Of a DNA stretch of 64,000 nt, positions 1 through 64,000 are shown one piece after another; within the stretch, counting starts at the first letter, position 1, and every line of letters starts with the position of its first letter. Location of the stretch: positions 124,001 to 188,000 of the forward strand of contig NZ_QWJJ01000003.1 of NCBI RefSeq assembly GCF_003575965.1. The letters run 5' to 3'. This DNA is from Pseudooceanicola sediminis. GTDB lineage: Bacteria > Pseudomonadota > Alphaproteobacteria > Rhodobacterales > Rhodobacteraceae. The notes under the pieces were generated by a model. The model was not told the DNA's origin, ran no database searches, and saw only the letters and a program-made list of their open reading frames with translations. A program made the position numbers and the translations under genes.

Positions 1-485
1 GCAACCCCGACGACCTCGTGCGCACCCTCGCCATCCAGCCCGAATTCCTCAAGACACATGGTGCCGACGGCATCATCAACTATTCCGAATGGTCGGTCCC
101 CCTTGGCCGCCGCTTTCGCGCGCTCAAGCTCTGGTTCCTGCTGCGCGCGCACGGGCTTGAGGGGCTGCGCGACATGATCCGCAATCACGTCCGCTGGTCG
201 GTTGACCTGTGCGAGAAACTCCGCGCCACCGAGGGGATCGAGATCCTGACCGAGCCGATGCTGTCGCTCTTCACCTTTCGCCCCGCAGGTGCCGATGATA
301 CCGCCACACTGGCGCTGGTCGAGGCGATCAACAACGACGGCCGCATCTACCTGACCCAGACGCGGGTGGGGGATGCGCTGGCGATCCGTTTTCAGGCGGG
401 CCAGTTCGACATGCAGGAACAGGATGCGCAGGTCGCCTATGACGTGATCTGCGAACTGGCCGGCGTGGCCCCCGTCGCGCGCTGA
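1..485 (+). CDS. PLP-dependent group II decarboxylase, C-terminal part (cut by window edge)
   Basis: This is the C-terminal ~160 residues of an aromatic-L-amino-acid/tyrosine/tryptophan-type decarboxylase. The frame is open from base 3 to the TGA at 483-485. The stretch with NYSEWSVPLGRRFRALKLW is characteristic of the family just after the PLP-lysine region, and the tail RIYLTQTRVGDALAIRFQAG matches the C-terminal small domain. The PLP lysine lies upstream, outside the window. Family members convert aromatic amino acids, or sometimes phenylacetaldehyde-type substrates; the exact substrate cannot be read from this part. Start and operon context are not visible. Confidence 0.85.
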   Translation, partial: NPDDLVRTLAIQPEFLKTHGADGIINYSEWSVPLGRRFRALKLWFLLRAHGLEGLRDMIRNHVRWSVDLCEKLRATEGIEILTEPMLSLFTFRPAGADDTATLALVEAINNDGRIYLTQTRVGDALAIRFQAGQFDMQEQDAQVAYDVICELAGVAPVAR

Positions 486-504
486 CAGCTGCCCCCGTAT
501 CGGG

Positions 505-557
505 CCCCAATTTCGGAGCGCAGTTTCGGGCCCAGTTTCGGAGCCCAGTTTCTGGCC
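505..557. repeat. Degenerate short tandem repeat, about 12.5-bp unit, four copies
   Basis: Four imperfect units of the form CCCAGTTTCGGAG begin near 509, 522, 534 and 547, spaced 13, 12 and 13 bp. They lie in the 267-bp convergent gap between the decarboxylase and the oxygenase gene, just before the GATACCG element. No coding potential is evident in either strand, and function is unknown. Confidence 0.6.
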
Positions 558-611
558 GCTCGGTAGACGGCAGGCAGCGCACGCTTGCGCCCTCCAGCCT
601 CCCCGACCGCT

Positions 612-690
612 GCGTTAACGACCCTCTCCGCACCACCCCGCGCACCGTTCAGATACCGCACTGATACCGTCAAGATACCGACGTTGCATT
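612..690 (+). repeat. GATACCG phased-repeat element, copy A
   Basis: GATACCG occurs at 652, 663 and 674, exactly 11 bp apart, and the last unit is followed by ACGTTGCA. A GCGTTAAC motif lies 40 bp before the first unit (612-619), and a similar one precedes copy D by 41 bp. The element sits between two convergent genes, so it is unlikely to be a promoter for either. Other copies start at 11412, 43182 and 56227, all in the same orientation. Confidence 0.75.
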
Positions 691-752
691 TCGCCGGTTT
701 CCTCAATTAACCACTCGATTCCGCGCTTTTCGGCAAAATCCCCCTACCGACG

Positions 753-1706
753 TCAGCGCGCCGCCTTGTAGGTTCGCTCATACATGCTGCGCAGGTGCTG
801 CTCGACCGTGATCGGCGGATAGCGCGGGGTCTCGCCGTCATACAGGCAGGTCGGGATGCACGATACCTCGTGGTCGGGAAAACCCGAGTAAAAGAAGGGA
901 ACCGAGTACCGCTCGCGCCCTGATTTGTTGATCACCCGGTGAAGGGTCGAGCGGTAGCGATCATTGGTCCACCGGGCAATCATGTCGCCCAGGTTGACCA
1001 CGTAAGCCCCTGGAATCGGGGGCGCATCTATCCAGCTTCCATCTTCGTCGCGCACCTGAAGCCCGCCGACGTTGTCCTGCAACAGCATGGTCAGCCCGCC
1101 GAAATCCGTATGCGCCCCGGCGCCCATCTCGTCGGGGTTGTCGGGCTGCGCAGGGGGATAGTGCAGCAACCGCAGCGTCGCCAGCGGCTGGTCGCAAAAC
1201 CCTGAAAAGTAATCTTCTTCCAGATCCAGCGACAGCGCCATGCCCCGCATCAGCAGCGCCCCCAGCGTCGTCATGGCGGCGAAATAGGCCATCATCGTCG
1301 GGCGAAATCCGGGCAGGTCGCTGGGCCACTGGTTCGGTCCGTGATTGAACTTGCCCGCCGCCACACGCCCGTCCCGCGCCGTCAGTTCCTCGCCGATGTA
1401 ATAGCCTTCCTTGCGGTCCGGCAGCGCCCCCTGCTGAAGGGTCTGGCCCCCCAATTGCTCATATCCGCGATTGCAGGGGGAATTGGCCTTGTCCAGCGCG
1501 TCCTTGCAGGCATCCGGTATGTCGAACAGGGCGCGCGTCTCGCTCATCACCGCCTCGATCAGGCCTTCGGGAATGCCATGGCCAGTGACATAGAAAAAAC
1601 CATGCGCCAGGCAGGCCGCACGGATCTTTTCGCCCACCATGACCCGCTCGCACGGGTCTGATGAAGACAGGCCCGCGACATCTATGATCGGCAGTGTTTT
1701 CGCCAT
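753..1706 (-). CDS. 2-oxoglutarate/Fe(II) oxygenase, isopenicillin N synthase-like (1)
   Basis: A 317-residue non-haem iron oxygenase with the N-terminal DIOX_N-like region (LPIIDVAGL, then FFYVTGHGIP) and the double-stranded beta-helix core. The Fe(II) triad is visible as HTDFG (H199, D201) and LHRV (H256). The 2-oxoglutarate-binding RYSVPFF motif follows. The ATG at 1706 is preferred over an upstream GTG at 1724 because GAGG lies 8 bp before it. It is the last gene of a minus-strand operon with an NMT1-type ABC transporter and an amidohydrolase, after a paralogous oxygenase. The substrate is unknown; the context suggests an N-heterocycle such as a modified nucleobase. Length is normal for the family. 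Confidence 0.88.
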   Translation of the reverse strand: MAKTLPIIDVAGLSSSDPCERVMVGEKIRAACLAHGFFYVTGHGIPEGLIEAVMSETRALFDIPDACKDALDKANSPCNRGYEQLGGQTLQQGALPDRKEGYYIGEELTARDGRVAAGKFNHGPNQWPSDLPGFRPTMMAYFAAMTTLGALLMRGMALSLDLEEDYFSGFCDQPLATLRLLHYPPAQPDNPDEMGAGAHTDFGGLTMLLQDNVGGLQVRDEDGSWIDAPPIPGAYVVNLGDMIARWTNDRYRSTLHRVINKSGRERYSVPFFYSGFPDHEVSCIPTCLYDGETPRYPPITVEQHLRSMYERTYKAAR

Positions 1707-1731
1707 GCTCTCAACCTCTTGCACAGGAATG

Positions 1732-1754
1732 GGGCGGCCCTGCGCAGGCCGCCC
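1732..1754. other. Intercistronic GC hairpin between the two oxygenase genes
   Basis: The inverted repeat GGGCGGCC/GGCCGCCC has an 8-bp perfect stem and a 7-nt loop. It fills most of the 54-bp gap between the paralogous oxygenase genes. There is no T-run on either side, so it looks like an mRNA-stabilising or attenuating hairpin rather than a clear terminator. Confidence 0.5.
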
Positions 1755-1760
1755 GCAGCG

Positions 1761-2756
1761 TCATTTCTTCGCGAAATTCGCGCCCAGACGCATCTGGATG
1801 TACTCATGCCCGGTCATCGGGTCGTACTTGCCTTCCGGCCCCTCCAGCACGGTGTCCATGTTGGCCTGCGCGAAATACGCCATCGAATAGCGCGGCCCGA
1901 GGTATTCTTCGGGCCGTGGCATCCGCACCCGGTGCAGCGTCGATTGCAGCTTGTCATCCGACCACCGCATCAGCATGTCGCCGATGTTGCAGGTGATCAC
2001 GCCGGGCAGCGGCGGCACATCCGTCCAGGCAATCGCGCGCCCCTTGGCATCCTTGCCGGGGCAGAGCTGAAGGCCGCCCTGACCGGGTTTCTGGTGCAGC
2101 AGGGTCAGGCAATCGAAATCGGTATGCGCGCCCGCGCGCCAGAACTTGAAGTCCTCCGGCTTGGCGTCTTCCATGCCAAGATAGTGGATCAGGCGCAGCG
2201 TCGACTGGTATTCCTTTGCCTCCGGGTCATGCCCTTCGGTAAAGAAATCCGTCATGAATCCAAGGCGATCGGCAAAGCAGCTCAGCACCCGCATGGCCAG
2301 CGACCAGTTGTGCCGCTCGAATGCCATCATCGTCGCCTTGAAGGCCGGAACCTCGACGCCATTGGGCCAGAGGCCGGCCATGCGGGGCAGGGTGATCTGG
2401 TAGCTTTCCTTGCGGTCCGCCGTCCCGGTCGAGGGGCGCACCTGCTCCATGAACTCCCACCCGGCGTTCGATCCGGGCTTGAGGGGGAATTTCTTCTTGG
2501 TGTCTTCGGGCAGCTGAAAGAATTGCTCGCTCATCCAGAACGCCTCGTCCACCAACGCCTGCGGGATGCCGTGGTTGGTCAACTGAAAGAACCCGATCTC
2601 GGTCGCCGCCGCCCAGAGCGCCTCTCCGATCTCGTCCTTGCGGTTGAAATAATCGGACATGTCGATCTGCGGAATGTCCCGCTCGACCGTCTCGCCCATG
2701 CCGCCGAAGGCCTTTTCGGCGTTCAGCTCCTGCAATCCGTAAGTCGTGTCATTCAT
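1761..2756 (-). CDS. 2-oxoglutarate/Fe(II) oxygenase, isopenicillin N synthase-like (2)
   Basis: A 331-residue paralogue of the downstream oxygenase. N-terminal DIOX_N features (IPQIDMSDYF, GFFQLTNHGIP) precede the core domain. Fe(II) ligands are visible as HTDFD (H211, D213) and LHRV (H275), and RYS at 289-291 should bind 2-oxoglutarate. A strong AAGGAG lies 8 bp before the ATG. The gene follows the amidohydrolase by 76 bp and precedes oxygenase 1 by 54 bp. Two divergent paralogues in one operon suggest two successive oxidations, or demethylations, of one imported compound; that is inference. Confidence 0.88.
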   Translation of the reverse strand: MNDTTYGLQELNAEKAFGGMGETVERDIPQIDMSDYFNRKDEIGEALWAAATEIGFFQLTNHGIPQALVDEAFWMSEQFFQLPEDTKKKFPLKPGSNAGWEFMEQVRPSTGTADRKESYQITLPRMAGLWPNGVEVPAFKATMMAFERHNWSLAMRVLSCFADRLGFMTDFFTEGHDPEAKEYQSTLRLIHYLGMEDAKPEDFKFWRAGAHTDFDCLTLLHQKPGQGGLQLCPGKDAKGRAIAWTDVPPLPGVITCNIGDMLMRWSDDKLQSTLHRVRMPRPEEYLGPRYSMAYFAQANMDTVLEGPEGKYDPMTGHEYIQMRLGANFAKK

Positions 2757-2832
2757 GGTCTTTTCTCCTTCGATGGTAAGGGAGCAATGACCTGCACGAA
2801 TGTGCTGCCTGCTTATACTCCGGTGGGTATTC

Positions 2833-4221
2833 CTAAACGGGTTCCAGCGCGGCCTGCCGCCGCTGTCGCGCGATCAGCCTGTCTGTCAGACGCATCGCAT
2901 CCTCGGCCAACTGGCCCAGATCAACGCCGGTCGGCAGGCCACCCGCCACAATGCGTTTGCCGCCGACCAGGCTGTGTTTCACGACGATGCCGCCAGTGAT
3001 CACAGGCGCAATCGCCCGCTCATGCAGGCCCAGGTTGCGCGGCGCGGACAGGTCCAGCACCGCGATATCGGCCGCCATGCCAACCGCCAACGTGCCGACC
3101 TTCGGCAGGTTCAGCACCTTCGCGCCGCCCGCCGTCGCCCAGTGCAGGACCTCTTGCGCACGGACTGCGCCGACGCCCTTCGTCGCACGGTGCAGGCTGA
3201 AGGCCGCGTGCATGACGATGCCCATGTCCGCCGCCTCGTTCGCCGCTGCGCCGTCGACGCCCATCGACACCGCGCCGCCCAGCCGGTGCAGCGCATCTGC
3301 CGGGGCAATGCCGCTGCCAAGCCGCGCGTTGGCGTTCGGGCAATGCGCCATGCCGGTGCCGGTCTCGGCCAGCATCTTCACCTCATGCGGGGCCAGGTCG
3401 ACCAGATGCGCGAACCACACATCGCTGCCCAGCCACCCCTTGTCGGCCAGCCATTCGACCGGGCGTTGGCCATACTTGGCCATCGTAAAGGCGGCATAGG
3501 CTTCGTTCTCGCTCAGGTGCGAATGCAGCATCAGCTTGTTTTCACGCGCAAACGCCGCGATCTCGCCCAGCTCTTCCAGCGCCACGTTGAATGTCGGCGT
3601 GGTCGGGGCTACCGCCACGCGCGTCATCGCCATGTCCGACGGATCATGCCATTTCGCCGCCGTCGCCAGCGTCTCGTCCAGAAACCGTTGCAGCGTCTCG
3701 CAGGGGGCGGGCGGCACACCGGGGTCGTCGAACACGCGCCCCTTCGTCATGCCACCGCGTGCCAGCACAAAGCGGATGCCCAGCTTTGCCGCCTCCTCGA
3801 ACAGCACGTCCGAGGGGGCATAGTCGTAGCGATCCGAATAGATATAGTGATGATCCGCCACCGTGGTCGCGCCGCTCATCACCAGTTCCGTCAGCCCGAT
3901 CCGGGCCGATATTCGAAACGTCTCTTCGTCCAGCAGCGGCCACCAGGTATAGGGCACATGCATCAGCCACGGGTCGAGAGCGAGGTTCATCCCCTTGGGC
4001 ACCGCTTTCAGCACCGACTGGAACAGGTGGTGATGGGTGTTCACCAGCCCCGGCACCACGGCGCAGCCGCCCGCATCCAGCACCTCTTCGCCGGGCAGGG
4101 GGGACAGCTCGCCCATCTCGGCAATCAGCCCGTCGCGCACGCGGATCGCGCCGGAAAAGGTCTCTCCCGCGCCCAGTTTGCCGGTCAGGCAGTCGCGGAT
4201 ATTGGTGATCAGCAGGCTCAT
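2833..4221 (-). CDS. Amidohydrolase of the TRZ/ATZ/8-oxoguanine deaminase family
   Basis: A 462-residue COG0402-type metal-dependent deaminase. The first metal motif THHHLFQ (H63-H65) follows the short N-terminal beta domain. Later come HSHLSEN (active-site His/Glu) and a DGAAANEAADM segment containing the conserved Asp. These residues are typical of guanine, 8-oxoguanine, hydroxyatrazine and S-adenosylhomocysteine deaminases. The ATG overlaps the permease stop by 4 bp (ATGA), so the genes are translationally coupled. Clustering with a transporter and two oxygenases points to deamination of an imported nucleobase-like ring. The specific substrate cannot be assigned, and atzB-like or hydantoinase-like activity is possible. 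Confidence 0.85.
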   Translation of the reverse strand: MSLLITNIRDCLTGKLGAGETFSGAIRVRDGLIAEMGELSPLPGEEVLDAGGCAVVPGLVNTHHHLFQSVLKAVPKGMNLALDPWLMHVPYTWWPLLDEETFRISARIGLTELVMSGATTVADHHYIYSDRYDYAPSDVLFEEAAKLGIRFVLARGGMTKGRVFDDPGVPPAPCETLQRFLDETLATAAKWHDPSDMAMTRVAVAPTTPTFNVALEELGEIAAFARENKLMLHSHLSENEAYAAFTMAKYGQRPVEWLADKGWLGSDVWFAHLVDLAPHEVKMLAETGTGMAHCPNANARLGSGIAPADALHRLGGAVSMGVDGAAANEAADMGIVMHAAFSLHRATKGVGAVRAQEVLHWATAGGAKVLNLPKVGTLAVGMAADIAVLDLSAPRNLGLHERAIAPVITGGIVVKHSLVGGKRIVAGGLPTGVDLGQLAEDAMRLTDRLIARQRRQAALEPV

Positions 4222-5072
4222 TTGCGTTCTTTCGGCAGCGACCAGGGGAACAGGATCTTTTGCGTCAGGCTGACCGCCTGGAACAGCACCAGCGACATCA
4301 CCAGCAGAACGACCAGCCCAGCCCAGGCCTGCGGCAGCTTGAACATCGAGGTCGAGAACTGGATGAAGTAGCCGATGCCCTTTTCAGCAGCGACGAATTC
4401 CGCCACCACCGCGCCGATCACACTCAGTGTTATGGAAATCTTAAGGCCGGAAAAGATATAAGGGGTCGCATAGGGCAAACGGATCTGGCTGATCTCGCGC
4501 CAGACAGGGGCCCGCAAAGACCGTGACAGTTCGATCAACTCCGGCGGTGTCGCCATCAACCCGGTCGTCATCGACACGACCAGCGGGAAGAAGGTGATCA
4601 TGAAGGTGATGACGACGCGGGGCGCGTCATCCGTCCCCAGTACCACGATGATGATGGGGGCCACGGCGACAACCGGCACCGACTGGATCACCACCAGCAA
4701 CGGATAAAGCGACCTGCTCAGAAACCGCGACTTGGCCAACCCGACCGCAATCGGCAGCGATACGACAATTGCCAGCACGAACCCCATCAGCGCCACGCGC
4801 AGCGTCGACCAGACATGTTCGACCCAACGCGACAGGCTGACCACCTCGAACCCGCCCAGGATACGGCTGGGCGCAGGCAGGATATAGCTGGGCACCGCAA
4901 ACAGGCGTGTCCCGGCCTCCCACACCACCAGGATCAGCACGAAGGTCAGCAGCGGCAGCACCACCGGCAGGCGGATCAGCTTCTCCATAAACGGTTCCGA
5001 TGGCGCGACGGGCACCTTTGTCGTAGCCGTATCCTTTTGTTCGGAAACGGAAATATCGGCTTCAGCACTCAT
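4218..5072 (-). CDS. ABC transporter permease, SsuC/TauC/ThiX type
   Basis: A 284-residue inner-membrane permease of the BPD_transp_1 superfamily. After a polar ~30-residue N terminus there are about six hydrophobic segments. The cytoplasmic EAA loop (around LIELSRSLRAPVWREISQIR) docks the ATPase. Nitrate/sulfonate/taurine and thiamine-precursor importers share this architecture. It starts one base after the ATPase stop and overlaps the amidohydrolase start by 4 bp. It pairs with the NMT1-type binding protein, so a small heterocycle is a more likely cargo than a sulfonate. Confidence 0.9.
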   Translation of the reverse strand: MSAEADISVSEQKDTATTKVPVAPSEPFMEKLIRLPVVLPLLTFVLILVVWEAGTRLFAVPSYILPAPSRILGGFEVVSLSRWVEHVWSTLRVALMGFVLAIVVSLPIAVGLAKSRFLSRSLYPLLVVIQSVPVVAVAPIIIVVLGTDDAPRVVITFMITFFPLVVSMTTGLMATPPELIELSRSLRAPVWREISQIRLPYATPYIFSGLKISITLSVIGAVVAEFVAAEKGIGYFIQFSTSMFKLPQAWAGLVVLLVMSLVLFQAVSLTQKILFPWSLPKERK

Positions 5073-5073
5073 C

Positions 5074-5853
5074 TCAGGCCACCTTGTCCTTGATCAGCAG
5101 GCCGCGCAGATGGCCCATGAATTCCTGCATCTCGGTTGAGCGGAGCGAGCTTTCGTCGCGCGGTCGGCTCAGCGGAACTTTCAGATTGGCAATGACGCGA
5201 CCGGGGCGCTCGCTCATCACCACCACCCGGTCGGCCAGGATGACCGCCTCGGGGATCGAATGGGTGATGAACAGCACCGTCTTGGGGCTGGCCTGCCACA
5301 GGCGCAGCAATTCGAACCCCATGGCGTCGCGCGTCAGCGCGTCCAATGCGCTAAAGGGTTCATCCATCAGCAGAATATCGGGGTTGAGGAACAGCGCGCG
5401 GGCAATCCCCACGCGCTGTTGCATACCGCCCGACAGCTCTCCGGGCAGGCGTTTTTCAAATCCGGCCAGGCCGCAGGTCGCGATGATCTGGCGGGCATGG
5501 TCGCGGTCCTGTCGGGACACGCGACCACGCTTGTGCTTGGCCGGAAAGACGACGTTGTCCTCGACACTGGCCCAGGGCAGCAGGGTCGCCTGTTGAAACA
5601 CGATGCCGATATCGTCGCGCGGCTCGGTGACCGGCAGACCAAAGACCGACACCATGCCTTCGGTCGGTTTGATCAGCCCGGCGGTCATCCGCAGCAGGGT
5701 GGATTTGCCACAGCCCGACGGGCCGAGGACGGCGACGAATTCATGCCGGGCGATGGAAAGATCCACCCCCGACAGGGCTGTCAGCGGCCCGGAGTCGGTT
5801 CTGAAAGTCTGACCGGCTTCGGAAAAGCTGATGGCATCTTGTGTCATGGACAA
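5074..5853 (-). CDS. ABC transporter ATP-binding protein, SsuB/TauB/ThiZ type
   Basis: A 259-residue ATPase with Walker A GPSGCGKST near residue 43, signature LSGGMQQRVGIARAL, Walker B ILLMDEPFSALD and the switch His in FITHSIPEA. Length and motifs match nitrate/taurine-type importer ATPases. It lies 18 bp after the binding-protein gene and is separated from the permease ATG by one base, so all three subunits are coexpressed. Confidence 0.92.
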   Translation of the reverse strand: MSMTQDAISFSEAGQTFRTDSGPLTALSGVDLSIARHEFVAVLGPSGCGKSTLLRMTAGLIKPTEGMVSVFGLPVTEPRDDIGIVFQQATLLPWASVEDNVVFPAKHKRGRVSRQDRDHARQIIATCGLAGFEKRLPGELSGGMQQRVGIARALFLNPDILLMDEPFSALDALTRDAMGFELLRLWQASPKTVLFITHSIPEAVILADRVVVMSERPGRVIANLKVPLSRPRDESSLRSTEMQEFMGHLRGLLIKDKVA

Positions 5854-5871
5854 CGTCCCTTTCAGCGTGGC

Positions 5872-6858
5872 TTACATCCCGTCGGGCAGGAAGGACCGGT
5901 CGACGACGGTTTCGGGATCCAGCGCTTCGGCGTCCAGCCCCTGCGCTTCGGCAACCAGTTTCCAGGTCGAGGCAAGGCGTGCCTCGTCAAAGGCGCCCAG
6001 GCCGAATTCGTCTGTGACGGGGTTGAAGGCCAGCTTCGACGCATCGGTCCACGACCCGATGACATCTTCCGCGCTCAGCTCGGGCACCATCGCGGCGGTG
6101 TCTTCGGCGGCTTTCTGCGGGTTGTCATAGGCGAACTGGATCGACTTCAGGAAGGCACCGACAAAGCGTTTGGCGACGTCTGGTTGCTCCGTCAGGAACG
6201 TGTCGCTGGCGATCAGCGATGCCGAATACAGCTTCAGCCCGGCAGAATCCCACGGCAGGACGACGATGTCCTTGCCCGCTTCCTTGGCCTGGTTGGTATA
6301 GCGCGTCACATCTGTCAGCCAGGCGATGATGACGTCGGATTGGCCGGTCATCAGCAGCGGACCGAGCGCGCCGGGATCGGCCTTGGTCAGCGTGATGTCG
6401 TCTTCGGACATGCCGTTCTGTTTCAGCACCAGCGGCAGGAACACGTTGGACGAGGTAAAGGGCGACGTCGCGACCGACTTGCCCTTGACGTCCGCCAGTT
6501 CGGAAATCCCCTTGTCTGCGGTGGTATAGAAGGCGTGCGGCCCGGTGTTGAAGATCGACGCGATCGCTGTGACCGGCACCCCTTCGGTAACCTTGGCCGC
6601 CATCAGCGCCTCGATCCCGGCTGATCCGACCTGGGCAACGCCGGTCGCGATCTTGGTAATTGCCTCCGACGATCCCCGGCCCGGCGCGATGCTGACGTCA
6701 AGCCCGGCCTCTTCGCAAAAGCCTTCCTCGACGCAGACATAGATCGGGGCCTTGTCGCCACCCGGCAGCCAGTCCAGCTGATAGGTGATCTTGTCGAGGG
6801 CGAAGGCGGGTGAGCCGAGCGTGATTGCCACAAGCGCGGTTGCGCAAAGTCTGTTCAT
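5872..6858 (-). CDS. NMT1/THI5-like ABC transporter substrate-binding protein
   Basis: A 328-residue periplasmic binding protein. The start is taken at the ATG at 6858, with AGGGAAA upstream. The frame is open 54 codons further, but that part is basic and lacks a signal. The N terminus MNRLCATALVAITLGSPAFA is a Sec signal peptide ending at FALDKI. The mature part opens ITYQLDWLPGGDKAP, the typical NMT1 pattern in which the THI5/ThiY family binds formylaminopyrimidine-type ligands. A GRGSS segment matches the family ligand loop. It is the first gene of the operon, as usual for the most abundant subunit. Specificity is inferred only from family and neighbours. Confidence 0.88.
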   Translation of the reverse strand: MNRLCATALVAITLGSPAFALDKITYQLDWLPGGDKAPIYVCVEEGFCEEAGLDVSIAPGRGSSEAITKIATGVAQVGSAGIEALMAAKVTEGVPVTAIASIFNTGPHAFYTTADKGISELADVKGKSVATSPFTSSNVFLPLVLKQNGMSEDDITLTKADPGALGPLLMTGQSDVIIAWLTDVTRYTNQAKEAGKDIVVLPWDSAGLKLYSASLIASDTFLTEQPDVAKRFVGAFLKSIQFAYDNPQKAAEDTAAMVPELSAEDVIGSWTDASKLAFNPVTDEFGLGAFDEARLASTWKLVAEAQGLDAEALDPETVVDRSFLPDGM

Positions 6859-7337
6859 TACGATTTCCCTGTTTCTCTTGTTGTCTGATCTGGTTTTTCC
6901 AAGTTTCTTGGAGCCTGATAACGGAAGGAACGCCATGCCTTCCCGGCCCCCGCGACGTTGCGCGGCGGCGCGTGGCATACGCATATTCAGGAAGGAGTAG
7001 TGCAGTCGCCGCGTCATCAATCACCTCAACCCTGTCGTTGGCCTTGATGAGCAATGTCAGTGCCCCAGTCTCGGAAACTTTTCCGAATGGCCTGGGCCCT
7101 TCCGCTTCTACTCGTGATCCACCTTGGCCTTGCGGATCGCGTTCGGCAAAGCATGCGATGGCGCAGGCCGCGATGCACCGTGCTGAAATGTGCGTTTTTT
7201 GATCGGACGCTGTCGAATTTGCCGTAAATATGGGCGATGTGAGAGGCTCGGATCGTATGCAATGTGGGATTCGATCTTGTTTTCGGGGCGAATCTCTCGT
7301 GTTGTCGCGCCAAGCTGACACCGACAGGAGGCACCAG
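6859..7337. promoter_or_regulatory. Divergent control region between the transporter operon and the deaminase gene
   Basis: This 479-bp stretch carries no convincing gene. It should contain back-to-back promoters for the minus-strand transport/oxygenase operon and the plus-strand deaminase. The clearest site is a perfect inverted repeat TCGGAAA-CT-TTTCCGA at 7071-7086, a plausible operator. No transcription-factor gene is adjacent. I see no purine- or TPP-riboswitch core. Confidence 0.4.
7071..7086. promoter_or_regulatory. Candidate operator, perfect 7-bp inverted repeat
   Basis: TCGGAAA and TTTCCGA flank a 2-bp spacer. The site lies roughly midway between divergent start codons at 6858 and 7338. 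A dimeric repressor or activator could bind here; the protein is not encoded nearby. Confidence 0.35.
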
Positions 7338-7826
7338 ATGCCCATCACTTCCGACCAGGACCTTGTCCTTCTTCGCCGCTCCATCGCCCTTGCCACCGAA
7401 AGCCGGGCGCGCGGCGATCATCCCTTCGGCGCGCTGCTGGCCGGCCCTGACGGAGAGATCCTGCTTGAAGACATGAACACCTGCGGCACCAAGGGCGATC
7501 GCACAGGCCACGCCGAACGCAACCTGATGACGGCGGCGTCCCTGAAATACGATGTCGATTTCCTGTCACGATGCACGATGTACACCTCGGCAGAACCCTG
7601 CGCGATGTGTGCCGGTTCGGTCTATTGGACCGGCGTCGGGCGCGTCGTCCACGGGATGAGCGAGGTCGACCTGAAGGCGCTGATCGGCCCCGATCCCGAG
7701 AACCTGACGATGGATCTGCCGTGCAGGACTATTTTTGGCGCAGGGCAACGCGCAGTCGAGGTCGTCGGCCCCCTGCTCAGCGAAGAAAGCGCCGTGGTGC
7801 ATGAAGGTTTCTGGGACAGCCTTTGA
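7338..7826 (+). CDS. Zinc-dependent nucleobase/nucleoside deaminase (CMP/dCMP deaminase fold)
   Basis: A 162-residue cytidine-deaminase-fold protein. The zinc motifs are HAERN (His ligand and catalytic Glu) and PCAMC (two Cys ligands), the pattern of guanine deaminase GuaD and tRNA adenosine deaminase TadA. The ATG at 7338 follows CAGGAGG by 6 bp; the frame extends upstream without a better start. It is transcribed away from the oxygenase/amidohydrolase operon and may share its promoter region, which supports a role in nucleobase breakdown. TadA itself is usually housekeeping and less diverged, so I favour a guanine or cytosine-like deaminase. Confidence 0.82.
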   Translation: MPITSDQDLVLLRRSIALATESRARGDHPFGALLAGPDGEILLEDMNTCGTKGDRTGHAERNLMTAASLKYDVDFLSRCTMYTSAEPCAMCAGSVYWTGVGRVVHGMSEVDLKALIGPDPENLTMDLPCRTIFGAGQRAVEVVGPLLSEESAVVHEGFWDSL

Positions 7827-8004
7827 TCATCGGCGGCCACCCTTTTTACGTGGATTTACCTGGATTTACCTGATTTGCTTGGCGGGTCGCTGATTTCCGA
7901 CGGGGCGCGGGGTTCCGCCCGCTCCTCGTGCCCGGATTCAGGCGCCCATCCGGGCAGGCTGGCGGCGTGATCACCTTAGGTGCCGCCCCCGCGGGTGCCG
8001 CCGT

Positions 8005-9621
8005 CTATTGCTCCTCGCTTCCGCCCAAAAGGGTGGCCACGATGCTGGCCGAGGACATCGCCCCGCCCGAGCTGACATTGCTCAGCAACAGATAGCGCCG
8101 CCGCACGTCATGCAGCGCCTCCGTTTCGGCAAGCTCGGTAACATTGGACGTGCCGAACAGGCGTTCGGATCGCGCCTGCAATTCCGCGCTCTGCCTGTCG
8201 ATATCCAGCGCCGAAAAACTGGCGGGCAACTGGAACGCGGTCTCGAAAACCTCTCTCAGCGGTTTTGACGCAAGCACGCCGTACCAACGAGAGCTGTTGG
8301 TACTGGCGCCCGCGATCACCTGGGCCATGTCGCGTTCCAGCGACAGCGCAATGCGCAGGGTCGGATCGGCGTTTCCGATCTCGATCTCGAACTGCCGGTC
8401 GAGGTAATTCTCCACCACCGTTTCGGCAAATCCGGCGGGATAGGTGCGCCCCGCATCCTGGTCCTTGAAATTGAAGGCGTCGGCAAAGGCGCGATAGCGT
8501 TGATCGGGGTAGACGTTCAGCAATGACGTCGGGCTGTTGCGATCCGACCCCAGAATGCGGCTGGCAAAGGGCACGCTGTCGCTGCGCGATGGCAGATCGA
8601 AGAATTCGAACGTGGCCAGCATCAGCGATATGTCCTTGAACAGATCCGCCGGGGTTTCGACCTGGCTGGTGCGCGCGCTGACGGTCTTGACGACCTTCTG
8701 CAAGGTGCTGGTAAAGGCTTCGGCGTTCGGATCGGCATCCGCCTCGGCCATCGCGGCAAAGTCAAAGACATTGGCCAGCGCCGCGTACCGCTTGTCCTCC
8801 AGCGTGTTGGCGACCGAGGTGTCATCGGTCAGATCCGATGCCAGGACAGCTTCGATCAACTCCGGGTCGTCGGCATCCGCCTGCAGGCCGAATATCTGCA
8901 AGGCCGCCGCCAGCAACTCCGGCTCGTCCATCAGGGCCTCGGGGGTGCGGATGTCTGCGGCCTTGTCTGCGAACAGCGTCGCGAATCCATACAGGCTGTC
9001 CCGGTCGCGGGCCTTGCCCGCCAGATCGAACGCCTCGGCAAGCGCGACATAGCGGGGATCGGACAGGCGGTTGGCAAAGGAGTTTTCGTCGCCCAGATCG
9101 GAATTCAGCACCTGTTGCAGGAAATAGGTGTTGGTCCGGTCGTCCTCCAGGCCAAAGGTTTTCAGGGTCGCGCGCAGCAGCGAGGGGTCGTTCAGCAGGT
9201 CGTCGGCAGTTTGTATGCTGGCCAACTGCGCCGAAACCTCCTCCGCCGATTTGGTCGATGTCAGCGATGGCCCCCCCTCACCGGCGAAATTGAACGCCTT
9301 GGCAAAGGCAAGATAGCGTTTGTCGGCCAGTCGGTTGGCAAGGGATTTGCCGTCCGTCAGATCGGAATCGAGGATTTTCTTGATGAAGGCGCGGTTGTTG
9401 ATGTCTTCGTCCAGGCCAAAGGCACCAAGGGCGACGCGCAACATGGCGCGGTCATCCATCAGCTGGTCCGATGTCTGAATATCCTTCAGCTTGCTCTTGA
9501 ATTGTTCGGTATCGCGCGCGATCGGCGCCGATTGCGCCAGCAACTGCTGCTGGCGGTCGCGGGTCCGCATCAGGAATTCATACCCGGAGACGCCCGTTCC
9601 CATGGCTGTCGGTGTAAACAT
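8005..9621 (-). CDS. DUF1217 repeat protein (flagellum-associated family)
   Basis: A 538-residue protein built from four repeats of about 80-90 residues, each running from an L(M/L)(D/N)DP-type helix through ALxxFGL to SDL..(S/N)(F/L)ANRL.D.RY.A(L/F)A.AF. This is the DUF1217 domain, commonly encoded in flagellar gene clusters of Rhodobacterales. The N terminus GTGVSGYEFLMRTRDRQQQL has no signal peptide. GGAGG precedes the ATG. No flagellar structural genes lie nearby, so it stands alone here. Its molecular role is unknown. Confidence 0.8.
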   Translation of the reverse strand: MFTPTAMGTGVSGYEFLMRTRDRQQQLLAQSAPIARDTEQFKSKLKDIQTSDQLMDDRAMLRVALGAFGLDEDINNRAFIKKILDSDLTDGKSLANRLADKRYLAFAKAFNFAGEGGPSLTSTKSAEEVSAQLASIQTADDLLNDPSLLRATLKTFGLEDDRTNTYFLQQVLNSDLGDENSFANRLSDPRYVALAEAFDLAGKARDRDSLYGFATLFADKAADIRTPEALMDEPELLAAALQIFGLQADADDPELIEAVLASDLTDDTSVANTLEDKRYAALANVFDFAAMAEADADPNAEAFTSTLQKVVKTVSARTSQVETPADLFKDISLMLATFEFFDLPSRSDSVPFASRILGSDRNSPTSLLNVYPDQRYRAFADAFNFKDQDAGRTYPAGFAETVVENYLDRQFEIEIGNADPTLRIALSLERDMAQVIAGASTNSSRWYGVLASKPLREVFETAFQLPASFSALDIDRQSAELQARSERLFGTSNVTELAETEALHDVRRRYLLLSNVSSGGAMSSASIVATLLGGSEEQ

Positions 9622-9872
9622 CGCTCGGCCTCCGGCAATCGCAATTCGTGTCCCGTCCGCGTCAGAGGCTAGGCCCTGTCTCTTAACCTGGCGTATCCAC
9701 CGCCGGGTTTTTGCATCGCATTGTCGGATTTTCCCGCGTGTCCCACGCTGGGGCAGGTGTGCTTGGGGGGCGCATTGTCGCTGCCCCTTCTATCTGCGGC
9801 CATGCCCGGCTAGTGTCCCGACCATCTGCCTGTCGCGCGGGCCTGACCGGCGCGTTTTCAAAGGAGCCTTAC

Positions 9873-11255
9873 ATGAACGATCTTTCAAATTCCCTTGCCG
9901 CGGCGGACATCGCCCATTCGATGCACCCCTACACCAACATGCGCGCACATGAGCAGCAGGGGCCGATGATCATCACGCGCGGCAGCGGCATTCATGTCTA
10001 CGACACCAACGGCAAGGAATATATCGAAGGCATGGCCGGGCTGTGGTCCGTCGCCGTCGGGTTTTCCGAACAGCGCCTCGTGGATGCCGCGACGAAGCAG
10101 ATGCAGGAACTGCCTTATTACCATACCTTTGCGCACAAGGCGCATGAGCCGCAGATCCGTCTGGCCGAAAAGCTGGCCGAGATGACGCCGGCCAACCTGA
10201 CCAAGTGCTTTTTCACCAATTCCGGATCCGAGGCGAACGATACCGTCGTCAAGATGGTCTGGTACATGAACAACGCCCTTGGCCGCCCCGAAAAGAAAAA
10301 GTTCCTTGCCCGCAACAAGGGCTACCACGGCATCACCGTCGCTTCGGGGTCGCTGACCGGGCTGGCGGGCAACCACCGCGATTTCGACCTGCCCGCGATA
10401 CCCGTGACGCACCTGACCACGCCGCATTTCTGGCGCTATGGCCTGGACGGCGAATCCGAGGTCGAATTTACCGCCCGCCTGCTGAAAGAGGCCGAAGATA
10501 CGATCCTGGCCGAAGGCCCCGAAACCATCGGCGCCTTCATCGGTGAGCCGGTGATGGGCGCGGGCGGTGTCATGGTGCCGCCCGAAGGCTATTGGCCGGG
10601 CATCGCCGCATTGTGCAAGAAGTACGACATCCTACTGGTCGCGGACGAGGTGATCAATGGTTTCGGGCGTCTGGGCACGGCGTTCGGCTGTGAAAAATAC
10701 GGGTTCGAGCCTGACATCCTGGTGCTGTCGAAACAGATTTCGTCGTCCTACATGCCCCTCGCCGCGATCATGGTGACCGAAGAGGTCTATGGCGCCATCG
10801 CCGACAATACCGCCAAGCTGGGGTCGTTCGGTCATGGTTTCACGGGCTCCGGTCATCCGGTTGCCGCCGCCGTCGGTCTCGAAAACCTCAAGATCATCGA
10901 AGAGCGTGACCTGATCGGCAATGCGGCCCGCCTTGAGGAGCAGTTCCAGACGGGCCTGCGTCAATATTCCGATCACCCTCTGGTGGGCGAAGTGCGCGGC
11001 GTCGGCCTGATCGCCGGCCTCGAACTGGTGGCCGACAAGGCGACCAGGAAAAGCTTTGAACCGGCAGGCATGATGGCGGCCAAGGCCTCGGCCTTCTGCA
11101 CCGAAGAGGGGCTGATCTCGCGCTCTGTCTACGAAACGCTGGCATTGTGCCCGCCGCTGATCGTGACCGAAGACGATGTCGCTGAAATCATCCTGCGCAT
11201 GGGGCGCGGTCTCGACAGGACCTACGAGTGGGCCAAGGCCGAAGGGCTGGTCTGA
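9873..11255 (+). CDS. Class III PLP aminotransferase (omega-amino acid:pyruvate type)
   Basis: A 460-residue aminotransferase. The start at 9873 is set by AAGGAG at 9861-9866; the open frame upstream is not needed. Visible features are NSGSEAND (PLP-phosphate loop), YHG after NKG, and DEVINGFGRLG with the pyridine-N Asp. The PLP lysine lies in LSKQISSSYMPLAA. Family members use beta-alanine, GABA, taurine, putrescine or aromatic amines with pyruvate or 2-oxoglutarate. The substrate cannot be fixed here. A strong terminator follows, so it is probably monocistronic. Confidence 0.88.
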   Translation: MNDLSNSLAAADIAHSMHPYTNMRAHEQQGPMIITRGSGIHVYDTNGKEYIEGMAGLWSVAVGFSEQRLVDAATKQMQELPYYHTFAHKAHEPQIRLAEKLAEMTPANLTKCFFTNSGSEANDTVVKMVWYMNNALGRPEKKKFLARNKGYHGITVASGSLTGLAGNHRDFDLPAIPVTHLTTPHFWRYGLDGESEVEFTARLLKEAEDTILAEGPETIGAFIGEPVMGAGGVMVPPEGYWPGIAALCKKYDILLVADEVINGFGRLGTAFGCEKYGFEPDILVLSKQISSSYMPLAAIMVTEEVYGAIADNTAKLGSFGHGFTGSGHPVAAAVGLENLKIIEERDLIGNAARLEEQFQTGLRQYSDHPLVGEVRGVGLIAGLELVADKATRKSFEPAGMMAAKASAFCTEEGLISRSVYETLALCPPLIVTEDDVAEIILRMGRGLDRTYEWAKAEGLV

Positions 11256-11273
11256 GGCCGTCTGCTGCTGAGC

Positions 11274-11307
11274 ATGAAAGGCGCGGAGCAGTCCGCGCCT
11301 TTTTCAT
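11274..11307 (+). terminator. Rho-independent terminator of the aminotransferase gene
   Basis: A perfect 11-bp stem AAAGGCGCGGA/TCCGCGCCTTT with a GCAG loop ends in TTTTT at 11300-11304. It begins 22 bp after the TGA. Confidence 0.9.
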
Positions 11308-11962
11308 GTGGGGGCCTCCCGGCTGTGCCCATTTGTGCGCACGGCGTGCCGGGGCTGTCCTGTTTCGCGATGCCATGCCGGGCGCGGCATTTTCCGTGCC
11401 TTTCCCGCCCGGATACCGCATAGATACCGCCCAGATACCGACGTTGCGAACCAGCCCTTTTTGCCGCGCCTGAGCGGCGCCGTCAGTGCCCGGGTCACGG
11501 GGCAGGGCGGCTGTGTCGGGGCGGACATTCCGAAATCACAATACGGTCGTTCTGCACCTGCATGATTCCCGCCTGAGCGTCTCACTACAGATTTCACTTC
11601 CGTAATGTGGTCAGCCGATTTTCGCTGTTGCCGTGAATTGCGCGTGATCCTGGCATTCGTATCGGCGGAAAGCCGCCTGATTTTCGCTTTGCGCCCGCAG
11701 AATCCGCTGGCAGGGGCAGGGTGGATAGCGATATTTTGCCTGCTGGCAACCGCCCGGAATCACAGGATTTATCCTGCTCATGAGCCTCAGACGCAAAATT
11801 CTGCCTTTTGCGCATTGAACCATCGGCAAGTTTTCTGCGTTGCGGCAGGGAAGGTACGGCGAATGCTTGCCGTGGCGACCCGCCCGGATTGCCTCTGCTC
11901 GTCCGACGGGAAAATCTCGGACGATATCCCGTTTCGGGGAAAGCGCTTTTTGAGGATACCAT
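11308..11962. other. Long intergenic region upstream of opgG
   Basis: About 650 bp without a convincing gene. It contains GATACCG element copy B (11412-11446). It also contains an inverted repeat CAGGAT-TT-ATCCTG at 11763-11776 that abuts the palindrome CTCATGAG; this is a possible operator for the osmoregulated opg operon about 190 bp downstream. Weak open frames here lack ribosome-binding sites and recognisable sequence. Confidence 0.5.
11412..11446 (+). repeat. GATACCG phased-repeat element, copy B
   Basis: GATACCG at 11412, 11423 and 11434 (11-bp period), then ACGTTGC. As in copies C and D, the first unit is preceded by CGCCCG. The element lies between the aminotransferase terminator and the opgG leader. 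Confidence 0.75.
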
Positions 11963-13651
11963 ATGCTGCCGAATGCCAACGTGAACTGCCCCTCCGCCGC
12001 CCGCCAAACGCCGCGTAGGGCAGCGACCGCTGACCCCAATATCCCCAAGCGCGCCCTGCCGGCCTCGCCTGCGCGCCGCCGTCTTCTGCGCCAGCTTGCC
12101 GGCTCGACAGCCTTCGCCGCCTGTGGTCTGCCCGCCCTGGCGCAGGATGCCGCGCAACCCGCCGACGCCGCTGCTGCCGAACAGCCCTCGCCGCAGCCCT
12201 TTACCTTCGACACCCTTACCGAAGAGATGCGCCAGCTTGCTACGCAGGACCCGCGCCAGGTGCAGGCCTTGTCGGGTTTCCTGTCGCAACTGGATTACGA
12301 CGGATACCAGCGTATTCAGTTCAATCCGGAACGGGCCCGCTGGCGCGACGGGGAATCTTTGTTTCAGGTCAACGCCTTCTCGCTCGGCTGGCTGTTCAAG
12401 GAACCTGTCGAACTGTTCGAGGTCGTCGACGGGATGAAGCTGCCGATGACATTTTCGACGGCGGACTTTCTCTATCACGAACCGCTGAGCAAGGATGTTC
12501 CGAAGGATATCGTGATGCCTGGCGTCGCCGGGTTTCGCCTGAATGCTCCGTTGAACCGGGCGGATATATTTGACGAACTGGTCGCGTTCCTTGGTGCGTC
12601 GTACTTTCGGGCATTGGGGCGCGGCAATCGCTATGGTCTGTCCTCGCGCGGTTTGGCCGTCAATACGGGGCTGTCCTCGGGCGAGGAATTCCCCCGCTTT
12701 TCCGGCTTCTATCTGGAACGGCCCGTTCCCGGCGCCGATCAGGCCGTGCTGTATGCGTCGTTGGAATCCGCGTCGCTGACGGGTGCCTATCGGTTTGCGA
12801 TCCGTCCCGGCGAAAACACCGAAATCGACGTGACAGCGCGTCTTTTCCTGCGCAACGACGTTGAGCAGATCGGGATTGCGCCGCTGACTTCAATGTATCT
12901 TTTCGGATCGGCCGACAAAGGCAACTTCGACGATTACCGTCCCGCAGTCCACGACAGCCAGGCGCTGGTGCTGGACACCCAGGGCGGCGACCGGTTTTTC
13001 CGGCCGCTGAAGAACCCGCCGCGTCTGGCCTCGTCCTATCTCGGGGCAATGACACCCAAGGCCTTCGGTCTGGTGCAGCGCAGCCGCGATTTCGACGACT
13101 ACCTGGATGCAGGGGCACGCTATGATCTGCGCCCGTCGCTGATGATCGAACCGCTGGGCGACTGGGGCAAAGGCTTTGTCCGCCTGGTCGAAATTCCATC
13201 CGATCTCGAAGGAAACGACAATATCGTCGCCTTCTGGGTGCCGGACGCGAGCTTTACCCAGGGCGCGAATTTCGAGGTTTCCTATCGTATGACCTGGGGG
13301 ATGACGCCCGGCAGCGACGAGACAGAACTTGCACAGGTTTTGCGCACACGGGCCGGTCATGGCGGTGTTGCGGGTGTTAAACCGGCAAAGGACCGCCGAA
13401 AGTTCGTCATCGACTTCTCTGGCGGACTTCTTTCGGAACTTCCCGACAACGCGGAGGTTTCTCCTACCGTGCAGGTCAACAACGGAGAGATCGTCGAGAC
13501 GGTTCTCAGTTGCATAGACGGCACCAAGACCTGGCGTTTGGTGACGGAAATATCCGCCCCCGACGACAGTATTGTTGAGATCAAGGCCGGTCTTTCGGGC
13601 TATGGGCGCAAGCTTTCCGAAACCTGGCTCTACCAGTGGGTGAAGGAATGA
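11963..13651 (+). CDS. opgG: Periplasmic glucan biosynthesis protein OpgG (MdoG)
   Basis: A 562-residue periplasmic protein for osmoregulated periplasmic glucan backbone synthesis. The N terminus has a basic stretch RRRLLRQLAG followed by a hydrophobic segment ending ALAQ, a Tat-like or Sec signal. The mature part opens with FTFDTLTEEMRQLA and continues through LGWLFKEPVELFEV, both family hallmarks. The twin-Arg-like feature also recalls OpgD, but the gene order opgG-opgI-opgH-opgC supports opgG. TGAGGA precedes the ATG by 6 bp. The next ATG overlaps this stop (ATGA), giving translational coupling. Confidence 0.92.
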   Translation: MLPNANVNCPSAARQTPRRAATADPNIPKRALPASPARRRLLRQLAGSTAFAACGLPALAQDAAQPADAAAAEQPSPQPFTFDTLTEEMRQLATQDPRQVQALSGFLSQLDYDGYQRIQFNPERARWRDGESLFQVNAFSLGWLFKEPVELFEVVDGMKLPMTFSTADFLYHEPLSKDVPKDIVMPGVAGFRLNAPLNRADIFDELVAFLGASYFRALGRGNRYGLSSRGLAVNTGLSSGEEFPRFSGFYLERPVPGADQAVLYASLESASLTGAYRFAIRPGENTEIDVTARLFLRNDVEQIGIAPLTSMYLFGSADKGNFDDYRPAVHDSQALVLDTQGGDRFFRPLKNPPRLASSYLGAMTPKAFGLVQRSRDFDDYLDAGARYDLRPSLMIEPLGDWGKGFVRLVEIPSDLEGNDNIVAFWVPDASFTQGANFEVSYRMTWGMTPGSDETELAQVLRTRAGHGGVAGVKPAKDRRKFVIDFSGGLLSELPDNAEVSPTVQVNNGEIVETVLSCIDGTKTWRLVTEISAPDDSIVEIKAGLSGYGRKLSETWLYQWVKE

Positions 13652-13839
13652 AAGCCGAAATGAATATGGAAGCCGCCGCCTTGAACGCAACAGCCGTCGA
13701 GGCAACGCATTGGGAGCCCCCGATGGCGCCGATGGACATGCCGCGCCAGATTCTTGAGCGCGACGGCAGCGCGCGCCAAGGTGCGTCAGCCTCCCTCGGC
13801 TGGATGTCCCGTTTCGCTTCGTTCCTGCATCTCGCCTGA
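13648..13839 (+). CDS. opgI: Small protein OpgI between opgG and opgH
   Basis: A 63-residue small protein starting MKAEMNMEAAALNATAVEA. Its ATG overlaps the opgG stop by 4 bp, and its TGA shares one base with the opgH ATG, so it is coupled on both sides. Position and size match opgI of the Rhodobacter sphaeroides opgGIHC operon. It has no membrane segment. In enteric bacteria OpgH carries a long cytoplasmic N terminus that is absent from the OpgH encoded here. OpgI might supply part of that region as a separate chain; this is inference from gene order and composition only. Confidence 0.75.
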   Translation: MKAEMNMEAAALNATAVEATHWEPPMAPMDMPRQILERDGSARQGASASLGWMSRFASFLHLA

Positions 13840-15680
13840 TGGGGGAGGACGGGGTGCGCATGTCCACAGGTCCAGTCGGATCGCAGGCCAGACAGGATGA
13901 CGTCAGGCGCGCACGCTTGTACCGCGTGATCGCCCTCGGCTTCAGTGCCGTTGCTGCCACAACCGCGACAGTGCTGCTGCTCGAAGCCGCCGTTGCGGAT
14001 GGCAATGACGTCTGGGACTATGCCCGCGCCTCGCTGATCTTTCTGACAACCGCCTGGCTGTCCTGGGGGGCGGCACAGGCGCTTCTGGGGTTGCCCGGAC
14101 GTACGCGTCAGCCCGCTGTTGCCGATATCGTGATGCCGCAGCCGCGCACCGTCGTGCTGGTCCCGATCTGCAACGAAGACCCGGTGGCCACCTTTGCCCG
14201 CATCGCGGCGATGGATGCCTCACTTCTGGCATCGGGTGTGGCGACGGATATCGCCGTCCTGTCCGATACCCGTGACGAAGATGCCGCCGCACATGAGCGA
14301 AATACCTTCGTGCGCCTGCTCGAAGAAACCTCGGGGCACGGGCGAATCTTTTACCGTCGCCGTCAGGACAACCGTGGCCGCAAGGCTGGCAATATCGAGG
14401 ATTTCATCCGCAATTCCGGCGCTGCCTACGAATTTGCCGTCATCCTTGATGCGGATAGCCTGATGGAAGGGGCGACGATCCGGCGCATGATTGCCCAGAT
14501 GCAGGCAGATCCCTCCCTCGGGCTATTGCAGACGTTGCCCAAGATCGTCGGCGCGGGGTCCCTGTTCGGCCGCGCGATGCAGTTTGCCGCCAGTTTCTTT
14601 TCGCCGGTGTTCGCCCGTGGCCTGGCCCGGATGCAGGGCGATACAGGCCCTTTCTGGGGGCACAACGCGATCATTCGAACCGAGGCCTTTGCACAAAGCT
14701 GTGCCTTGCCGCCGCTGTCGGGCCTGCCGCCGTTCGGCGGTCATATCCTCAGCCATGACTATGTCGAGGCCGCATTGCTGGCCCGCGGTGGCTGGAGCGT
14801 CCAGGTCGATGAGACGATCCCCGGTTCGTTCGAGGAAGGCCCGGAAAACGTCCTGTCCTTTGCCAAACGTGACCGTCGCTGGTGTCAGGGTAACCTGCAA
14901 CATATCCGCCTGCTGACGGCCCCCGGCCTGCGCGCCTGGAGCCGGTTCGTCTTTGTGCAGGGCATCTTTGCCTATATCGTTTCGCTTCTCTGGGGCTTGT
15001 TCCTGCTCGCCTCGATCGCGGCGACCGTCATGGCGCCGGCACCTGATTACTTTCCCGAACCATACCAGCTTTTCCCTGTATTTCCCTCGGACCGGACCCA
15101 GCAGATCATTGCCCTGGGGATGGGTATCGTCGGGCTTCTTGTCGTACCGAAGCTCGGCATCCTGATCCAGGCCATCGTGACCCGGCGCGCGGACGGATTT
15201 GGCGGCGGGGCCCTTGCTGCCGCGTCGGTCCTGGTCGAGCTGTTGCTGTCGTCGCTGATGGCACCCGTGATGCTGATGTACCAATCCAAGGCCGTCCTTC
15301 AGGTGTTGTCCGGGCGCGATGGTGGCTGGCCGGCCAACCAGCGCGGCGAAGGCAGCCTGACGTTGGGCCAAGGGCTGCGCGCGGGCCTCTGGATCTCGGT
15401 CTTTGGCGCTGTGGCCTTGCTGGGGGTTTGGCAGATCGCACCTGCGTTGGTGCTGTGGCTGATGCCCGTCAGCCTGCCGATGCTGGCCGCACCCCTGTTG
15501 ATCACCTATAGCTCGCGCGATATTTTCGGGGGCCTGTTCCGCACCCCGGAAGAGGACGAGCGAGGCACAGTCGTCGCCACCTATCGCGCCATCCACGCCC
15601 GTTGGACGAGCGCAACCGCCACGACGACCAGCGCGGCGGGCGATGCCGATGCGGGGGAACCTGCAAATGTCGCCGCGTGA
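13839..15680 (+). CDS. opgH: Glucan glucosyltransferase OpgH (MdoH)
   Basis: A 613-residue inner-membrane glycosyltransferase (GT2-like) that elongates and exports the glucan backbone from UDP-glucose. Two N-terminal membrane segments (about 30-50 and 62-84) precede the catalytic domain: VPICNED near 108, ILDADS (DADS 204-207), HDYVEA (306-311) and RRWCQGN (346-352, QxxRW-like). Further membrane helices follow. It is much shorter at the N terminus than enteric MdoH (about 847 residues). An ATG at 13860 with a better GGGGGAGG site is an alternative start. Its 3' end overlaps opgC. Confidence 0.93.
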   Translation: MGEDGVRMSTGPVGSQARQDDVRRARLYRVIALGFSAVAATTATVLLLEAAVADGNDVWDYARASLIFLTTAWLSWGAAQALLGLPGRTRQPAVADIVMPQPRTVVLVPICNEDPVATFARIAAMDASLLASGVATDIAVLSDTRDEDAAAHERNTFVRLLEETSGHGRIFYRRRQDNRGRKAGNIEDFIRNSGAAYEFAVILDADSLMEGATIRRMIAQMQADPSLGLLQTLPKIVGAGSLFGRAMQFAASFFSPVFARGLARMQGDTGPFWGHNAIIRTEAFAQSCALPPLSGLPPFGGHILSHDYVEAALLARGGWSVQVDETIPGSFEEGPENVLSFAKRDRRWCQGNLQHIRLLTAPGLRAWSRFVFVQGIFAYIVSLLWGLFLLASIAATVMAPAPDYFPEPYQLFPVFPSDRTQQIIALGMGIVGLLVVPKLGILIQAIVTRRADGFGGGALAAASVLVELLLSSLMAPVMLMYQSKAVLQVLSGRDGGWPANQRGEGSLTLGQGLRAGLWISVFGAVALLGVWQIAPALVLWLMPVSLPMLAAPLLITYSSRDIFGGLFRTPEEDERGTVVATYRAIHARWTSATATTTSAAGDADAGEPANVAA

Positions 15681-17058
15681 CAACGGACCCCCGGTTGTGG
15701 GGCAGGCCTTCGATTTTCCGTCTCATTCAGGCGCACCCAGAGTGCCTGACCGCCATCTTGCCGGGGCGCGCCCTGAACGATCCGCCGCCAGGACAGGTGG
15801 GTCAGGCAACGGTGGTTCAGATGGCGGTGCGGCCTTGCCGCCGGCGGCTGGTGGCAAGCGACCGCGCGATCTGCGCATCGATACCTTCCGCGGTCTGGCG
15901 TTGGTGATGATCTTTGTCGATCACGTCCCGGGCAATCCGTTCGAGGCACTGACATCGCGCAACTATGGCTTTTCCGACGCTGCCGAGGGGTTCTTCGTCA
16001 TGTCGGGCATCGCCGCCGGGATCGCATACTCGGGCCGTTTCGCGCCCGAAATCCTCAGGCGTGATGGCGCTTGGGCGGCGATCTCTCCGGTGTGGAAACG
16101 GGCGTGGACGCTGTACCTGGTTCAGGTCTTTCTGACCATGTGGGCCATCGCGATCTACGCTTGGGGGGCGAACACCTTTGGCCTGCCCAAGTTGCTGAGC
16201 GAAATCAATCTGCGGCAGGTGTTCGAAAATACGCCGGAGGCGTTGATCGGTATCCCGGCGCTGACGCACCAGCTTGGCTACGTCAACATCCTGCCAGCGT
16301 ATTCGGTTTTGCTGCTTGGCGCGCCATTGGTGCTGTTCTGCGGTTTGCGCGCACCAAGGACGACGCTTGCCGTGTCGCTTGTGCTGTGGTTCGGCGCGGG
16401 GCTGTTTCGCCTCAACCTGCCGAACTTCCCCAACCCGGGGGGATGGTTCTTCAACCCGGTCGCGTGGCAGCTGATTTTTGTCATCGGCCTCTTGACCGGG
16501 ATGCATCTGCGCAAGGGCCAGCGTTTCGTGCCCCGATCACGCCTGCTCTTTGGTCTGGCCGCAGGATATCTGATCCTTGTCGTCGCGTGGATGTTCATCC
16601 CGGCCCTGGCCAATGCCCTTAACACGCAGCTGGCCCGCTTGGGCGCGGCTGGGGTGCCGTTCTTCATCGTCGCCCATGACAAGACATTCCTGTCCCTGCC
16701 GCGTCTGCTGCACGTGCTTGCACTGGTCTACGTCTTGTCTTCGCTGCCTGTCGTGAAATCGCTCTGCGCCTCGCCCCTGGCTGCGCCGCTGCGCCTGATG
16801 GGACGGCACGGATTGGTGGTCTTTTCGGTCGGAACCGTGGTCAGCCTGCTGTTTCAGGTGTTTCTTGCGGCCGAGCCCGACAGCAGGGTGCTCTCCGTGG
16901 TACTGCCGCTCGCTGGCCTCCTCCTTCAGGTTCTGGTCGCATGGGGGGCAGAAATCGCACGCCGCCCGCGCCCGCGCACGGTTCAGGGCGGACTTGCGCG
17001 CGACCTGACCGCAGCACGATCGACGGCCAAGGTGACGATCCCCAGCGTACCCGTCTGA
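15667..17058 (+). CDS. opgC: OpgC membrane acyltransferase (glucan succinylation)
   Basis: A 463-residue multi-span membrane protein of the OpgC family, which adds succinyl groups to periplasmic glucans in R. sphaeroides. After a polar, low-complexity N terminus of ~65 residues come RIDTFRGLALVMIFVDHVPG, with the conserved Arg and the His of this acyltransferase class, and about ten hydrophobic segments. The ATG at 15667 follows GGGGGA by 8 bp and overlaps the opgH end by 14 bp. An ATG at 15643 is also in frame. It is the last gene of the opg operon. Confidence 0.88.
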   Translation: MSPRDNGPPVVGQAFDFPSHSGAPRVPDRHLAGARPERSAARTGGSGNGGSDGGAALPPAAGGKRPRDLRIDTFRGLALVMIFVDHVPGNPFEALTSRNYGFSDAAEGFFVMSGIAAGIAYSGRFAPEILRRDGAWAAISPVWKRAWTLYLVQVFLTMWAIAIYAWGANTFGLPKLLSEINLRQVFENTPEALIGIPALTHQLGYVNILPAYSVLLLGAPLVLFCGLRAPRTTLAVSLVLWFGAGLFRLNLPNFPNPGGWFFNPVAWQLIFVIGLLTGMHLRKGQRFVPRSRLLFGLAAGYLILVVAWMFIPALANALNTQLARLGAAGVPFFIVAHDKTFLSLPRLLHVLALVYVLSSLPVVKSLCASPLAAPLRLMGRHGLVVFSVGTVVSLLFQVFLAAEPDSRVLSVVLPLAGLLLQVLVAWGAEIARRPRPRTVQGGLARDLTAARSTAKVTIPSVPV

Positions 17059-17231
17059 CAACCGGGGCGCTGAAAAGGCGCCTCGCTTCTGTCACAAATC
17101 AGCTGTTGCTGGTGTCCTCGGGCATGTTGCGGGCGCGATTGCTGCCCGTTTAGCGAGCATTCAGTCGGTTTTACTCTGTTCGCGGGGCGTTAAACCTTGC
17201 CCGATGTCCGGCTTCGGTGCTGGTCTGAGGG
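17059..17231. other. Gap between opgC and the riboswitch
   Basis: 173 bp without a gene. A small hairpin GGCGC-TGAAAAG-GCGCC at 17066-17082 lies just after opgC and may end that operon, though no T-run follows. The promoter for the riboswitch-controlled operon must lie here; I cannot pick a clear -35/-10 pair. Confidence 0.35.
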
Positions 17232-17348
17232 GGCAGGGCACTTAGGGTTCCGCGGGCAAGACAGGCCCGGTCTGGTCCAAGAAGTGCCGCCCCCCGGCAA
17301 ATTCCGGTCAGGGTACACGGCGGGGCAAAATCCCGGGAGAGTACTGCG
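17232..17348 (+). promoter_or_regulatory. Guanidine-I riboswitch (ykkC class, subtype 1)
   Basis: All three conserved blocks of the ykkC aptamer are present in order. CTTAGGGTTCCG is at 17241-17252 and CTGGTCCAAGAAG at 17272-17284. The 3' block runs from ACGGCGGGGCAAAA (17317-17330) into TCCCGGGAGAG. A closing helix can form between GCAG near 17233 and CTGC near 17344. The aptamer ends about 80 nt before the start codon of a transporter operon. Guanidinium is the known ligand of this class and normally turns genes on. The downstream genes (importer, ureohydrolase) fit that role exactly. Confidence 0.93.
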
Positions 17349-17374
17349 CAGGTTGACCCGCGCCCTCTCTCATT

Positions 17375-17412
17375 CGTTCCGCCAGCGGGAAAACTCAAAA
17401 ATTGGCGGAACG
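17375..17412 (+). promoter_or_regulatory. Hairpin between guanidine aptamer and start codon (candidate expression platform)
   Basis: A perfect 10-bp stem CGTTCCGCCA/TGGCGGAACG with an 18-nt A-rich loop ends 4 nt before the GGGGAG ribosome-binding site. There is no U-run, so it is not a standard intrinsic terminator. Upstream, CCTCTCTC near 17364 could pair with the aptamer's 3' GGGAGAG, offering an alternative fold. This suggests translational or Rho-linked control, which is inference. Confidence 0.5.
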
Positions 17413-17429
17413 CGACGGGGAGCTTTAAC

Positions 17430-18545
17430 ATGCTGAAAAAGATGATCCTTTGCACGACCCGCTTTGCTAAGATCCGCCCGACTGCCCGCGTAGGGCTTGG
17501 TGTGGCCTGCGCGCTGACGCTTTCGCTGTGCGGGCCGGCGGCCATGGCCGAACAGAAAACCGATTTCAAACTGGCCTGGACGATTTACGCAGGCTGGATG
17601 CCCTGGGGGTATATCGAGACCTCTGGCATCATGGACAAATGGGCCGATAAATACGGTATTACCGTCGATATCGTCCAACTGAATGACTACGTCGAATCCA
17701 TCAACCAATATACCGCGGGCGCGTTCGATGGCGTGACAGCGACCAACATGGATGCACTCTCCATTCCCGCGGGTGGCGGTGTCGACTCGACCGCGTTGAT
17801 CGTCGGTGATTATTCCAACGGCAACGACGCGATCATCGTCAAGGGCGACGTGGGATTGGCGGATCTGGCGGGCAAATCTGTGAACCTGGTTGAACTTTCG
17901 GTGTCGCATTACCTGCTGGCCCGCGCGTTGGAACAGGTCGATCTGTCCGAAGCTGACCTCGGCGCGGTGATAAACACATCGGATGCCGACATGATTGCGG
18001 CCTTTCAGACCGACGATGTCGAGGTTGTCGTGACGTGGAACCCCCTTGTCTCGACCATTCTCGAAGATCCGGGCGCCACGAAGGTCTACGATTCCAGCGA
18101 TATCCCGGGCGAGATCATCGATTGCCTGTTCGTCAACACGGACACGTTGGCCGACAACCCCGCCTTCGGCAAGGCGGTCACGGGCGCATGGTATGAAACC
18201 ATGGCGCTGATGGCCTCCGGTACGCCCGAAGGTGACGCCGCGCTCAGTGAAATGGCCGAGGCATCGGGTACGGATCTGGAGGGTTACAAGAGCCAACTCG
18301 CCGCGACCGCGATGTTCTATACCCCAAAGGCCGCCATGGAATTTACCGAAGGGGCCTCCCTGCAAACCACAATGGTGTCAGTCGCCAACTTTCTGTTCGA
18401 CAAGGGGATCCTGGGCGAAGGCGCACCCTCGCCCGATTATGTGGGCGTTGCCTATCCCGACGGCGCGACGACGGGCGACGCAGGCAATGTGAACCTGCGC
18501 TACGACACGACCTATGTCGCGATGGCGGTCGACGGCACGCTTTGA
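17430..18545 (+). CDS. Guanidine/urea-carboxylase-type ABC transporter substrate-binding protein
   Basis: A 371-residue periplasmic protein of the NrtA/SsuA-like class, resembling the binding proteins of urea-carboxylase-related ABC transporters. A basic N terminus and hydrophobic stretch ending AAMAEQK form a Sec signal peptide. The mature part begins DFKLAWTIYAGWMPWGYIE, a Trp- and aromatic-rich segment that could cage a small cation. GGGGAG sits 7 nt before the ATG. It is the first gene behind a guanidine-I riboswitch, so guanidinium is the likely ligand. Direct binding is not shown by sequence. Confidence 0.85.
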   Translation: MLKKMILCTTRFAKIRPTARVGLGVACALTLSLCGPAAMAEQKTDFKLAWTIYAGWMPWGYIETSGIMDKWADKYGITVDIVQLNDYVESINQYTAGAFDGVTATNMDALSIPAGGGVDSTALIVGDYSNGNDAIIVKGDVGLADLAGKSVNLVELSVSHYLLARALEQVDLSEADLGAVINTSDADMIAAFQTDDVEVVVTWNPLVSTILEDPGATKVYDSSDIPGEIIDCLFVNTDTLADNPAFGKAVTGAWYETMALMASGTPEGDAALSEMAEASGTDLEGYKSQLAATAMFYTPKAAMEFTEGASLQTTMVSVANFLFDKGILGEGAPSPDYVGVAYPDGATTGDAGNVNLRYDTTYVAMAVDGTL

Positions 18546-18626
18546 TCCCGCAGGCCCACCCTGCGCCGTGCGGCAAGGGTCGCACCGGCGCAGGGGTCTT
18601 TCCGTCTTGCCAGCCCGAGGGTCGCC

Positions 18627-19439
18627 ATGCGTCTGATCAACCGGAAACCCGGCCGCGCCGCCTCTGCCGCGCTTGTGCTGCTGCCCTTTGCGGCGGTGGC
18701 CCTGACCTATGTCATCGCGTCTGACATCCGCCTGGCGGCCAATCCGGCGGACAAGCTGTTGCCGGCACCGTCGCATATCCTTGAAACGGCTCAGCGGCTG
18801 TTCACCGAAGGGGACAAGCGGTCGGGGCGCATCCTGCTATGGCACGACACCCTGGCCTCGCTTAGGCGGCTTGCATTCGGCGTCGGCATCGCCTCGCTCT
18901 CGGCGCTTGTCCTCGGGATGGCGATCGGGCTGCTGCCCTATGCCCGGCGCACCTTCAACAGCTTTATCGGTGTGGTCTCGATGGTGCCGCCGCTGGCCGT
19001 TCTACCGATCCTTTTCATCATTTTCGGGCTGGGCGAAACCGCAAAGGTGGCGCTGATCGTCGTCGGGATCACACCGGTGATGATCCGCGACCTGGCCAAT
19101 CGGACGCTGGAAATCCCGCACGAGATGATCGTCAAGGCCGAAACCCTCGGTGCGTCCTCTCTGGTCATCGCCCTGCGGGTGGTGCTGCCGCAAATCCTGC
19201 CGCGCCTGATCTCTTCGATCCGGCTGGCGCTCGGTCCTGCCTGGCTGTTCCTTATCGCAGCGGAGGCGATAGCCGCCGAACTTGGCCTCGGGTATCGCAT
19301 CTTCCTCGTGCGCCGCTACCTCGCCATGGACGTGATCCTGACCTACGTGATCTGGATCACCCTGCTGGCCTTCGTGATGGACTATGCCTTGCGCCTGCTG
19401 TCACGGCGATTGTTCCCGTGGACGGGGGCATCGCTATGA
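18627..19439 (+). CDS. Guanidine-operon ABC transporter permease
   Basis: A 270-residue inner-membrane permease of the BPD_transp_1 family with about six hydrophobic segments. An EAA-type loop (KAETLGASSLVIALRVVLPQ) contacts the ATPase. It follows the binding-protein gene by 81 bp and overlaps the ATPase start by 4 bp (ATGA). The gene belongs to the riboswitch-controlled operon; homologues occur in urea-carboxylase/guanidine loci. Confidence 0.9.
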   Translation: MRLINRKPGRAASAALVLLPFAAVALTYVIASDIRLAANPADKLLPAPSHILETAQRLFTEGDKRSGRILLWHDTLASLRRLAFGVGIASLSALVLGMAIGLLPYARRTFNSFIGVVSMVPPLAVLPILFIIFGLGETAKVALIVVGITPVMIRDLANRTLEIPHEMIVKAETLGASSLVIALRVVLPQILPRLISSIRLALGPAWLFLIAAEAIAAELGLGYRIFLVRRYLAMDVILTYVIWITLLAFVMDYALRLLSRRLFPWTGASL

Positions 19440-20215
19440 GCTTCGTCCAGGTGCGCAACGTCTTTCAAACCTACGGCGCCCGCCCGATCCTGGAACGCGT
19501 GAACCTGGATGTGGACGAGGGCGAGTTCGTCTCGATCGTCGGGGCCTCTGGGTGCGGCAAGTCGACCTTTCTGCGGCTGCTTCTGGCGCAGGAGACCCCG
19601 TCGCGCGGTGCCATCAGGATCGACGGCAACCAGCCGGCGGAAGAGCCGGGGCGCGAAAGGGGCGTGGTCTTTCAGCGCTATTCCGTGTTTCCCCATATGA
19701 CCGTGCGCGAAAATATCGTGGCAGGCGAAAGCTTTGCGCGCCCGCCGGGCCGCTTTTTCGGGGCGGCCCGAAAGGCCGCGCAGGCGCGGGCCGATGAAAC
19801 GCTGGACCGTATCGGCCTCTCGCATGTGGCGGGCGCCTATCCCGCTACCCTGTCCGGGGGGATGCAGCAGCGCCTTGCGATAGGGCAGGCGCTGGTGGCC
19901 CGTCCGCGCATCCTCCTGCTCGACGAACCTTTCGGCGCGCTCGATCCCGGCACCCGCCTGCACATGCACGATTTCCTGATGGAGCTGCGCCGCCAAACCG
20001 GCATGACCGTCTTCATGGTCACCCATGACCTCGAGGAAGGTTTCAAGCTGGGCGACCGGGTCCTGGTTTTCGACAAGACACGCTGGGACCCGGACTATCC
20101 GGACAGCTACGGTGCCACGATCACCTACGATTTCGATGCCCGCAACAACGGCATCCCGTTTCAGACCCCTACGACCCCGGACCTATTGGAGGACCCCCAT
20201 GTTCTTTCCGCATGA
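19436..20215 (+). CDS. Guanidine-operon ABC transporter ATP-binding protein
   Basis: A 259-residue ATPase. Walker A is GASGCGKST, the signature LSGGMQQRLAIGQAL, Walker B ILLLDEPFGALD, and the switch His lies in MVTHDLEEG. The C terminus carries an extra ~45 residues (TRWDPDYPDSYGATITYDF) after the core, typical of urea-carboxylase-linked transporter ATPases. The ATG overlaps the permease stop; its own end overlaps the ureohydrolase start by 17 bp. Confidence 0.9.
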   Translation: MSFVQVRNVFQTYGARPILERVNLDVDEGEFVSIVGASGCGKSTFLRLLLAQETPSRGAIRIDGNQPAEEPGRERGVVFQRYSVFPHMTVRENIVAGESFARPPGRFFGAARKAAQARADETLDRIGLSHVAGAYPATLSGGMQQRLAIGQALVARPRILLLDEPFGALDPGTRLHMHDFLMELRRQTGMTVFMVTHDLEEGFKLGDRVLVFDKTRWDPDYPDSYGATITYDFDARNNGIPFQTPTTPDLLEDPHVLSA

Positions 20216-21440
20216 GCGACGCCGCTCGCATCATCCCGCAGACCTGCACCGCGACGACAGGCGCTTTCACCATCCCGATCTGACCAAGCTGGGCGGGTGG
20301 CGCGCCATGCAGAAGGAAGCCGAGATTCCCGGCACCCGTTGGGAACAGGAACGCCAGTGGGCGTTGCGCATGGGCCTGACCGGGGCCGACAGCATCGATG
20401 ACAAGTCGATCCCCACCTTTGCCCGCGGTGAGCTGCCCCACTACGCCGGTATCAACACATTTCTCAAAGCGCCCTATGCCGAAGACGTTCTGGAGGTCGC
20501 CAATTACGACGCCACCGTGCTGGGAATTCCTTTCGACGGCGGCACGACATATCGCCCGGGAACGCGTTTCGGCCCACAGGGGCTGCGCAAGATCTCGGCG
20601 CTCTATACGCCGTACAACTACGAACTCGGGGTCGATCTTCGCGAACAGATGACCCTGTGCGACGCGGGAGACGTCTTTACCATCCCGGCGAACCTGGAAA
20701 AAAGCTTCGATCAGATCTCCCGCGCTGTCAGCCACGTCTTCTCCAGCGGCTCGCTGCCCATCATGATCGGTGGCGATCACTCCATCGGCTTTCCCTGCGT
20801 GCGCGGCATAGCCGAGTGCACGTCGAAAAAGATCGGGATCGTCCACTTTGATCGGCACGCGGATATCCAGGAAAAGGACCTGGACGAACGGATGCACACG
20901 ACACCCTGGTTTCACGCCACCAACATGCCCAATGTCCCGGCCAAGAACCTGGTTCAGGTCGGCATAGGTGGCTGGCAGGTGCCGCGTGACGCGGTCAAGG
21001 TCGCGCGCGACCGCGAAACCAACATCATCACCATGGGCGACATGGAAAAGATGGGCATCGACAGGACCGCCGAAATGGCGCTGGAAATGGCTTGGGACGG
21101 GGTCGACATGGTCTACATGTCCTTCGACATCGACTCGATCGACTGTGGCTTCGTGCCCGGCACCGGCTGGCCCGAACCGGGTGGGTTCCTGCCGCGCGAG
21201 GCGTTGGCGCTGGCCTCCAAGGTTGCGGCCGAAGGCATCTGCGGAATGGAGCTGGTCGAGGTTTCGCCACCCTACGACACCTCGGACATCACTGCGCTGA
21301 TGGGCACCCGCGTCATCGTCGACGTGCTTGGCTCCATGGTCTCGGCAGGGACCCTGGGCAACCACAAGCGCCACATCGACAAGCCCGTTGCCATTCCGCA
21401 CGGCGAATTCACCGGCAAGAGGTGGTCCAATGCCACATGA
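20199..21440 (+). CDS. Ureohydrolase, probable Ni-dependent guanidine hydrolase (GdmH-like)
   Basis: A 413-residue arginase/agmatinase-fold enzyme. Metal ligands are GGDHS (H194), DRHAD (D218, H220, D222) and SFDIDSID (D310, D312). PGTGWPEPGG has Trp324 where agmatinases usually have Thr. An unusually long ~85-residue N-terminal extension starts with a His/Arg-rich tract (HERRRSHH..HR..RRFHH). The ATG at 20199 follows TTGGAGGA. Cyanobacterial GdmH, a Ni-dependent guanidine hydrolase, shares the FDRH motif and the long N terminus as I recall them. The guanidine riboswitch and transporter support guanidine to urea plus ammonia. Agmatinase or another guanidino-acid hydrolase is the main alternative. 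Confidence 0.82.
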   Translation: MFFPHERRRSHHPADLHRDDRRFHHPDLTKLGGWRAMQKEAEIPGTRWEQERQWALRMGLTGADSIDDKSIPTFARGELPHYAGINTFLKAPYAEDVLEVANYDATVLGIPFDGGTTYRPGTRFGPQGLRKISALYTPYNYELGVDLREQMTLCDAGDVFTIPANLEKSFDQISRAVSHVFSSGSLPIMIGGDHSIGFPCVRGIAECTSKKIGIVHFDRHADIQEKDLDERMHTTPWFHATNMPNVPAKNLVQVGIGGWQVPRDAVKVARDRETNIITMGDMEKMGIDRTAEMALEMAWDGVDMVYMSFDIDSIDCGFVPGTGWPEPGGFLPREALALASKVAAEGICGMELVEVSPPYDTSDITALMGTRVIVDVLGSMVSAGTLGNHKRHIDKPVAIPHGEFTGKRWSNAT

Positions 21441-21903
21441 TCATCCCCACCACCACCACGGGCACCACGACGACCACCACCACGACCACACGCATGGACA
21501 CGATCATCGTCCGCCCGCTCAGGGCCATAATGGGGCCCATGCACACCATCTGCATTCCCACGCAAAACCCGAAGATGACGCGGCAGACCTTCAGGTCCTG
21601 ACGGCACAGTTCATCGACGGCTTCGTCACAGCCGCCGACAAGGCGAGTTACCTGAAACTCGCCGGGGTGCCGCTGGAACGGGCAGGGCAGGGCGGTGAAA
21701 CGGCCCTCAAGCTGGTGGATATCGAACTCAAGACCGAATGGCAGGTCGGGACGGCCTCGCCGTCCTTCGGATCGCGCGAACTCAGCTATCTGCCGTTTCC
21801 CGGCCAGATGGTGCGGGAACGGACCAACATGTCGCTGGTCTATGTTTCGTCCAGCGAAAAGGTGCTCTGGGATATCCGCGATTTCCTGCGCGAACGCCTC
21901 TAG
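21430..21903 (+). CDS. His-rich protein, candidate nickel chaperone for the ureohydrolase
   Basis: A 157-residue protein. I count 21 His in residues 3-44 (for example PHDHPHHHHGHHDDHHHDH), then a compact ~105-residue domain ending SSEKVLWDIRDFLRERL that I do not recognise. The ATG at 21430 overlaps the ureohydrolase stop by 11 bp, with AGAGGTGG upstream, so it is made with that enzyme. Such His tracts store or deliver Ni(II), as in HypB and UreE. Known guanidine hydrolases need HypA/HypB-like helpers, and none is present here. I infer that this protein fills that role. It has no GTPase motif, no signal peptide and no membrane segment. Confidence 0.75.
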   Translation: MPHDHPHHHHGHHDDHHHDHTHGHDHRPPAQGHNGAHAHHLHSHAKPEDDAADLQVLTAQFIDGFVTAADKASYLKLAGVPLERAGQGGETALKLVDIELKTEWQVGTASPSFGSRELSYLPFPGQMVRERTNMSLVYVSSSEKVLWDIRDFLRERL

Positions 21904-22124
21904 GGCGCCCGGGCAGATGTGCCGGACATGCCTGCCCCGACAGGCGACCGTGGGGGCGTGCGCGCTGTCAGGCGGCTGGGGGGGCGCCTATTCTGTCTGC
22001 CCGGGCACTCGGGTGCGGCAATCATCCTGCGCTTTGGCCGGAGCCTTTTGTCTCGTCGGTCAATTGTTTTCTTCGCGACAATCACACACTCTGCGCTTAC
22101 GCGATGAAACGGGACTGAGTTGGA

Positions 22125-22955
22125 ATGCAAGACATGGCGACCGAGACGAGCGGTATCGACTGGCAGGATGCCTTTGAAAACGCCCTCTATATTCCCGGTG
22201 CAGAACGCTATCCGCCGCGCTGGCAGTCACAGGCGGCGGCATTTCGGGAAACCTGGGTGAACGCCGACCTGGATGTGCGCTATGGGGATGGCGAACGAAC
22301 GCTCCTTGACCTGTTCCAACCACAGGGCACGCCACGGGGGCTTGCGGTGTTCGTTCATGGTGGCTTCTGGCACAAGTTCGACAAAAGCTGCTGGTCGCAT
22401 CTTGCGGCGGGTGCGCTGGCGCGCGGATGGGCGGTTGCGGTGCCGGGCTATACGCTGGCACCACAGGCGCGGATTTCCCAGATTACCGCCCAGGTTGGCA
22501 TGGCGTTGCAAGTGGCTGCGGCGCGGGTGTCGGGGCCAATCCGCCTTGCCGGGCATTCTGCGGGCGGTCACCTTGTCACCCGGATGGCCTGCATCAACGC
22601 GCCGCTGACGCCTTCGGTGGCGGCGCGGATCGACAAGATCACGTCGATTTCCGGTGTGCATGACCTGCGGCCGCTGCGCCTGCACCGGATGAACGACGTG
22701 CTGAACCTCGATGCGGCCGAGGCCCGCGCCGAAAGCCCGGCCCTGCGGGACCCGCGTCCCGACATGCGGCTGACGGCCTGGGTCGGGGGCAACGAACGCC
22801 CCGAATTCCTGCGCCAGACAGCGTTGCTGACCGAAGCCTGGCAGGAAGGCATCAACAGTTGCCAGCGGGTGATCGAAAACGACCGCAACCATTTCGACGT
22901 GATTGACGGGCTGGTCAGTGCGGACCATGCCCTGACCGAGGCATTCGTGGGCTGA
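22125..22955 (+). CDS. Alpha/beta hydrolase, kynurenine-formamidase-like
   Basis: A 276-residue alpha/beta hydrolase. HGGFW is the oxyanion motif of arylformamidase/carboxylesterase relatives, and GHSAGGH holds the nucleophile Ser. NDRNHFDVIDG near the C terminus supplies the catalytic His. Length fits arylformamidase (AFMID/KynB2-like). No tryptophan-degradation genes are nearby, so the amide or ester substrate is open. It lies 221 bp after the guanidine operon and 224 bp before a branched-chain-type ABC operon, and could belong with the latter. Confidence 0.78.
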   Translation: MQDMATETSGIDWQDAFENALYIPGAERYPPRWQSQAAAFRETWVNADLDVRYGDGERTLLDLFQPQGTPRGLAVFVHGGFWHKFDKSCWSHLAAGALARGWAVAVPGYTLAPQARISQITAQVGMALQVAAARVSGPIRLAGHSAGGHLVTRMACINAPLTPSVAARIDKITSISGVHDLRPLRLHRMNDVLNLDAAEARAESPALRDPRPDMRLTAWVGGNERPEFLRQTALLTEAWQEGINSCQRVIENDRNHFDVIDGLVSADHALTEAFVG

Positions 22956-23179
22956 CGTCCGGGCCGGTGCGCGCGCGAGAGAGAGAAGAGAGAGACCCTC
23001 TGGCCAGCCCAACATCGTGGCGGCGCGGCGCAAAGCGGCGGCATATCGGCGTAAACCGATGCGCCAGCGCGGCATCTGCGAAATTTCCCGACAAGACCCT
23101 TGCCAGCCAGAATCCTTCGTCGCCAAAGTGTGCCCATAGACAAAAGGGCGCAAAGCCCGATCCAACCGGGAGTGATGAG

Positions 23180-24337
23180 ATGACACGGAACCTGACCTTG
23201 GCCGCGGCCCTGATGCTGACCGCCGCCGCCCCTGCGCTTGCCCAGGATACCACGCTCAAGATCGGCGTGCTGGTGACGCTTTCCGGCCCCCCTGCCGTGC
23301 TGGGCGAACATGCCCGTGATGGCGCGTTGCTCGCGGTCGAGGAACTGGGCATGGTCGGCGGCCTCAAGACCGAGGTTTTCGTGGTAGACGCCGAAGGCAA
23401 ACCGGATGTCGCCGCGCAAAAGGCCCGCGAGCTGGTGGAGCGGGACGATGTCGATTTCGTCGTCGGCCCGATCTTTTCCAACGTGCTGAACGCCATCGCC
23501 GGGCCGATCACCGAAGAGGCGTTTCTTGTCAGTCCAAACGCTGGCCCTTCCAGCTTCGCCGGCGAGGGCTGCAATCCAAACCTCTTCGTCGTTTCCTACC
23601 AGAACGACCAGATGCCGACGGTTCTGGCGGAACAGATGAACAAGGATGGCGTTGGCTCTGCCTTCATCCTCGCCCCGAACTACCAGGCGGGCAAGGACAG
23701 CCTCAATGGCTTCAAGACCGTCTTCAAGGGCGATGTCGCCTCCGAACTCTACGTCCCGCTTGGCCAGCTCGACTATTCCGCCGAACTGGCGCAGATCGCC
23801 GCGATGCAGCCCGAGGCGGTCTATGCCTTTCTGCCCGGTGGCATGGGCGTGAACTTCGTCAAGCAATACGAACAGGCCGGGCTGAAGACGATCCCGCTGC
23901 TGACCGCCTTTACCGTCGATGAAACGACGCTGCCCGCCGAACAGGACGCGGCGGTCGGCATGTTGTCGGGCACCAACTGGGCCCCCGATCTCGACAATGC
24001 CGCCAATACCGCCTTCGTTTCCAGCTTCGAGGCAGCCTATGGCTATGTGCCTGCCCTCTATGCCGCGGGCGGATATGACGCGATCAAGCTGATCGACAGC
24101 GCGGTCAAGGCGACCGGTGGCGACCTGGCGGACAAGGACGCATTGCGCAGCGCCCTGATGGCGGCGGATTTCACCTCTGTTCGTGGCAAGTTCTCGTTTT
24201 CTGCCAACCACTTCCCGGTGCAGGATTTCTACCTCGCCAAGGCCATCAAGCGTGAGGATGGTAAATACGCCACCTCGATCGTCGAGACGGTCTTTTCCAA
24301 CTACGCCGACGCCTATGTCGACCAGTGCAAGATGTGA
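23180..24337 (+). CDS. Branched-chain-amino-acid-type ABC binding protein (set 1)
   Basis: A 385-residue Peripla_BP_6 protein. MTRNLTLAAALMLTAAAPALAQ is a clear signal peptide; the mature protein opens TTLKIGVLVTLSGPPAVLGE, the LivJ-type first strand. The ATG at 23180 has GGGAG upstream; the frame is open earlier but the sequence there is not protein-like. It heads a complete LivHMGF-type importer. This subfamily carries amides, aromatic acids and short-chain compounds as well as amino acids, so the ligand is open. Confidence 0.9.
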   Translation: MTRNLTLAAALMLTAAAPALAQDTTLKIGVLVTLSGPPAVLGEHARDGALLAVEELGMVGGLKTEVFVVDAEGKPDVAAQKARELVERDDVDFVVGPIFSNVLNAIAGPITEEAFLVSPNAGPSSFAGEGCNPNLFVVSYQNDQMPTVLAEQMNKDGVGSAFILAPNYQAGKDSLNGFKTVFKGDVASELYVPLGQLDYSAELAQIAAMQPEAVYAFLPGGMGVNFVKQYEQAGLKTIPLLTAFTVDETTLPAEQDAAVGMLSGTNWAPDLDNAANTAFVSSFEAAYGYVPALYAAGGYDAIKLIDSAVKATGGDLADKDALRSALMAADFTSVRGKFSFSANHFPVQDFYLAKAIKREDGKYATSIVETVFSNYADAYVDQCKM

Positions 24338-24375
24338 TCTGGCGGACGTATCCGACGGACTGAAAGGCGCCGACC

Positions 24376-25299
24376 GTGTTCAACCTCTTCGTGCTGCAAC
24401 TGCTCAACGGGGCGCAGTTCGGAATCCTCCTGTTCCTGGTGGCGGCGGGGCTGACCCTCGTCTTCGGGATCATGGATTTCATCAACCTCGCCCACGGGGT
24501 TCTCTACATGGTCGGTGCCTACCTGATGGCGATGCTGTCGGCCCTGACCGGCAGTTTCTGGGGCGGGCTGCTGCTGGCCTTGCCGGCGACGCTGGTGTTC
24601 GGGCTGGTGCTTGAGTTCCTGGTGTTCAGGCGGCTCTATGACCGTTCCCACCTCGACCAGGTGCTGGCCACCTTCGGCCTGGTCATGATCCTGTCGGAAG
24701 GGGTCAAGATCATCTGGGGTGCCGCGCCGCTCAGCGTGTCGATGCCGGACGTGCTGTCGGGATCGATCCCCTTGCTGGGGCCGCTGCGCTATCCGGTCTA
24801 TCGCCTTGCGGTGATTGCGGCAGGGCTTGCCTCGGCGGTCGGCCTCTGGGCACTGATCAACCACACGCGGGCGGGGATGCTGCTGCGCGCAGGGGCCTCG
24901 AACCGCGCGATGGTTTCGGCCCTGGGCGTGGATATCTCGCGCCTGTTCATGCTGGTCTTCGCCTTTGGGGCGATGCTGGCGGGCTTTGCCGGTGCCATCG
25001 TCGCGCCGATCCTGTCCGTCGATCCGGGCATGGGCGAAAGCATCCTGATCCTGACCTTCGTGGTGATCGTCATCGGCGGCGTCGGTTCTATCCGTGGCGC
25101 GTTTCTTGCAGCCCTTCTGGTGGGTGTCGTCGATACCGTCGGGCGCACTTTCGGTCCCATCCTGCTGCGGATGGTGATGGAGCCGGCGGCCGCGGCGCAA
25201 CTGGGGCGCACCCTTGCCCCGATGCTGGTCTACCTGCTGATGGCGGCGGTCCTGTTTTATTCCCCGACCGGCCTGTTCGGGCGCAAGGCGGCCAGATGA
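24376..25299 (+). CDS. LivH-type ABC permease (set 1)
   Basis: A 307-residue membrane permease with about eight hydrophobic segments and the LivH hallmark GLTLVFGIMDFINLAHG near residue 30. It starts with GTG. Its stop overlaps the LivM-type start by 4 bp. It forms the heterodimeric channel with the next gene product. Confidence 0.9.
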   Translation: MFNLFVLQLLNGAQFGILLFLVAAGLTLVFGIMDFINLAHGVLYMVGAYLMAMLSALTGSFWGGLLLALPATLVFGLVLEFLVFRRLYDRSHLDQVLATFGLVMILSEGVKIIWGAAPLSVSMPDVLSGSIPLLGPLRYPVYRLAVIAAGLASAVGLWALINHTRAGMLLRAGASNRAMVSALGVDISRLFMLVFAFGAMLAGFAGAIVAPILSVDPGMGESILILTFVVIVIGGVGSIRGAFLAALLVGVVDTVGRTFGPILLRMVMEPAAAAQLGRTLAPMLVYLLMAAVLFYSPTGLFGRKAAR

Positions 25300-26249
25300 A
25301 CCTGCGTCCACGCCTGATTGCCGCCCTCGCGATCTTCGTGGGCATGGCACTGGTGCCGCCTGTCGCCGCGGCCCTTGGTGACCCGTTTCTGACTGTCATT
25401 GCCAGCCGGATGCTGGTCTTTGCCATCGCCGCCCTGTCGCTCGACCTGATCCTCGGCTACGGCGCGATGGTCAGCTTCGGCCATGCCGCATATGTCGGGG
25501 TCGGTGCCTATGCCGTGGCGATCGGCGCGCGCTTCGGCGTCACGGACCTGCTGGCGCAGATGGCGCTCGGTGCACTGATGTCTGCTGCCTTCGCGCTGGT
25601 GACCGGCGCGATCAGCCTGCGCACCCGCGGCGTCTATTTCATCATGATCACGCTCGCCTTCGCGCAGATGGCGTTTTTCTTCTTTGTCTCGCAAAGCAGC
25701 CTTGGCGGCGACGATGGCGTGGCGCTGACCGCACGCTCGACCCTGTTGTCTACCGATGTCCTGGAAAGCGATATCGCCTTTTTCTACACGATCCTGGCCG
25801 TGCTGGTGTTGTGCTACGGGGGCCTCTACCGGCTGACCAATGCGCGCTTTGGCCGGGTCCTGACCGGCACACGGGAAAATCCGCTGCGTATGCAGGCCAT
25901 CGGCTACCGACCCTTTCCCTATCAGCTGACCGCCTATGTGATTGCCGCCTGCATCGCCTCGGTCGCGGGCGTCCTGCTGGCCAACCAGACGGAATACGTC
26001 TCGCCGGCCTATATGGCATGGTCCCGTTCCGGCGAACTGATCGTCATGCTTGTGCTGGGCGGTATCGGTACGCTGACCGGGGCGATGGCGGGCGCGCTGA
26101 TCACCGTGGGTCTGGAGCATACGTTCGCGGCGTGGTCCGAACACTGGCGCCTGGGCTTCGGGCTGCTGCTGGTCCTTGTCGTGCTGTTCTCGCCCGATGG
26201 CATCACAGGCCTTTTGAAACGGCTGGGGGTTGGGCCTCGCCATGACTGA
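25296..26249 (+). CDS. LivM-type ABC permease (set 1)
   Basis: A 317-residue permease with the LivM signature SLDLILGYGAMVSFGHAAYVG near residue 50 and a glycine-rich GGIGTLTGAMAGA segment near the C terminus. About nine membrane spans are visible. It overlaps both neighbours, by 4 bp with LivH and 8 bp with LivG. Confidence 0.9.
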   Translation: MNLRPRLIAALAIFVGMALVPPVAAALGDPFLTVIASRMLVFAIAALSLDLILGYGAMVSFGHAAYVGVGAYAVAIGARFGVTDLLAQMALGALMSAAFALVTGAISLRTRGVYFIMITLAFAQMAFFFFVSQSSLGGDDGVALTARSTLLSTDVLESDIAFFYTILAVLVLCYGGLYRLTNARFGRVLTGTRENPLRMQAIGYRPFPYQLTAYVIAACIASVAGVLLANQTEYVSPAYMAWSRSGELIVMLVLGGIGTLTGAMAGALITVGLEHTFAAWSEHWRLGFGLLLVLVVLFSPDGITGLLKRLGVGPRHD

Positions 26250-27001
26250 ACCGCTGTTGCAAGTCCGGGCATTGCGCAAATCCTTCGGCGCGCTTGCCGT
26301 CACCGATGATGTGTCGCTGTCGGTGACCGAGGGGGAACTGCATGCAATCATCGGGCCGAACGGCGCGGGAAAGACCACGCTGATTTCCCAGCTCTCGGGG
26401 CAGTTGGCACCGGACAGCGGCACGATTCTCTATGACGGTGCACCGATCACCCGGCTGGATATGGCCGCGCGCGTGCGCCGTGGCCTGGCGCGCAGTTTCC
26501 AGATCACGGCGTTGCTGCCGGGGATGAGCGTTCTGGAAAACGTCTCCCTTGCGGTGCAGGCCCGCAGCGGGTCGTCCTACCGTTTCTGGCGTCCCGTCGC
26601 GGATGACGCGGCATTGTCCCAGGAGGCGATGCAGGCGCTGGATGAGGTCGGTCTTGCCGACCGGGCACACCGTCCCGCCCGCGCCCTGTCGCACGGCGAA
26701 CAGCGCCAGTTGGAACTGGCTGTCGCCCTTGCCACCAAACCGCGCCTCTTGCTGCTGGATGAACCCCTGGCCGGCACCGGCGGGCAAGAGGCCGAGGTGC
26801 TGATCTCCCTGATGCGGCGCCTGAAAGACCGCCTGACGATCGTGTTGATCGAACATGACATGGGGGCTGTCTTTGCGCTGGCGGATCGCGTCTCGGTCCT
26901 TGTCTATGGACAGATCGCTGCCAGCGGCACCCCCGGCGATATCCGCGCCGACCCGAAGGTGCGCGCGGCCTATCTGGGCGAAGAGGAGGAGGGCACGCCA
27001 G

Positions 27002-27009
<8 letters not shown>
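26242..27009 (+). CDS. LivG-type ABC ATPase (set 1)
   Basis: A 255-residue ATPase. Walker A is GPNGAGKTT, the signature LSHGEQRQLELAVAL and Walker B LLLLDEPLAGTG. The H-loop is IEHDMGAVF. The ATG at 26242 lies inside the end of livM. The 3' end overlaps the LivF-type gene by 8 bp. Confidence 0.92.
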
Positions 27010-27691
<682 letters not shown>

Positions 27692-27760
27692 CACGCCTTG
27701 AAACCCGGCCTCGTCCCGGCGCATCCTGTGGCCAAAGACACGGCTGAAAGGGACGCCCCG

Positions 27761-28000
27761 ATGACCACCCCGCTCTTTGTTCAGGTGCGCTGCAAACCGG
27801 GCACGACCTATGATGTCGCCAACGCCATTTCCCTGCGCGAATTCCACTCCGAACTCTACTCGACGAGCGGAGAGTTCGACCTGCTGGTCAAGATATATCC
27901 GCCCGAAGGTGGCGACATCGGCCACTTCGTCAACGAAAGCTTTGGCGGCATCGACGGGATCGAACGCACCCTGACAACGCTGACTTTCAAGGCGTTCTAG
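27761..28000 (+). CDS. Standalone RAM-domain (AsnC/Lrp ligand-binding) protein
   Basis: A 79-residue protein that consists only of an AsnC-type RAM domain: FVQVRCKPGTTYDVANAI, then a strand with GEFDLLVKIYPPEG and VNESFGGIDGIERTLTTLTF. No DNA-binding helix-turn-helix is present. The ATG at 27761 follows GAAAGGGA. It trails the set 1 importer by 69 bp and probably senses an amino-acid-like ligand or assembles with a full-length Lrp protein. Its TAG overlaps the stop of the convergent hydrolase gene in the tetranucleotide CTAG. Confidence 0.82.
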   Translation: MTTPLFVQVRCKPGTTYDVANAISLREFHSELYSTSGEFDLLVKIYPPEGGDIGHFVNESFGGIDGIERTLTTLTFKAF

Positions 28001-28842
28001 AGCAGCTGCGCCAGAACCTGCCGCACGCGCGCGATATCTGCGGGACGCGTCAGGGTTGGCGCGTGGCCGCAATCTTGCAGCACCGTCACCCCCGGTTGCG
28101 GCCCGAGTTGCTGCATGCGCTCCGCTATTTCCGGCGTCAGCAGATCCGAGCGTGCCCCGCGCACCACATGCGTCGGCACGGTGATGCGGGCATAGCGGTC
28201 CCAGACCAGAACCTCGTCCGGCGATGCGGTGAACTGGATCACGATCTTGGGGTCGTAATGCAGGGTCAGGTCGCCGCCCTCCATTCGGTGCAGCGACGTG
28301 CGTGCCATCCGCCGCCAAAAGGCATCGCTGGCCGGGCCGAACGGTTGATACACCTCGCGCAGCCATGCCTCGCCGCCCGAAACGCGGCTGAACCGCGGCA
28401 GATCCCCGACATAGGACAGGATGCGGTCGATCGCTGACTGCGGTATCTCGGGGCCGATGTCGTTCAGGATCAGACAGCGCAGCCGGTCGGCATTCGGCCC
28501 CGACGCCAGCCGCATCCCGATCATCCCCCCCATCGAGGTGCCCAGCCAGGCCACACGCTCCTGCCCGTAGTGATCCAGCAGGTCACCCGCGATCCCGGCA
28601 TAGTATTCGACTGAATATTCGACCTCCGGGTCGCTGGCCCAACTCGACAGGCCGCGTCCGATGGTGTCGGGGCACAGGACAAAGAAATCCTCCGACAGCG
28701 CCTGCGCCAGCTCGTCGAAATCGCGGCCCGTGCGGGCCAGACCATGCCACATCACCAACCCCGGTTTGCCCGGATCGCCCCATTCCGTGACGTGAATTTC
28801 GTGGTCCATCACCGGGACCAGCGCAAAGCGGGGCGCATTCAT
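27997..28842 (-). CDS. Alpha/beta hydrolase (esterase/lactonase/amidase type)
   Basis: A 281-residue alpha/beta hydrolase fold enzyme. WHGLARTGRDFD gives the oxyanion HG motif, LGTSMGGMIG holds the nucleophile Ser, and QDCGHAPTLTRPADI the catalytic His. The ATG at 28842 overlaps the LivM-type stop by 4 bp, so it is the last gene of the set 2 transporter operon. The upstream open frame is the antisense of livM and is ignored. It probably hydrolyses the compound imported by this system; the identity is unknown. Confidence 0.85.
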   Translation of the reverse strand: MNAPRFALVPVMDHEIHVTEWGDPGKPGLVMWHGLARTGRDFDELAQALSEDFFVLCPDTIGRGLSSWASDPEVEYSVEYYAGIAGDLLDHYGQERVAWLGTSMGGMIGMRLASGPNADRLRCLILNDIGPEIPQSAIDRILSYVGDLPRFSRVSGGEAWLREVYQPFGPASDAFWRRMARTSLHRMEGGDLTLHYDPKIVIQFTASPDEVLVWDRYARITVPTHVVRGARSDLLTPEIAERMQQLGPQPGVTVLQDCGHAPTLTRPADIARVRQVLAQLL

Positions 28843-29912
28843 TGCCGCACCCCTTTTTCCATCGCTGTGCCCGCGATGCCCTTGGGAAAGAAATAGACCA
28901 GCAAAATGAACAGGATGCCCAGCCAGAACAGCCAGCGATCCGGGTTCAGCAACTCTGGCAACACAGGTACCGACGATACCGCCTCGGCCGCCACCCCCAT
29001 CAGGTCGCGCAGATAGTATTGCGCGATCACCAGCAGCGTCGCGCCGATCACCGGGCCCCACATCGTCCCCATGCCGCCGATCACCACCATCAACAGGATG
29101 TCGATCATGATGTCGAAACTCAGCGCCGTTTCCGGCCCCGTGTATTTCAGCCACACGGCATAGATCGTGCCCGCCAGCGACGCCACCACCGCCGAGATGC
29201 AAAAGACGAAGGTGCGATAGGCGACGACCCGATATCCGATCGCCTCCGCCCGGGCCTCGTTCTCCCGGATCGCCTTCAGCACGGTGCCAAGGGGCGAGCC
29301 GACCAGCCGCAGCATCAGCGCGAACAGCACGGCGGACGAGGCAAAGACGAAATAATACGCCGCGATCTTGCCGTTCATCCGCACCCCGGCGATTTTCATC
29401 ACCTTGCCGTCGGCATCGACCAACAGCTTGGTCGCGGGTTTGAACAGATCCGGCGCGCTGTAGGTGATGCCGTCCTCGCCCCCCGTCAGGTGCGACAGTT
29501 GCGACGCCAGGACCAGCGCGACAGACGCCGCCGCCAGCGTGATCATGGCGAAAAAGATCGCCTTGACCCGCAGCGACAGCAACCCGATGGCCACCGCGAT
29601 GACCAGCGACAGCGCGATACCGGCCAACCCGCCAAGCACCACCGGCCCCCATCCCGGCCCCATCTGTTTCAGCAGGATCGCCGCACCATAGGCCCCGAAG
29701 CCAAAGAACATCGTATGGGCAAAGCTCACGATGCCGGTATAGCCGATCAGCAGATCGTAGCTGGCCACCAGCACGATAAAGATGCAGATCCGCGCCGCCA
29801 CCTCGACCGAGCGCACGTCCTGGAACAGGAACGGCGCGAACAGCAGCGCGGCGGCAATCAGCAGGACCATCAGCTTGACGGCGATACTTCCGTAGGTGGA
29901 TGTCGTGGTCAT
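28839..29912 (-). CDS. LivM-type ABC permease (set 2)
   Basis: A 357-residue permease with the LivM core YDLLIGYTGIVSFAHTMFFG near residue 52 and about nine spans. It carries a polar insert around residues 150-175 (SAPDLFKPATKLLVDADGK), probably periplasmic, which is absent from set 1. It starts 10 bp after the LivH-type stop and overlaps the hydrolase start. Confidence 0.9.
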   Translation of the reverse strand: MTTTSTYGSIAVKLMVLLIAAALLFAPFLFQDVRSVEVAARICIFIVLVASYDLLIGYTGIVSFAHTMFFGFGAYGAAILLKQMGPGWGPVVLGGLAGIALSLVIAVAIGLLSLRVKAIFFAMITLAAASVALVLASQLSHLTGGEDGITYSAPDLFKPATKLLVDADGKVMKIAGVRMNGKIAAYYFVFASSAVLFALMLRLVGSPLGTVLKAIRENEARAEAIGYRVVAYRTFVFCISAVVASLAGTIYAVWLKYTGPETALSFDIMIDILLMVVIGGMGTMWGPVIGATLLVIAQYYLRDLMGVAAEAVSSVPVLPELLNPDRWLFWLGILFILLVYFFPKGIAGTAMEKGVRQ

Positions 29913-29922
29913 GACGCCGCCC

Positions 29923-30921
29923 TCACTTCACTGCTGGGCGAAGGCCCGAAGGCCGCCACATCAGGATCGCCATCATCAGGATCATGTTCGACGCCAGCGC
30001 CAGCTTTGGGGCCAGAAAGCCCACGTAATTGCTGATCAGCCCCACCATCAGCGCGCCCAGCAGGGTGCCCTCGATGCTGCCCAGACCACCGATGATCACC
30101 ACGATGAAAACGACGATCATCATTTCTCCGCCCAATGCGGGGGTGATCAGCGTCTGGTATCCCGCCCACATCGCCCCGCCGAGCGCGGCCAGCGCCGATC
30201 CCAGCATGAAGACGCCCACGAACAGACGGTCGATGCGAAAGCCGAGGGCCTCGACCATCTCGCGGTTCTCCACTCCGGCGCGGATCAGCAGGCCCAGCCG
30301 GGTGCGGTTCAGCATGACATAGAGCGCCGCGAACACGATCAGCCCGAGGGCAAAGGCAAAGCCGCGATAGATCTCGATGCTGACATCCCCGATGATCCAG
30401 GCGCCTTCCAGGAACGCGGGGCGGTGCACGGTGATTGGCGTTCCTCCCCAGAGTGCCAGGATGATTTGTTCCGACACGATCAGCGCGCCCATGGTGATCA
30501 GGATCTGCCGCAGGTGATCCTTGTACACCGGCTTGATGATCACCCGTTCAAAGAACAGCCCCGCCGCCAGACCAAAGGCCAGCGCCGCGATCAGCGCCAG
30601 CGCCAGGGCGGCGACGTTCAGCAACACCGATGGCGCGCTGAGCCAACCCGACAGGCCCGCAAGAACGCTGGCCGCGACAAAGGCCCCGAAACTGACAAAC
30701 GCCGAATGGCCAAAGTTCAGCACATCCATCAGGCCAAACACCAGCGACAGGCCCGATGCCATCAGGAACACCATCATCCCCATGGCCAGCCCGGCCACCG
30801 TCAGCGTGACCCAGGACGAAGGTGCACCGATCAGGACCAGCCCCACCAGCATCACCGCGACGGGCAGCAGGTTCACCCCACCCAGCTTTCCAATCAATCC
30901 GATCATCCCCAGTTCCTTCAT
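29923..30921 (-). CDS. LivH-type ABC permease (set 2)
   Basis: A 332-residue permease with the LivH hallmark GLSLVFGLMDVLNFGHSAF near residue 58. The N terminus has two extra hydrophobic stretches compared with set 1. The start overlaps the LivF-type stop by 4 bp. Confidence 0.9.
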   Translation of the reverse strand: MKELGMIGLIGKLGGVNLLPVAVMLVGLVLIGAPSSWVTLTVAGLAMGMMVFLMASGLSLVFGLMDVLNFGHSAFVSFGAFVAASVLAGLSGWLSAPSVLLNVAALALALIAALAFGLAAGLFFERVIIKPVYKDHLRQILITMGALIVSEQIILALWGGTPITVHRPAFLEGAWIIGDVSIEIYRGFAFALGLIVFAALYVMLNRTRLGLLIRAGVENREMVEALGFRIDRLFVGVFMLGSALAALGGAMWAGYQTLITPALGGEMMIVVFIVVIIGGLGSIEGTLLGALMVGLISNYVGFLAPKLALASNMILMMAILMWRPSGLRPAVK

Positions 30922-31622
30922 ACCGCGAGGCCAAGCAGCCGGTCCTGCAGATCCGCATTTGCCGCGAACTCCGCCATACTGCCCGCATGGACGATCCGCC
31001 CGTCGTCGATCACCGCCATGTCGCGCCCCAGGCGCCTGGCAAACTGGAAATTCTGCTCGACCAGCAGGATCGTCGTGTTCTGCCCGATCTCGGCAAAGGC
31101 ATCCGCCATGGCATCGACGATGGCCGGGGCAAGGCCCTTTGTCGGCTCGTCCACCAGGATCAGCTCACGCGGTTCGATGATTGCGCGGGCCACGGCCAGC
31201 ATCTGTTTCTGTCCGCCGGACAGGCTGCCTGCGCGGCTGTCCCAGAATTTCTCCAGCGCCGGAAACAGCGCCTGCACATAGGCCAGGCGGGATTTGTCGA
31301 ACTGGCCGGTACGCGTGGCCAGCACCATGTTCTCGGCCACGCTCAGCCCGCCGAATATGCCCATGTTTTCCGGCACGAAGGCGATGCCCAGCCGGGCGAT
31401 GTCGGCCGTGTGCATCCCCGAAAGGTCGCGCCCGCGAAAGAACACCGAAGCGGGCGAAGGGCTCCACAACCCCATGACGGACCGCAGCGTCGTCGTCTTG
31501 CCCGCGCCATTGCGCCCCAGCAGCACGAAAACCCCGCCCTCCGGCACCTCGATGCTGACGTCGTGCAGCACGGCATACTGACCGATGCTTGTGCGCAGGC
31601 CGCGCAAACTCAGCAGGCTCAT
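30918..31622 (-). CDS. LivF-type ABC ATPase (set 2)
   Basis: A 234-residue ATPase with Walker A GRNGAGKTT, FVPENMGIFGGLSVAENM, signature LSGGQKQMLAVARAI, Walker B LILVDEPTKGL and the typical LLVEQNFQF switch. In this operon the two ATPases precede the permeases. Confidence 0.92.
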   Translation of the reverse strand: MSLLSLRGLRTSIGQYAVLHDVSIEVPEGGVFVLLGRNGAGKTTTLRSVMGLWSPSPASVFFRGRDLSGMHTADIARLGIAFVPENMGIFGGLSVAENMVLATRTGQFDKSRLAYVQALFPALEKFWDSRAGSLSGGQKQMLAVARAIIEPRELILVDEPTKGLAPAIVDAMADAFAEIGQNTTILLVEQNFQFARRLGRDMAVIDDGRIVHAGSMAEFAANADLQDRLLGLAV

Positions 31623-32383
31623 GCGACCCCCTCCGACTTGCCCAGGTAGACATCGCGCACCAGCTGGCTTGCCATAACCTCGGCCGGATCGCCCTGCGCC
31701 AGCAGTTCACCGTTGTGCAGCACGATGATCCGGTCGGCCAGCGCACGCACCACCTCCATCTTGTGCTCGACCAGCAGGACGGTTTTCGTGGTGTCGCGCT
31801 TGATCCCGGCGATCAGCTCCAGCACTTCGGGGGCATGGTCCAGCGACATGCCCGCGGTTGGCTCGTCGAACATGTAGACATCGGGCTCCATCGCCATCAG
31901 CAGCGCCACCTCCAGCTTGCGCTGATCGCCATGCGGCAACAGCGCGGCGGGCTGATGGGCGCGGGCGCCCAGGCGTGTCGCCTCAAGGAAATGTTCGGCC
32001 TTCTCGCTCAGCACGCGAAAATGGCGGACCGGGCGCAACATGCGCCAGCCCATTCCCGCACGGGCCTGCACCGCCAGCCGGATGTTTTCCAGCACCGAAA
32101 GCGCGGGAAACAGGTTGGTCAGCTGGAACGCCCGGCCGATCCCGTGGTGTGCCCGCGCCGAAGGTGCCATCCTTGTCAGGTCGACGCCGTCCTTGATGAC
32201 CTGCCCGGAACTGGCGCTCAGCTGACCCGAGATCAGGTTGAAATAGGTCGTCTTTCCCGCGCCGTTCGGGCCAACGATCACCGTCAGCTCTCCGGGGTGA
32301 AAGGCGCAGGAAACCGCGTTGACAGCCACATGGCCGCCAAAGCGGATCGTCAGATCGCGCGTGATAAGGCTGGGTTGGGTCAT
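31619..32383 (-). CDS. LivG-type ABC ATPase (set 2)
   Basis: A 254-residue ATPase with Walker A GPNGAGKTT, a signature region LLPHGDQRKLEVALLM, Walker B VYMFDEPTAGMS and LVEHKMEVV. The signature is unusual: LPHGDQ replaces the common LSHGEQ/LSGGQ. The ATG at 32383 is 61 bp after the binding-protein stop, behind a strong hairpin. Confidence 0.9.
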   Translation of the reverse strand: MTQPSLITRDLTIRFGGHVAVNAVSCAFHPGELTVIVGPNGAGKTTYFNLISGQLSASSGQVIKDGVDLTRMAPSARAHHGIGRAFQLTNLFPALSVLENIRLAVQARAGMGWRMLRPVRHFRVLSEKAEHFLEATRLGARAHQPAALLPHGDQRKLEVALLMAMEPDVYMFDEPTAGMSLDHAPEVLELIAGIKRDTTKTVLLVEHKMEVVRALADRIIVLHNGELLAQGDPAEVMASQLVRDVYLGKSEGVA

Positions 32384-32409
32384 GGTGCCCCGAATTCTGT
32401 GAAAAGGGT

Positions 32410-32436
32410 GCCCCGGTCGAAACACACGACCGGGGC
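32410..32436 (-). terminator. Intercistronic hairpin after the set 2 binding-protein gene
   Basis: GCCCCGGTCG and CGACCGGGGC form a perfect 10-bp stem with a 7-nt loop. Read on the minus strand it is followed by ACCCTTTTC. It separates the binding-protein gene from the ATPases and permeases. It may act as a partial terminator or 3' RNA stabiliser, giving more binding protein than membrane subunits. Confidence 0.6.
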
Positions 32437-32444
32437 AGGGCGCG

Positions 32445-33647
32445 TCAGTCGTTGTGACGGCCGATGGGGATGTCCATCTCATCGGGTTCGATGATGCGTA
32501 CCAGATCGGGGATCGCCCAGTCGACACTATCATCGACGCGGATCTTGAAGTGCACCATGCTCTGCAACGCCTGATGATCCTCGGGGCGAAAGGTCATCTC
32601 GCCCTTGGGCGTATCCCACGACATGCCCTCCATCGCGGTGATCAGGTCTTCGGTCTCAAGGCTGTCGGCGGTTTCGATCGCTTTCACGACCGCCAGCGCG
32701 GCAGACATCCCCCCGGCGGTAAAGAAATCCGGCGGGGTCTCAAAACGCTTCATGTGCTCCTCGACCAGCCAGTTGTTGATCGGGTTGTCATAGGCTTCGT
32801 AGTAATAATAAACCGCGCCCTCCATCCCGGGAAACCGCTTGTAGGTCGGCAGCACCGGCAGGATATGCCCGCCCATGGAAATCTCGATGCCATAGCGGTC
32901 CGGGTCCATCGCCTTGATCTTGCCGGGCGCGTCGCCGCCGCCCGCGATGTAGACCAGGATCACCTTGCGACCGTCCTTGTCTTTCAGCGCGTTGAACATG
33001 CGCTCGGTTGCGGCGGTGAAATCGGCGGTGCCCTGGGGGACGTATTCCTCGCCCACCACGGTCGCGCCGCTGCCCTCCAGCGCTGCCTTGAACGCGGAGA
33101 TGCCATCGCGGCCAAAGGCGTAATCCTCGGCCAGGGTCGCCACGAACAGCGTCTCGTCCGGTTGCAGCGCAAGCGCCTGTGCCTGCATGTCCATCGAGGA
33201 ATTGCGCGAGGTCTTGAAGATATAGCGATTGCTGTCCGGTCCCGTCAGGCTGTCGGCCACGGCGGGTTCGACGATCAGCAGCTTCTCGTATTCCTCGGCA
33301 ATCGGCAGCATCGCCTGCGTCACGCCCGACGACGTTGCCCCGACGGCCAGCAACACTTCGTCGTCGCCATAGGCTTCGGCCAGAACGGCGCGCGCGACAT
33401 CGGGCTTGAACTGCGTGTCCTTGGTGATGATCTCGATCGGGTGCCCCTTGACGGTGTTCGTGCCGCCGGTGGCATATTCCAGCCCCAGCTCGAACCCGGT
33501 CTGCGCCTGCTTCGAAAACGCCTCGAAGCTCGATCCCGACAGCCCGTGGATCAGGGCGATCCTGATCGGGTCCTCCTGTGCCATCACCGCGCTGCCAAGG
33601 CTTGTCACGGCCAGGGCTGCGCAAACCACCTGTCTCAAATGTCTCAT
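32445..33647 (-). CDS. Branched-chain-amino-acid-type ABC binding protein (set 2)
   Basis: A 400-residue Peripla_BP_6 protein. MRHLRQVVCAALAVTSLGSAVMAQ is a signal peptide; the mature part begins PIRIALIHGLSGSSFEAFSKQ. VGATSSGVTQAMLPIAEEY matches the ligand-binding hinge of amide/urea-type LivJ relatives. GGGAGGA lies 6 bp before the ATG. It heads the set 2 operon and is divergent from a PAS-LuxR regulator across 81 bp. Confidence 0.9.
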   Translation of the reverse strand: MRHLRQVVCAALAVTSLGSAVMAQEDPIRIALIHGLSGSSFEAFSKQAQTGFELGLEYATGGTNTVKGHPIEIITKDTQFKPDVARAVLAEAYGDDEVLLAVGATSSGVTQAMLPIAEEYEKLLIVEPAVADSLTGPDSNRYIFKTSRNSSMDMQAQALALQPDETLFVATLAEDYAFGRDGISAFKAALEGSGATVVGEEYVPQGTADFTAATERMFNALKDKDGRKVILVYIAGGGDAPGKIKAMDPDRYGIEISMGGHILPVLPTYKRFPGMEGAVYYYYEAYDNPINNWLVEEHMKRFETPPDFFTAGGMSAALAVVKAIETADSLETEDLITAMEGMSWDTPKGEMTFRPEDHQALQSMVHFKIRVDDSVDWAIPDLVRIIEPDEMDIPIGRHND

Positions 33648-33728
33648 GATATCCTCCCAGATAACGCAGAGGACGCGCGTTGCGGGTCGCGGGCACGTGC
33701 TCTACCGTATGCGACAAGAGTCCACCGC

Positions 33729-34379
33729 ATGGGCAGTCTGGGCAAGATCGTGAAAATACGTACCGCGCCGGAAACCGGCGAAGACATCGACAGGTGTTTC
33801 GAGAACGGCGATTTCGCCGCACTTGCCTATGCCCACGCGCCCATCGGCCTTGTCGTCACGCAGAACCGGGTGATCCGCGACTGCAACCTCGCGTTTGCCG
33901 CTATGTTCGGCTATCGCCCGGCGGACCTGCGCGACCAGCTGTTCGCGCGCCTCTACCCAAGCCCGGCCGAATTTTCCAACGTCCGGGATCGCGGTGTCGA
34001 ACAATTGCGCGAAACCAATACCTACTGGGACGAACGGATCATGGCGCGCCGCGATGGCACCTTGTTCTGGTGCCGCGTGCGGGGGCATTCCTTTACCCCC
34101 GACGCCCCCCTTGATCGCGCCGTCTGGAGCTTTGCTGATCTCAGCCAGATCCGCCCCTACATCCCCCTGACCCGGCGCGAACGAGAGATCATCTCGCTGC
34201 TGGCCGACGGTCTGACCAGCAAGGAAATCGCGCTGAAACTCGATATCTCGCATCGCACGGTCGAGGTGTATCGTGCCAAGCTGCTCAAGAAATTCGGTGT
34301 AAACAATACCAGCGGCCTGCTGAACTGCCTCGCCGGGGTCTACCAGGATCACATCGTCACGCGCAGCGATGCCAAATAG
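33729..34379 (+). CDS. PAS-domain LuxR-family transcriptional regulator
   Basis: A 216-residue regulator. Residues 25-140 form a PAS sensor (HAPIGLVVTQNRVIRDCN, then FGYRPADLRDQ and RRDGTLFWCRVRG). Residues 145-205 form a LuxR/GerE helix-turn-helix (LTRREREIISLLADGLTSKE and SHRTVEVYRAKLLKKFGV). It lacks a receiver domain. The ATG at 33729 is the natural start, since the long frame upstream is antisense to the binding-protein gene. Divergence from the set 2 operon suggests it controls that operon; the PAS ligand is unknown. Confidence 0.88.
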   Translation: MGSLGKIVKIRTAPETGEDIDRCFENGDFAALAYAHAPIGLVVTQNRVIRDCNLAFAAMFGYRPADLRDQLFARLYPSPAEFSNVRDRGVEQLRETNTYWDERIMARRDGTLFWCRVRGHSFTPDAPLDRAVWSFADLSQIRPYIPLTRREREIISLLADGLTSKEIALKLDISHRTVEVYRAKLLKKFGVNNTSGLLNCLAGVYQDHIVTRSDAK

Positions 34380-34518
34380 GCCGATGGCAATCACCCTCGC
34401 TTGATCTCCGATTGTTTTTGTAGGGTATGCGCTTGACCCGTCATTTCCGACGCGATAGCCCGAACGCTGACTGCGGCAGGCCCCTGCGCCCGCGCGCGTC
34501 ACGCCATCGGAGAGAGCC

Positions 34519-35457
34519 ATGCCCCTGATTTCCGCGCCTCTGAAAGCCGCCGCCGGCGCCCTTCTTGTCGCCCTGTGCAGCGTGGGCGTCGCCCTGGCCG
34601 ATCCCGTGACCGTCGACACGTCGACCGGTCCCGTCGAACTGGCGGGCGTCCCCGATACCATCGCGGCGCTGGACATCGCGGCGATCGACACGCTGGGCGC
34701 GCTGGGCGTCGTGCCGGGTGGAATAGTCACGCCGCTCTACCTCGATATCCTGGACCGGGAAACGCAGGGGGCGACGGTCGTCGGCACCATGTTCGAGGCC
34801 AACTTTGAAAAACTCGCTGCCCTGCGCCCCGATCTCATCATCGTCGGTGGGCGATCCGCCGCGCAGACGCAGATGCTGTCGCGCCTTGCACCCGTGATCG
34901 ACATGTCGATCGGACCGGATGCCATTGGCGACGGCATTGCGCGCCTCCACACCTACGGCGCCCTGTTCGGAAAACAACCCGAGGCCGACGCGCTGGAGGA
35001 TCAGCTCGATACACGGATCGACGCGGCCAGGGCCGCCGTTGCCGCGCACGGGGGGCGCGCAATGATCATCCTGACCAACGGCCCCAAGGTGTCGGCCTAT
35101 GGCGCGACCAGCCGCTTTGGCTGGCTTCATACCCGCCTGAACTGGCCCGAGGCGGTCGAGGGCATCCAGACATCCAACCACGGTGAACCCGTGTCGTTCG
35201 AATATATCGCGCAGGCCAACCCCGATACGCTGCTGGTGATCGACCGCGGTACGACCGTCAGCGACGGCGCGCAGAACGCCGCCGCCACGCTGGACAATCC
35301 GCTGGTCGCGGGCACCGAGGCGTGGAAATCCGGGCGCGTCATCTACCTGTCCACGGCCGAATCCTATGTGGCCGCCGGTGGCATTCGCTCGCTCATGCGC
35401 ACGCTGGACCAGATCACCGACGCGCTGAACGCCCCGCAGCCGGAGGCAAAGCCCTGA
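34519..35457 (+). CDS. Iron-siderophore ABC transporter substrate-binding protein
   Basis: A 312-residue class III periplasmic binding protein (Peripla_BP_2, FatB/CeuA-like). The Sec signal ends near VALADPVT. VPDTIAALDIAAIDTLGALG and FEKLAALRPDLIIVGGRSA are the family's two characteristic segments. It heads an operon of two FecCD permeases and an ATPase, followed by exbB-exbD-exbD-tonB. Catecholate or carboxylate siderophores are typical cargo. No Fur/RirA box stood out to me in the 139 bp upstream. Confidence 0.9.
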   Translation: MPLISAPLKAAAGALLVALCSVGVALADPVTVDTSTGPVELAGVPDTIAALDIAAIDTLGALGVVPGGIVTPLYLDILDRETQGATVVGTMFEANFEKLAALRPDLIIVGGRSAAQTQMLSRLAPVIDMSIGPDAIGDGIARLHTYGALFGKQPEADALEDQLDTRIDAARAAVAAHGGRAMIILTNGPKVSAYGATSRFGWLHTRLNWPEAVEGIQTSNHGEPVSFEYIAQANPDTLLVIDRGTTVSDGAQNAAATLDNPLVAGTEAWKSGRVIYLSTAESYVAAGGIRSLMRTLDQITDALNAPQPEAKP

Positions 35458-36410
35458 CACCGCTCCGCTGGAGCCTGGCCCTTGCGTGTCTTGCGGCGCT
35501 GGCCATCACCTCTCTGTTCATCGGCGCGGTGCCGGTGTCGCTGTCGGGTTTCCTGACCGACCCCGACAGCCAGCAGGTGCTGATTGTCAGCCGCCTTCCG
35601 CGCACCCTGGCGGCCCTGTTGGCGGGCGCGGCGCTGGCGGTCACCGGACAGATCATGCAGATCCTCGCGCGCAACCGCTTTGTCGAACCGATGACGGCCG
35701 GGGCGGGGCAAAGCGCGGCGCTCGGCATCCTGATCGCATCGGTGGTCTTCCCGGCCTCTGCCATCTGGGCCAAGATGGGGGTCTCGGCGCTGACCACCCT
35801 GATCGGCAGCGCGGGCCTGCTGCTGCTGATCCGGCCCCTGCCGCCGACCCAGCCGCTGCTGGTGCCGCTGGTGGCGCTGGTCTACGGCGGCGTGATCGGG
35901 GCAGTCGTCACCTTCTTTGCCTATCAGGGCGACATGATGCAGTTCCTCGGCAGCTGGCTCACGGGGGAACTCTCCGGGGTGCTTCAGGGCCGCTACGAAC
36001 TGCTCTGGGGCGCTGCGGCGGCGGCAGGGGTCACCTGGCTGATCGCCGATCGCATCACCGTGCTCAGCCTGGGCGAAAACGCCGCGCGCGGCCTCGGCCT
36101 CAATGTCGCGCTGGTGTCGGGGCTGGGGCTGGCCGCGATCTCGGTCACCACGGCAATGGTGGTCGTGACCCTCGGCGCGATCCCCTTCGTCGGCCTCGTC
36201 ATTCCCAATATCATCGCCCGCCGCATGGGCGACAACCTGCGCCGCGCGCTGCCGGTGGCGGCGCTGTCGGGCGCGGGTCTGGTGCTGGTGGGCGACATGC
36301 TGGGCCGCACCCTGCGCGCACCGTTCGAGATCCCCGTCGCCTCGCTGGTCGGGATCGCGGGCGCGGTCGTCTTCCTCGCACTGCTGTATTCCGAGCCGCG
36401 CCGTGGCTAA
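35454..36410 (+). CDS. Siderophore ABC permease, FecCD family (probable CTG start)
   Basis: A 318-residue membrane permease with about nine spans; it contains SRLPRTLAALLAGAALAVTG near residue 45 and GAIPFVGLVIPNIIARRMG, both FecCD signatures. No ATG, GTG or TTG in frame fits the N terminus. The codon at 35454 is CTG, overlapping the previous stop as CTGA and preceded by GGAGG with 7-nt spacing. The in-frame ATG at 35322 would lie 135 bp inside the previous gene. I therefore propose non-canonical CTG initiation. Confidence 0.85.
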   Translation: MTPLRWSLALACLAALAITSLFIGAVPVSLSGFLTDPDSQQVLIVSRLPRTLAALLAGAALAVTGQIMQILARNRFVEPMTAGAGQSAALGILIASVVFPASAIWAKMGVSALTTLIGSAGLLLLIRPLPPTQPLLVPLVALVYGGVIGAVVTFFAYQGDMMQFLGSWLTGELSGVLQGRYELLWGAAAAAGVTWLIADRITVLSLGENAARGLGLNVALVSGLGLAAISVTTAMVVVTLGAIPFVGLVIPNIIARRMGDNLRRALPVAALSGAGLVLVGDMLGRTLRAPFEIPVASLVGIAGAVVFLALLYSEPRRG

Positions 36411-37359
36411 GCGTCTGATCCTCCTGTCGGCCCTGCTGCTGGTCGCCTGCGCCATCTACATCGGCCTAGGCGCCGAAGGCGCGTGGCGCTTTCTGCTGCC
36501 CTACCGCGCGACCAAGCTCGCGTCTATGCTGCTGGTCGGCATCGGCCTGTCGGTGGCCACGGTGCTGTTCCAGACCATCACCGCCAATCGCATCCTGACG
36601 CCCTCGGTCATGGGGTTCGATGCGCTCTATGTCATGGTGCTGACGGTGCTGGTGCATGTCCTTGGCGGCGTCGGCTATGCCAGCCTGCCCGCCGCGCTGC
36701 TGTTCGCGATGAACGTCGCGGGCATGACGGTGCTGGGGATGCTGCTGTTCGGCCTGCTGCAAAAGGGCGCGCGCGGCGACATCATGCGGCTGGTGCTGAC
36801 GGGGCTGATCCTCGGCATCCTGTTGCGCTCGGTGACCGAGTTCCTGCAACGCATGATCGACCCGGCGGAATTCCAGATGGTGCAATCCGTCTCCTTCGCC
36901 CGCTTCACGCAGGTCGAACCGTCGTTGCTGGCGCTCTCGGCCCTGGTCACGCTGCCTGCGCTGGCCTTGGCCTGGGGGATGCGCAACCGCCTCGATGTGC
37001 TGGGGCTGGGCGATGCCACCGCCACCGGCCTTGGCGAAAACCCCAAGTCCGGGCAGGCCCAGGCGCTGGTGCTGATCTGCATCCTGGTCGCTGCCTCGAC
37101 GGCCCTTGTCGGGCCGATGTCGGGCGGCGGCGGGTCGTTCTTCGGCCTCATCGTCACGGCCCTGGCCCATGTCATCACGCCCAGCGAACGCCACCGCATC
37201 CTGCTGCCCTCCGCCGCGCTGACCGGCTGCATCATCCTTGTCGGCGGACAGACCGTGATGGAACGCCTGCTTGACCTGACAACCCCCCTGACGGTGGTGA
37301 TCGAACTGATCGGCGGCATTCTCTTCCTCGTCCTTCTGGTGAAAAGGAAACGCGCATGA
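36403..37359 (+). CDS. Siderophore ABC permease, FecCD family (second subunit)
   Basis: A 318-residue permease paralogous to the previous gene product. ATVLFQTITANRILTPSVMG near residue 50 and GPMSGGGGSFFGLIVTALAH are the FecCD-type segments; the second carries a glycine-rich change from the usual PRxxR. It starts with GTG, overlaps the previous stop by 8 bp, and its own stop overlaps the ATPase ATG by 4 bp. Confidence 0.9.
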   Translation: MAKRLILLSALLLVACAIYIGLGAEGAWRFLLPYRATKLASMLLVGIGLSVATVLFQTITANRILTPSVMGFDALYVMVLTVLVHVLGGVGYASLPAALLFAMNVAGMTVLGMLLFGLLQKGARGDIMRLVLTGLILGILLRSVTEFLQRMIDPAEFQMVQSVSFARFTQVEPSLLALSALVTLPALALAWGMRNRLDVLGLGDATATGLGENPKSGQAQALVLICILVAASTALVGPMSGGGGSFFGLIVTALAHVITPSERHRILLPSAALTGCIILVGGQTVMERLLDLTTPLTVVIELIGGILFLVLLVKRKRA

Positions 37360-38108
37360 TCCGGCTCTCCGGCGTCAGTCATTTCATCGGCGGGGCACAG
37401 ATCCTGCACGACATCTCGCTCGACCTGCCCAAGGGCGGCATCACCGCGCTGATCGGGCCGAACGGCGCAGGCAAAAGCACGCTGCTGTCGCTCATCGCCC
37501 GCCTGACGCCGCTGAAACAGGGCGAGATCACGGTCGACACGCTGAAAATCGGCGGCTGTTCCGACCGCGACCTTGCCCGCGTTCTCGCCATCATGGCGCA
37601 AAGCACCCATGTCTCTGCCCGCCTGCGCGTCCGCGAACTGGTCGGGTTCGGGCGCTATCCCTGGCACCGGGGCCGGCCGGGCCCCGCCGATCACGCCCTG
37701 ATCGAAGCCGCGCTTGAACGGTTCGGCCTGCTGCCGATCGCTGACCGTTTCCTCGATGAAATCTCCGGCGGTCAGCGCCAGCGCGCCTTTGTCGCCATGG
37801 CCTTTGCGCAGGACACCGACTACCTGCTGCTTGATGAACCCCTGAACAACCTCGACATTGCCGGGGCGCGCGGGTTGATGCGGTTGCTGCGCGACATGGC
37901 AGACCGCGACGACAAGACCATCCTGATCGTGCTGCACGACATCAACTATGCCGCAGCCTTTGCCGATCGTATCGTTGCCTTGAAAAATGGGCGAATCGCG
38001 GCCACCGGCGCACCGGATCAGGTCATTTCCGACACGCTTTTGCGCGACGTTTTCGACACCGATGCCAAGATTTCGCGCATTGACGGGCGTCCCTTCGTGA
38101 TGGTCTAG
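37356..38108 (+). CDS. Siderophore ABC transporter ATP-binding protein
   Basis: A 250-residue FepC/CeuD-like ATPase. Walker A is GPNGAGKST, the signature ISGGQRQRAFVAMAF, Walker B YLLLDEPLNNLD and the switch IVLHDINYA. It closes the importer operon. The energising TonB genes begin 326 bp later. Confidence 0.92.
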   Translation: MIRLSGVSHFIGGAQILHDISLDLPKGGITALIGPNGAGKSTLLSLIARLTPLKQGEITVDTLKIGGCSDRDLARVLAIMAQSTHVSARLRVRELVGFGRYPWHRGRPGPADHALIEAALERFGLLPIADRFLDEISGGQRQRAFVAMAFAQDTDYLLLDEPLNNLDIAGARGLMRLLRDMADRDDKTILIVLHDINYAAAFADRIVALKNGRIAATGAPDQVISDTLLRDVFDTDAKISRIDGRPFVMV

Positions 38109-38434
38109 GCCCGTTCCGCCCAGGCGGCAAGGCGCGCGGGATTATAGTTGACTGTATTACTCAGTTATCTTAACTCCACGCTAAAGCCAGCGACGGTCAC
38201 TGGGGACAGTCGATTTTCCCTCGAATCCCCTGCATCTCTGCCAGCAATTCAGAACTTCACCGGGCTCTGCTGGCCCCACCGGTGCATGACACGACGGGGC
38301 CAGACCCTTCCCGCGCGATACGGCCCGCCCGTTTCTCTTGGCCGGTGGGGCCTGGTCAAGCAGGCTATGCACGGTGGGCCGCGCCCACGAAATGATGCCG
38401 CCCTGCGGGCACGTCATTTGAAAAGGAGATCAAC
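38109..38434. other. Leader region upstream of exbB
   Basis: 326 bp without a gene. TTGACT at 38148-38153 is a plausible -35, but the matching -10 is poor. Downstream, an 11-bp inverted repeat GGCCCCACCGG (38272-38282) and CCGGTGGGGCC (38342-38352) could fold a long leader RNA. I found no convincing Fur, Irr or RirA box by eye. Confidence 0.35.
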
Positions 38435-39601
38435 ATGGTCAGGCAGCGTCTGGCACTTGCCGGGGTGGCACTCTTCATTGTCGCCGGGGCCGCATTCGGC
38501 CAAACCGACCCCTCTGCGTCCCTTGATGCTGCGCCCAGTGACTTGGCCACCAGTGACATGGCCCCCACTGACACGGCCCCCAGCGTTGGCGACACGATGC
38601 AGCCCATGGCGCTGCCGGGGGCGACGACCGACGCGGCCCCCTCTCTGCCCGGCACCATGGCCACAGCCAGCACGCCGACCGCGCCCTCTGCGCCGGTCGA
38701 GACGGCGGACAGCGCGACGCCCGACGCGGCGGCCGATACCGCGACGCCCGAAGCGGCGACCCCCGATACCGCGGCGCCCGAAGCGGCCCCCGATACAGCC
38801 TCTGCCGATGCCGCCGGGGATGCGCCTGCATCCGAACTGGCGCCGGTGCCTGCCGCAACACCGCAGCCACCCCGCACGGTCACTGCGATGCTGAACGACT
38901 CGCTCGACAGCGCGGTCAAGTTCCTGGTCGATGGCGGCCCGGCGATCTGGGCGATTGCTGCCCTGTCGATCATCACGGTCGCCCTGATCCTGTGGAAGAT
39001 CTGGCGCCTCGTGCTGTCCGGGGCCTGGTCACGCCGCACCTCGCGCCGGGCCGTTCTGGCCTGGGAACAGGGCGAGGCCGCGACCGCCATCGCCCTTGTC
39101 GAGGGGCGCGGCGGTGTCCGCTCGCGCCTGGTGCGGGCCGCCATGCGTGCCCGTCTCGGCATGTCCGACGACGCCGCGCGCGAAGAGACGACCCGCGTTG
39201 CGCGCCGCCTTCTGACCGGCCAGGGCACCGCCCTGCGCGCGCTGGAACTGATCGCAACCATTGCGCCCCTGCTGGGTCTGCTCGGCACCGTGATGGGCAT
39301 GATCTCGGCGTTCCAGGCGTTGCAGGAGGCCGGCAGCCAGGCTGACCCAGCCCTCCTCGCCGGCGGCATCTGGGAGGCGCTTCTGACCACCGCCGCCGGG
39401 ATGGCCGTGGCCATTCCCGCCTCCGCCGCGCTGACCTGGTTCGAAGCGGTGCTGGATACGCTGCGCACCGACCTCGAAGATCTCTCGGCCCGTATCTTCA
39501 TCGCGGATCTGCCGGGGCAGGGCATTGCCCAGGACGTGGGCCACGACCTCGGGCTGGGCTATTCCCGGGGCAGCCATCTGTCGAAACACGCGGCTCAATA
39601 G
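38435..39601 (+). CDS. exbB: ExbB/TolQ-family proton channel with long Ala/Pro/Thr-rich periplasmic N terminus
   Basis: A 388-residue MotA/TolQ/ExbB protein that energises TonB with the proton gradient. After a signal-like start (MVRQRLALAGVALFIVAGAA) residues 25-150 are low-complexity A/P/T/D-rich. The core has a first membrane helix (AIWAIAALSIITVALILWKIW), a cytoplasmic domain and TIAPLLGLLGTVMGMISAF plus LLTTAAGMAVAIPASAAL, the two conserved helices. The N-terminal extension makes it ~140 residues longer than E. coli ExbB; such extensions are known in the ExbB type with a signal peptide. AAAAGGAG precedes the ATG. Confidence 0.9.
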   Translation: MVRQRLALAGVALFIVAGAAFGQTDPSASLDAAPSDLATSDMAPTDTAPSVGDTMQPMALPGATTDAAPSLPGTMATASTPTAPSAPVETADSATPDAAADTATPEAATPDTAAPEAAPDTASADAAGDAPASELAPVPAATPQPPRTVTAMLNDSLDSAVKFLVDGGPAIWAIAALSIITVALILWKIWRLVLSGAWSRRTSRRAVLAWEQGEAATAIALVEGRGGVRSRLVRAAMRARLGMSDDAAREETTRVARRLLTGQGTALRALELIATIAPLLGLLGTVMGMISAFQALQEAGSQADPALLAGGIWEALLTTAAGMAVAIPASAALTWFEAVLDTLRTDLEDLSARIFIADLPGQGIAQDVGHDLGLGYSRGSHLSKHAAQ

Positions 39602-39613
39602 GGTCGCGCCACG

Positions 39614-39994
39614 ATGACCTTCCTTCCCGACAGGCCGCGCCCGCGCCGAAAACCCAGCCTCACGCCGATGATCGACGTGGTGTTCCTGCTGCTGGTGTTC
39701 TTCATGCTGGCGTCACGTTTCGGCATGGACGCGGTGCTGCCGCTGCCGCTGGCCTCGGCAGGACAGGGCTATGCCGGGCCGCCCCGCCTGGTCGACATCC
39801 TGCCCGAGGGCCTCAGGGTCAACGGCGTTGATACCGCCCCCACCGCCCTTGTCACCCGGATACAGGGCCTGACCGAACGCCCCGAGGATACCATCATCCT
39901 GCGCGGTGCCGACGGTGCCAGGCTCCAGCGCGTCGTCGATACCGCGGCGATTCTGCGCGCCGCCGGCTTCACCCATCTCGTGCTTGTGGAATAA
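39614..39994 (+). CDS. exbD: ExbD-family protein (first copy)
   Basis: A 126-residue biopolymer transport protein. A single N-terminal helix begins LTPMIDVVFLLLVFFMLAS and contains the essential Asp in PMIDVVFLL. The rest is a periplasmic domain. It lies 12 bp after exbB. Confidence 0.9.
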   Translation: MTFLPDRPRPRRKPSLTPMIDVVFLLLVFFMLASRFGMDAVLPLPLASAGQGYAGPPRLVDILPEGLRVNGVDTAPTALVTRIQGLTERPEDTIILRGADGARLQRVVDTAAILRAAGFTHLVLVE

Positions 39995-39998
39995 CCCC

Positions 39999-40391
39999 AT
40001 GGCGATGACCTTTTCAGACCCGCCGCGCCGCCCCCGGGGCGAATCCATCGTGCCGATGATCAACGTGGTGTTCCTGCTGCTGATCTTCTTCCTGATGACC
40101 TCGCGTCTGACGCCGCCCGAACCCTTTCCCGTAACGCCCCCCACGGCGAGCGAGGGGGCCGAGGCCGACGATACCACCACGCTCTACCTCTCCAGCGAAG
40201 GCGAGGCGGGCCTGCGCGACCTGCGCGGGGCTGCCGCGATCGAGGCATTCGTCGCTGAAAACCGGGGTCGCGACGGTATTGCCCAATTGCGCGCCGATGC
40301 CACGACCGAAGCCGCCGCCGTCGCCCGCGCCCTGCGCGAACTGACCGAGGCGGGCCTGGCCGATGTCGCGCTGGTGGTGGCCCCGCAATGA
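39999..40391 (+). CDS. exbD: ExbD-family protein (second copy, Asp replaced by Asn)
   Basis: A 130-residue paralogue of the preceding ExbD, starting at the ATG at 39999 only 4 bp after its stop. The membrane helix reads VPMINVVFLLLIFFLMTS. The proton-carrying Asp of the PMIDVVFLL motif is Asn here. The two paralogues may therefore form a heterodimer in which only one subunit carries protons. The stop overlaps the tonB ATG by 4 bp. Confidence 0.88.
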   Translation: MAMTFSDPPRRPRGESIVPMINVVFLLLIFFLMTSRLTPPEPFPVTPPTASEGAEADDTTTLYLSSEGEAGLRDLRGAAAIEAFVAENRGRDGIAQLRADATTEAAAVARALRELTEAGLADVALVVAPQ

Positions 40392-41353
40392 GGCGGCTTC
40401 TGGAAACCGCGGCCTTCCTGGCCCTTGCCGTCGGGCTGCATGTGGCGGTCGCGATCCGGGTGCCCAGCGACGGTGGCTCCGACGCGGGCGGGCAGGGTGG
40501 CCAGGCGCTGGTCTCGCTTCAGGGGGCCGCGCCGGGCATGGTCGAAATGGTCAAGGCCTGGGAAACCCCGCCCGAGGTCGCGCAACCCGACACCCCCGAC
40601 ATGCCGCAGGACGCCGTCGCGGACCCGGCGCCGCTGCGCCCTGTCGCGCAGACCACCCCGCGCCCGGCCTTTCCCAGCATGGAACTGCCGCAGGCGCAGC
40701 CCGATACCACCGCCCTGCCGAAAATCGAACAGGACGTGCCCCCGCCACCGCAGGCCGAACCGGACCCGATCCCCGAAGAGGTCGCACAGCCCGCACCCGA
40801 ACCACAGCCCGAACCGGAACCCGAACCGGAGCAGGTGGCCGAATCGCCACTGACCCCGGCGCTCTCGAAACGTCCGCAACCGCGTCCCGAAGACCTCGCC
40901 ATTCCGCAGCCGCGCGAAAAGCCCACGCCTAAGGCCGTCCAGGCGGATCGCACGCAAAAGGCCCGCAAGGGCGGCGAAGGCGGTGCCACGCAGCGCGCCG
41001 CGGGCAATGGCGGCTCTCAGCAGGCGGGCACCAGCAATGGCCGCGTCAAGGCGGGCAACGGCAAGGCCGAGGCCCGGCTTGAGGCGGTCTGGGGCAGCCA
41101 GATCCGCACCCGGATCGAACGCAGGAAACGCTTTCCCGGCGGGTTGCGCGGCCAGCAGGGGCGCGTTGTCGTGCGCATCACCGTCGGGCGTGACGGCAAT
41201 GTCCTCGGGGCGCAGGTCGTCCGGTCGTCGGGGATTGCGGCCTTTGATCAGGCAGCCATGGCCGCCATCCAGCGATCGGGCCGGATGCCTGCCGCCCCGG
41301 CGGGCCTGTCGCGGCCCAGCTACGCCTTCAACCTGCCGATGGATTTCAGCTAG
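40388..41353 (+). CDS. tonB: TonB-family energy-transducing protein
   Basis: A 321-residue protein. An N-terminal membrane anchor (TAAFLALAVGLHVAVAI) is followed by a proline/glutamate-rich spacer (about 55-175) with EPEPEPE and PKP-like runs. A basic/Gly linker leads to the C-terminal TonB domain (about 235-321), which contains IERRKRFPGGLRGQQGRVVV and a final YAFNLPMDFS. It would couple ExbB/ExbD to an outer-membrane receptor not encoded in this window. The gene is convergent with cardiolipin synthase, 9 bp apart. Confidence 0.9.
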   Translation: MRRLLETAAFLALAVGLHVAVAIRVPSDGGSDAGGQGGQALVSLQGAAPGMVEMVKAWETPPEVAQPDTPDMPQDAVADPAPLRPVAQTTPRPAFPSMELPQAQPDTTALPKIEQDVPPPPQAEPDPIPEEVAQPAPEPQPEPEPEPEQVAESPLTPALSKRPQPRPEDLAIPQPREKPTPKAVQADRTQKARKGGEGGATQRAAGNGGSQQAGTSNGRVKAGNGKAEARLEAVWGSQIRTRIERRKRFPGGLRGQQGRVVVRITVGRDGNVLGAQVVRSSGIAAFDQAAMAAIQRSGRMPAAPAGLSRPSYAFNLPMDFS

Positions 41354-41365
41354 CGCCGCGCGCTA
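41351..41365. other. Symmetric hairpin spanning the tonB and cls stop codons
   Basis: TAGCGC-CGC-GCGCTA. The outer TAG and CTA are the stop codons of tonB and cls respectively, so both genes end inside one inverted repeat. It is too short and lacks T-runs to be a strong terminator. Confidence 0.4.
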
Positions 41366-42976
41366 CAGGACCGGGCCGAACATGGCGATGGCATTGTACC
41401 ACAGCCTGCGCCCCACCGACCATTCGGCCACGTCGCGCGGCAGCACCTCGTCCGAGGCATCGATATAGCTTTGCTGGCGTGCCCGCAGCGCGCCCGTCAA
41501 GGCGGTATCGCTGATCAGGATGTTGTTTTCGTAATTCAGCTCAAAACTGCGCCGGTCCAGGTTGGCCGACCCGATCAGCGCCACCTCACCATCCAGCGTC
41601 AGGGATTTGCTGTGCAGCAGGCCCAGCGGATATTCGTAGATGCGCACCCCGGCCTCCAGCAGCTCGGAATAATAACTGCGGCTGGCGGCGGCCACGATCA
41701 GGGAATCGTTGCGCGTCGGGAAGACGATGCTGGTGGCCACGCCCCGGCGGGCCGTGATGCACAGGGCCGATTGCATCGCCTCGGTCGGCACGTAATAGGG
41801 CGTCGTCACGACCAATTCGCGCCGCGCCCCGTGCATCAGCACCTCGAACATTTCCGGCATCGCCGTCGGGCGCACCGTCGGGCCGGTGCCGATCACCTGC
41901 GCGGTCAGGCCGCCCCCGGGCTCCCACCTTGCCATTGCCTGCGGGTCGCGCGTTGCGTCCTCCGGTGCCGCAGCCGCGCCCGCAGTCCCTGCAACCGCCA
42001 GGGGCGCATCCGCCTCGGCCAGTTCGCGCAGATCTTCGTCGACATGTGCCATCCAGTCGGCAATGAACAGCAGTTGGTTCTGCCGGGCCACCGGCCCTTC
42101 AAAGCGCACCACCAGATCGACCCAGGGACCATACCTTGCCTTGGGCAGGAACGCCGGATCGGCGCAATTCTGGCTGCCGCAATAGGTCACGGCACCGTCG
42201 ATGACGACGATCTTGCGGTGATTTCGCAGGTCGATACGGCCCCGGATCGGGTGCAGGAACGGGTTGCTGACCGGCAGCGCCCGCGCCAGTTTCACCCCGG
42301 CCTCCTTCATACGGGCCCAATCGCGCGACCGGATCATGCCGCGGGATCCGATGTCATCGGCCATCGCACGCACTGTCACGCCCCGGCGCGCGGCGCGGAT
42401 CGCGGCCTCGGCCACACGCGTGCCGTTGCCGTCGTTCAGCCAGATGTAGAACAGCAGATGCACATGCGCGCGCGCGGCATCCATGTCGGCGACGATGGCG
42501 TCGATCGCGGCGTCCGAACTCTCCATCAGGTGCGCCGTATTGCCGTCCACGGGATGCAGCCCGCTGATCGAGGTGCCGACGTGGAACAGATGCGCATGGG
42601 GGTCGCCTTCCGCCCCGCCGCGCTCAGCCCCGCCGCCCGACTTCCCCCCGGCGTCCGCGTCGCTGACCATGCCACCGCCGGCCGCGCCGGGCCCGGCCTC
42701 TGCGGCCACATCCCGATCGGGGTCGTGGCGCTGCACGCCCTCCAGCATTTGCGCCGTCTCGCGGTACAGCGCTGCGCGCCGCCGCCCGATATTGGTTTCC
42801 CCGAACAGGAAATACCCCAGCATCCCCAATGCCGGCACCCCCATGATTACCAGCACCCAGGCCATGCGCGCCGAGGGTTCACGGTGGGGCCGCAGCAGCG
42901 CGCGCACAATAAAGATCGCCTGCAAGATCACGTGCGCAACAAGCAGCGTCGCAGGCCAGAGCGTGAGGTCGGTCAT
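41363..42976 (-). CDS. cls: Cardiolipin synthase (phospholipase D family)
   Basis: A 537-residue membrane enzyme that condenses phosphatidylglycerols to cardiolipin. Two N-terminal membrane helices (about 5-25 and 38-58) precede two HKD motifs: H253/K255/D260 in NHRKIVVID and H455/K457/D462 in LHSKSLTLD, each followed by the GSxN block. It is ~55 residues longer than E. coli ClsA because of a Gly/Ala-rich insert at 90-125 and an Ala-rich one near 325-345. The inserts look like low-complexity loops. Confidence 0.93.
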   Translation of the reverse strand: MTDLTLWPATLLVAHVILQAIFIVRALLRPHREPSARMAWVLVIMGVPALGMLGYFLFGETNIGRRRAALYRETAQMLEGVQRHDPDRDVAAEAGPGAAGGGMVSDADAGGKSGGGAERGGAEGDPHAHLFHVGTSISGLHPVDGNTAHLMESSDAAIDAIVADMDAARAHVHLLFYIWLNDGNGTRVAEAAIRAARRGVTVRAMADDIGSRGMIRSRDWARMKEAGVKLARALPVSNPFLHPIRGRIDLRNHRKIVVIDGAVTYCGSQNCADPAFLPKARYGPWVDLVVRFEGPVARQNQLLFIADWMAHVDEDLRELAEADAPLAVAGTAGAAAAPEDATRDPQAMARWEPGGGLTAQVIGTGPTVRPTAMPEMFEVLMHGARRELVVTTPYYVPTEAMQSALCITARRGVATSIVFPTRNDSLIVAAASRSYYSELLEAGVRIYEYPLGLLHSKSLTLDGEVALIGSANLDRRSFELNYENNILISDTALTGALRARQQSYIDASDEVLPRDVAEWSVGRRLWYNAIAMFGPVL

Positions 42977-43181
42977 ATCGTGGTCGTCCTTGCAGCCGGG
43001 CCAGTACGGGGGGGCGGGGTCACGTCACTTGGTCACGTCACTTGGTCACTTCGCGGGGATGGTCGCACTATTGGCGGGGCATGCGCCAGTCAACAATCGC
43101 GCAGGCCCCGACGCCGCACAGATTGCCCCCGCTGACGCCCGCCTGCCGAACCGGGCCGCGAACCGCATGTTTGTCCGCCCG

Positions 43182-43203
43182 GATACCGACAAGATACCGA
43201 CGT
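43182..43203 (+). repeat. GATACCG phased-repeat element, copy C (two units)
   Basis: GATACCG at 43182 and 43193 (11-bp period) then ACGT. The preceding CCGCCCG matches copies B and D. This copy is one unit shorter. Confidence 0.7.
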
Positions 43204-43352
43204 CATTCCCGCCCCTCTCCGGCGGCCCGAACCGCTGCCCCGAACTGCCCACCCGAACCAGCCCGCGCACCCCTCCGGCACATCACCCGGACCGCCGGAC
43301 ACCTCGCCGGACACCCGGCAGGGCACCGCGGCGGCCGCTGCGCATCGCGCCG

Positions 43353-43389
43353 AAATCACCGCGAAATAGCCGCCAAATCACAGCCAAAT
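43353..43389. repeat. Four AAAT tracts at 11-bp spacing
   Basis: AAAT begins at 43353, 43364, 43375 and 43386 within CGAAATCACCGCGAAATAGC and following sequence. Helical phasing of short A-tracts in a GC-rich context usually bends DNA. It lies about 75 bp before the first DnaA-box-like site. Confidence 0.5.
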
Positions 43390-43462
43390 CGGCACCATCG
43401 GCCCGCGTGGCCCCAAAAACCGCTGCCCCGGATTTAGGCGAGATTTCGTAGGTCCGCCCGCT

Positions 43463-43491
43463 TCATCCACAACAAATCGCGTTTATCCACA
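43463..43491 (+). promoter_or_regulatory. Pair of DnaA-box-like sites
   Basis: TTATCCACA at 43483-43491 is a perfect consensus DnaA box; TCATCCACA at 43463-43471 differs at one base. They are 20 bp apart start to start and in the same orientation, upstream of the YbjN gene. They could mediate DnaA control of this operon or titrate DnaA. Confidence 0.5.
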
Positions 43492-43630
43492 AAAAGTAGC
43501 TTTACAGGTCGTCGCCACGGGACCACCATATCTGGTAAGGAACGTAGGAATTCTTCCCGTTTCTAGAGCAGGCATCTAGCGTATGGGTGCTGCAAGGCCC
43601 CCTGCGCTATGCAACACAAGAGGTGGCGCC

Positions 43631-44131
43631 ATGGCCTTGTCTGAATCCTTCATCTCCGAAGAACTGCATCCGATCGATATCGTCGAAACCCTGGCCGAGC
43701 ATCACGAATGGGATTTCGACCGCATCGCCGAAGACCAGATCGCCATGGCCGTCGAAGGCCAGTGGCGTACCTATTCGATCACCCTCGCCTGGTCCGCCTT
43801 CGACGAAACCCTGCGCATGGTCTGCACCTTCGACATGGACCCGCCCCAGGACAGCCTGCCCGGTCTCTACGAACTGCTGAACCTCGTCAACGATCAGTGC
43901 TGGGCAGGGTCCTTCACCTACTGGGCGGACCAGAAACTGATGGTCTATCGCTATGGCCTGGTGCTGTCGGGCGAACAGATCGCGACACCGGAACAGATCA
44001 GCACCATGGTCACGGCGGCCGTGCTGTCGGCCGAACGCTATTACCCGGCCTTCCAGCTGAATGTCTGGGGCGCCACACCGCCCAAGGCCGCGTTGGAAGT
44101 GGCCATTGCAGAGGCCTATGGGCGGGCGTAA
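43631..44131 (+). CDS. YbjN-domain protein
   Basis: A 166-residue cytoplasmic protein of the YbjN family (HPIDIVETLAEHHEWDFDR; later WSAFDETLRMVCTFDMDPP). Family members have a type III secretion chaperone-like fold, and their role is poorly understood. The ATG at 43631 has AAGAGG upstream. It lies 35 bp before proC and probably leads the proC-csaA-dehydrogenase operon. No signal or membrane segment is seen. Confidence 0.85.
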   Translation: MALSESFISEELHPIDIVETLAEHHEWDFDRIAEDQIAMAVEGQWRTYSITLAWSAFDETLRMVCTFDMDPPQDSLPGLYELLNLVNDQCWAGSFTYWADQKLMVYRYGLVLSGEQIATPEQISTMVTAAVLSAERYYPAFQLNVWGATPPKAALEVAIAEAYGRA

Positions 44132-44166
44132 CACTGGCCCCCGACGCGAATAGCTTAGGGGGCAAC

Positions 44167-44982
44167 ATGTCTTTGGAAACTGTGGCCGCAAAGGGACTCG
44201 TCCTGCTGGGATGCGGCAAGATGGGCGGCGCGATGCTCGCCGGATGGCTCAACGGCGGGCTGCCGCCCAGCTCGGTCTGGGTCCTGGATCCCAAGCCGTC
44301 CGACTGGCTCAAGGGGACGGGTGTGCACCTGAACGCGGGCCTGCCGGACGAACCCGCCATCGCCATCGTCGCGGTCAAGCCGCAGATGATGGGCGAGGCA
44401 CTGCCCGGCCTGCGCGCCCTCGGCAACGGCAAAACGGTCTTTCTCTCCATTGCTGCGGGTACCCCGATCTCGGCGTTCGAGACGGCGTTCGGCAGCGACA
44501 GCCCGATCATTCGCGGCATGCCCAATACCCCCGCCGCCGTGGGGCGCGGCATCACCGCCATCGTCGGCAACACCCATGTGGGCGAGGCGGGCATGGCCAT
44601 GGCCGAGGCGCTCCTCGCCGCCGTCGGTCAGGTGGTGCGGATCCGCACCGAAGACCAGATGGATGCCGTCACCGGCGTCTCCGGCTCCGGTCCCGCCTAT
44701 GTCTTTCACCTGATCGAAACCCTTGCCGCCGCCGGCGTGGCCCAGGGCCTGCCCGACGACCTCGCCATGCAGCTGGCCAAGGCAACGGTGGCCGGCGCGG
44801 GCGCCCTGGCCGAGGGCACCGAGGAAACTCCGACCCAACTGCGCATCAACGTCACCAGCCCCAATGGCACCACGCAGGCCGCCCTCGACGTGCTGATGGA
44901 CGAAGAGCGCGGCTTTCCCGCGCTGCTGCCCCGCGCGGTCGCGGCGGCCACGAAACGATCCAGGGAGCTTGCCAATGGCTGA
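44167..44982 (+). CDS. proC: Pyrroline-5-carboxylate reductase
   Basis: A 271-residue enzyme for the last step of proline synthesis (NAD(P)H-dependent). The Rossmann motif LLGCGKMGGAMLAGW is near residue 12, VKPQMM near 70, RGMPNTPAAVG near 117 and the C-terminal signature TEDQMDAVTGVSGSGPAYVF. Length is normal. The start overlaps nothing, but the next gene starts 8 bp before its stop. Confidence 0.96.
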   Translation: MSLETVAAKGLVLLGCGKMGGAMLAGWLNGGLPPSSVWVLDPKPSDWLKGTGVHLNAGLPDEPAIAIVAVKPQMMGEALPGLRALGNGKTVFLSIAAGTPISAFETAFGSDSPIIRGMPNTPAAVGRGITAIVGNTHVGEAGMAMAEALLAAVGQVVRIRTEDQMDAVTGVSGSGPAYVFHLIETLAAAGVAQGLPDDLAMQLAKATVAGAGALAEGTEETPTQLRINVTSPNGTTQAALDVLMDEERGFPALLPRAVAAATKRSRELANG

Positions 44983-45316
44983 CGAAATCACCTTTGACGA
45001 TTTTCTCAAGGTCGATATCCGCGCCGGTCGCGTGATCCGCGCCGAACCCTTCCCCGAGGCACGCAAGCCCGCCATCAAGCTCTGGATCGATTTCGGTCCC
45101 GAGATCGGCGAAAAGAAGACCTCGGCCCAGATCACGGCGCATTACACGCCTGACTCGATGGTGGGGCGCCTGGTCATGGCCGTGGTCAACTTTCCGCCCC
45201 GCCAGATCGGCCCCTTCATGTCCGAAGTGTTGACCCTGGGTGTCGCGGATGCCGACGGCGGCATTGTCCTGTTGTCCCCCGACCACCCGGTCGCCCCGGG
45301 GGAGCGGATGCAGTGA
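44975..45316 (+). CDS. csaA: CsaA-type tRNA-binding protein
   Basis: A 113-residue OB-fold tRNA-binding protein of the CsaA family. VDIRAGRVIRAEPFPEARKP and KKTSAQITAHYTPDSMVGR match its two signature segments, and NFPPRQIGPFMSEVLTLG the third. CsaA has been linked to protein secretion/chaperone activity in Bacillus and binds tRNA. The ATG at 44975 follows CAGGGAG, and the stop overlaps the dehydrogenase start by 4 bp. Confidence 0.92.
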   Translation: MADEITFDDFLKVDIRAGRVIRAEPFPEARKPAIKLWIDFGPEIGEKKTSAQITAHYTPDSMVGRLVMAVVNFPPRQIGPFMSEVLTLGVADADGGIVLLSPDHPVAPGERMQ

Positions 45317-46269
45317 AACGGATCCTGCTCTCCCGCCCGATGCCGCCCGGAACCATCGCCGCCGCCGAAGCGCTGTTCGAGGTCGAGGTGCGCCACAGCA
45401 CCCGCCCGATGACCCCGGCGGAACTGCGCTCCGGCTTTGCCGTGTTCGACGCGATGATGGTGACGCTCGGCGACAGGGTCAGCGCCGACATCCTCCAGGA
45501 TTTCGGGCGCCCGCGCTGCAAGATGCTGTCCAATTTCGGCGTCGGGTACAACCATATCGATGTCGAGGCCTGCCGCTCCCACGGCGTCACGGTTTCCAAC
45601 ACGCCCGGCGCGGTCACCGATGCGACGGCGGACATCGCGATGACCCTGATCCTGATGGCCTGCCGCCGCGCGGGCGAGGCCGAACGCCTCGTGCGCTCGG
45701 GCAAATGGGACGGCTGGCATCCGACGCAACTGCTCGGGTTGCACGTGACGGGGCTGAAGCTTGGCGTGATCGGCATGGGCCGGATCGGCCAGGCGGTGGC
45801 CCGGCGCTGCCATTTCGGCTTCGGAATGGAGGTCGGCTATTTCTCCCGGTCGCAAAAGGACCTCGCCTTCCCGGCAGCGCGCAAGGACACCCTCGAAGAC
45901 CTGGCAGGGTGGGCGGATGTGCTGGTCGTCGCGACGCCGGCCAGCCCCGAAACGCGCCACCTGGTGAACGAGCAGGTCTTCGGCGCCATGAAGCCCCACG
46001 CCGTCTTCGTCAATATCGCCCGCGGCGACATCGTCGACGAAGCCGCCCTGATCGCCGCCCTCCAGTCACGCCAGATCGGCGCGGCGGGCCTGGATGTCTA
46101 CGAAGACGAACCAAAGGTCCCCGCCGCCCTGCTGAAACTGGAAAACGCGGTGCTGCTGCCGCACCTGGGCACGGCCGCAATGAACATCCGCGAGAACATG
46201 GGCGCAATGGCGGTCGAGAACCTGCGCGCCTTCTTCGCCGGGGAAGAGGTGCCCAACCAGGTCAACTGA
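45313..46269 (+). CDS. D-isomer-specific 2-hydroxyacid dehydrogenase (glyoxylate/hydroxypyruvate reductase-like)
   Basis: A 318-residue NAD(P)-dependent dehydrogenase. The nucleotide-binding motif is GVIGMGRIGQAVA near residue 153. The catalytic Arg lies in NIARGDIVDE, the Glu in YEDEP and the His in LPHLGTA. The order and length fit GyaR/GhrB-type glyoxylate reductases. It is the last gene of the proC cluster. Confidence 0.9.
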   Translation: MKRILLSRPMPPGTIAAAEALFEVEVRHSTRPMTPAELRSGFAVFDAMMVTLGDRVSADILQDFGRPRCKMLSNFGVGYNHIDVEACRSHGVTVSNTPGAVTDATADIAMTLILMACRRAGEAERLVRSGKWDGWHPTQLLGLHVTGLKLGVIGMGRIGQAVARRCHFGFGMEVGYFSRSQKDLAFPAARKDTLEDLAGWADVLVVATPASPETRHLVNEQVFGAMKPHAVFVNIARGDIVDEAALIAALQSRQIGAAGLDVYEDEPKVPAALLKLENAVLLPHLGTAAMNIRENMGAMAVENLRAFFAGEEVPNQVN

Positions 46270-46411
46270 GCGGCGCGGGCCGGGGGGGCTGGCGGGCCGG
46301 GGGGCTGAGCAGACGCCTCGGCGCCCCGGACCAAGGGCCGCCGCGACCATGTTCCGCCCCGCTCCCTGTCATCTGGCCGGAAATACCCCCGCCGGAGGCC
46401 TCCCCAGTGGT

Positions 46412-47002
46412 TCACCTGACCGGGAGGTCGCCCATTTCCGCGCGCCAGTGACGCCGGCAAAGCGACACATAGGTTTCATTGCCACCGATCATCACCTGGG
46501 CACCCTCGTGCAGGGCCAGGCCGTCCGGCCCGCGGCGCACGACCATCGTGGCCTTGCGCCCGCAGTGGCAGATCGTGCGCACTTCGCGCATTTCGTCGGC
46601 CAGCGCCAGCAGGGCGGCAGAGCCATCGAAAAGCTCGCCCCGGAAATCGACGCGCAAGCCATAGCACATCACCGGAATGTTCAGGTCATCGACGGCGCGG
46701 GCCAGTTGCCAGACCTGGGCCTTGGTCAAAAACTGCGCCTCGTCGATAAAGGCACAGGCAAAGGGCCCCCGTGCCAGGCGGTCGGTCAGCTTCGCGAACA
46801 GGTCGTCATCGTCGCAAAAGGTATCCGCCGCCTCGCCGATCCCGATGCGGCTGGCGATGCGACCCTCTCCGGCCCGGTTGTCGAATTGCGCTGTCAGCAG
46901 ATAGGTCTGCATGCCGCGTTCGCGATAGTTGTGCGCGGCCTGAAGCAGAACGGTCGATTTGCCCGCGTTCATCGTCGAGTAGTGAAAATAGAGCTTGGCC
47001 AT
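46412..47002 (-). CDS. tdk: Thymidine kinase
   Basis: A 196-residue type II thymidine kinase. The P-loop is MNAGKST near residue 11, FIDEAQFL is the Walker B/catalytic Glu segment near 89, and CHC with CRRH supplies the zinc-binding lasso. It salvages thymidine to dTMP. Length is typical of bacterial Tdk. It is convergent with the dehydrogenase across 142 bp. Confidence 0.95.
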   Translation of the reverse strand: MAKLYFHYSTMNAGKSTVLLQAAHNYRERGMQTYLLTAQFDNRAGEGRIASRIGIGEAADTFCDDDDLFAKLTDRLARGPFACAFIDEAQFLTKAQVWQLARAVDDLNIPVMCYGLRVDFRGELFDGSAALLALADEMREVRTICHCGRKATMVVRRGPDGLALHEGAQVMIGGNETYVSLCRRHWRAEMGDLPVR

Positions 47003-47033
47003 GCGCGGGGTGCCCGGACGTCTTTCGCAGGCG

Positions 47034-47123
47034 TCAGATCAGCGGCACCAGCGGGACATCGCAGCCCGCCAGAACCATCAGCGCGGCAAGCGCCGCAAGG
47101 CGCAGGCAATCGAATTTCGGCAT
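47034..47123 (-). CDS. Tiny lipoprotein (29 residues)
   Basis: A 29-codon frame reading MPKFDCLRLAALAALMVLAG then CDVPLVPLI. Basic residues, a hydrophobic core and the lipobox LAGC (Cys at 21) predict a lipoprotein with a mature part of only nine residues. GGGAGAG sits 7 nt before the ATG, which is strong support. It starts 25 bp after the carB stop and ends 31 bp before tdk, in the same direction as both. No function is known; small lipoproteins of the entericidin type are similar in size. Confidence 0.6.
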   Translation of the reverse strand: MPKFDCLRLAALAALMVLAGCDVPLVPLI

Positions 47124-47148
47124 CGGTATCTCTCCCGTTGGTTGCGTG

Positions 47149-50100
47149 TCAGTCCTGAAGCGCCGTCACCGTGATGTCACCCTCGATCCGCGATTTCATC
47201 GCCTGGGCCGCCGCCCGTGCACCAGCCGCCGTGGTAAAATACGGGATCTTGTCGTACAGCGCGACCGAACGGATTTCACGGCTGTCGTTGACCGATTGTG
47301 CGCCTTCCGTGGTGTTCAGCACCAGTGCGATTTCGCCATCCTTCAACTGGTCGACGATATTCGGGCGACCCTCGTAGACCTTGTTGACCAACGTGCAGTC
47401 CAGGCCAGCCTCGTTCAGCCAGGTCGCCGTGCCGCGGGTGGCGACGATGGCAAAGCCGAGATCCAGCAGGATACGCGCGGCCTCCTGCATCGTCGGCGTC
47501 TTGTCGGCATCGCGGATCGACAGGAACACCTTGCCCGCCGTCGGCAGATCGGTCCCCGCCCCCAGCTGAGCCTTCAGAAAGGCACGGGCAAAGGAGGTCT
47601 GATCGAACCCCATCACCTCGCCGGTTGAACGCATTTCCGGCCCCAGCAGGGTGTCGACACCGGGGAAGCGGGCAAAGGGCAGCACCGCCTCTTTCACGGC
47701 GAAACCCTCGATCTGCGGGTCGACCAGGTCGAAGGTGTTCAGCTTTTCGCCCGCCATGATGCGCGCGGCGATGCTGGCGATCGGCGATTTCACCGCCTTG
47801 GCGACAAAGGGCACCGTGCGGCTGGCGCGCGGGTTGACCTCGATCAGAAAGATCTCCTGTTCGCCCGCTTCGTTCGCCTTGACCGCGAATTGCACGTTCA
47901 TCAGACCCACTACGCCCAGTTCCAGCGCCAGCGCGCGGCTCTGTTCCTTCAGCTGGTCGATGATGGCCTGGCTCAGCGAATGCGGCGGCAGCGAACAGGC
48001 GCTGTCACCCGAGTGGACGCCGGCTTCCTCGATATGTTCCATGATGCCCGCGACATGCACATCGGTGCCGTCGCACAGCGCATCGACATCGACCTCGACC
48101 GCGCCGGACAGATAGCTGTCCAGCAGCACCGGGCTGTCGCCTGAAACCACGACCGCGTCGCGGATATAGCGTTTCAGCCCCTCCATCTCGCGCACGATTT
48201 CCATCGCGCGACCGCCCAAGACGTAAGACGGGCGGATGACCAGCGGAAACCCGATCTCTTTGGCAATTTCAAAGGCTTCCTCGTCCGAATGGGCGATGCC
48301 GTTGTTCGGCTGCTTCAGGCCAAGGCGGTTCACCAGGTCCTGGAACCGCTCGCGGTCCTCGGCCAGGTCGATGGCATCGGGCGTGGTGCCCAGGATCGGG
48401 ATACCGGCCTCCTGCAGGTCATTGGCCAGTTTCAGCGGCGTCTGGCCGCCGAACTGCACGATGACGCCGTGCAGCGTGCCCCTGTCCTGCTCGACGCGCA
48501 GGATCTCCATCACGTGCTCGAACGTCAGCGGTTCAAAGTAGAGCCTGTCCGAGGTGTCGTAGTCGGTCGACACGGTCTCGGGGTTGCAGTTGATCATGAT
48601 GGTCTCGTAGCCCGCGTCGGTCAGCGCATAGCACGCGTGACAGCAGCAGTAATCGAACTCGATCCCCTGGCCGATCCGGTTCGGTCCCCCGCCGAGGATC
48701 ACGACCTTTTTCTTGTCGCTGGGGCGGGCCTCGCACTCGACTTCGCCCATCATCGGGGCTTCGTAGGTGGAATACATGTAGGGCGTCTGCGCCTCGAATT
48801 CGGCGGCGCAGGTATCGATCCGCTTGAACACGGCCGACACGCCGAGGTTCTGGCGCGCCCGGCGCACCTGCGCCTCGTCGCGCGCCGACAGGGTGGCAAG
48901 GCGCGCGTCGGAAAAGCCCATCATCTTGACATGGCGCAACCCGTCCTCGGTCACCGGCAGGCCGTTGACGCGGATCTCGGCTTCGGTCTGGACGATCTCG
49001 CGGATGCGGGCCAGGAACCAGGGATCGAACGCGGTCGCGGCGTGGATATCGACATCGGACATGCCGTGGCGCATCGCCTGCGCGATCACGCGGATACGAT
49101 CCGGGGTCTGTTCGGTCAGCGCCTTGGTCACGGCGGCCGCATCGGGCGCGCCCTCGATCTCGATCTCGTCCAGGCCGGTCAGGCCCGTCTCCATGCTGGT
49201 CAGCGCCTTTTGCAGCGATTCATGGAAGGTCCGGCCAATCGCCATGACCTCGCCGACGGATTTCATCGCCGTCGTCAGATGTGGTTTCGAACCGGCGAAC
49301 TTTTCAAAGGCAAAGCGCGGGATCTTGGTGACGACATAGTCGATGGTCGGCTCGAAACTGGCCGGGGTCACCTTGGTGATGTCGTTGTCCAGCTCGTCCA
49401 GCGTATAGCCGACCGCCAGCTTGGCCGCGATCTTGGCAATCGGGAAACCCGTCGCCTTTGACGCCAGCGCGGACGACCGCGACACGCGCGGGTTCATTTC
49501 GATCACGACCATGCGGCCATCGGCGGGGTTCACCGCCCATTGCACGTTCGACCCGCCGGTCTCGACGCCGATCTCGCGCAGCACGGCAATGCTCGCGGCG
49601 CGCATCGCCTGGTATTCCTTGTCGGTCAGCGTCAGGGCGGGGGCCACCGTGATCGAATCGCCGGTGTGCACACCCATCGGGTCCACGTTCTCGATGGCGC
49701 AGACGATGATGGCGTTGTCGGCCTTGTCGCGCACGACCTCCATCTCGAATTCTTTCCAACCCAGCAGGCTCTCGTCGACCAGGATCTGCGCCATGGGCGA
49801 GGCTTCCATGCCCGAGCGGCAGTAATATTCGTAGTCGTCGCGGTTGTAGGCCACACCGCCGCCGGTGCCGCCAAGGGTAAAGGCGGGGCGGATGATCGCG
49901 GGCAGACCGATGTCTTCCAGCGCGTCCATCGCCACCTTCAGACCCGCGGCGATGTCATACTTGCCGTTGTCCTTCTTCGGCGCCGTCACGATGGTCGCCT
50001 TGGGGTTTTCCAGCCCGATCCGGTCCATCGCCTCGCGGAACAGCTTGCGATCCTCGGCCATCTCGATGGCCTGCCGGTTCGCCCCGATCAGCTCGACGCC

Positions 50101-50433
50101 GAATTTCTCCAGCACGCCCATGTCATCCAGCGCGAGCGAGGTGTTCAGCCCGGTCTGACCGCCCATCGTCGGCAACAGCGCGTCGGGGCGTTCCTTCTCG
50201 ATGATCTTGGCGACGACCTCGGGGGTGATCGGCTCGATATAGGTGGCGTCCGCCAGGCCGGGGTCGGTCATGATCGTCGCGGGGTTGGAGTTGACCAGGA
50301 TCACCCGGTAGCCCTCTTCGCGCAGCGCCTTGCAGGCCTGTGCGCCGGAATAGTCGAATTCGCAGGCCTGTCCGATGATGATGGGCCCGGCCCCGATGAT
50401 CATGATGGATTTGATATCGGTTCTTTTCGGCAT
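47149..50433 (-). CDS. carB: Carbamoyl-phosphate synthase large subunit
   Basis: A 1094-residue enzyme making carbamoyl phosphate for arginine and pyrimidines. Both synthetase halves are complete: [20 protein letters not shown] near residue 12 and [20 protein letters not shown] near 585, each followed by an ATP-grasp domain ([15 protein letters not shown] and [16 protein letters not shown]). The C-terminal ~140 residues form the MGS-like allosteric domain (FLSIRDADK). Length is slightly above the E. coli protein (1073). carA is not adjacent. Confidence 0.97.
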
Positions 50434-50782
50434 GGCAGGACCCCTCGGCGAAGCGACGCGCTCGGGATGATGTCACCCCAAGCAAATTGTCGTGCGTTAT
50501 AGCCATGACAGGCGGGGGTTCAACCCCCTAGGCGATCCCGCTGAGGTGCCGCCGTTCTACCGTGTCTGGCCGCGCCATCTATGCACCCTCCGGGGGCCAT
50601 ATGCCACAGCCGAACGGCCCCGCCGATGCGGGCTGCGTCAAATCGGGTCATCGGGCGGTTCCCCGTCGCGGCGGCTGCCCCGGCGGGGCGCAACCCCACG
50701 GTAAACCGCAGGGGCGGGGAACGTCGCGTGCCGCGCGTGCCATCCCGCACCGCGCCGCGTCACCAGCGGCGGTGACCGGCGC
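50434..50782. other. Intergenic region between cfa and carB
   Basis: 349 bp; it contains the likely carB promoter. I see nothing else except GC-rich sequence. A terminator for cfa is not obvious, though the palindrome at 50514-50528 could serve. Confidence 0.4.
50496..50523 (-). promoter_or_regulatory. Probable sigma-70-type promoter of carB
   Basis: On the minus strand TTGAAC (50518-50523), a 16-bp spacer and TATAAC (50496-50501) lie about 65 bp before the carB ATG. The -35 sits inside the inverted repeat GGGGGTT-C-AACCCCC (50514-50528), which could be an operator. Confidence 0.45.
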
Positions 50783-52027
50783 TTACTGCGCCGCCGTTGC
50801 GTGTGCGCGATCCTGCGACATCGCGTCGGGGCGGTACAGGTAATCGCGCGTCAGCGGCACGGCCTCCTGGTCGCGGCTCAGCTGGAACTGGAACACCACC
50901 TGGCCGTTCAGGCGGAACGTCAGCTCGCTTGCCACCAGGTACAGCCGCCACATGCGCACGAAACGGTCGTCATAGATCTCGCGGGCGGCGTCGGCGTTTG
51001 CCATGAACCGGTCGTACCAATGCTTGAGCGTCTCGGCATAATGCAGCCGCCAGACCTCGACATCCGTGGCGACCAGGTCTTCCTTTTCGACCGCGGCCAT
51101 CGCCTCGGACATCGCCGGCACGTAGCCTCCGGGAAAGATGTACTTGGTGATAAAGCCGTTTGTCGTTCCCGGCGGTGTCGTACGACCGATGGTGTGGATC
51201 AGCGCGATCCCGTCCTCCTTCAGGAACTCCCGCACGTGGCGGAAATATTCGCGGTAATGCGGTGCGCCGACATGTTCGAACATCCCAACCGAGACGATGC
51301 GGTCGAACTGTTCGTTGACGTGCCGGTAATCCTGAAGCCGGAAGTCGATCTGAGCCTCAAGCCCGGCGTCCTTGGCACGCTGCACCGCGATCGCATGTTG
51401 TTCGCGCGACAACGTCACCCCGACCACCTGCGCCCCGTAATCACGCGCCAGCGTCAGCGCCATGCCTCCCCAGCCGCATCCGATGTCCAGCACCTTCATG
51501 CCCGGCTCGATCAGCAGCTTGTCGGCGATATGCGCCTTCTTGGCCGCCTGCGCTTCTTCCAGTGTCATCGCGGGGTCTGCGAAATACGCGCAGGAATACT
51601 GCCGGTCGGCATCCAGGAACAAATCGTACAGGCGGGCCGACAGGTCATAGTGATGTGCCACGTTGGCCTGCGCCTTGCCCACCGGGTTGAACTGCGCCAC
51701 CCGGCGCATCGCCTGCCGCGCCATCGTCACCGGGCGTTGCCACCACGCCGGGCCGGCTTTCGGCAGGTTGATCAGGCCCAGCGTCAGCAGCCCGTACAGG
51801 TCGTCGTCAACGATGGTCAGCCGCTCGTCCATGTAGGCTTCGCATACCGCCAGCTCCAGATCCATGATGATCTTGCGGGGCAGGTCGGGGTCGGAAATCA
51901 TGATTTCGACCTTCGGCCCACCCGGTGCCCCGCCAAAGGTGTGAACAGTGCCATCCGCATAGTTCACCGTCAGGCGACCCTGACGGATCGCCCTTTCCAG
52001 GAAGGTGTTCAATAAATTTTGCCACAT
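50783..52027 (-). CDS. cfa: Cyclopropane-fatty-acyl-phospholipid synthase family methyltransferase
   Basis: A 414-residue SAM-dependent enzyme. After an N-terminal lipid-binding part, VAHHYDLSARLYDLFLD and the SAM site LDIGCGWGGMALTLA near residue 190 are diagnostic, as are YSCAYF and MFEHVG. It methylenates unsaturated membrane phospholipids. The ATG at 52027 with GGGAGAG is preferred to an upstream in-frame start at 52129. Related family members make other methylated fatty acids. Confidence 0.88.
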   Translation of the reverse strand: MWQNLLNTFLERAIRQGRLTVNYADGTVHTFGGAPGGPKVEIMISDPDLPRKIIMDLELAVCEAYMDERLTIVDDDLYGLLTLGLINLPKAGPAWWQRPVTMARQAMRRVAQFNPVGKAQANVAHHYDLSARLYDLFLDADRQYSCAYFADPAMTLEEAQAAKKAHIADKLLIEPGMKVLDIGCGWGGMALTLARDYGAQVVGVTLSREQHAIAVQRAKDAGLEAQIDFRLQDYRHVNEQFDRIVSVGMFEHVGAPHYREYFRHVREFLKEDGIALIHTIGRTTPPGTTNGFITKYIFPGGYVPAMSEAMAAVEKEDLVATDVEVWRLHYAETLKHWYDRFMANADAAREIYDDRFVRMWRLYLVASELTFRLNGQVVFQFQLSRDQEAVPLTRDYLYRPDAMSQDRAHATAAQ

Positions 52028-52490
52028 GCCGTCTCTCCCAACCTTGGGGCAAGCTTTGCCAAGGTCGAGGCGAGCGGTGGCGACTTTCTCAGTCGGGGAC
52101 CGCTCACCCCAAGACCTTCGCTCTGTCACCAGAATGCAAATCTTCCGATTAGATGTAAATCACATGTATGCGTAGTTCACTGTGCCTGAGCGCACCTGAG
52201 GCCAGAATCTGTACGAATAAGGCCGAAATTACGGCACTATTACCGTAAACTGCCGCCATCTCGCCGCGGCCGCGCGCAACGGCGGCCGCACGGGACCTGA
52301 GGCGGGCATTCGGGCGCTTGGTGTCACCCGCCCGCGACGAGGCGTCAGACGGCGTAAAACAGGCCCGCAACCGCCGCCTCCCTTGACTTTTGCCGCCCTT
52401 CCATGTGATCCGGCGCAGGCCCTATCCGCCCGACGCCTGATCCGCAGGCCACGGCAGCAAAGCCCGAAAACCCGAAGGACGTACAAGATC
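52028..52490. other. Divergent promoter region of cfa and aspS
   Basis: 463 bp with no gene I can support. The AT-richer part at 52140-52175 (around AGATGTAAATCACATGTATG) probably holds the cfa promoter. I could not match a stress sigma-factor consensus with confidence. Confidence 0.35.
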
Positions 52491-54272
52491 ATGCATCAGT
52501 ATCGCAGCCACACCTGCGCCGGTCTGACAAAAGACCATGTCGGCGAACCCGTTCGCCTTTCCGGCTGGGTGCATCGGGTCCGAGATCACGGCGGCATCCT
52601 GTTCATCGACCTGCGCGATCACTACGGCATCACCCAGGTGCTCTGCGACCCAGACAGCCCGGCCTTTGCCGCCGTCGAAAAGGTCCGCTCGGAATGGTGC
52701 ATCCGTATCGACGGCGAGGTGAAGGCCCGCAGCCCCGAGCTGGTCAACCCAAAGCTGCCCACCGGCGAAATCGAGGTGTTCGTGCGTGACATCGAAATCC
52801 TCGGCGCGTCCAGGGAACTGCCGCTGATGGTCTTCGGTGATCAGGAATACCCCGAGGAAACGCGCCTGCGCTACCGGTACCTCGACCTGCGCCGCGACGA
52901 GATGCAGAAGAACATGATCCTGCGTTCGGATGTCGTGTCGTCGATCCGTCGCCGCATGTGGGACAAGGCGTTCCGCGAATTCCAGACGCCGATCATCACC
53001 GCCTCCTCGCCCGAAGGCGCGCGCGATTTCCTCGTGCCGTCGCGCCTGCACCCGGGCAAGTTCTACGCCCTGCCGCAGGCCCCCCAGCAGTTCAAGCAGC
53101 TGTTGATGGTTTCGGGCTTTGACAAGTATTTCCAGATCGCGCCCTGTTTCCGCGACGAAGATCCGCGCGCCGACCGCAGCCCGACCGATTTCTACCAGCT
53201 CGACATGGAAATGTCCTTCGTCACGCAGCAGGATATCTTTGACACGATCAGCCCCGTCATCGGCGGCATCTTCGAGGAATTCGGCAAGGGCAAGAAAGTC
53301 GACACCCCGTCCGAGTGGCCGCAGATCTCCTACAAGGACGCGGCGCTGAAATACGGCTCGGACAAGCCCGACCTGCGCAACCCGATCGAGATGCAGGTCG
53401 TGTCCGAGCATTTCGCCGGTTCCGGGTTCGCCATCTTCGCCAAGCTGCTGGAACAGGACGGCACCGAAATCCGCGCCATCCCCGCCCCGACGGGCGGTTC
53501 GCGCAAGTTCTGCGACCGCATGAACGCCTTCGCCCAGAAAGAGGGGCTGCCCGGCATGGGCTACATCTTCTGGCGCGATCAGGGCGAGGGTATGGAGGCC
53601 GCTGGCCCCCTTGCGAAAAACATCGGCCCCGAGCGGACCGAGGCGATCCGCCAACAGCTCGGACTTGGGGTCGGCGATGCGGCCTTCTTCCTTGGCGGCA
53701 AGCCGAAGTCGTTCGAAGCTGTCGCGGGCCGCGCCCGAAACGTCATTGGCGAAGAGCTCGGCCTGACCGACAAGGACCGCTTTGCCTTTGCCTGGATCGT
53801 CGATTTCCCGATCTACGAACGGGACGAGGAAACCGGCAAGCTCGACTTTGAACACAACCCCTTCTCCATGCCGCAGGGCGGGATGGACGCGCTGATGGGC
53901 GATCCGCTGGACGTGCGCGGTTACCAGTATGACCTGGCCTGCAACGGCTATGAACTGGTCAGTGGCGCGATCCGCAACCACAAGCCCGAGATCATGTTCA
54001 AGGCCTTCGAGATTGCCGGTTACGGCAAGGAAGAGGTCGAGAAACGCTTTGGCGGCATGGTCAACGCCTTCCAGTACGGCGCACCGCCGCACGGTGGCTG
54101 CGCGGCCGGGATCGACCGCATCGTTATGCTGCTGGCCGAAGAACAGAACATCCGCGAAGTCATCCTGTTCCCGATGAACCAGCGCGCCGAAGACCTGATG
54201 ATGAACGCCCCGTCCGAGCCGACCTCGGATCAGCTGATGGAGCTGCATCTGCGCGTCATTCCGCAGGAATGA
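52491..54272 (+). CDS. aspS: Aspartyl-tRNA synthetase
   Basis: A 593-residue class IIb synthetase. The N-terminal OB-fold anticodon domain ([20 protein letters not shown]) precedes the catalytic domain: motif 2 [10 protein letters not shown], the GAD insertion domain (about 290-420), and motif 3 [12 protein letters not shown] near the C terminus. Alphaproteobacterial AspRS is often the non-discriminating Asp/Asn type; I cannot decide that here. The ATG at 52491 begins [12 protein letters not shown], the usual start. A strong terminator follows. Confidence 0.96.
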
Positions 54273-54310
54273 TCGCCAGGGCGGTCCACGGACCGTCGCA
54301 TGAAACGACA

Positions 54311-54338
54311 GAAAGGCCCGGTATCACCCGGGCCTTTC
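54311..54338 (+). terminator. Terminator after aspS
   Basis: GAAAGGCCCGG and CCGGGCCTTTC make an 11-bp stem with a 6-nt loop, 38 bp after the aspS stop. The T-run is short (TTTCC), and the symmetric stem could serve both strands. Confidence 0.75.
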
Positions 54339-54363
54339 CTGTTCCGGCCAGCTTGACCTGCTC

Positions 54364-54490
54364 CCCTCGGCCAGAGACCAGCGCTCCTCGGCCCTCGGCC
54401 CTCGGCCCTCGGCCCTCGGCCCTCGGCCCTCGGCCAGCGACCAGAGCCCCTCGGCCAGCGACCTGCGCCCCTCGGCCAGTGGCTCTCGAC
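54364..54490. repeat. Heptanucleotide tandem repeat (CTCGGCC)7 with degenerate 21-bp relatives
   Basis: CTCGGCC repeats seven times without error at 54387-54435. On both sides are 21-bp (3 x 7) units of the form CTCGGCCAGCGACCAGAGCCC, near 54366, 54429 and 54450, with a decayed one after 54471. The array fills the convergent gap between aspS and the chemoreceptor. Heptamer repeats shift all frames and are prone to slippage. Confidence 0.85.
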
Positions 54491-54627
54491 CGGCGACACT
54501 TGATCGCTCTCCGGACCGGTGGGCGGATGGTCCCGCCCTATACGCGTTCATCGCTCCCTCAGAGGCCACTTGGCACCTCAGCCGGGGCCGGGCAACGAAA
54601 CTGCCGCGCCAGGCACGCCGCGGTGCA

Positions 54628-55995
54628 TCAGGCCGAGCGCGAATAGTTCTCCGAACCCTTTCCCGACTGTGACCAACCAGCGGACCCACCGGATTGCGAC
54701 GTGCGGAACACCGCGATGCTCTGCCGCAAGGCTGCGCTCTTTTCCGACAGGCCCTTGGTGGCGTCTGCCGTATCCACGACCATGGCCGCGTTGCGCTGTG
54801 TCACCTGGTCCAGCTGCGAAATGGCCGAGTTGATCTCGCTCAGCGTCGTGCTCTGTTCGCCCAGGCCATAGGCCACTTCCTTGACCCGTTCGGAAATCCG
54901 TCCGACGCCTTCGAAAATTGCCGTCAGCTCGGTTCCCGTGCGGTCCACCAGGTCGACGCCTGTTTTGACATGGCCCGCACTCTGCTCGATCAGGTCCTTG
55001 ATCTCTCGCGCCGAATCCGCCGTGCGTCCGGCAAGCGACCGCACTTCGGAGGCGACGACGGCAAAGCCCAACCCGGCTTCGCCCGCGCGCGCGGCCTCGA
55101 CCCCGGCATTCAGCGCCAGAAGATTGGTCTGGAACGCGATGTCGTCAATGACCGAGATGATCCGCGCGATTGCATCTGACGATCCCTCGATCCGTTTCAT
55201 GGCGTCTGTCACGTCCTGCACCAGGTGCCGGCTGCCCTCGGCCGAGGTGCGCGTCGCGCTGGCCTCGTCGCCCACCTGTTCCGCATGGGACACGGCCGAG
55301 CGCGAGTTGGTGTTCAGCTCCTCGATGGCGGCGGCCGTCTGTTCCAGCGTGGCGGCCTGGGTCTCTGTGCGGCGCGACAGTTCGTCCGAGGTCGAGCCGA
55401 TCTGGCCGCTGACCGCGTCGATCGTCTCGGCCACCGATTGCAGGTGCGAAATCATCGACGCCAGCTGTTCGACCGACCGGTTGTAGGCATCGCCCAGAAC
55501 CGCCAGGTCGGGAATGTTGCACGGGGCGATACGATAGTTCAGATCGCCGTCGCTCAGCGCCTCCATGCCCTTGGAAATACGCTCCAGCGCCGTGCGCCGG
55601 GCGGTCACGTCGGTGGCGATCTTGGTCACGCGTACGACCTTGTTTTCATTGTCCGTGATCGGCGCATAGGTCGCCTGTATCCAGATGATCCGACCATCCT
55701 TGCGCTTGCGCGGAAACTGACTGGTAAAGGATTGGCCGTCGCGCAGCTTTTCCCAGAAATCATGGTATTCGCGACTGTGGCGATAGGCATCTTCGACAAA
55801 CAGCGAGTGGTTCTTGCCAGCCACCTCCTCGGGCGTATACCCCATTGCATTCAGGAAATTCATGTTCGCCTGAATGATGGTTCCGTCCGGCCGGAAATGA
55901 ATGACGGCCTGCGTCCGCTCGACCATCTGAAGAATGGCCTGGTCGCCCGAAATCTTCTCGCTGTCGTTCGGCTTGGCTGAAGCCCAAAATGGCAC
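54628..55995 (-). CDS. Soluble PAS-containing methyl-accepting chemotaxis protein
   Basis: A 455-residue chemoreceptor with no membrane segment. A PAS domain at about 25-130 ([32 protein letters not shown], then PAC motif [16 protein letters not shown]) is followed by a HAMP-like stretch ([13 protein letters not shown]). The MCP signalling tip reads [20 protein letters not shown] then [17 protein letters not shown]. The start is GTG at 55995, with GAAGGA 7 nt before it; the frame upstream is not protein-like. Similar soluble PAS receptors sense redox or oxygen. No che genes are nearby. Confidence 0.88.
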
Positions 55996-56185
55996 GTCGC
56001 ATTCCTTCCCTGGGGGTGTCGGTCCAAGGCTGTATGACGTGCGGGTCTTACCTGCGGGTAAAGCCGATGCGAAAAGTGCTTCAAACTTTCCGGGACTGGA
56101 TCCTCTGGCTGGCCGCCGCAGGCGCTGCCGGGCCACTGCGCGCTGGCACGGCCATGGGGCGGGCGGACCTCCGATGGTGCGCGCG

Positions 56186-56262
56186 ATGCGTTAACCCTGC
56201 GCGTTTGCCGCGCGCCGCACCGCCCGGATACCGTATTGATACCGTCAGGATACCGACGTTGC
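56186..56262 (+). repeat. GATACCG phased-repeat element, copy D
   Basis: GATACCG at 56227, 56238 and 56249 (11-bp period), then ACGTTGC; GCGTTAAC at 56186-56193 lies 41 bp before the first unit, as in copy A. It sits upstream of the chemoreceptor gene on the opposite reading direction. Confidence 0.75.
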
Positions 56263-56310
56263 AAAACGCCTCATTGGCCTTGTTCATATAGGTTTCACGT
56301 CTCTTGCACG

Positions 56311-56340
56311 GAAAACGGCGGTGCAGGGGCGCACCGCCGT
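56311..56340 (-). terminator. Terminator of the hemerythrin gene
   Basis: ACGGCGGTGC and GCACCGCCGT form a perfect 10-bp stem with a 6-nt loop. On the minus strand the stem is followed by TTTTCC. It begins 37 bp after the hemerythrin stop. Confidence 0.75.
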
Positions 56341-56376
56341 CAGAAGAAATGTTAACCTTGGTCCCGTGCCGGGGGA

Positions 56377-56853
56377 TCAGTCCTCCAGCGCGTCCTTGCG
56401 CTTTTCCTCGATCAGCTTGCCTTCCTTGGCCTTGCGCTTGAGGAACTTGTCACCAAAGGCGTCGTTGTCTTGCTCTCCGATCACCTTTTTGGCGCGGGTG
56501 AACACTTCGTCCTCTTCCTCGTCCATATGGTGTTCATAGTCGTGCTTGAGGACCTTGAACCGCGTCAGCCAGGCCGAAGACGACATATCTGTCTCGCGCA
56601 ATTCTTCCATGATTTCATCCATTTGCTCATGCTCATGCACGGAATGGCGTGCCGAATCCTGGCCCCAGGTCTCGCTCATCAGGGTGGAATAAAACGTCTC
56701 TTCCTCTGCCGCCGCGTGGGATTTCACGTCGTGGTAGAATTCATCCCACGCGCTCTTGCGCTCGGCGCTGTCGCCAGACGTCTCCGCGATGCTGTCGAGC
56801 AATTCGCGGTGGCGGTCGTGGTCTTTCTTGATGGCGTCATAGATCGAAGTCAT
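56377..56853 (-). CDS. Hemerythrin HHE-domain protein
   Basis: A 158-residue four-helix protein with the diiron-type HHE pattern: KKDHDRHRELLD, SHAAAEEETFY, HEHEQMDEIM and LKHDYEHHMDEEEDEVF. The C-terminal ~40 residues are Lys/Glu-rich. The ATG at 56853 follows AGGAGAG. Such proteins bind oxygen or nitric oxide, or protect iron centres. It stands alone. Confidence 0.9.
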   Translation of the reverse strand: MTSIYDAIKKDHDRHRELLDSIAETSGDSAERKSAWDEFYHDVKSHAAAEEETFYSTLMSETWGQDSARHSVHEHEQMDEIMEELRETDMSSSAWLTRFKVLKHDYEHHMDEEEDEVFTRAKKVIGEQDNDAFGDKFLKRKAKEGKLIEEKRKDALED

Positions 56854-57121
56854 GAGCTGTCTCTCCTGAAAATGCGGGGCACCTGTCGCGGCAGTGCTGT
56901 GCAGTATCAACACGCCATCAGGCCGCGTGGTTCCCTGCGCGCCGCGCCGGATCCCTGGCCGGGGCAGGTCACTGGAACGCCGTGAAAACGCGCGCTATTT
57001 CAGAGGCATATCGGCTCCCTTCCCGCCCCTGCGGGCGCCTTTCCTTGTCGGATGCTTTGCAATATCGTGCCGGCAACATCTGTCCCGGCGCTGCGCCGCC
57101 GCACGAAAAGGAGTTCCCGTG

Positions 57122-57838
57122 ATGACCTTGCCCCGCCCCATCGGGCCGCGTGTCGAGGGCTGGACAGCCCCGCCGCGCCCGCCCGTCGATCTGGTGCTGA
57201 AGGGACGCCATGTGCGCCTCGACCCTCTCAGCGCCGAAGCCCATGCAGGCGTCCTGTACGAGGCCTTCGATGCCCAGGACTGGCTGTGGGATTACATGCC
57301 CAACGGGCCCTTCGCCAGCTCCGCCCAGTATCACCGTTGGGTGCGGTCCGTGGAAGGCGGGGCAGAGCCTGTCTTCTTCGCCATTACCGATCTGAACAGC
57401 CAGTCGGTCTGCGGTGTGGCAAGCTATCTCAACATCGTGCCGCAAAATGGCTCGGTCGAGGTTGGCAACATCGCCTTTGCCCCTGAATTACAAGGCACAA
57501 TTGCCGCAACAGAGGCGATGTTCCTGATGATGCAATGGGCGTTCGAGGCCGGGTATCGGCGTTACGAATGGAAATGCAACGCGCTGAATCGCCCGTCTCG
57601 CCGGGCGGCGCAACGCCTTGGCTTCAGCTACGAAGGTGTCTTTCGTCAGCACATGGTCGTCAAGGAACGCAACCGCGATACGGCGTGGTTTGCCGCCTGC
57701 GACGGCGAATGGCCCGCGCTGAAAGAGGCATTTTCGGTCTGGCTGGACCCCGCCAATTTCGATGCGAACGGGCAGCAATCGGAACGCCTCGGCGATCTGA
57801 CGGGGCTGGTGCGCGTGGCCTCTGACCCGACCCTCTAA
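57122..57838 (+). CDS. GNAT-family N-acetyltransferase (RimJ/RimL type)
   Basis: A 238-residue acetyltransferase. The acceptor region VRLDPLSAEAHAGVL and the C-terminal NRPSRRAAQRLGFSYEGVFRQ are characteristic of RimJ/RimL-like enzymes that acetylate protein N termini or small amines. AAAAGGAG lies 11 nt before the ATG; a GTG one codon earlier is possible. Its TAA overlaps the stop of the convergent aminotransferase gene. Confidence 0.88.
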   Translation: MTLPRPIGPRVEGWTAPPRPPVDLVLKGRHVRLDPLSAEAHAGVLYEAFDAQDWLWDYMPNGPFASSAQYHRWVRSVEGGAEPVFFAITDLNSQSVCGVASYLNIVPQNGSVEVGNIAFAPELQGTIAATEAMFLMMQWAFEAGYRRYEWKCNALNRPSRRAAQRLGFSYEGVFRQHMVVKERNRDTAWFAACDGEWPALKEAFSVWLDPANFDANGQQSERLGDLTGLVRVASDPTL

Positions 57839-58701
57839 AGGGTCAGGTCGGTCGCGGCCCAGTCCCAGTACAATTGGCGCGCGCGTTCGGTCATTGGTCC
57901 GATGGGATAGGTCACGGCGTCGAATGCAGTGACCGGCGTGACCTTGTTCAGGTTTCCGGACAAAAAGATTTCGTCAGCCTTTTCAAAATCTTCGAACGTC
58001 AGAACCGCTTCGTGAACAGTCACGCCATCGGCCCGCAGGTTGGCGATGTGGCGGGCTCGGGTGATCCCCGACAGGAAGGTGCCATTGGCGATCGGGGTAT
58101 AGACCTCGCCATCCCTGACCATGAAGACGTTGGCCGTCGCGCTCTCGGCGACGTTGCCCATGGCATCCGCCACCAGCGCGTTGCCGAACCCCTTGCTGCG
58201 CGCCTCTGCCAGCATACGGCCATTGTTGGGATACAGCGCACCGGCCTTGGCATTGACCACGGCGGACTCCATCACGGGCCGACGAAACCGGGTGCGCGTC
58301 AGCGTCGTCGCGGCATCCGGCGCGGCAAGGGGGATCTCCTCCAGCGCGATGCAAAACCCGGTGGCGCCATACCTGGGCTGTACGACCGTTTCGTTCCCCT
58401 CGGTTGCCCAGTACATCGGACGGATATAGACCGGCGCATCCGCAGAAAACCGTGCAAGCCCTTCGCGGATAATGGCAATCATGTCATCCACCGGGCACGA
58501 GGGTTCGATCATCAGAGCCTCGGCAGACCTGTTCACCCGCTCGCAATGCGCACGCAGATCGGGCAGCAAGCCATGCACCATGCGTGCGCCATCGAACACG
58601 GTTGAGCCGAGCCAGGCGCCGTGATCCCCCGCCTTCATCACGGCGATATCGCCCTGGTGCCAGCTGCCTTTGAAATAGGTATGAATCTCGCCACTGGCCA
58701 T
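57835..58701 (-). CDS. Class IV aminotransferase (branched-chain/D-amino-acid type)
   Basis: A 288-residue PLP enzyme of fold type IV. GSTVFDGARMVHG near residue 35, the lysine region VVNAKAGALYPNNGRML and ESATANVFMVRDG followed by FLSGITRARH are diagnostic. Annotated relatives are mostly branched-chain aminotransferases, but 4-amino-4-deoxychorismate lyase and D-alanine transaminase are related. The ATG at 58701 follows GAAGGAG; the 13-codon upstream extension is probably not used. Confidence 0.85.
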   Translation of the reverse strand: MASGEIHTYFKGSWHQGDIAVMKAGDHGAWLGSTVFDGARMVHGLLPDLRAHCERVNRSAEALMIEPSCPVDDMIAIIREGLARFSADAPVYIRPMYWATEGNETVVQPRYGATGFCIALEEIPLAAPDAATTLTRTRFRRPVMESAVVNAKAGALYPNNGRMLAEARSKGFGNALVADAMGNVAESATANVFMVRDGEVYTPIANGTFLSGITRARHIANLRADGVTVHEAVLTFEDFEKADEIFLSGNLNKVTPVTAFDAVTYPIGPMTERARQLYWDWAATDLTL

Positions 58702-58997
58702 GCTGCTCTCCTTCGTGATGCCGTTAGCGGAATAAGGCATCGGCTTGAAAAGGGGAAGGGGAGGGGGCCACGCAAATACCCCCGACGCGGTGGCCGGGGG
58801 TGGCTTGATACTTAAAAATACTTGGTCAGATCTAAAATTGCCGTATTTGCCGGACGTGGGGTTTGGCGACCGGCTGCGTCGTCACGCCACCTGTCTAGAT
58901 CGATTCTGAAACAAGAATGTGACCGTCCTCATCCCCGTCCTGGCTGGGTCGCCCCAGCGTGTAGCCAGCACGGCCCGGCATCAGACACCCGTGACGC
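58702..58997. other. Intergenic region upstream of the class IV aminotransferase gene
   Basis: 296 bp. A hairpin ACCCCCG/CGGGGGT at 58778-58801 could end the VOC transcript (minus strand). An AT-rich stretch at 58806-58855 may hold the aminotransferase promoter. No gene is seen. Confidence 0.35.
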
Positions 58998-59489
58998 TCA
59001 GCGCGCCGGGGCCTCCGACAGCAGGGCTTGCAGGTCCAGCGGAGCGTTGTACATGGCCAAAGAGCCGTCGGGCAGGCGCGGCCAGTCCTTTTCAGGTCGA
59101 TCGCGGTACAGCTCGACGCCATTGTCGTCAGGGTCCCTCAGGTAGATCGCTTCGCTGACGCCATGGTCTGCGGCTCCGTCGATCTCGACCCCGGCCTCGA
59201 CAAGGCGGCGCAGTGCATCGCCGAGTGCGGCGCGGTCCGGGTAGAGGAAGGCGGTATGAAAGAGGCCTGTGTGGCCCCTGGGGGCAGGGGTCCCGTTGCG
59301 TGATTCCCAAGTGTTCAGGCCGATGTGGTGATGATAACCGCCCGCCGACAGGAACGCGGCCTGCTTGCCAAAGCGCGTTTGCACCTCAAATCCCAGAATC
59401 CCGCTGTAAAAGTCGATGGCACGGTCGATATCCGCCACTTTCAGGTGGATATGTCCGACTTTGACGTCCGGGTGCACTGGCGTATTCAT
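58998..59489 (-). CDS. VOC-family (glyoxalase/extradiol dioxygenase fold) protein
   Basis: A 163-residue protein resembling CatE-type catechol-2,3-dioxygenases. VGHIHLKVADIDRAIDFYSG gives the first metal His, GYHHHIGLNTW the second, and LRDPDDNGVELYRDRPEKDW the Glu-containing end motif. A single VOC repeat pair is present, half the size of classical extradiol dioxygenases. The substrate is unknown. Confidence 0.85.
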   Translation of the reverse strand: MNTPVHPDVKVGHIHLKVADIDRAIDFYSGILGFEVQTRFGKQAAFLSAGGYHHHIGLNTWESRNGTPAPRGHTGLFHTAFLYPDRAALGDALRRLVEAGVEIDGAADHGVSEAIYLRDPDDNGVELYRDRPEKDWPRLPDGSLAMYNAPLDLQALLSEAPAR

Positions 59490-59634
59490 CTTGCCGCTCC
59501 TTCAATGGCTTGCCGTCAAGTTAGGCAGACATCGACGGGCGGAAAAGACCGTCTGGCGCACGGGCATTGTGCACCGCTGCAAGCACCGCGCAGATACTGT
59601 GGTCCGGTGCCCCATCAGCCACCAGACCATGATT

Positions 59635-60690
59635 TCAGCTGCGGATCATGCCAACGATATCATAGGTTTTTTCCAGGATCGGCGTCGCGATCTTGCGGGC
59701 CTCCTGAGCGCCTGCGCCGATGATGGCATCGATTTCGTCAGGAGCCTGCATCAGGCGCGCCATCTCGGTCGATATCGGTGACAGCTTTGCAACGGCCAGA
59801 TCCGCAAGCATCGGCTTGAACTCCGAAAATTGCCTGCCGCCAACGTCGCGCAGGACGCTGGCCACGTCGCTGTCGGACAGCGCGGCGTAGATGTTGACCA
59901 GGTTGCGCGCCTCGGGCCGCTCGGCCAGTCCGTCGGGTTCGCCGGGCAGGGCATCGGCATCCGTGCGCGCCTTGCGGATCTTGTTGGCGATTGCGTCGGC
60001 ATCGTCGGTCATGTTGATCCGGCTCATGTCCGACGGGTCCGATTTCGACATCTTCTTGCTGCCGTCACGCAGCGACATCACCCGCGTCGCCGCACCTTCG
60101 ATCACCGGTTCGGTCATCGGAAAGAAGTCGACGCCGTAATCGTGGTTGAACTTGGCCGCGATATCACGCGTCAGTTCGACGTGCTGTTTCTGATCTTCGC
60201 CTACGGGAACATGGGTCGCATGATAGAGCAGGATGTCTGCGGCCATCAGGGCGGGATAGGCAAACAGGCCGAGGGAGGCATTTTGCGCATTCTTGCCCGC
60301 CTTGTCCTTCCACTGCGTCATGCGCTGCATCCAGCCCATCCGCGCAACGGTGTTGAAAATCCAGGCCAATTGTGCGTGTTCGGGCACTTGGCTCTGGTTG
60401 AACAGGATGGATTTCGCGGGGTCGATCCCGGCCGCGATATAGCCGGCAGCCAGCTCTCTGGTCTGCCGGCGCAGGGCATCGGGATCCTGCCAGACCGTGA
60501 TCGCGTGCAGGTCGACCATGCAGTACAGCGTCTGGATACCGCTTTCCTGCATGTCGACGAAACGGCGGATCGCGCCAAGGTAATTGCCCAGCGTCAGCCC
60601 GCCCGACGGCTGGATGCCGGAAAAGACGCGCGGCGTGAACGCGGTGTTGCTTGCGTGGGGGGCAGTTTCGGTCTGGATCGCGTCGGACAT
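59635..60690 (-). CDS. trpS: Tryptophanyl-tRNA synthetase
   Basis: A 351-residue class Ic synthetase. [19 protein letters not shown] carries the HIGH-like element (TLGN), KKMSKS is at about residue 210, and [17 protein letters not shown] is conserved. The ATG at 60690 with GGAGACGG upstream is preferred over an ATG 24 bp earlier. In Rhodobacterales trpS is often near murJ, as here. Confidence 0.96.
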
Positions 60691-60864
60691 GTGTCCCGTC
60701 TCCTGGATGGGCATCTGGCAATTTGGTCTGTGCTGGCTTACCCATGCCCTGACGGTCCGTCAACCGCCGGCCCCGACGCGCATTGCAGCGGAATGACCAG
60801 CAGGAGTGACGGCGCCAGTCAAACAGATGCAGGGTCGAACACCGGCCCGTGAAAGGACGCAACG

Positions 60865-61560
60865 ATGAGTGACCCCGACTATACCCCGCCCGAAAGCCTG
60901 GTGAACCCGGTGCCGCCGGTCGTGGTGCTGCTGTTCATTGCCGTGATCGGGGTCGAGGGGGTCTTTTCACTGGCCAAGGCGGGCTTGATCGGGGGGCCGG
61001 CATCGGTGGGATGGCGTCTCGGCGCTTTGCAGGACTATGGTTTTTTCCCGGCGTTTCTGGACTTTATGGTCCAGACCCGCACCGCGCCGCCTGGCGGGCT
61101 GCTGCGGTTCGTCAGCTATCCTTTCGTGCACGGATCCTTCCAGCAGGCTGTGATCGCGGGTGTCATGATGCTGGCCCTGGGCAAGTTCGTGGGCGAGGCG
61201 ATGCGCGCCATTCCACTGCTCGTGCTGTTCGTCGTGACCTCGGCTGTCGGCGCGTTGATCTTTGGTCTTGTCGCCCCTGCGCAGGAGCCGCTTTATGGAG
61301 CATTCCCGCCGACCTACGGCTTCATCGGTGCCTACAGCTATATGCTCTGGATCTATTTGCGCCGCGTCGGCGAACGCCAGATTGCAGCGTTTCGCTTGAT
61401 CGGCCTGTTGATGGCCATCCAGCTGTTGTTCGGCTTGTTTCTCGACACCGGAACATCCTGGGTGGCCGAGCTTGCGGCCTTCGTGACGGGGTTTTCCCTG
61501 GCGCCGTTGTTGCTCCCGGGCGGTTTGGCACGGCTGCGCCACAAGTTGCAGCGCGGCTGA
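60865..61560 (+). CDS. Rhomboid-family membrane protein lacking catalytic residues
   Basis: A 231-residue membrane protein with about six hydrophobic segments and rhomboid-like layout: RFVSYPFVHGSFQQAVIAGVMM near residue 75 corresponds to the family L1/HG segment. The expected GxSG motif is replaced by YGFIGAYSYM, and the catalytic His of the last helix by Glu in VAELAAFVTG. It is therefore probably a pseudoprotease. It is convergent with the phospholipase D gene. Confidence 0.8.
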   Translation: MSDPDYTPPESLVNPVPPVVVLLFIAVIGVEGVFSLAKAGLIGGPASVGWRLGALQDYGFFPAFLDFMVQTRTAPPGGLLRFVSYPFVHGSFQQAVIAGVMMLALGKFVGEAMRAIPLLVLFVVTSAVGALIFGLVAPAQEPLYGAFPPTYGFIGAYSYMLWIYLRRVGERQIAAFRLIGLLMAIQLLFGLFLDTGTSWVAELAAFVTGFSLAPLLLPGGLARLRHKLQRG

Positions 61561-61571
61561 GGCACCCTCAG
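61557..61571. other. Symmetric hairpin spanning two convergent stop codons
   Basis: CTGAGG-CAC-CCTCAG contains the TGA stop of the rhomboid-like gene and the reverse-strand TGA of the phospholipase gene, one in each arm. The arrangement is the same as at tonB/cls. Confidence 0.4.
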
Positions 61572-63091
61572 AACATCTCTGCTGGCAGGATCGGGATCGG
61601 CCGCGCAAAGCGGCGATTTCGGGCCTCAGGCCACGGCAGGATGTAGGCTTCGCGCGCATCAGGGGCCAGATCGGCGGTCTCCTGTGCGACGCGGACCCAA
61701 TCGCTTGCCTTGCGCACATCGATGGTCTTTTTCCGCCCACGCAGCCATGTGGACATAAGCCTTTCGCGGATCATCGTGATGTCGCGCTTGCCGTGAAATT
61801 GCAGCGACGCCTCGGTGTCCCACCGCATCGAACGCCCATTCAGATTCGCCGATCCGACAATGCCGAGGTGGTCATCAACCAGCGTGACCTTGGAGTGCAG
61901 ATAGATGATACCGGCGCCGTGCAACGGCATGGGCGTGTGATCCGGGGCCCGGCGTGGCTGGGCGGGGGCCAGGATCGCCAGCCGGTCACCAAATGCGCGC
62001 CGCAGAACCCTCAGGCAGCGCAGTTGCAAAGCTTGTGCGTGGCGCACGTCAAAACCGCGGGCACCGTCAAAGATCAGGCGGTCAGGTTCGCTTGGCATGA
62101 CCAGGATGACCTGAAGCTCAGGCGCGCGTTCCGCCGCACGGGCCAGCGCCTTGGCCAGTGGCATGTGGCGAAAGAACTGGGTTTCGATGTAGATCAGCCG
62201 TTTGGCGCTGTCGAAGGCGGCAATATGGGCCTCTTCGTGCTCGGTTACCTTTGATCTTGGTCCCAGTCGGATCGGGCTTTCGGGATCGCAAGAGATGGTC
62301 CGCAGCAAACGGGGACCGCTGGCCGAATGCAGTTTGCTCGGCAAAGGCTTGGTATCGGAAACGGGCGTGACCTCGACCCCGAAACTGGCAGCACCCGAGT
62401 TGCGGGCACGTTCCCAGCTGTCCGCGAAATGGCGGCGCAGATCACCGACCACACGACCGGCGATCAGGATGCTGACGTCATGCCATGTTTCCTCGGCGCG
62501 TCGGTCATGTTTCTCGTCATCCCAGCGTCGTTCGTTGACGTCGATGCCACCGATGATCGCAGCTTCGCCGTCGGACACCGCGAATTTCTGGTGCAGAGTC
62601 ACCGGGTGCAGGTTCACCTCTCCGTGCATCGCCTGATGTTGCAGAGGCGTCAGCTGGGACGGCGCATAGTTCGACAGATCCGCAATGCAGTTCTTGATCT
62701 TTGGCCAGAAGATGCGTTTCCAGACCGGCGCCGATTTGCATTCGTGCAAGGCGCACAGGATTTCGGTATCCTTTGGCATCCGATGGCCGAACCTCTGCGC
62801 ATTCGTCCATGCGCCTCGATGCAGGTCCGGCGTGAACAACGGGTCGAAGTCGGCGATCAGCAGCCGGACCTTGATTCCGCGCTCCGCGATGTGGGTAATC
62901 AGATCAGCCCACGTTTTCAGGCCCAGATCCTGCGCCTCGGTACTACGCAACCTTGTCATCGGATCGATGATCCGAAACGACATCAGCAGCTCTTCCTTGG
63001 TGTTCAGGCAGAGCCGCTCCAGCGCGGGGAACATCTCCGAAGCCGTGATGAGCGGCTGGAAACGCGGTGTCGTGGATCTGTCCTTGGGCAT
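61568..63091 (-). CDS. Phospholipase D-family protein
   Basis: A 507-residue protein with two HKD motifs: TLHQKFAVSD (about residue 165) followed by GGID, and YLHSKVTLVDD (about 405) followed by GSANLNGRS. The spacing and the central ETQFFRHM segment resemble bacterial and plant-type phospholipase D rather than cardiolipin synthase. No signal peptide or membrane helix is visible. It could hydrolyse or transfer phosphatidyl groups; the substrate is unknown. Confidence 0.86.
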   Translation of the reverse strand: MPKDRSTTPRFQPLITASEMFPALERLCLNTKEELLMSFRIIDPMTRLRSTEAQDLGLKTWADLITHIAERGIKVRLLIADFDPLFTPDLHRGAWTNAQRFGHRMPKDTEILCALHECKSAPVWKRIFWPKIKNCIADLSNYAPSQLTPLQHQAMHGEVNLHPVTLHQKFAVSDGEAAIIGGIDVNERRWDDEKHDRRAEETWHDVSILIAGRVVGDLRRHFADSWERARNSGAASFGVEVTPVSDTKPLPSKLHSASGPRLLRTISCDPESPIRLGPRSKVTEHEEAHIAAFDSAKRLIYIETQFFRHMPLAKALARAAERAPELQVILVMPSEPDRLIFDGARGFDVRHAQALQLRCLRVLRRAFGDRLAILAPAQPRRAPDHTPMPLHGAGIIYLHSKVTLVDDHLGIVGSANLNGRSMRWDTEASLQFHGKRDITMIRERLMSTWLRGRKKTIDVRKASDWVRVAQETADLAPDAREAYILPWPEARNRRFARPIPILPAEMF

Positions 63092-63172
63092 GATATGTTT
63101 TTAATTCCGGGCATGTGCGCTGGTTGAAGGTTTGCTTCGTGATTGACCAACGCCCAGCCCGGAAGAATTGTT

Positions 63173-64000
63173 TCAGCCTGTCGCGCCTTTGTTTCCTCGC
63201 GACACCGCATTGCGGAAATCGGACAGCGTAAATGCGCCCAGCACGGTCCCCGCAACGAAATAGGCCAGGCTGCCGATGGCGATCAGCAAGAAGAGCGCGG
63301 GGTAGCGTACAAAGTCGCTGTGCAGCCAGCCCCACATGAGCTGGGACACCGGCCAGAGTACGGCGCCCATCAGGACGGACGCAAAGATGATCCGCCAGTT
63401 CCGGCTGTGAAATCGCTTGTCGAACCGCGCGATGTCGCCCATCGGTCGCGTGCCGCGCACCAGCAGGACCACCATGACCCAGGCCGCGCCGGTTGTTGCC
63501 AGCGCCGAGGCGATCCACCCGACGAATGGCGCAAGACCGATGGCGAGCACGGCGTTGGCGATCATGGCAACCACTGCATAGTTGAAGGGGCTGCGGGTAT
63601 TTTCGCGTGCGAAAAAGATGGGTTGCAGGACTTTTTGCAGTACGAAGGCTGGCAGGCCAGCACCATAGACGGCGACGGCCAAGGCAATCGCGCGACTATC
63701 TTCGGGTCGGGCCGCGCCACGTTCGAACAGCACCGATACTATCGGCAATGGAATGACCACCAACGCGACTGCGCAAGGTACGGTCAGGGCCAGCGCCAAC
63801 TCTCCCGCGCGTGACAGGGCGTTGCGCGATCCGGCAACATCCCCGGCTTTCAGTCGGCGCGACAGATCCGGCAGCAGAACGACGCTGATGGCAATGCCCA
63901 CCACCCCCAAAGGCAGTTGGTACAGCCGGTCGGCAGTGAAAAGCCATCCGACAGCGCGGTCGAAGTAGCTGGCAACCTGCTGGCCCACCAGCAGGTTCAG
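63173..64000 (-). CDS. murJ: Lipid II flippase MurJ, C-terminal part (cut by window edge)
   Basis: The C-terminal ~275 residues of a MurJ/MviN membrane protein. VGQQVASYFDRAVGWLFTADRLYQLPLGVVGIAISVVLLP is the family's most conserved region (given here as LYQLPLGVVGIAISVVLLP), and about seven hydrophobic segments follow. The frame remains open to base 64000, so the N terminus lies outside. It flips peptidoglycan precursor across the inner membrane. Confidence 0.94.
   Translation of the reverse strand: MNLLVGQQVASYFDRAVGWLFTADRLYQLPLGVVGIAISVVLLPDLSRRLKAGDVAGSRNALSRAGELALALTVPCAVALVVIPLPIVSVLFERGAARPEDSRAIALAVAVYGAGLPAFVLQKVLQPIFFARENTRSPFNYAVVAMIANAVLAIGLAPFVGWIASALATTGAAWVMVVLLVRGTRPMGDIARFDKRFHSRNWRIIFASVLMGAVLWPVSQLMWGWLHSDFVRYPALFLLIAIGSLAYFVAGTVLGAFTLSDFRNAVSRGNKGATG

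What the first reader, a model, noticed from the sequence alone, without database searches (positions are those of the whole stretch)
17232..21903. Complete guanidine-responsive operon: riboswitch, importer, ureohydrolase and metal-handling protein
A ykkC/guanidine-I aptamer with all three conserved blocks precedes five coupled genes. Seen: the aptamer blocks, the ABC importer subunits, the arginase-fold metal motifs and the His-rich protein, with overlaps of 4, 17 and 11 bp between the last four genes. Established: guanidine-I riboswitches sense guanidinium, and Ni-dependent guanidine hydrolase (GdmH) is an arginase-family enzyme. Inferred: this bacterium imports guanidinium and hydrolyses it to urea and ammonia as a nitrogen source, instead of using urea/guanidine carboxylase.
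Basis: partly seen in the sequence, partly recalled or inferred. Interest (0 to 1): 0.85.

Follow-up and report, generated by a model that had tools for sequence, protein, structure and literature searches.

The report
Guanidine operon with unnamed histidine-rich partner
This bacterium carries a guanidine-sensing operon for importing and splitting guanidine, and the enzyme's constant neighbour is an unnamed histidine-rich protein that may load its nickel in place of the usual helper proteins.

Summary
A guanidine-I aptamer (RF00442, 78.4 bits, cut-off 63) precedes an ABC importer, an arginase-fold enzyme and a His-rich protein; overlaps are 4, 17 and 11 bp as stated. The enzyme's best solved relatives are the two characterised guanidinases (558 and 542 bits; next 178), and it keeps their specificity Thr and Trp and six metal ligands. 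The genome has urease and no urea/guanidine carboxylase over the curated cut-off. The guanidinase reading stands at sequence level.

The new part is the His-rich protein, unmatched in Pfam, NCBIfam or PDB sequences. In two taxonomic samples, 16 of 16 distinct gdmH genomes carry a relative directly downstream, as do 46 of 46 named relatives found from the protein itself. HypA, part of the known GdmH nickel-loading pair, was not found in 11 of those 16, this genome included. Most members begin MPHD or MH.. (start codons partly my choice), which after Met processing would put His at position 2, as in HypA's nickel-binding MHE. In 2 loci a HupE nickel-permease gene follows.

Most likely it is a GdmH-dedicated nickel accessory protein functionally replacing HypA/HypB; no metal binding or activity is shown. 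New variant of a known operon type, with an undescribed accessory family.

The parts
17231..17341 (+). Guanidine-I (ykkC) riboswitch aptamer
   Evidence: RF00442, 78.4 bits, E 2.9e-12
17375..17412 (+). Leader hairpin (11-bp arms 17375-17385 and 17402-17412); possible expression platform
   Evidence: Found by stem scan; arm-like motifs by a loose regex in 31 of 44 leaders; paired arm changes read by eye, not scored. Function inferred
17417..17422 (+). Candidate Shine-Dalgarno GGGGAG, 7 nt before the SBP start
   Evidence: Sequence; pairs with an upstream CT-rich stretch in the fold of the leader alone
17430..18545 (+). Substrate-binding protein of ABC importer
   Evidence: TIGR03427 517.8 bits
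18627..19439 (+). ABC permease
   Evidence: PF00528 66.6 bits
19436..20215 (+). ABC ATPase
   Evidence: PF00005 121.7 bits
20199..21440 (+). Guanidine hydrolase (GdmH) homologue
   Evidence: PF00491 258.7 bits; 558/542 bits to 7esr/9fek; T117, W324 and metal ligands H194, D218, H220, D222, D310, D312 present
21430..21903 (+). Unnamed His-rich protein (157 aa, no Cys): His-rich N-terminal tail plus conserved core from about residue 47; proposed GdmH nickel accessory protein
   Evidence: No family match; next to gdmH in 46 of 46 named relatives and 16 of 16 sampled gdmH genomes

Best explanation
A guanidine-induced nitrogen-scavenging operon. Guanidinium binds the aptamer and turns on the leader, perhaps at translation, since terminator-like T runs are nearly absent from these leaders. 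The ABC importer brings guanidinium in, GdmH hydrolyses it to urea and ammonia, and urease elsewhere in the genome finishes the job. The last gene encodes a GdmH-dedicated accessory protein: a conserved core that probably docks on GdmH, an N-terminus of the form X-His-(Asp) that could hold a transferable Ni(II), and a variable His-rich tail acting as a metal reservoir. It would do in Alphaproteobacteria the job that HypA/HypB do for cyanobacterial GdmH. Shown by sequence: the parts, their order, homology and co-occurrence. Inferred: ligand response, import, catalysis, nickel binding, docking.
For: Riboswitch. GdmH nearest to both characterised guanidinases with diagnostic residues; the residue criterion is from PMC11410670 (passages). 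Urease alpha over cut-off in 11 of 11 genomes tested (five more gdmH genomes not tested). Accessory protein: in the class sample 11 of 385 genomes have gdmH and all 11 have it adjacent; in the phylum sample the 7 of 398 with gdmH are the 7 with it; union 16 of 16; naive hypergeometric 2e-18 and 3e-15, relatedness ignored. HypA not found in 11 of 16; HypB over cut-off in 2 of 11; those found lie on other contigs than gdmH. N-termini: MPHD in 51 of 63 distinct loci, MHDD/MHRG/MHGG/MAHD in 6 more. MPHD is kept in 21 loci where its codons lie outside gdmH, and in a member whose tail has 1 His (L100). HupE/UreJ gene next to it in S. fredii NGR234 and genome G532. HypA's MHE binds Ni(II) through the N-terminal amine, His2 and Glu3 (PMC7055735, passages).
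Against: No experiment. His-rich tails can bind other cations, and tail His counts vary from 1 to over 20, so the tail cannot be essential everywhere. Comammox guanidinase has no chaperone in its region or genome (PMC11410670), so GdmH may not strictly need one. The N-terminal count rests on my start choice: 17 of the 51 MPHD loci have a further in-frame ATG upstream, though the two annotated records read start at the 11-bp-overlap position. Six of 63 loci do not clearly have His at mature position 2 (two MAPHD, one MADI, one unclear start, two needing an internal start). HupE adjacency is 2 of 70 sequences searched. Four Actinomycetota gdmH-like loci show no relative within 5 kb (tblastn with this protein).
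Confidence: 0.65

Rival explanations
1. The His-rich protein is a stoichiometric structural or regulatory subunit of GdmH (as the second subunit of metformin hydrolase is), with the His tail incidental. (The rivals are not mutually exclusive, so the odds need not add to one.)
For: Some members have few His yet keep the core (L100, 1 His; L104, 4 His before the core). Metformin hydrolase, a GdmH relative, needs a second subunit (PMC11399263, passages).
Against: N. inopinata guanidinase is a homohexamer resembling the Synechocystis enzyme when made in E. coli (PMC11410670). The His-rich protein has no ureohydrolase match. The conserved His residues and the two HupE neighbours point to metal.
Confidence: 0.2
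2. General nickel buffer or storage protein (Hpn-like) induced with the operon; nickel insertion itself is spontaneous or borrows the urease accessory proteins UreE/UreG.
For: His-rich composition. Urease alpha in 11 of 11 genomes, and in all 11 a sub-threshold match to the HypB model (66-82 bits) on the urease contig, which I take to be UreG.
Against: A buffer would not need a conserved core of about 110 residues, nor occur only beside gdmH: in the class sample 4 of 15 profile matches lacked gdmH, two apparently operon remnants (G125, G365) and two weak (G083, G298); in the phylum sample 0 of 7 did.
Confidence: 0.2
3. The enzyme acts mainly on a guanidino compound other than free guanidine, and the operon is for that.
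For: N. inopinata guanidinase has a Km of 13.6 mM, and its authors raise this possibility (PMC11410670).
Against: Guanidine-I aptamer over cut-off in 13 of 16 gdmH genomes and the diagnostic Thr/Trp motifs in all 64 alphaproteobacterial loci checked, one of them a duplicate. For the N. inopinata enzyme the legend marks urea release as significant for guanidine and agmatine among the compounds tried.
Confidence: 0.08

Closest known systems
Synechocystis sll1077-1082 guanidine operon (GdmH with HypA/HypB)
   Same: Guanidine-I control, ABC importer, GdmH (66% identical, 235 of 356 aligned columns), Ni accessory function expected
   Different: Accessory genes hypA/hypB (PMC8390497 passages; PMC12186494 passages) are replaced by one His-rich gene without detectable similarity to HypA
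Comammox Nitrospira inopinata guanidinase locus
   Same: Guanidine-I control and guanidinase with the same diagnostic residues
   Different: APC permease, no ABC importer, no known chaperone (PMC11410670 passages)
HypA nickel chaperone
   Same: Working analogy only: His at N-terminal position 2 followed by an acidic residue
   Different: No sequence or profile similarity (hhalign probability 0.5%; no PF01155 match); no Cys, so no CXXC zinc site
His-rich nickel proteins (UreE tail, HypB tail, Hpn; recalled)
   Same: His-rich segment beside a nickel enzyme gene
   Different: Core found no significant match in Pfam or PDB sequence searches

Membership tests
Guanidine-I riboswitch (RF00442) | Covariance-model score over gathering | tested here: met
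   78.4 vs 63 bits, full length
Guanidine-I riboswitch (RF00442) | Binds guanidinium | not testable with these tools
   needs in-line probing
Ni-dependent guanidine hydrolase (GdmH) | Closest to characterised guanidinases within the ureohydrolases | tested here: met
   558 and 542 bits vs 178 for the next solved family
Ni-dependent guanidine hydrolase (GdmH) | Thr97 and Trp305 (Synechocystis numbering), T105/W313 in N. inopinata | tested here: met
   T117 and W324 (the PDB chain number is two higher than the paper's); criterion from PMC11410670
Ni-dependent guanidine hydrolase (GdmH) | Six metal ligands (H182, D207, H209, D211, D299, D301 in N. inopinata) | tested here: met
   H194, D218, H220, D222, D310, D312, counted by hand on the 9fek alignment
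Ni-dependent guanidine hydrolase (GdmH) | Hydrolyses guanidine, needs nickel | not testable with these tools
   enzyme assay needed
HypA (for the His-rich protein) | PF01155 homology | tested here: not met
   no match; hhalign probability 0.5% against four HypA
HypA (for the His-rich protein) | Two CXXC zinc motifs | tested here: not met
   no Cys in the protein
HypA (for the His-rich protein) | N-terminal amine plus His2 plus acidic residue 3 binding Ni(II) | tested here: inconclusive
   after Met removal the N-terminus would read Pro-His-Asp; start, processing and binding untested

The most novel reading that the evidence does not exclude
The His-rich protein founds a new family of enzyme-dedicated nickel metallochaperones that arose independently of HypA, converged on an N-terminal X-His-Asp nickel site, and took over GdmH maturation from HypA/HypB in Alphaproteobacteria.
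Probability: 0.45. Interest if true: 0.72.

Novelty: new variant of a known kind. Interest (0 to 1): 0.6.

Why it matters
How guanidinases get their nickel is open: GdmH was found to be activated by nickel chaperones (PMC11399263), while for comammox guanidinase the loading route is called unclear (PMC11410670). A small single-gene partner that tracks GdmH across the sampled Alphaproteobacteria makes the question testable by co-expression, and could be a tool for producing active guanidinases. If the operon works as predicted, guanidine use would extend to many Rhodobacterales and to Sinorhizobium fredii NGR234.

Tried and rejected
Homology of the His-rich protein to HypA: rejected. Homology to any solved protein by sequence: only chance-level hits. 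Pfam scan of the 47 members of A1: best 0.0049, to the ZIP transporter in 4 of 47, taken as a His-stretch artefact. Intrinsic terminator as the expression platform: a run of five T within 90 nt after the aptamer occurs in 1 of 44 leaders (L020; one search tested shorter cuts); the full leader is not unusually stable (z -1.2). Idea that MPHD is forced by overlap with the gdmH stop: rejected as the sole cause, as MPHD is kept in 21 loci where those codons lie outside gdmH. Idea that the hairpin mimics the aptamer's GUUCCG box: the arms differ in the Roseicyclus-type loci, dropped.
Full report
WHAT IS THERE. A guanidine-I aptamer lies at 17231-17341 (+), full length, 78.4 bits against a gathering score of 63; it is the only one found in the 4.44 Mb genome. 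Five genes follow on the same strand: a substrate-binding protein (TIGR03427, 517.8 bits), a permease (PF00528), an ATPase (PF00005), a ureohydrolase (PF00491, 258.7 bits) and a 157-residue His-rich protein.

THE ENZYME. Against PDB chain sequences the ureohydrolase's best matches are Synechocystis GdmH (7esr/7oi1, 558 bits) and Nitrospira inopinata guanidinase (9fek, 542 bits); the next, proclavaminate amidinohydrolase, scores 178. It is 66% identical to 7esr over the aligned columns (235 of 356). The two residues used in PMC11410670 to call a guanidinase (T97/W305 in Synechocystis, T105/W313 in N. inopinata; passages) are T117 and W324 here. The six metal ligands named there fall on H194, D218, H220, D222, D310 and D312 (counted by hand on the 9fek alignment). 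NCBIfam agmatinase, arginase and hutG models stay under their cut-offs. This genome has two further, weak ureohydrolase matches (151.7 and 52.8 bits). Urease alpha is over cut-off in 11 of 11 gdmH genomes tested, own included. The urea/guanidine carboxylase model TIGR02712 is over cut-off in 0 of 16. Against this: three of the 16 (G096, G197, G290) have neighbouring pieces that match the carboxylase, and the two later parts of the model, separately, so a split carboxylase-like system cannot be excluded there; the own genome shows biotin-carboxylase-type pieces and one 69.3-bit middle piece on different contigs; the list of matches was cut short by the tool.

THE HIS-RICH PROTEIN. It matches no Pfam or NCBIfam family, and profiles of its relatives find only chance-level PDB hits. 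A pattern-based scan of one genome per species gave 46 named relatives, mostly Rhodobacterales by their genus names (recalled); in 46 of 46 gdmH is the neighbouring upstream gene. SBP was not found beside it in 2 of 46 (L011, L016), nor permease and ATPase in 1 (L016). The exact aptamer motif AGGGTTCCG lies upstream of the operon in 42 of 46; cmscan of five loci, four without a usable motif (L008, L016, L037, L040) plus L011, found the aptamer in L008, L011 and L037 but not in L016 or L040.

SAMPLES BY TAXONOMY. That scan started from the His-rich protein, so I also sampled by taxonomy. Class sample: 385 genomes; 11 have gdmH at E<=1e-100; 15 match the His-rich profile at E<=0.01, including all 11, with the match next to gdmH. 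The other four are G125 (a partial copy, no gdmH in the 16 kb read), G365 (joined to a truncated SBP, apparently an operon remnant), and G083 and G298 (weak, His-rich). Phylum sample: 398 genomes, sharing some with the first; 7 have gdmH, and the same 7, no others, match the wider profile at E<=0.001. Together 16 distinct gdmH genomes, all of the window's class, 16 with the partner directly downstream. In these searches only the best few first-look candidates per genome were scored, so absences are not proof. Fifteen of the 16 also have SBP, permease and ATPase in the same order; G460 does not (for 15 genomes, for the window). Aptamer over cut-off: 13 of 16; G335 has a sub-threshold one (41.1 bits) just upstream of its operon, none was found in G096 and G316, and G148's lies on another contig, perhaps a contig break. 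Naive hypergeometric values are 2e-18 and 3e-15, overstated because genomes are related.

NOT HypA/HypB. Guanidinase operons with hypA and hypB are described for Synechocystis and others (PMC8390497 passages; PMC12186494 passages), and related metformin hydrolase depends on them (PMC11399263 passages). Here HypA was not found in 11 of 16 gdmH genomes, including this one. In the five that have it, it lies on another contig; in the two I read (L075, L076) it sits among [NiFe]-hydrogenase or hyp genes (my reading of the translations). HypB is over cut-off in 2 of 11 (five not tested). So the usual pair cannot be what loads GdmH in most of these genomes.

ANATOMY AND A POSSIBLE MECHANISM. With starts as I chose them, 47 near relatives share invariant residues in the tail (H3, D4, H33, H42, S43, H44) and through the core (for example W104, G107, P111, P122, P124, Y138). 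In a chosen set of 25 that includes 13 further sequences (L051 onward, some trimmed), F61, G64, D70, L75, L95, G107, P111, Y120, P122, P124 and Y138 stay invariant. Tail His counts vary from 1 to more than 20, so the core must matter. At the start, 51 of 63 distinct loci read MPHD and 6 more MHDD, MHRG, MHGG or MAHD (one duplicate, L109 = L027, removed). Two read MAPHD, one MADI, one start is unclear, and two have MH.. only from an internal ATG. In 17 of the 51 an upstream in-frame ATG also exists, so the start is an assumption; the two annotated records read start the gene 11 bp before the gdmH end. By the usual rule for Met removal (recalled), MPHD becomes Pro-His-Asp and MH.. keeps Met, so His is residue 2. 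HypA binds Ni(II) through such an N-terminus, MHE (PMC7055735 passages). This is an analogy of ligands: the protein has no Cys and no profile similarity to HypA. In Sinorhizobium fredii NGR234 and genome G532 a HupE/UreJ nickel-permease homologue follows (PF04955); 68 of 70 sequences searched have none, although 11 of 16 gdmH genomes, own included, have one somewhere. I therefore favour a GdmH-specific nickel donor. A bound subunit or a nickel buffer remain possible.

CONTROL REGION. Between aptamer and SBP lies an 11-bp hairpin (17375-17412). Related leaders show paired changes in the arms (GTTCCGCC/GGCGGAAC here; GTTCTGCC/GGCAGAAC in L019; GTTCGGCC/GGTCGGAC in L006, L007, L009, L010, L028 and L032), and a GGGGA-type ribosome site often follows. 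A loose regex finds arm-like motifs in 31 of 44 leaders; the stem scan picked other stems in many loci. A run of five T within 90 nt after the aptamer occurs in 1 of 44, so translational control seems likelier than termination. This is inference; the paired changes were read by eye and not scored.

LIMITS. The alphaproteobacterial pattern says nothing about other phyla. Among 11 plasmid records with a gdmH-like gene I read the surroundings of 7. The four Actinomycetota ones show no relative of the His-rich protein within 5 kb by tblastn; of these, Embleya (L094) lacks the diagnostic Trp, and the Thr motif was not matched in L093 and L094, so some may not be guanidinases. In the held open library, searches listed no paper whose title or opening abstract describes a His-rich partner of guanidine hydrolase (listings read, passages of six papers); Funck et al. 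2022 is not held and supplements were not readable, so prior mention cannot be excluded. In the two annotated plasmid records read with this operon, the gene downstream of gdmH is called 'hypothetical protein'.

Noticed in passing
window 2777-2825 (-), with ORFs 2756-1761 and 1724-753 (-): A xanthine (NMT1) riboswitch (RF03054, 40 bits, cut-off 36) sits just before two tandem genes that look by eye like isopenicillin-N-synthase-type 2-oxoglutarate/Fe(II) dioxygenases, next to an amidohydrolase-like gene (4221-2833) that recalls 8-oxoguanine deaminase: possibly an oxidative purine route (no family search run).
   Followed up: partly
window 17375-17412 and relatives' leaders: A leader hairpin with paired changes between relatives and a nearby ribosome site suggests a translational expression platform for this guanidine-I riboswitch.
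   Followed up: partly
L095 7758-8345 and L108 about 10849-11310: A HupE/UreJ nickel-permease homologue follows the His-rich gene in S. fredii NGR234 (plasmid pNGR234b) and in genome G532.
   Followed up: partly
L060 / L113 (genome G365): The His-rich homologue is joined to a truncated importer SBP with the genes between missing, and a His-rich stretch follows the core instead of preceding it; may be an operon remnant or an assembly join.
   Followed up: no
L095, L096, L124: The operon lies on plasmids or megaplasmids in S. fredii NGR234, Rhodobacteraceae SC52 and (by annotation and gene overlap only) Limimaricola variabilis, so it may spread horizontally.
   Followed up: no
genomes G096, G197, G290: Neighbouring genes match separate parts of the urea carboxylase model (biotin-carboxylase part plus two later parts), perhaps an oxoprolinase-type or split carboxylase cluster.
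   Followed up: no
window 22125-27691: Directly downstream lie an alpha/beta hydrolase gene and a branched-chain-type ABC transporter of unknown substrate.
   Followed up: no
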